From positions 1-21,163 of the forward strand of contig JAGGVT010000016.1 of assembly GCA_021157815.1 (NCBI GenBank): a stretch of DNA of 21,163 bases, written 5' to 3'. The notes below the pieces were generated by a model that did not search any database, was not told the DNA's origin, and saw only the letters and a list, made by a program, of their open reading frames with translations. The position numbers and the translations under genes are program-made. The stretch's first letter is position 1. The number at the start of each line of letters is the position of its first letter. Below are positions 1 to 21,163 of the stretch, piece after piece. The stretch is from a bacterium. Its GTDB lineage: Bacteria > JAJVIF01 > JAGGVT01.

Positions 1-123
1 GATAACATTACGATGGATGTAGCGCTTATCATGCCAATCGCGATGGAGGAAGGGCTTCGATTCGCGATTCGCGAGGGTGGCAGAACAGTCGGCGCAGGCG
101 TCGTTACTAAAATCTACGAGTAA
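1..123 (+). CDS. tuf: Elongation factor Tu, C-terminal 40 residues (partial)
   Basis: Reading from base 1 in frame 1 gives 40 codons and a TAA stop. The peptide contains [19 protein letters not shown], the conserved end of domain 3 of EF-Tu, the GTPase that delivers aminoacyl-tRNA to the ribosome. The start and the GTPase domain lie outside the window. A tuf gene just upstream of secE-nusG is a widespread bacterial arrangement and supports the call. Many bacteria carry a tRNA-Trp gene and rpmG between tuf and secE; neither is present here. Confidence 0.95.
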
Positions 124-142
124 TGGAATTTTGAGGATTTTC

Positions 143-175
143 TTACGGGAGAGGGTTATTCCCTCCCGTAATTTT
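143..175 (+). terminator. Hairpin with short T-run after tuf
   Basis: TTACGGGAG (143-151) pairs perfectly with CTCCCGTAA (163-171), closing an 11-base loop, and TTTT follows directly at 172-175. This has the form of an intrinsic terminator ending the tuf transcript 20 bases after its stop codon. The T-run is short, so it may be partial and allow read-through into secE. Confidence 0.6.
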
Positions 176-212
176 GACTCATATAGTTTTTTTAGTAAAC
201 ATGCTATATAAG
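174..212 (+). promoter_or_regulatory. Weak promoter candidates for secE-nusG
   Basis: A near-consensus -35 hexamer TTGACT (174-179) follows the tuf hairpin, but no good -10 lies at normal spacing. An extended -10-like TGCTATATA lies at 202-210. Transcription from it would start close to the GGTGG ribosome binding site at 216-220, leaving almost no leader. A promoter is expected here if the hairpin terminates tuf, but the exact site is uncertain. Confidence 0.25.
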
Positions 213-225
213 CGTGGTGGAATAA

Positions 226-606
226 ATGGCCAGAAAACGTAGAAGGGTCAAGGCAAAAAAAGACGAACAGAAATCGACGACCGGCGGATATGCGTTTGCT
301 GAAAAAAAAGTTGAGCAAACATCGGGGAAACCGGCGGTAAAGCCAAAGGCTGAGGTTAAAAAGACCGAGACGAAAGCAGCACCGCCTAAAGCCAAAGCCA
401 CCGCGAAAAAAGCTCCTTCATCCGGCCAGAAAATGGGGTCTTTTCTCAAGGAAGTCAGAGCTGAAGTAAAAAAAGTAAACTGGCCCGACCAGGAACGTAC
501 CACCCAGTCAACAGGGGTTGTTATTTTTACTCTGCTTGTACTGGCTGGTTTTATGACTCTGTTCACAATGCTGTTCACGAAGATTGCGGGATATCTTTTT
601 AGTTAG
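226..606 (+). CDS. secE: Preprotein translocase subunit SecE with long Lys/Ala-rich N-terminus
   Basis: SecE is the small membrane subunit that clamps SecY in the SecYEG protein-export channel. The C-terminal 60 residues carry the family core: an amphipathic helix (SFLKEVRAEVKKVNWPD, about residues 69-85) followed by one hydrophobic segment (about 96-118). The first 68 residues are a low-complexity Lys/Ala/Pro-rich tail, so the 126-residue protein is longer than the minimal 60-70-residue single-span SecE. The start is ATG at 226, with GGTGG at 216-220 as the likely ribosome binding site. Its place between tuf and nusG agrees with the call. Confidence 0.93.
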   Translation: MARKRRRVKAKKDEQKSTTGGYAFAEKKVEQTSGKPAVKPKAEVKKTETKAAPPKAKATAKKAPSSGQKMGSFLKEVRAEVKKVNWPDQERTTQSTGVVIFTLLVLAGFMTLFTMLFTKIAGYLFS

Positions 607-670
607 CCGGGCGGGGATTCGTGCGGCAAATAACTGAATAAATGCGTAAAATGGTGAAAGAACAAGAATT

Positions 671-1204
671 ATGGCATGGTATATAGCACATACAAAATCG
701 GGCGTTGAGAAAAAAGTCGCAAAGGCAATCGAGCGGCAGGTGGAAATTCATGGCATGAGACACCTGATTTTCAGAATACTCGTGCCTGAGGAAGAACGCC
801 TTGAGGTAGTGAAAAATCAGCGAAGACCGGTTAAGCACAAGGTTTATCCCGGTTATGTCTTTGTTGAGATGGAACTGACGGATGAAACATGGGCAATTGT
901 GAGAAACACGGAAGGTGTTACCCATTTCGTTGGCTCCAGCGATAGAAATCAACCGGTACCGGTTAAAGAGGCTGAGATCCAGACCATCCTGAAAAGAATG
1001 GGCATGGATACAGGGCTTCCACTCATTGACCTTGACGCTGGGAATAACGTGCGAGTCCTGATTGGGCCTTTTGCCGACTTTACCGGTGTCATACAGGAGA
1101 TTGACCTTGAAAAACAGAAAGCGAAAGTCATGCTCTCGGTTTTCGGTCGAGACACGCCTGTTGAATTTGAATTTAATCAGATAGAAAAGAGCAGTGAAGA
1201 ATAA
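671..1204 (+). CDS. nusG: Transcription termination/antitermination factor NusG
   Basis: NusG binds the clamp of RNA polymerase, suppresses pausing, and links transcription to Rho or to ribosomal protein S10. The N-terminal NGN domain is recognisable from MAWYIAHTKSGVEKKVAKAI and the conserved VYPGYVFVEMEL segment near residue 60. The C-terminal KOW domain starts near residue 130 with GPFADFTGVIQEID. At 177 residues it has normal family length with no domain II insertion. The start at 671 begins exactly at the conserved MAWYI. The ribosome binding site is weak. It lies 64 bases after secE and is probably cotranscribed with it. Confidence 0.97.
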   Translation: MAWYIAHTKSGVEKKVAKAIERQVEIHGMRHLIFRILVPEEERLEVVKNQRRPVKHKVYPGYVFVEMELTDETWAIVRNTEGVTHFVGSSDRNQPVPVKEAEIQTILKRMGMDTGLPLIDLDAGNNVRVLIGPFADFTGVIQEIDLEKQKAKVMLSVFGRDTPVEFEFNQIEKSSEE

Positions 1205-1243
1205 TTAAGATATCAATCTTCAATGCAACGGTGATTTGGAATA

Positions 1244-1669
1244 ATGGCAAGAAAGAAAGTAGCATCAAAGATCAAACTTCAAATTGAAGCGGGCAAAGCG
1301 ACTCCGGGTCCCCCGGTCGGTCCTGTTCTCGGACAGCATGGGATCAACATTCCGCAGTTCTGCCAGATATACAACGATGCGACACGCGAGCAGATGGGAA
1401 ATATCGTGCCGGTGGATATACTTGTCTTCGAGGACAAAACATTTGAGATGATTCTCAAAACGCCACCGGTCAGCGACCTTTTAAAAAAAGCGGCAAAGAT
1501 TGAGAAAGGGTCTGGTAATCCGCTTGAGAAAATAGGAAAAGTCTCAATGTCGCAGGTGATGGAGATTGCCAAAATCAAGATGAAGGATTTAAACGCCAAC
1601 GATCTTAACGCCGCGTGCAATATTATCGCCGGGACCGCGAGATCGATGGGAATCATTGTTGAACAGTAA
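1244..1669 (+). CDS. rplK: 50S ribosomal protein L11
   Basis: L11 binds the GTPase-associated region of 23S rRNA and forms the base of the L10-L12 stalk. The N-terminal domain shows the hallmark [19 protein letters not shown]. The C-terminal rRNA-binding domain ends in [19 protein letters not shown]. The length of 141 residues matches the family exactly. It is the first gene of the L11-L1-L10-L12 group, 39 bases after nusG. I could not identify an L1 autoregulatory target in that gap. Confidence 0.97.
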
Positions 1670-1713
1670 ATATTCTGATATTTGGCCAGGATTTGGAGAT
1701 AAAAGGTTGAAAA

Positions 1714-2412
1714 ATGGTTAAGCACGGAAAGAAATATAATGAAGCGGCCGCAAAGGTCAACAGCGACACTCAGTACAACTGGGACGAAGCTGTTGAACTG
1801 ATGGGGCAGACAAACCCGAGCAAGTTCGATGCGACAGTCGACCTTGCAATCTGCACAGGATTGGATACTCGCCACGCGGACCAGCAGATACGCGGCTCCA
1901 CACCGCTTCCCAAGGGACTTGGCAGATCAGTAACAATCGCCTGTTTTGTGATGGGTGAACAGGAGGTCGAGGCAAGAGAAGCTGGCGCTGATATAATCGG
2001 CGGCGACGATCTTGCTGAGAAAATCCAGAAAGGATTCAGCGATTTCGATGTTGTCCTTTCAACTCCTGAAATGATGAAAGTCGTGGGCAAGCTTGGTCGT
2101 GTGCTTGGTCCCAAGGGACTTATGCCAAACCCGAAAACCGGAACGGTCACAAATAACATCGGTGCCACGATTGAGGAATATAAATCCGGCAAGGTCAATT
2201 ATCGCGCGGACGGCGGCGGAGTCATTCACGCGATAATCGGGAAAGCGTCTTTTTCCGCTGATGATCTCAAAGAGAATTTCATCGCTTTTTATAGCGCGAT
2301 TATTAAAGCGAAGCCATCGGGATGCAAGGGCGTTTATGTTAAGAAAGTTTTTATGTCAACAACCCAGGGACCGTCGGTCAGGATTGACATGAAAACCATT
2401 CCATTAACGTAA
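1714..2412 (+). CDS. rplA: 50S ribosomal protein L1
   Basis: L1 forms the mobile L1 stalk at the tRNA exit site and in many bacteria represses the L11 operon. Conserved segments are present: DLAICTGLDTRHADQQIRGS near residue 43, and VVGKLGRVLGPKGLMPNPKT in the middle. It ends in the usual SVRIDMKTI near the C-terminus. At 232 residues it has normal length. GGAG at about 1695 is a plausible but distant ribosome binding site for ATG 1714. Confidence 0.97.
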   Translation: MVKHGKKYNEAAAKVNSDTQYNWDEAVELMGQTNPSKFDATVDLAICTGLDTRHADQQIRGSTPLPKGLGRSVTIACFVMGEQEVEAREAGADIIGGDDLAEKIQKGFSDFDVVLSTPEMMKVVGKLGRVLGPKGLMPNPKTGTVTNNIGATIEEYKSGKVNYRADGGGVIHAIIGKASFSADDLKENFIAFYSAIIKAKPSGCKGVYVKKVFMSTTQGPSVRIDMKTIPLT

Positions 2413-2422
2413 CAAAATAATT

Positions 2423-2456
2423 CCCTGGGAGCGCCCCGGTCTCTGACCGGAACCTG
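2423..2456 (+). repeat. Half-copy of a dispersed repeat in the rplJ leader, with internal hairpin
   Basis: The segment starts with CCCTGGGAGCGC, continues through a CCGGTC-TCT-GACCGG hairpin (2436-2450) and ends in CCTG. It aligns with the arms of the inverted-repeat element at 12352-12542, which share CCCTGGGAGCGC, a GGTTTCTAACCGG core and the CACCTG end. Here it is a single diverged arm starting 11 bases after the rplA stop and lying in the 90-base leader of rplJ. In many bacteria L10-L12 regulates its own mRNA in this leader, so the hairpin could affect rplJL expression or attenuate the transcript; that role is inferred. Confidence 0.65.
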
Positions 2457-2502
2457 TTTGAAAATATAAGTATTCTGAATTTAGACTTGGAGAATTAAAT
2501 AA

Positions 2503-3036
2503 ATGACAACTAAAGCAAAAGAAAAAAAGGTTGAAAACTTCGTTGAACTTCTTCAAAACGCGAAGATAGCGTTTGTCGCGGAGTATCATGGATTAACTGT
2601 CGAACAGGTTTCGCAGCTGAGGCGAGATCTGCGAGAAAATGACTCCGAGATGAAGATAATCAAAAACACGCTGGCGAAACACGCCTTGAACAAGGTAGGT
2701 TATACTGATTTCGCTGATCAGCTTGTCGGTCCGCTTGCGTTTTTTCTTGGTTATGAAACAGCGGTTGAAGCTCCGAAAGTCGTGTTTGATTTCGCGAAGG
2801 AAAACAACAACCTTAAAATCAAGAGCGGATATTATTCGGGGAAACCGGCTGATTTTTCTTTATTGAAAGAATTGGCTGACCTTCCACCGCTTGATCAACT
2901 AAGAATCAGGTTTACGCATATGTTGTCGTCGCCGACAAAGCAGTTCTTTACAACAGTACAGGCGCCGTTAAAGCAGTTTGTTTTTACTCTTGACGCATTA
3001 AAAAAGAAACTCGAAGAATCCGAATCAGAGAATTAA
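2503..3036 (+). CDS. rplJ: 50S ribosomal protein L10
   Basis: L10 anchors the L12 dimers of the ribosomal stalk to L11 and 23S rRNA. The N-terminal domain shows the family pattern AFVAEYHGLTVEQVSQLRRDLRE, then IIKNTLAKHALNKVG. The C-terminal helix rich in Leu, Lys and Glu is the L12-binding tail. At 177 residues it is normal. GGAG about 12 bases before ATG 2503 is the ribosome binding site. It is paired with rplL downstream. Confidence 0.96.
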   Translation: MTTKAKEKKVENFVELLQNAKIAFVAEYHGLTVEQVSQLRRDLRENDSEMKIIKNTLAKHALNKVGYTDFADQLVGPLAFFLGYETAVEAPKVVFDFAKENNNLKIKSGYYSGKPADFSLLKELADLPPLDQLRIRFTHMLSSPTKQFFTTVQAPLKQFVFTLDALKKKLEESESEN

Positions 3037-3057
3037 GAAATATCGAGGACATAAATA

Positions 3058-3077
3058 CAGGGGCATGGCCTCCCCTG
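3058..3077 (+). promoter_or_regulatory. Hairpin in the rplJ-rplL gap
   Basis: CAGGGG (3058-3063) pairs with CCCCTG (3072-3077) around an 8-base loop, 21 bases after the rplJ stop. No T-run follows, so it is not a classical terminator. It could stabilise or expose the rplL message, which must be translated several-fold more than rplJ to supply multiple L12 copies per ribosome. The function is inferred. Confidence 0.4.
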
Positions 3078-3207
3078 CGGATGTTGGGCTGCAAAAGGCC
3101 GTCTGATTGTTTCAATACTATAAGCATTGCTTCGATACACTTGTTTTATTGCAGTGAATATGGCGAAAGCCAAATATGATTTCTTAACGCAACGAGGTGT
3201 TTTAGTC

Positions 3208-3588
3208 GTGACAATCGAAGAACTGATTACCGAAATAGACAAGCTCTCAGTAGTTGAACTAAACGAGCTTACAAAAGCCATCCAGGAGAAATGGGACATT
3301 GACCCGTCCGCAATGGCTCCCGCGATGGTCATCGCCGGTGGAGCAGTTGCCGGTGGAGACGCTGCCGCAGCTGAGCAGACTGAGTTTGATCTCATTCTGA
3401 CCTCCAGTGGCGAAGCGAAAATCCAGGTTATTAAGGCTATCCGCGAGATAACCAGCCTTGGATTGAAAGAAGCCAAAGCTCTTGTGGATGAGATTCCCAA
3501 CGCAGTCAAGGAGAAAATCTCCAAAGAAGAAGCTGAGGATATGAAGAAGAAAATCGAGGCTGCCGGCGGAACCGCCGAGATTAAGTAG
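3208..3588 (+). CDS. rplL: 50S ribosomal protein L7/L12 (GTG start)
   Basis: L7/L12 forms the flexible stalk dimers that recruit translation GTPases. The frame is open upstream (a TTG at 3127, an ATG at 3163), but I choose GTG 3208. It gives MTIEELITEIDKLSVVEL, the normal N-terminal dimerisation domain, a 126-residue protein of usual length, and a GAGGTG ribosome binding site at 3194-3199 with 8-base spacing. An Ala/Gly-rich hinge follows near residues 38-54. The C-terminal domain carries the conserved FDLILTSSGEAKIQVIKAIR and LGLKEAKALVDEIP. Confidence 0.95.
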   Translation: MTIEELITEIDKLSVVELNELTKAIQEKWDIDPSAMAPAMVIAGGAVAGGDAAAAEQTEFDLILTSSGEAKIQVIKAIREITSLGLKEAKALVDEIPNAVKEKISKEEAEDMKKKIEAAGGTAEIK

Positions 3589-3835
3589 TTTTTCCGCAGT
3601 CTTTTACGATTGATTACAGGGTTCTATATTGGAACCCGTTCCACAATTGAATATTGTTCTTTGCTTACTTCGTCAAAACTATAATCCTCATTAAAATGTG
3701 GATGATCGCCAAGGCGGAGATGATGGATGTTATCATCCAGGAATCGCTTGAAAAGAGCGTGATTGACTACGAGGATGTTTCGTACCAACAATCGAATAGA
3801 TAGTCTGCTAACCGTATATTTTGCGGTATGGCAGT

Positions 3836-3862
3836 GCTTTGTCGTTTTTTATAACGACAAGC
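3836..3862 (+). promoter_or_regulatory. Hairpin upstream of rpoB
   Basis: TTGTCGTT (3839-3846) and AACGACAA (3853-3860) form an 8-bp perfect stem with a 6-base loop. It can be extended by a GC pair across a single-base bulge (3836-3837 with 3861-3862). The loop and stem contain a T-run but none follows, so termination is unlikely; it is a candidate RNase III or regulatory structure in the rpoB leader. Confidence 0.4.
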
Positions 3863-3934
3863 GTATTAGAGCCATTTCAACGTGGGATGGATTGAAAAAT
3901 ATTTCTATCTCGCGTTTTAATATGCCCTTTTTGC

Positions 3935-3962
3935 GAATTTCCATTCCCGGTAATGGAAATTC
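3935..3962 (+). promoter_or_regulatory. Perfect 11-bp hairpin just upstream of the rpoB ribosome binding site
   Basis: GAATTTCCATT (3935-3945) is the exact reverse complement of AATGGAAATTC (3952-3962), with a CCCGGT loop. It ends 15 bases before the AAGGAG ribosome binding site of rpoB (3978-3983). No T-run follows. The location suits translational control or RNA processing of rpoBC; protein-binding at DNA level is an alternative. Confidence 0.5.
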
Positions 3963-3991
3963 ACATGCCTTTATATCAAGGAGAAGGTGAG

Positions 3992-6900
3992 ATGGGAAAA
4001 ATGACTGCAACGGTCTTGAAAAAGACCATTAAGGAAAATGCTCCAGATAATTTTCATGATTTGGGTAGGTTGCCAAAGGTTGACTACTCAAGCATTCCAC
4101 AGGTAAAGGAAATTCCTTACCTGATTGGAGTGCAGTTGGAAAGTTTTAATTCGTTCTGTGAAAAGGGGCTTCGCGACCTCTTTGAAAGAGTGTTTCCCAT
4201 CCGTGGATATTCTGACAACCTTGAATTGGAATTTGTCGATTACTTTATCGGTGAACCAACCGTTTCAGTTAATGAATGCAAGAATCGCGATCTGTCATAT
4301 TCCGCTCCTCTGCGGTTGAGGTTAAGGCTTCATAACAAACTGACAAACGCGATAGTCGAGCAGGATGTTTTTCTGGGCGATCTTCCGCTGATGACAAAAA
4401 CCGGAACCTTTGTTATCAACGGAGCTGAGCGCGCGGTGGTCAGCCAGCTCGTTCGCTCACCGGGCGTTTATTTCATGGAGAAGCCTACTCCAAAAGATAC
4501 GAAATCCTATTACGCGCGAATTATTCCAAACAGGGGCGCATGGATTGAGGTTGAATATGAGGATGTCGAGAAAGGATTGAGTATCGCCCGCCTTGACAAG
4601 GTTAAAAAAATCAACGTCACCAATCTTTTGCTTGCTTTGGGATTTCAAATCGATACAAAAAAATGGATTGTCAGCCACGAACCAATTGGCGTGAAAATCG
4701 AACCGCGTTTCTCTGACCTGAAAGGGCTCGTGCCGCCACAGGATATCAAGGACCCCTCCACAGGCAAGATACTCGCTCCCAAGAACAAGGAAATATCCGA
4801 GGCAACCGCTGAGAGAATCTGCGATATTCTGAAAAGCGATGACACAATCACCTTCATGTACAAGGTGAAAGATCTCCCGATGAACACGAGTTTGATTGAG
4901 ACATATCTTGATGCGGGAATCGAAACGGAAAAAGAAGCCCTTATTGATATCTACAAAAGACTGCGGCCGGGAGACCCGCCAAACCTTGAAACCGCGCGGA
5001 ATCTCATCGAGGGCAGGTTCTTCGATGAAAAGAAATACGACCTCTCACCGGTCGGGCGTTATAAATTGAACAAGCGTCTGGGAATTGATATTCCGCTCCC
5101 GATTCGCTACCTGACCAAGATTGATTTGATTGAGACAATACGCGAACTTTTCCATACGAATGAAAGCACTGATGATATTGACCATCTCGGCAATCGCAGA
5201 ATCAGAAGTGTTGGCGAGCTGATTCAGAATCATTTCCGCAAGGGTTTGTTAAGGATGGAGCGTGTGGCAAGGGAACGCATGGCAACTCAGGAGGCATCAC
5301 GCCTTACACCGCAGGCTTTGATTAACACAAGAAGCGTTGTTGCCGTTCTCAAGGAGTTCTTTGGTTCGTCGCAGTTAAGCCAGTTTATGGATCAGACAAA
5401 TCCGCTTGCTGAACTTACCCACAAAAGGCGATTATCAGCTCTTGGTCCGGGTGGCCTTAGCCGTGAGCGTGCCGGTTTTGAGGTTCGCGACGTTCACCAT
5501 TCGCACTATGGACGAATCTGCCCAATTGAATCCCCTGAAGGCCCAAATATCGGGTTGATTGGCTCGCTGGCGTCTTATGCCAAAATAAACGAGTATGGAT
5601 TCATTCAAACGCCGTATCGTTTAGTCAGGAAGGGCAAAGTTTCCATGGAAATAAATTATCTTACAGCGGATGACGAGGGTGATTTCAAAATCGCCGGCGC
5701 AAACGCCCTGCTGGACAAGAACAACAGGTTTATTGAATCGAAGGTAAGTGTCAGGCACAGGAAAAACGTTTACAAGGAAGATCCCAATGAAATCCAGCTG
5801 ATGGACGTTTCCCCGATGCAGCTTGTTTCTCCAACAACGGCTTTGATCCCATTCCTTGAACATGATGACGCCAACCGGGCGCTTATGGGGTCAAACATGC
5901 AGCGGCAGGCTGTTCCGCTAATGACTCCGGAAGCTCCGCTTGTTGGAACCGGAATGGAGAAAAAAATCGCCATGGATTCCGGGGTTGTAACCATCAGTGA
6001 AAAAGCTGGCACTGTGGTTGAACTTCAGGCGGACAAAATTGTAATTGAGCAAAAAGACGGGACAAGGGACGAATACAACCTTCAGAAGTTCACACGTTCC
6101 AACCAGGGAACCTGCATGAACCAGAAACCGATTGTCGATATAAACCAGCAGGTTAAAGAAGGACAACCAATCGCTGACGGTTTCAGTGTTGACAGGAGTG
6201 AACTCGCGCTTGGAAGGAATATCCTTGTAGCGTTCATGCCGTGGCGCGGATACAACTACGAGGATGCTATTCTTCTAAGCTCCAGACTGGTGGAAGATGA
6301 TACTTATACTTCAATTCATATCGACAAATATGAGTGCGAGGCGCGGGATACCAAACTTGGTCCCGAAGAGATAACAAGAGATATTCCACACCTTGGGGAA
6401 AACCTGCTTCGCAACCTTGATGATAACGGTGTGATTGTATCTTCAACATCGGTTATGTCGGAGGATATTCTTGTTGGCAAGGTTACACCAAAAGGTGAAA
6501 CTGAGCCGACTCCCGAGGAAAAACTGCTCAGGGCGATTTTCGGTGAGAAATCACTGGATGTCAGGAATACATCACTGAAAGTTCCGCATGGCGGAAAAGG
6601 CAAAGTAATCAACGTCAGGACATTCTCGCGTGAAGACGGCGATGAACTGTCTCCCGGCGTGAACAAACTAGTCAGGGTTCTTGTTGCGCAGCGCAGGAAA
6701 ATTCAGGAAGGCGACAAGATGTCCGGGCGGCACGGAAACAAAGGCGTTGTTTCCAAAATCATCCCCAAGGAGGATATGCCATTTATGGCGGACGGCACTC
6801 CGGTTGATATCGTACTCAACCCGATGGGTGTTCCGTCTCGAATGAATCTTGGGCAAATCCTTGAAACGCATCTCGGATATGCGGCAAAAAAACTTGGATT

Positions 6901-7426
6901 CAGAGCCATTACTCCGGTCTTTGATTCCGCAAGTGAAGAGGAAATTCGAGAGGCTCTTAAAGCAGCCGGTTATCCGGAGTCCGGAAAAGTAACTCTCTAC
7001 GATGGCAAAACCGGAGAGTCTTTCGACAAGGATATTACCGTTGGGCAAATCTACATGCTCAAGCTCAACCATCTTGTTGAGGATAAAATCCATGCGAGAA
7101 GTGTTGGCTCGTACGCGCTGGTTACACAGCAGCCACTCGGTGGAAAGGCGCAGTTCGGTGGCCAGAGATTTGGAGAGATGGAGGTTTGGGCACTTGAAGC
7201 GTACGGCGCCGCTTACACTCTGCAGGAAATTCTGACAATTAAATCGGATGACGTTGACGGAAGAAACAGGACATACGAGGCAATTGTCAAGGGTGATGTT
7301 CTTGAAGAACCGGGCATTCCCGAATCGTTCAATGTTTTAATCAAGGAACTTCAGGGATTGTGCCTGGATATTACGTTGTCCTCAAAGCGTGAGAATGTCG
7401 AGGAAGATGAAGATCTGATTTTATAA
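3992..7426 (+). CDS. rpoB: DNA-directed RNA polymerase subunit beta
   Basis: RpoB forms half of the RNA polymerase catalytic centre. I choose ATG 3992, preceded by AAGGAG at 3978-3983, rather than the in-frame ATG at 3953, which lies inside a perfect hairpin and has no ribosome binding site. This gives 1144 residues, a compact form without the large lineage insertions of E. coli RpoB. The rifampicin pocket near residue 457 reads [20 protein letters not shown] followed by [11 protein letters not shown], with the residues equivalent to E. coli D516, H526 and S531 unchanged. Further conserved blocks are [42 protein letters not shown] and the C-terminal [19 protein letters not shown]. Confidence 0.98.
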
Positions 7427-7428
7427 TT

Positions 7429-7466
7429 TTCCATTCGGAGTTTGTGTGTTATGGCTCCGTATGGAA
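7429..7466 (+). promoter_or_regulatory. Hairpin in the rpoB-rpoC gap
   Basis: TTCCATTCGGAG (7429-7440) pairs with CTCCGTATGGAA (7455-7466) with one mismatch and a 14-base loop, directly after the rpoB stop in a 108-base gap. No T-run follows, as expected if rpoB and rpoC stay cotranscribed. It may be a processing or stability element. Confidence 0.4.
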
Positions 7467-7534
7467 TTTGCATTTATAGTTTTATTTTAAGCCGAATGCG
7501 GCAATTAAGTCATCAAACATCAGTGAGGTAGTCG

Positions 7535-10500
7535 ATGGCTATGAACTTGAAAGAAATAAACTCTGTCAGTATCAGACTGGCATCTCCTGAGAAAATCATG
7601 AGCTGGTCTCATGGAGAGGTAAAAAAACCGGAAACGATTAACTACCGTACACTGAAACCGGAAAAGGATGGCCTCTTCTGTGAAAGGATTTTCGGTCCAA
7701 CCAAGGATTGGGAATGCTACTGCGGTAAATATAAGAAATCGCGTTATCGTGGTGTTATCTGCGACAAGTGCGGCGTTGAGGTTACTCTCAGCAAGGTGCG
7801 CCGCGAAAGGCTTGGGCATATTACTCTGGCATCGCCGGTATGCCATATCTGGTATGTGAAGGGAATCCCGGGACGAATCTCCGCTCTTTTGAGTATTAAA
7901 TCGAAAGACCTGGAGAAGGTCGTATATTACATTTCCTTCATTATCACAGAGGTTGATAAAGACCGAATCAAGGACCTCATGCCTCTTCTCAAGGAGGCTG
8001 TGGACCTTGAAGTCCAGGAAAGAGTTACGATAGACCCGCAGGAGGAGTCTGAACTCAAACTTGATCTTAGTGGATTGATTGCCAATCTGCTGTCTGAAGG
8101 CTGGACCGCGACTAAAGCCATTTATCTTAAAGGTGTGAAGAAGGCATTTGTCAAGAAAGATGACAAATTCACTGAATCAATTATTCGTGAACTTATTCTT
8201 AACGGAATAACAACCATTGACGCAACTGATCCTGTCGGAAAGAATCATGAGTTTGATTTTACCGAGCAAACATCCTCTTTTCTAAAAGACAAGGAACCGA
8301 TAGATAACATTGTTGACCCGCTAACGGGAGAAGTTCTCGCTAACAAAGGGGTTGAACTCCATCATGATGCCCTGAAACGGCTTTTTGATGCCGGAATTTT
8401 CAGTTTGGATGTCCTCGACCGACAGCAGCGAATGATACTTGAATCGCGTGCCCGTGAAAATGAAAAACGGCTTGAGGAAATACGCGCGGCTCTTGACCTG
8501 CTTCTTGAACTGGAACTGAAAGGGCTTTTAAGTGAATCCGAGTACAGGCGTCTGGCACTTCTTGGTGATGTAATCGAGGACCGCCTGGGTGTCAAACTGG
8601 ATACTTTCTTCAAAGCGCAGATGGGTGCCGAAGCAGTCAAGTATCTGCTTGGGAAAATAGACCTGAAAGCTGACGCGATAGAACTCAGAGAACTGATTTT
8701 AACTTCAACCAGCCGCGCCAAGCGCGCTAAATATATCAAGCGGCTGGGAATTATTCGCGCCTTTCTTAGAAGCGGCAACAAGCCGGAATGGATGATTCTC
8801 AATGTTCTTCCGGTTATTCCACCTGAACTGCGCCCGATGGTTCAGCTTGAGGGTGGACGTTTCGCCGCCAGCGACCTTAACGACCTCTATCGACGAGTCA
8901 TTAACCGGAATTCACGGCTGAAACGTCTTGTCGATATTAAAGCCCCGGAGAGTTTGGTTCGAAACGAGAAACGAATGCTCCAGGAGGCTGTTGATGCTCT
9001 AATCGACAACGGACGACGCGGCAAAGTGGTTACAGGCTCAAACAACCGGCCTCTGAAATCACTCTCCGACCTTCTCAAGGGCAAGCAGGGACGATTCCGG
9101 CAGAATCTGCTTGGAAAGCGTGTTGACTATTCCGGACGTTCGGTTATTGTCGTAGGGCCTGAACTTAAACTGCACCAGTGCGGTATTCCCAAAATCATGG
9201 CGCTCGAATTTTTCAAACCTTTCGTTTTGAAGAAGATTGTTGACGAGGGCTACGCTCCTCAAATTAAAAATGCGAAAATGCTTGTTGAGCAGCTTGACCC
9301 GAGAATCTGGGATGTTCTTGAGACTGTTATCAAGGGAAATCCTGTCATGTTAAACCGCGCTCCGACACTGCATCGCCTTGGTATTCAGGCGTTCGAGCCG
9401 GTTCTTATCGAAGGAAAAGCAATTCAGATTCATCCTCTTGTCTGCCAGGCTTTCAACGCTGACTTCGACGGCGACCAGATGGCTGTTCATCTTCCTCTCA
9501 GCCTGGCTGCTCAGGCAGAGGCCAGAACACTGATGCTGTCCGCTAACAACCTTTTGAAACCGGCTGACGGCAAGCCAATCGCTGTGCCAACACAGGATAT
9601 GATTGTCGGTATCTATTATCTTACTGTTGAACTTGAAGACTTGCCAATCACTTCCTGCACCGAGCTTTTTAAACCCAAATCCAAAAATCTCAGAGAGAGC
9701 AGGGGAACACGGTTCTTTGCTAATGAGGATGAACTGATAACAACTTATGAACTTGGCAAAATCAAACTGCACGAACCGGCTCTGGTGAGAATCAAAAAGA
9801 CAGCTGTTATTGAACAGGTCCCGTTTAGAAAAACCATCCCGGCAAATCGGGTAATTGAAACAACATGTGGACGAGCTATTTTCAACCAGCTTGTGCCAGA
9901 TGATATCCCCTTCTATAACGTAATGCTCAATAAATCGCTTGTTGGTGATATTGTAGCATCTCTCTACAAAACACATGGAATACACGTTACCGTGGAAATG
10001 CTTGATAAAATCAAGGAAAAGGCGTTTGAGTTCGCGACAAAAGCAGGACTGACTATTTCAATCAGCGATGTTACGGTCCCACCGATGAAAAAGAACATCA
10101 TTGCGGATACGGAAAAGAAAATAGCAATTCTTGACAAACAAAGGGAGTCCGGAAAGATTGACGATTTACAATGGTATCAGGATACAATCCATAATTGGAC
10201 ATCCGCAACAAATCAAGTCACAAAAGCGTTGCTGGAGCATTTTGATAGGATGAATCCAATATACCTGATGTCCACTTCCGGTGCGAGAGGTAATATACAG
10301 CAGGTTCGACAGTTGGCGGGAATGAGAGGCTTGATGGCTGACCCGTCCGGGCGAATTATGGAACTGCCAATCAAGTCGAATTTCCGTGAGGGCCTTACTG
10401 TTCTGGAATACTTCATATCAACTCACGGCGCGAGAAAGGGCCTTGCCGATACAGCGTTGAGAACTGCTGACTCCGGATATCTTACAAGGCGTCTTGTTGA

Positions 10501-11797
10501 TGTCGCTCAGGATGTTATTATCACTGAAGAGGACTGCCAGACCACGCAATTCATGGAAGTTAAGCCTACCAAATTCGGAAAGCGTATTATTCAGAAACTT
10601 GGTGAAAGAATTCTTGGGCGAACATCGGCTCAGGACCTCATTGATGAGGAAACCGGTGAGATAATTGTTCGAATCGGTGAAATGATCGATGAGGATATGG
10701 TTGAAAAAATCGAGGCTTTAAAACTGAATAAGTTTAAAGTCCGATCTGTTCTCACATGCCAGACTAATCGCGGCGTTTGCCAAAAATGTTACGGACGGGA
10801 CCTCGCTACATCCCGCTTGGTGGAAATTGGAACGCCAATCGGTATTATCGCGGCGCAGTCGATCGGTGAACCGGGAACGCAGTTAACCATGCGTACTTTC
10901 CATACTGGCGGTGTCGCTGCTGACCAGGACATCACGCAGGGACTTCCAAAAGTTGAACTTCTGTTCGAGCTTTTTGAAGCTCGTTATCAGAAAGAGGGAG
11001 CGCTTATTTCTGAAACCGCCGGGACAATTCGAATCAACAACGACCCATTTATCATGACAATCGAATGCAAGGAACACGACGCTCAAGTCGCAAGAGATAA
11101 AGAACAGGAGAAGGATAAGAAAACAAAAGGAAAGAAGAAAAAGAAAAAGAGGGATGAGATACAAACAATATTCACGCATGATGACATCGTTGGTCGAAAA
11201 CTTCTTGTCGCGGATGGAGACAAAATCCGCAAGGGCGAGAAGCTGACTCACGGAATGGTTAATCCACGGCGTGTTCTTGCCTTACAGGGAATCCGGGAAT
11301 GCCAGAAATTCCTGGTGGATGAGGTTCAAAGCGTTTACAAGGAACAGGGCGTTGACACAAACGACAAGCATATCGAGGTTATTGTCAGGCAGATGCTCAG
11401 ATTTGTGAAAATCACTGACCCAGGAGATACTCATCTGCTCAATGGTGACCTTGTTGACCACACCCGGTTTGAGAAAATCTGCCTGCGATATATAGAGGCG
11501 AAAATGCAGCCTCCGAAAGCTGACCCGATTCTACTCGGTATTTCAAAAGCGTCACTTTCAACTGAAAGCTTCCTGTCAACAGCGAGTTTCCAAGAAACCA
11601 CCAAGGTTCTCACAAACGCCGCTGTCGAGGGCAAAACCGACTACCTGCGTGGCTTGAAGGAGAATGTGATTATCGGACGTCTCGTTCCGGTTGGCACTGG
11701 ACAGGAAAAATTCCAGAATCTCATGGTGAAACTTGCCCATGCGCCTGTCAGCGCTGATGAAGAAATCATCGAGGAAGGCAAAAAAACGGTTGAGTAG
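7535..11797 (+). CDS. rpoC: DNA-directed RNA polymerase subunit beta-prime
   Basis: RpoC carries the catalytic magnesium site. The N-terminal zinc ribbon ([20 protein letters not shown]) is near residue 60, the active-site loop NADFDGDQM near 641, the second zinc site (the [11 protein letters not shown] block) near 1075, and the trigger loop [16 protein letters not shown] near 1110-1125. Length is 1420 residues. Around residues 1185-1208 there is a highly charged stretch ([19 protein letters not shown]) in a region where lineages vary; its flanks remain conserved. The start is ATG 7535 with GAGGT at 7525-7529. An ATG six bases downstream is an alternative. Confidence 0.98.
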
Positions 11798-11831
11798 CCG
11801 TTTAGCTTTATCTCTGATATGAAATTCAAAC

Positions 11832-11858
11832 AGCACCACGCATCAGTGTGGTGCTTTT
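11832..11858 (+). terminator. Intrinsic terminator after rpoC
   Basis: AGCACCAC (11832-11839) pairs perfectly with GTGGTGCT (11848-11855), and the T-run TTTT (11855-11858) ends the stem. It lies 34 bases after the rpoC stop and marks the end of the operon. The ribosomal genes that often follow rpoC (rpsL, rpsG) are absent; non-coding repeat DNA follows instead. Confidence 0.75.
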
Positions 11859-11966
11859 CAATTAGCCACCCTTGAAAAGGCATTTTGGATTGTTGCTTGC
11901 TAGCAAGTAGCCCGGTTTCTCATGAGACTGTCTCAGAACTAATTGAAATGTGCAAATAACCAGTAA

Positions 11967-12186
11967 TTTTGTGCCGCGGGCATCCTGCCTGCATTTTTTT
12001 ATTTAACTTAAGATTTGAAAAGATGCAGGCAGGATGGGGCTGTTGAAAAAGCCCATTATATCCCAGACCGTAGGGGCAACTCTCCGTGGTTGTCCTGTAT
12101 TTATGCCAATATTTAGGGTAATCACAGAGACATACCCCCTACATTCAGCCCTTTTTCAACAGCCCCAGGATGCCCGCAGCACAAAA
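11967..12186. repeat. 28-bp-arm palindromic repeat split by an insertion
   Basis: The left arm (11967-11994) begins TTTTGTGCCGCGGGCATCCT and ends TGCCTGCAT. The right arm begins ATGCAGGC (12023-12030) plus AGGAT (12031-12035), is interrupted by the element at 12036-12166 and one AGGAT copy, and resumes GCCCGCAGCACAAAA (12172-12186). Removing the insertion restores arms that match at 27 of 28 positions around a 28-base spacer. No coding capacity. Confidence 0.7.
12036..12166. mobile_element. 131-bp MITE-like element, 16-bp TIRs, AGGAT target duplication
   Basis: GGGGCTGTTGAAAAAG (12036-12051) is the exact reverse complement of 12151-12166. AGGAT flanks it directly at 12031-12035 and 12167-12171. 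It is the innermost and therefore youngest insertion of the nest. Its core holds another inverted pair, GTAGGGG (12070-12076) and CCCCTAC (12136-12142). The same end sequence occurs again at 20804-20821. The transposase that mobilises it is not in the window. Confidence 0.8.
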
Positions 12187-12351
12187 CACAGAACAAAATT
12201 GTTAGATATTCACAGGATATTTACTAGATGTTTATTAGTTCTGAGACAGTCTCCTCATTACCGGGAAAAATGAGGTTGAATTTACGCATTACCCCGGTGA
12301 AGGGACACCGCGGTGAAAAGACACCGGGCTACATGTTATAAACTAAAAACA

Positions 12352-12542
12352 TTTTCCCCTGGGAGCGCTGGTTTCTAACCGGCACCTGTGTTAGGTTAAT
12401 AGAAATCAATCAAGCTTGTCTAACAAACGGCATACCAAAAAATATACGTTGAGTTAATCCAGCATGTTTGTAAGATTCCCGTTTTTACATCTTAGTTAGC
12501 TCGTTCAGGTGCCGGTTAGAAACCAGCGCTCCCAGGGGAAAA
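12352..12542. mobile_element. 191-bp inverted-repeat element with 37-bp perfect arms
   Basis: Bases 12352-12388 are the exact reverse complement of 12506-12542. The arms read TTTTCCCCTGGGAGCGCTGG onward and end at CACCTG. The 117-base AT-rich centre encodes nothing. Near-identical direct repeats AAAAACATTTT (12345-12355) and AAAAACGTTTT (12540-12550) flank a core that would run from CCCC at 12356 to GGGG at 12538, suggesting a target duplication. A diverged single arm lies at 2423-2456. Confidence 0.75.
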
Positions 12543-12588
12543 ACGTTTTCCGACAAGCTCGTGCGTGAGCAGTAAGTGCGATAACAGC

Positions 12589-14694
12589 CTACTGCGTCAC
12601 TCCCGCCTCTTTCATCTTTCTCAAAGCATCCTTCGCTTCCTGATAATCGCCATCCAATTCAACGGCAATCTCAAATTGTTTAATCGCCTCATCATTTTTC
12701 CGAACCTGCGTTAGCATCAGTCCAAGATTATAATGGTTCTGCGCGTTATCGGGATTCATTTCCACAAGTTCCTTCATCTCGCCAATCGCCTCGACTGTCT
12801 TTCCCGATCTGAACAACGCGAAGGATAGATTCATCTTAGCCTTGAAATATCTTGGGTTTATCGCAATAGCATCCCGGAATTTCACAATCGCCGGCTGGAA
12901 TTCCTTTCTTTCCATGTAAACCAGGCCGGCGTTGAATCGGGATGCGGAATATTTCGGATTTACTTCAGACGCTTTGTCATACATTTCAATCGCCTTATCC
13001 AAATCACCCAGTTGCTTATAGCAAGAGCCCATATTGTTGTACGCATCCGCATATATGGGATATGTCTGCAAAGCGAGTTCCTGATATTTAATCGCCTGCT
13101 TGTATTCACCATCCCTGAATGCCAGTATTCCAAGAGTGTAATATGTCGATGCCTGATTGGTTGTCTTGCGATAGGGGTAAAGCGTGGGAATCGCAAAGAT
13201 TACGATAACAAGTGTCGCTGCAAGATATCGCTTGCTGGAGTGTAAATCGTAATTTCGATTTTTCAACGCTTTTAGGTACTCGACAACTCCGAAACCGGCG
13301 AATCCAACAAGCACGGCTGTAAGTGGAATACGGAATCTGCTTACCACTGTAAAAATCATTAATCCAATAAACAGGGATGCGAGATAGAATAAAAGAAGAA
13401 TTATCCTGCTGTCCTTTTTGTTTGCCAGCACTATTCCAACAAGCCCAAGAAGGCTGATTAATCCAAACGGCACAAAGAAAAGCAGCAGCGACGGCACATG
13501 TTTTTTTTCAAAAGGCAGATTGTAGTTATTTGGAATTTCATACGTGTTTATCAGCCAGTAGAGTTTGTTGATTTCATAAGACAGCCATCTGGGAAAATCA
13601 CCCGTTATCTCCGCGAACCCGCGTTTCATCCAGTATGCCGAAACCTCTTTTGGCCCCAGTTCACGCTTCTCAGCCAGCTCGGCAATTTCTTTCGCTTTTT
13701 CCTCCTCCTTTTCAATCGAATCGCTTATCGATTCCCGACGCGTGAATGTGGGAGCGGCATCCTTGTTAGCTCCGTAATAGAAATTAATTCCCGTGTTGCA
13801 TGTAAGAGGAATGAACTCACCGCTTGCGTTGTAGTTATGTATCGTTACAGGCAGAATTGGAATCAGAACACCGATTAGAAGAAGAACACACTGCAAAAAA
13901 GGGGAATGTCCCAACCAAGATTGTAAACCCGATAAACGCTTGGGTTCTGGTTGTTGATTCTTAATAGTATCATGCTGGAAATCCGGTGTGGACTGTCCCC
14001 TTTTTTGCATGTCCTTTTTAAAAACCGGCTTGTGATGAATGAAGTACCAGGCTAAAACAAGCGGTATGAACAGCAGTATATTCGGACGATGTATGACCGC
14101 GATTCCCAAAACAAGCCCGGTGATAAAAGTCAACGGATAATTTGGCTTCTGAGCATCTTGTTTAAGCAGGAGGAAAAGTGAAAGCAGATAGAAAAAAACT
14201 GTGAAGGTCGGCAGCAGCATCTTGCTTTCATAGAACACAAACGGTGCGTGCAAAACAGCGAAAATCAGCGCGACTATCGCGGCCTTTTTACCGAATACAA
14301 CTTTGCTTACCATGTAAATCAGAAACAGGTTGATTACCCCGACCACATGCTGGACAATCACAACGCTGCTAATTGATTCCCCGAAAACCTTAAAAATTCC
14401 GGCCATGATATATGGATAAAGCGGCGCCATGTAGAATACGCCGTCATGAATAAAATTCCCCGATGCTATTTCCCGTGCCCAGTCATAATAGACTCCAGCG
14501 TCGCTGACAGCCTCGTCGAACAACGGATTATTAGCGCTGTTCTGAATAAAATAAAAAATCCTCATGCCAATCGCTGCAACGAGAATGATAATCAGAAAAA
14601 GAGATGTTCTGTCAGGCGGTTGTTTTCCCTGGCTCAAAGCCGGTTGTTTGTTAACTTTATCAGCAGCTGATTTCTTTCGCTTTCGTTTCGCCAT
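12589..14694 (-). CDS. GT-C (PMT/ArnT-like) glycosyltransferase fused to C-terminal TPR repeats
   Basis: A 701-residue inner-membrane protein. After a Lys-rich N-terminal tail (1-28), many hydrophobic segments follow to about residue 500. The first external loop has NNPLFDEAVSDAGVYYDWAR, the acidic pattern typical of GT-C enzymes that use lipid-linked sugars (PMT, family 39, ArnT-like), then MAPLYPYIMAG. From about 512 to the end there are five TPR units with alternating LGILAFRDGEYKQAI-type helices. The family role is sugar transfer to a lipid, protein or glycan outside the membrane; the substrate is unknown. A loop at residues 229-268 is encoded by an inverted-repeat insertion (separate entry). 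It is transcribed away from its neighbours' strand, with no operon partner. Confidence 0.75.
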   Translation of the reverse strand: MAKRKRKKSAADKVNKQPALSQGKQPPDRTSLFLIIILVAAIGMRIFYFIQNSANNPLFDEAVSDAGVYYDWAREIASGNFIHDGVFYMAPLYPYIMAGIFKVFGESISSVVIVQHVVGVINLFLIYMVSKVVFGKKAAIVALIFAVLHAPFVFYESKMLLPTFTVFFYLLSLFLLLKQDAQKPNYPLTFITGLVLGIAVIHRPNILLFIPLVLAWYFIHHKPVFKKDMQKRGQSTPDFQHDTIKNQQPEPKRLSGLQSWLGHSPFLQCVLLLIGVLIPILPVTIHNYNASGEFIPLTCNTGINFYYGANKDAAPTFTRRESISDSIEKEEEKAKEIAELAEKRELGPKEVSAYWMKRGFAEITGDFPRWLSYEINKLYWLINTYEIPNNYNLPFEKKHVPSLLLFFVPFGLISLLGLVGIVLANKKDSRIILLLFYLASLFIGLMIFTVVSRFRIPLTAVLVGFAGFGVVEYLKALKNRNYDLHSSKRYLAATLVIVIFAIPTLYPYRKTTNQASTYYTLGILAFRDGEYKQAIKYQELALQTYPIYADAYNNMGSCYKQLGDLDKAIEMYDKASEVNPKYSASRFNAGLVYMERKEFQPAIVKFRDAIAINPRYFKAKMNLSFALFRSGKTVEAIGEMKELVEMNPDNAQNHYNLGLMLTQVRKNDEAIKQFEIAVELDGDYQEAKDALRKMKEAGVTQ
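13892..14009 (-). repeat. 118-bp inverted-repeat element inside the glycosyltransferase coding sequence
   Basis: TGCAAAAAAGGGGA (13892-13905) is the exact reverse complement of 13996-14009, and weaker pairing (GTCC) continues inward. The frame stays open through it. On the coding strand it encodes residues 229-268, starting MQKRGQSTPDF and ending LGHSPFLQ, a polar segment between two membrane spans where relatives usually have a short loop. A similar end, AAAAAGGGTACAGTCC, occurs at 21084-21099 and matches this element's coding-strand AAAAAGGGGACAGTCC at 15 of 16 bases. Confidence 0.65.
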
Positions 14695-14820
14695 CGGACA
14701 TAAATTCTACATGATTTCAACATGAATTACCCGCACCAGCAGTTTTCAGCATATCCCAACAACCCAATCAAAATCCGCGCAATGATGAAAAATCCCTGTT
14801 TATGCAGATTAACCATCATA

Positions 14821-14900
14821 TGTAGGGGCGCTGCTTGCTGCGCCCCGAATTGACCATGTTTAATGCGGCACACCGGGGCGCGGCAAGCAGCGCCCCTACA
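14821..14900. repeat. 80-bp palindromic repeat with 27-bp arms
   Basis: The arms 14821-14847 and 14874-14900 are reverse complements at 26 of 27 positions, with a 26-base centre. The arm begins TGTAGGGGCGCTGCTTGC. It lies upstream of the minus-strand glycosyltransferase in the 334-base gap 14695-15028. That gap otherwise holds only a small CTGATTT/AAATCAG hairpin (about 14951-14966) and no gene. As RNA it would fold very stably and could act as a transcript end, but no T-run follows. Confidence 0.7.
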
Positions 14901-15008
14901 CTAAACCGTCATCTTCCGCATCCCCCTTTTCAAGAGCTCCATAGGCTGATTTACAAATCAGAAGCCAATGAAAATCACAACAGTAACAATCCACCAAACT
15001 CTGTGTAA

Positions 15009-15018
15009 ACTAGTGTCC
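15009..15018. repeat. Probable IS630-type end adjoining the transposase remnant
   Basis: ACTAGTGTCC lies 10 bases beyond the transposase stop codon, where an element end is expected. The identical 10-mer recurs at 20966-20975. IS630 elements insert at TA, and the TA inside CTAG would place the end at GTGTCC. No matching end is visible on the truncated side. Confidence 0.45.
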
Positions 15019-15028
15019 TGTATTTCAA

Positions 15029-15378
15029 TTAGCCGGACGCCTCCTGTTTTTTCATAACTTGTTGTGCCCTGTTGATTTTTTCCAGGATTTTCCGACCATC
15101 TGCTCTCCATCTATACGGTTTTGGATCCTCGTTCCTTCTTTTCAGGTAAGCCATGATTGACCGGATTAATTCTGGAACACTTGAGAAACTTCTGTCGCGA
15201 ATACATTCCATGGTGATATCAGCGAAAAATCTCTCAACCATATTCATCCACGAACAACTTGTTGGTGTAAAGTGCATACGGAATCGAGGATTTTTTCCAG
15301 CCATTTCTTTACCTTTGCATGTTTATGGGTGCTGTAGTTATCAGCGATCACATGAATTTCCATTCCACTGGGGGGTGA
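15029..15378 (-). pseudogene. IS630-family transposase remnant, 5'-truncated and frameshifted
   Basis: The intact part (residues from ATG 15304) reads MHFTPTSCSWMNMVERFF, the typical C-terminal block of IS630/DDE_3 transposases containing the catalytic Glu. Just upstream in another frame is HVIADNYSTHKHAKVKKWLEK, the block with the second catalytic Asp. The two join as WLEK-NPRFRMHF if one base is added to the A6 run (plus-strand T6 at 15291-15296). The N-terminal half with the first Asp is missing. It is either a decayed copy or a truncated one that used -1 frameshifting; no activity is expected. Confidence 0.85.
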
Positions 15379-15398
15379 AGTCTGATTAAAATTTCATC

Positions 15399-15475
15399 TT
15401 GACATTACCCACCTTGAGAGTTAGACTCCTCTACTTAAATTAGAGATGCCTAAGTAAGTAAGGCGCGCCTAATTT
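15399..15475 (+). promoter_or_regulatory. Promoter and hairpin leader of the beta-barrel-like gene
   Basis: A consensus -35 TTGACA (15399-15404) is followed after 17 bases by TAGACT (15422-15427), matching four of six -10 positions. In the predicted leader, AAATTAG (15437-15443) and CTAATTT (15469-15475) form an inverted repeat enclosing GCCT/AGGC and the palindrome AGGCGCGCCT (15461-15470), a possible operator or mRNA structure. The promoter lies just beyond the broken edge of the transposase remnant. Confidence 0.45.
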
Positions 15476-15543
15476 GAAATCGTTAAACTAATTTCGGTTA
15501 CTGTTCTGAAAATAACTCTAACCAAAACAAGGAGGACTCAAAA

Positions 15544-16485
15544 ATGAGTCGTCGATTTTTTTCAATTGCAATTCTGGTTTTAACCTCTTTTGTTCTTTCT
15601 GCGGTTCCGGCGCGGGCTGACGCGATACTTGGATGCCCCAAAGGGCTTGATGAAGACCAGTTCTGGGTCATGATGTCAACGATATTCAGCAGCATGACCG
15701 AGAAATACGACCGTAAAACCGACTCCATGCTTGCATTGCCGGATGGCTGGCACAGGGATGTCAACAAGACAATGCTCCGTTTGGGGTATGGGATTGCGGA
15801 AGATATTGATGTCGGATTGGTTTTGACACACATGGATATCGATGCCAAAACCTGGAACAAGGATAAGGAGAAATGGAACGAATTTAAGGATACCGGATGG
15901 GATGACCCCTGGTTGACTGTCAAGAGACGGTGTTTGCATGAGCAAAACTATCTCGGTTTCGATGAAGTTTATGTAAGTGTTGGAGCGGGTTTTAAACTCC
16001 CAACAGCCATAAATGTTGAAGAAGTAAAACATGGCATTTCAAATGGCGCAGGGGAAAGCGAACTTGGAATTCTGACAAATTGGACCAAAGGAAGATGGGA
16101 ATTCTGCAATCACTTGAAGCATAGATGGCGCGATACAGCTCCAGTAATTAAAGGCTGGAAATATTCCGGACAGGATCTCACAAACAGACTGTATTACAAA
16201 TTCAAGATTGGTTATGATCTCACGGGAGAGGGTATATGGCAGGTCGGCATTAAGCTTGGTGGCTGGATGGATATGCAGGATGTCAAACTGAATCCGAAAA
16301 CGCACTGGCACAAGGGTCTGGATGGTAAAAAATGCTACAGCCACAATGTAACTCTGGGGCTTGAATACTCACCAACACAAACCGAACATCAGAAATTCAA
16401 ACTCGGTTGCGCGTTTCCTTATAGTGTTACAAACGTCATGTCACCAGATTACACAATCACACTAATCGGAATGTGGGTCTGGTAA
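15544..16485 (+). CDS. Secreted, probable outer-membrane beta-barrel protein
   Basis: A 313-residue protein with a clear Sec signal peptide (MSRRFFSIAILVLTSFVLS, likely cut after AVPARA near residue 26). The mature part has no hydrophobic helices. It has alternating strand-like segments with many Trp, Tyr and Gly (LGYGIAEDIDVGLVLTHM, EVYVSVGAGFKLP, YYKFKIGYDLTGEG, WQVGIKLGGWMDM) and ends in an aromatic residue (GMWVW), as outer-membrane barrels do. The pattern resembles metal- or phenol-degradation-associated MetA-like barrels, but I cannot assign a substrate. AAGGAGG at 15529-15535 fixes ATG 15544. It appears monocistronic. Confidence 0.65.
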   Translation: MSRRFFSIAILVLTSFVLSAVPARADAILGCPKGLDEDQFWVMMSTIFSSMTEKYDRKTDSMLALPDGWHRDVNKTMLRLGYGIAEDIDVGLVLTHMDIDAKTWNKDKEKWNEFKDTGWDDPWLTVKRRCLHEQNYLGFDEVYVSVGAGFKLPTAINVEEVKHGISNGAGESELGILTNWTKGRWEFCNHLKHRWRDTAPVIKGWKYSGQDLTNRLYYKFKIGYDLTGEGIWQVGIKLGGWMDMQDVKLNPKTHWHKGLDGKKCYSHNVTLGLEYSPTQTEHQKFKLGCAFPYSVTNVMSPDYTITLIGMWVW

Positions 16486-16548
16486 ATTAACCTGATATTG
16501 AACGCCAGAAGAATGGCCAAAATTGAGATTTGCAGCTGCTTTGTTGTT

Positions 16549-16574
16549 GGGGTGGGTTTTAAACCCACCCCTTT
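16549..16574. terminator. Palindromic hairpin after the beta-barrel-like gene
   Basis: GGGGTGGGTTT and AAACCCACCCC (16549-16571) form a near-perfect palindrome followed by TTT, 63 bases after the stop codon. It could terminate this transcript. It could equally be another dispersed palindrome, since the T-run is short. Confidence 0.5.
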
Positions 16575-16669
16575 CTGCCAGATATGCCACTACGAAAACA
16601 CCACAATCTTTGAGAACAGGCATTTTTAACAATACTAAAATCGAGAACTGTGATTCCGAATCCTGCGGT

Positions 16670-16700
16670 TTGGGAATTCTGTCGATGAAAGGTGTATAAT
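16670..16700 (+). promoter_or_regulatory. Possible promoter upstream of the UbiA-family gene
   Basis: A perfect -10 TATAAT (16695-16700) has TTGGGA (16670-16675) upstream at 19-base spacing, longer than ideal. The predicted transcript would start about 50 bases before ATG 16760. No clear ribosome binding site precedes that ATG. Confidence 0.35.
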
Positions 16701-16759
16701 TGATATGATTGGAATTTCAGCATTGCAATTACGATTGGATTGAATGATAGATACTAACC

Positions 16760-17689
16760 ATGAGCGATTCAGATTCAGGCAGTAAAAATAAGGCAGATTT
16801 CGCGGCGTATAAAGACCTTGCGCGCCCCTTTACTCTTCTAATGCCCTTTGTGGGATTTCTCGCGGGAGCCGGGATAGCGTATTCCGCAATCAAGCCGGAG
16901 AGTATTGGAATTGGCCTTTATATTAACATTCTGCTGGGCGCGATAGCCGCACCTCTTCTGAATGTCGCGTCAAATGCAATCAACCAATATTACGATTACG
17001 ATATCGACTGCATCAACAAACCGGACAGGCCGCTTCCATCCGGACGAATGTTAAAAATAACAGCGATTCGCTTCGGAATTGGCACGTATATCCTCGCGAT
17101 AATTCTTGCCGCATTTATAAACATGCCTGTTCTGATTGTGGTTGTGATTACCGCGTTGATTACATATTTCTACTCCGCGCCGCCGATACGATTCAAGAAT
17201 AATCCTATCCTTGCGAATGTCGCGATGGCGATTCCAAGAGGACTTCTTTTGCCTGTTGTCGGATGGTTTGCCGTTCATCCCGACAAACTCACAAGCTCAA
17301 CTCCCTGGGCGATAGGCTCAATCCTGTTTCTTTATGTGCTCGGAGCGGCATCCACAAAGGATTACGCTGATATGAAGGGGGATGAAGCATGCGGCGCGAG
17401 AACTCTTCCAGTGGTTCTGGGTGTCAAACGAAGCGCATGGGTGATTTCACCCAGTTTTGTAATCCCGTTTCTGTTGATTCCTATTTTTATCCATCAAGGA
17501 TTACTTGAGCCGCACACATTTCCATTAACTTTCCTTTCAATCTGGGGACTTTATATCGCGTGGCTGATTCTACGCAATCCCGAATCGCTTGCTCTGGAGG
17601 GCAACCATCCAAGCTGGAAGCATATGTATCTGCTGACAATGGCGATGCAGCTGGGCTTTCTTGCCAGCTATGCCATAGGCTGCAGGTAG
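16760..17689 (+). CDS. UbiA-family prenyltransferase
   Basis: A 309-residue multi-pass membrane enzyme transferring a prenyl chain from a diphosphate to an acceptor. The first Asp-rich motif reads NQYYDYDIDCINKPDRPLPS (about residue 74-93). The second reads KDYADMKGDEACGARTLPV (about 201-219). Both bind the magnesium-diphosphate. Eight or nine hydrophobic segments surround them. The PDRPLPSG signature is shared by chlorophyll synthase, menaquinone, heme O and archaeal-type lipid synthases, so the acceptor cannot be decided. No quinone or tetrapyrrole genes lie nearby. The next gene is 139 bases downstream. Confidence 0.88.
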   Translation: MSDSDSGSKNKADFAAYKDLARPFTLLMPFVGFLAGAGIAYSAIKPESIGIGLYINILLGAIAAPLLNVASNAINQYYDYDIDCINKPDRPLPSGRMLKITAIRFGIGTYILAIILAAFINMPVLIVVVITALITYFYSAPPIRFKNNPILANVAMAIPRGLLLPVVGWFAVHPDKLTSSTPWAIGSILFLYVLGAASTKDYADMKGDEACGARTLPVVLGVKRSAWVISPSFVIPFLLIPIFIHQGLLEPHTFPLTFLSIWGLYIAWLILRNPESLALEGNHPSWKHMYLLTMAMQLGFLASYAIGCR

Positions 17690-17828
17690 AAAAGTGATTT
17701 TCTGATTTCACAAAATTTGGCTGATGGTTTAAAATATACGGGCAGTTGATTGAAACGCTTTCACAAAAATGTGGAGATTAACTGGAGCAGATGAAAACTC
17801 AGCAGAATTAGAAGGCGGTTAAGTAATA

Positions 17829-18560
17829 ATGGCAATTGAAAGAAAAAGCGGCAGGAGATTCAAGCAGGCAAAGTCGCAATCACGCAACACTTTTAACCTT
17901 GGTACGTTCAAAGTTCTGTTGGTCTTTCTTGTTCTCATTCCAATTGTGTTCTATTTTATTGCTCCGGAGATTAGAAACTCATTTATCAGTTATCAGACAG
18001 GGCAGATATATGAACGATTCCATAAAATATCAACAGCAAAGAGACATTATGAGTCAGCCTATAAGTCGTCTGAGCAAAAGAACCTTAAAGCCCAATGGAA
18101 ATTTGCCCAGATGTGCAACTATCTTGAGGAGTATAATTCAGCATTAAAAGCCACAACCAACGTTATTGAGGAAATCAAACCGGCTGATCAGGCGCTTTTG
18201 TCGAAATTCTATCTTGAACAGGGGCGTGCAAATGAGGGGTTGGAGGATTTTGACGCCGCGATGATTTCATATTCGAGAGGTGCAAAGTTAGATGCTGACA
18301 ATTATCATGTCCTGATTGGGCTGGGGAAAATGTACAGGGTGAAAGGCGATTACAAACGATCCCGGAAAACTCTTGAGGATGCGGTTAATATCCATAAGCT
18401 AAGATCTCCTGAAGCTCATTATGAACTTGCGTTGACCTACATCGCGGAGAACAACAACGCGGATGCTCTCGATGAACTTGATTACGCTCTCAGCCAACTG
18501 CCATCCAGGAAATTGAAACACAAAGCACAACAGAAAAAGAACGAAATTATCGCGAACTAA
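17829..18560 (+). CDS. Membrane-anchored TPR protein
   Basis: A 243-residue protein with a basic N-terminus (1-26), one hydrophobic segment (about 29-48, VLLVFLVLIPIVFYFIAPEI) and then about five TPR-like helix pairs to the end, such as LEQGRANEGLEDFDAAMISY and VLIGLGKMYRVKGDYKRSRK. The layout suits a bitopic inner-membrane protein with its TPR scaffold probably outside the cytoplasm. The partner is unknown. It lies downstream of the UbiA gene on the same strand, possibly cotranscribed. I see no catalytic motif. Confidence 0.7.
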   Translation: MAIERKSGRRFKQAKSQSRNTFNLGTFKVLLVFLVLIPIVFYFIAPEIRNSFISYQTGQIYERFHKISTAKRHYESAYKSSEQKNLKAQWKFAQMCNYLEEYNSALKATTNVIEEIKPADQALLSKFYLEQGRANEGLEDFDAAMISYSRGAKLDADNYHVLIGLGKMYRVKGDYKRSRKTLEDAVNIHKLRSPEAHYELALTYIAENNNADALDELDYALSQLPSRKLKHKAQQKKNEIIAN

Positions 18561-18565
18561 ATTAA

Positions 18566-18802
18566 GAGAGCTCTGGAAAAGTCAGGTTTGCCGGAATATT
18601 TAACAAGTGAATTCGATTCCGTTATGCCCGGGAAAGGGCCTGTCGGGAAAGTTGTTGCCTTTTATTGGTAATTGATAAAAACAAAAATTGGCCTCTGAAA
18701 ACATTATTCGCCAATTAACCCGTCATTCCCGCTTTCGCGGGAATGACGGTATTTTGTTCTTTTCTGAAATGTTCCGATAAATCTGACTTATTCAGAGCTC
18801 TC
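18566..18802. mobile_element. 237-bp MITE-like element with 41-bp imperfect TIRs
   Basis: The arms 18566-18606 and 18762-18802 are reverse complements at 33 of 41 positions, perfect over the outer GAGAGCTCTG and over AAGTCAG. The centre encodes nothing but contains a strong palindrome at 18720-18749 and an AATTGGC/GCCAATT pair (18686-18692 and 18710-18716). The flanks (ATTAA and AATAA) are too AT-rich to prove a target duplication. It fills most of the 351-base gap before the miaB-type gene. Confidence 0.65.
18720..18749. repeat. 13-bp perfect-stem palindrome (CGTCATTCCCGC type)
   Basis: CCGTCATTCCCGC (18720-18732) and GCGGGAATGACGG (18737-18749) form a perfect stem with a TTTC loop. The same CGTCATTCCCGC arm appears at 20788, where its partner arm is missing. 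Repeats of this form are scattered through many bacterial genomes. Here it sits inside the 237-bp element. Confidence 0.75.
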
Positions 18803-18849
18803 AATAATTTTAAAGTGAGCGAAATCCTGTGCTACAATCAAAACATATC

Positions 18850-18870
18850 GCCCACGACGGGGCTTTTTTT
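18850..18870 (+). terminator. Short GC stem followed by a seven-T run
   Basis: GCCC (18850-18853) can pair with GGGC (18860-18863), and seven Ts follow at once. The T-run is good but the stem is only 4 bp, so termination would be weak. It could end the TPR-gene transcript. A TATAAT at 18872-18877 follows, without a recognisable -35. Confidence 0.35.
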
Positions 18871-18911
18871 GTATAATAAAACAGCATTACACGGTTGATA
18901 AATACTAAATA

Positions 18912-20261
18912 ATGCCTGAAACCTGTAAAAAATATTTCATTAAAACATTCGGATGCCAGATGAATATCGCTGACAGCAACAGGTTTGCCCGTATCCTGGA
19001 TGAACTCGGATTCACGCGCTCTGACTCGCCGAGTGAAAGCGATTTGGTAGTTGTCAACACGTGTGTCGTACGGGCGAAAGCTGAGGACAAAGCGATATCG
19101 TACATTGGTGAAATCGAGCGTATTCGCAAATCAGGCTCAAAAGTGAGTGTGATTCTTGCCGGATGCCTCGTGCCTTTGGTAAACGAAAATGAAATAAAAC
19201 GTCGATTCCCGGTCATTTTGTTTTCTATCAATCCTGAGAATGTCGATACATTTCGCGATTTGGTTCTTGAACACTGCAAACCTGTTCCTGATTGTGAAAA
19301 GATATCTGATGATGTCATCCAAAAGGATTCAGGCAAATCTTCATTTCATGCGTTTGTAAATATAATGCGGGGATGCGAGCAGCATTGCACCTATTGCATT
19401 GTTCCCAAAGCGCGAGGCAACAACGCAAGCAGGAAATATGAGGATATCCGGGATGAAATAAAATGGCGAATTGACAATGGCGCGAAAGCAATTACTCTTC
19501 TCGGACAAAGCATCCTTGATTACGGCAAGGACTGGCAGGATAAGAAACCCATCAGTTCGATAAAAGGCGATGATTTATTCAGGGATCTTCTTGATAGAAT
19601 TTCGATTGAGTTTCCCGATATCTGGATTAAATTCCTTACATCACATTCAAAAGACCTGTTGTTCGAAACGATTGATTTAATCGCATCGCGGGATAACATA
19701 AGCAAATTCATTCATCTGCCGATTCAATCCGGTGATGATGGAATTCTAAAAAAGATGAATCGCGGCCATAACAGGGATGATTATTTCAAATTGGTTGAAT
19801 ATATAAATAATAAAATTCCCGATGTCAGATTGTCGAGCGACATTATAGTCGGGTTCCCGGGCGAGAATTTGGATGCCTTTGAACAGTCGCTTGATTTACT
19901 GCGGCGTGTGCGATTTTTCAAAGTGTTCACATTCCTGTATTCGACTCGACCATCAACAGCCGCCGCTCGAATGAAAGATGATTTGCCAATCGAGGAAAAA
20001 CGAGCTCGATTGAACCGACTCATCGATCTTCAGAATCTGATTACACTGGAACGCCACAAGGAACTTGTGGGTGAAAAACTAATAATAATGGTCGAGGGGC
20101 CGGCTTTGAAATCGGAAGAAATGTTAATGGGTAGAAGTCTGAGTGAGGATATCGTAATATTTAACAGTGTGGATTTCGTTAGCACAGGAGATTTTGTTCG
20201 AGTGAAAATTATCGAGGAACGCCAGCGCACATTAATTGGCGAATTTGTGGATAGAGCCTGA
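18912..20261 (+). CDS. miaB: MiaB-type tRNA methylthiotransferase (radical SAM)
   Basis: MiaB adds the 2-methylthio group to isopentenyl-adenosine at position 37 of tRNAs that read U-starting codons. The 449-residue protein has the N-terminal UPF0004 domain with three cluster cysteines (FGCQMN near 14, NTCVVR near 49, AGCLVP near 85). The radical-SAM CEQHCTYC follows near residue 155, and a C-terminal TRAM domain spans about 385-447. NTCVVRAKAEDKA favours MiaB over RimO or MtaB. Usual family motifs are altered: the segment after the CxxxCxxC reads PKARGNNASR, and LGQNVNSYG is LGQSILDYG. The start at 18912 begins right at the conserved domain; no ribosome binding site is evident. Confidence 0.82.
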   Translation: MPETCKKYFIKTFGCQMNIADSNRFARILDELGFTRSDSPSESDLVVVNTCVVRAKAEDKAISYIGEIERIRKSGSKVSVILAGCLVPLVNENEIKRRFPVILFSINPENVDTFRDLVLEHCKPVPDCEKISDDVIQKDSGKSSFHAFVNIMRGCEQHCTYCIVPKARGNNASRKYEDIRDEIKWRIDNGAKAITLLGQSILDYGKDWQDKKPISSIKGDDLFRDLLDRISIEFPDIWIKFLTSHSKDLLFETIDLIASRDNISKFIHLPIQSGDDGILKKMNRGHNRDDYFKLVEYINNKIPDVRLSSDIIVGFPGENLDAFEQSLDLLRRVRFFKVFTFLYSTRPSTAAARMKDDLPIEEKRARLNRLIDLQNLITLERHKELVGEKLIIMVEGPALKSEEMLMGRSLSEDIVIFNSVDFVSTGDFVRVKIIEERQRTLIGEFVDRA

Positions 20262-20272
20262 GAAATCAGTTT

Positions 20273-20785
20273 ATGCGAAAAAAAAGGCAGCACATAACCA
20301 GAAGCATACTTGGAATAGTCGGCGGGCTTGCGCTTGGATATATCATCGCGCTGGATGTTACCGGCTGGTTTTTTATAAAACCGTCAACTCTGATACTGAT
20401 TGAAATAGCCTGCGCGCTGTTTCTGTTTCGGATTACTCATGGGCTTATGGAGGATGAGCGTATCAGCACACCGGTTAAACGCGGTTATTTCTGGGGCGTT
20501 ACGGCGCTTGTTATCGCGCATGTTTTCAACATGGGTTATCTCTATCTCAAAGACCTTCAGGCGTTGTTTGACATTGCCACAATCAATTTCGCTGAAAGCC
20601 TTGCGTTGGGCTGGCTTTATTTCCACCTGCCCATATTCGGATTTATCTTCGGCGCTGTTTATGATTACTGCGCTGTTTGTGTTAGGAATCGTAGAAAAGC
20701 TCTGCGTTTGAAAAAGCTTGCATCCCCAATCGCAAAAGCAGAAGGCGAAAAACCCATCAAGTTAAATAATCCGCATGTCGAATAG
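20273..20785 (+). CDS. Small multi-pass membrane protein of unknown function
   Basis: A 170-residue protein beginning 11 bases after miaB and probably cotranscribed. It has a basic N-terminus (MRKKRQH), about four hydrophobic segments (roughly residues 12-30, 37-54, 71-92 and 106-131) and a charged Lys-rich tail (135-170). I recognise no family and see no catalytic motif. Positive charges at both ends suggest N- and C-termini in the cytoplasm. Confidence 0.6.
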   Translation: MRKKRQHITRSILGIVGGLALGYIIALDVTGWFFIKPSTLILIEIACALFLFRITHGLMEDERISTPVKRGYFWGVTALVIAHVFNMGYLYLKDLQALFDIATINFAESLALGWLYFHLPIFGFIFGAVYDYCAVCVRNRRKALRLKKLASPIAKAEGEKPIKLNNPHVE

Positions 20786-20787
20786 CT

Positions 20788-20821
20788 CGTCATTCCCGCG
20801 AAAGGGGCTGTTGAAAAAGCC
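20788..20821. mobile_element. Broken CGTCATTCCCGC palindrome joined to a GGGGCTGTTGAAAAAG end
   Basis: CGTCATTCCCGCGAAA (20788-20803), the left arm and loop of the palindrome type seen at 18720, runs directly into GGGGCTGTTGAAAAAGCC (20804-20821), the terminal repeat of the 131-bp element at 12036. The missing right palindrome arm suggests insertion into it. No second copy of the terminus appears before the window ends, so the element is larger, truncated or diverged. Confidence 0.6.
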
Positions 20822-21163
20822 TATTTTCCCCGTAACCCGGTCATGCCGTCCCGAACTAAAGAAACAATTATCTATAAGGTGAATCAGGCATGCCGTGATA
20901 GTGGCTATCTATGCGGAACTCCGGAATGCCTGCGAACGTTGCAGAATTGATTCATGTTTTTTTACACTAGTGTCCGGTTAAGTTAGATACCAATTACCGT
21001 ATTGCTGATTAATAGAGAACAAACCGGCATGTTTGTATTTATCAGACGTGAAACGAAAGTGAATATCGAGTCGTTCTATCCGTAAAAAGGGTACAGTCCC
21101 GAATGTCACTCGGTTAAGCAGTATAGCCAATTTCAATTAGTTTACGTTCTAATTTTCTAGGTA
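20822..21163. other. Non-coding right edge with IS-like ends
   Basis: No supported gene. It contains CAGGCAT/ATGCCTG (20885-20891 and 20926-20932), a second copy of the IS630-type end ACTAGTGTCC (20966-20975) oriented into the unseen sequence, and AAAAAGGGTACAGTCC (21084-21099), related to the repeat inside the glycosyltransferase gene. It may be the flank of an insertion sequence lying to the right. Confidence 0.45.

Follow-up and report, generated by a model that had tools for sequence, protein, structure and literature searches.

Why do miniature mobile elements lie one inside another behind rpoC, and what fixes the point at which each has entered? The locus lies in the window analysed here, a stretch of 21,163 nucleotides from a 3.22 Mb draft genome in 221 contigs that is 91% complete. 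An earlier note, made from the letters of the window, had described two nested elements, each splitting a palindrome. We refer to the inner and outer elements as MITE1 and MITE2, and to their ends as TIR1 and TIR2. The features that bear on the question are these:

11907-11923, + strand: left arm and loop of the GTAGCCCGG REP-like hairpin, the outer target, ending in CTCAT TSD copy 1 (11919-11923)
11924-12253, + strand: MITE2, 330 bp, made up of a 194-bp core and the nested MITE1 (131 bp plus a 5-bp TSD), with 20-bp TIRs
11967-12186, + strand: inverted pair of REP-B hairpins (GCGGGCATCCTGCCTGC) within MITE2, split by MITE1
11976-11992, + strand: REP-B hairpin 1, its tip empty at this locus and filled by MITE1 in other MITE2 copies
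12031-12035, + strand: AGGAT TSD copy 1, the apex of REP-B hairpin 2 (loop GGA plus the closing A-T pair)
12036-12166, + strand: MITE1, 131 bp, with IS1182-type TIRs GGGGCTGTTGAAAAAG that are perfect (16/16)
12167-12171, + strand: AGGAT TSD copy 2
12254-12258, + strand: CTCAT TSD copy 2
12259-12332, + strand: the outer hairpin's right arm together with a degenerate partner REP that has ACCGGGCTAC at its end, the whole forming a BIME-like REP pair
12345-12549: empty inverted pair of REP-E palindromes GCGCTGGTTTCTAACCGGC (copies at 12365-12383 and 12511-12529), adjoining the nested block
18725-18744: empty REP-A (CGTC-1 type) palindrome ATTCCCGCTTTCGCGGGAAT, REP-A being the most frequent MITE1 target
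20788-20964, + strand: half of a REP-A site (CGTCATTCCCGCGAAA), after which a 210-type MITE1 runs for about 160 bp before it is cut off

The coordinates bear out both elements as first described: MITE2 has perfect 20-bp TIRs (GAGACTGTCTCAGAACTAAT, 20/20) between its CTCAT copies, and MITE1 has 16-bp TIRs between its AGGAT copies. In-silico removal of the 131-bp element and one AGGAT leaves a 194-bp element, and further removal of MITE2 and one CTCAT leaves GTAGCCCGGTTTCTCATTACCGGG. The order of insertion can indeed be read, as intact palindromes free of any MITE are numerous and an un-nested 194-bp MITE2 copy, with both REP-B tips free, exists elsewhere in the genome (C175, L079). The palindromes themselves need redrawing. 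What the earlier note took for a palindrome with 28-bp arms does contain the nested element, but really consists of two REP-like hairpins in inverted orientation, GCGGGCATCCTGCCTGC and its inverse; MITE1 lies within this palindromic structure, in the loop of the second hairpin rather than at the centre of one large palindrome. Likewise, the outer block does consist of a palindromic GTAGCCCGG-type arm pair, with GTAGCCCGGT and ACCGGGCTAC at 11907-11916 and 12323-12332, but MITE2 occupies the loop of its first hairpin (CCCGGT-TTCTCATT-ACCGGG) and not the middle of the block. A comparable REP pair (L164) carries MITE2 in both tips. That every layer sits at a hairpin tip, and that the inner element has IS1182-family ends, had escaped the first reading.

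Other parts of the window hold related material. The REP-E palindrome, empty here, is occupied by MITE1 elsewhere (L102, TSD TTCTA). Inverted GTAGGGGCG arms at 14822-14899 form an empty copy of the second target class of MITE2, and a fragment of an IS630-family transposase (NF033545, 45.8 bits, under the cut-off) lies at 15029-15304 on the minus strand. At 20788-21163, the sequence that interrupts the truncated MITE1 starts with CACTAGTGTCCGGTTAAGTTAG and reaches the contig end, possibly representing one more nested insertion.

Both TIRs recur throughout the genome. A search for each, as the earlier note had proposed, found 178 matches to TIR1 GGGGCTGTTGAAAAAG (at most one mismatch) and 28 to TIR2 GAGACTGTCTCAGAAC (at most three mismatches), against 0 for the reversed control pattern in each case; these counts dispose of a chance origin of the nested TIRs, and the many other copies support the proposal that both elements are mobilised in trans. 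The 131-bp MITE1 is present in at least 40 copies of 93-97% identity (the best 40 matches were scored), and TIR1 bounds miniature families of about 131, 190, 210, 219 and 453 bp, most of which have little but their ends in common. MITE1 has the make-up of a MITE: it is non-coding, 131 bp long and multi-copy, with TIRs and a direct TSD at 46 sites. Assignment of MITE1 and MITE2 to the IS200/IS605 group (HUH Y1), which is defined by the absence of TIRs and TSDs, is rejected on their perfect TIRs and TSDs.

The hunt for full insertion sequences with the same ends succeeded in part. TIR1, with the same 16-bp left end, bounds a 995-bp element (C90:4771-5765; L096:572-1566) that carries pieces of an IS1182-family transposase matching NF033551, PF05598, PF01609 and PF13751, and that is internally deleted and frame-broken. 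NF033551 is the best family for these pieces (E 1.2e-32); the score of 113.5 bits falls short of the curated cut-off of 270, the copies being internally deleted. A second broken IS1182-type copy lies at C56; we found no intact transposase in the genome, and when unpaired TIR1 ends were checked for a full-length transposase, the 995-bp element remained the sole one with transposase pieces. Searches for the transposase gave no match in 58 relatives or in viral contigs, and in wider genome contigs four weak Neisseria matches (32-35% over a short stretch) that we discarded. By sequence, the closest transposases found are those of intact IS1182 elements of Sinorhizobium, at about 46% identity, whose ends read GGGGCTGTTGAAGAAG. 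Given these ends, and TIR1 on the transposase-bearing 995-bp element, MITE1 would most simply be an IS1182-derived MITE. For TIR2 no such parent emerged: at the loci examined, TIR2 ends never enclose a long ORF.

To locate the insertion points, we removed each element together with one TSD copy and compared the centre of the best palindrome with the TSD. The palindrome was centred exactly on the TSD in 42 of 46 unique MITE1 insertions with a direct TSD of at least 4 bp; random sequence from the same loci reaches a palindrome score of at least 5 about any given centre with a frequency of roughly 0.01. Because copies of one REP class cannot count as independent, more weight attaches to how many classes are hit than to how many sites. 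The targets belong to several REP-like families that are unrelated in sequence and have no common stem sequence:

ATTCCCGC-GAAA-GCGGGAAT (class A), TSD 4
GCGGGC-ATCCT-GCCTGC, TSD 5
GCTGGC-ATCTT-GCCGGC, TSD 5
GCTGGT-TTCTA-ACCGGC, TSD 5
GTGGAT-TTAAA-ATCTAC, TSD 5
GCCGCA-GTAGCC-TGCGGC, TSD 6
GCGGAC-AGCCTT-GTCCGC, TSD 6

In the centred cases, the parity of the TSD is that of the loop or palindrome (4 even, 5 odd, 6 even). When the sites are folded as single-stranded DNA, the TSD falls at the hairpin tip, where it makes up the 4-nt loop, or else a loop of 3 or 4 nt and the base pair that closes it. Intact class A sites (ATTCCCGC-NNNN-GCGGGAAT) number 37 in the genome, the window's REP-A palindrome at 18725-18744 among them, against 0 for a control pattern. 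MITE1 thus inserts at the apex of a palindrome, and the apex alone is duplicated, so that the palindrome determines whether the TSD measures 4, 5 or 6 bp.

Palindrome arms lie in the flanks of all readable MITE1 copies, with the exception of a few that also lack a clean TSD. About 22 of 68 MITE1 sites have no clean direct TSD; most of these retain palindrome arms and a few have no palindrome. At seven sites (L012, L030, L094, L101, L113, L120 and L070), the flanking repeats are inverted rather than direct (for example CCCGCGAAA/TTTCGCGGG). Recombination or inversion between copies best accounts for the inverted or altered flanks found at about one-third of sites, and because draft contigs end inside these repeats, some hybrid flanks may be assembly errors. 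At L006, L043, L045 and L099, a foreign end (AAATGTCGAAAGTCGAG), perhaps the terminus of another mobile element, replaces one palindrome arm at or near the TSD.

MITE1 and MITE2 are non-autonomous elements whose insertions fall at the tips of palindromic repeats. We put at roughly three in four the probability of the reading as a whole, in which an IS1182-type transposase, acting in trans, reads the extruded hairpin, with the loop being copied. The enzyme would be of the IS1182 (DDE) type and would come from an element that is now defective or unassembled. It would recognise the hairpin or cruciform extruded by the palindrome; on both strands, the element's 3' ends would then be joined to the loop at its 5' side, and gap repair would copy the loop only. 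All REP-like palindromes, including those inside mobile elements, would be targets, making nesting automatic. A fixed stagger, and with it a fixed TSD length, is the usual description of a DDE transposase. A TSD that varies in length with the target loop points instead to a DDE enzyme that recognises secondary structure in DNA. On balance we favour a specific form of this mechanism, in which the transposase would cut an extruded hairpin, whatever its sequence, at both stem-loop junctions. The TSD would then equal the loop, and the target, not the enzyme, would dictate its length.

Exact centring and TSD parity would also be expected if a transposase dimer bound two symmetric half-sites on duplex DNA, in the manner of a repressor, and cut symmetrically about the dyad with a flexible gap and no extrusion. 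Regulator-like recognition of REPs has been proposed (Tobes and Pareja, 2006; PMC1525189). We consider this explanation unlikely, since the target stems share no sequence: half-site binding would have to be sequence-blind, and the length of the TSD would need a separate explanation.

A quite improbable history is that a few insertions into REPs were followed by copying of REP-MITE-REP composites, by RAYT-type transposases or by recombination. The genome does encode nine Y1_Tnp genes, the 131-bp copies are closely alike, and the hybrid and inverted flanks do attest recombination between copies. However, several MITE families are spread over several palindrome classes and lie in either orientation: classes A, B and G hold the 131-bp family, and classes B, C, D, E and F hold other MITE1 families. 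With one MITE in several classes and in both orientations, neither the stem sequence nor a single ancestral composite explains the pattern. Moreover, the outer flanks vary from site to site, and for the classes tested, no target palindrome adjoins any of the nine Y1_Tnp genes. A RAYT-like Y1_Tnp gene at L149 (364-1104) is flanked by five palindromes of another kind, AGCCCGG...GGGTT, and this locus is likely a REPtron.

Different MITEs in two other genomes act alike, which also speaks against the copying of composites. Two relatives of the same class but another family (G001 and G003) carry different MITEs of 140-150 bp with an identical TIR1. In these genomes, eight insertions have a direct TSD, and for five of them the TSD coincides with the centre of a palindrome that differs from those found in the present genome, such as ATGTGC-TGGAA-GCACAT (TSD TGGAA) and GC-TGAC-GC (TSD of 4). 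TIR1 is absent from the third genome of the class and from the other 55 relatives, and TIR2 from all three relatives of the same class.

MITE2 behaves similarly, with looser centring (exact in 8 of 15 cases and within 1 bp in 5 more). It lies repeatedly in GTAGCCCGGTTT-CTCAT-TAACCGGG (TSD 5) at several other loci, and in a second target class, GTAGGGGCG...CTTG...CGCCCC (TSD 4). MITE2 therefore lies at or near hairpin tips. The first bases of TIR2 bear only a loose resemblance to TIR1, and the data fit a transposase shared with MITE1 as well as a separate one. The earlier note had treated a common 5-bp duplication as a property of the two families and as a sign of separate transposases. TSDs in fact measure 4, 5 or 6 bp and are set by the palindrome, so the equal 5-bp TSDs at this locus say nothing about one versus two transposases. 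MITE2 itself carries two REP-B hairpins, which are MITE1 targets, hence the nesting; across MITE2 copies, either REP-B tip is filled by a 131-, 190- or 210-bp MITE1.

The earlier note also suggested that the site behind the rpoC terminator is a tolerated landing zone. Two unrelated elements with fixed 5-bp TSDs might have accumulated there, as the intergenic position and the two local 5-bp TSDs would allow, but this is very improbable: elsewhere the duplications in both families measure 4 or 5 (6) bp, and positions track palindromes genome-wide, with equivalent insertions in the same palindromes at other loci. Nor is the site special in the three relatives of the same class, which have a plain terminator only after rpoC and so provide no orthologous empty or filled site for comparison. 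The nesting is targeted, the landing site being the palindrome and not the rpoC terminator. The locus consists of targeted insertions piled on one another, and the window offers one instance of a process that has recurred in the genome. That the arms are the element's own long terminal repeats, as their presence around nearly every copy might suggest, can be dismissed, since one MITE has different arms at different loci and intact palindromes occur without a MITE.

The nearest known behaviour is the "stem-loop replacing" transposition of IS1272/TnSha1 (PMC5678879; PMC4923244), also of the IS1182 family, whose targets are inverted repeats of unrelated sequence chosen by structure over sequence. 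IS1272 deletes the stem-loop and leaves no TSD, whereas 42 of 46 insertions in the present genome retain the stem and carry a duplicated apex. For an IS1182 transposase guided by structure, Wan et al (2017; PMC5678879) distinguished three outcomes: the stem-loop is replaced (seen with IS1272), the stem-loop is duplicated, or only the loop is duplicated, the last drawn as a hypothetical "pathway c". The present genome fits this third outcome. If the cuts do fall at the stem-loop junctions, a loop-duplicating pathway that was drawn but unobserved for IS1272 would be present at dozens of sites in three genomes.

The second outcome can be recognised in IS1182 elements of Rhizobium binae, Providencia, Klebsiella oxytoca, Aminobacter and Bacillus subtilis plasmids (including plasmid loci L152-L155 and L159), which share the transposase type, the hairpin site and a structure-dependent duplication: each occupies a hairpin resembling a terminator, and most or all of that stem-loop is present on either side of the element. 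The ends of these elements are unlike GGGGCTGTTGAAAAAG. In contrast, IS1182 elements of Sinorhizobium and Bradyrhizobium (ends GGGGCTGTTGAAGAAG or GGGGTCGTTGAAAAAG) include near-identical TIRs in Sinorhizobium but show plain 5-bp TSDs and no palindrome at four sites examined, so the choice of an apex is not general in that clade.

Insertion at a palindrome axis with a short TSD is also known from ISRm22 and ISPsy8, which enter the symmetry axis of REPs with fixed duplications of 6 and 3 bp (Tobes and Pareja, 2006; PMC1525189); each of these uses one REP consensus and one TSD length. CGTC-1 REPs are defined (PMC3733652) by a CGTC tag, an 8-bp stem, a 4-nt loop and a CCA tail. Class A fits this definition, its main form CGTC-ATTCCCGC-GAAA-GCGGGAAT-CCA having all of these features, with CGTCATTCCCGCGAAAGCGGGAATCCA at many sites; several other targets start with GTAG. 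In the passages of that source examined, CGTC-1 and GTAG REPs are not presented as targets of IS1182-type MITEs.

Palindrome targeting is thus already known, both for REP-specific ISs and for IS1182 elements, some of which target palindromes, as both Furi et al (2016) and Wan et al (2017) report on the basis of a 2015 review. A loop-following duplication was not found in the open literature examined, and may stand in subscription journals or ISfinder, which lay outside the search. What the present data add is the use, in three genomes, of many unrelated palindromes by one set of ends whose duplications track the loop, together with the nesting that results. Such insertions would explain how REPs, terminators and mobile elements stack into mosaics, and could provide a natural, sequence-blind reporter of hairpin formation in a living genome. 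Loop-only duplication would join the stem-loop deletion of IS1272 and the duplication of whole stem-loops within a single family, and IS1182 elements could then serve to dissect how the positions of cuts in a hairpin set the outcome.
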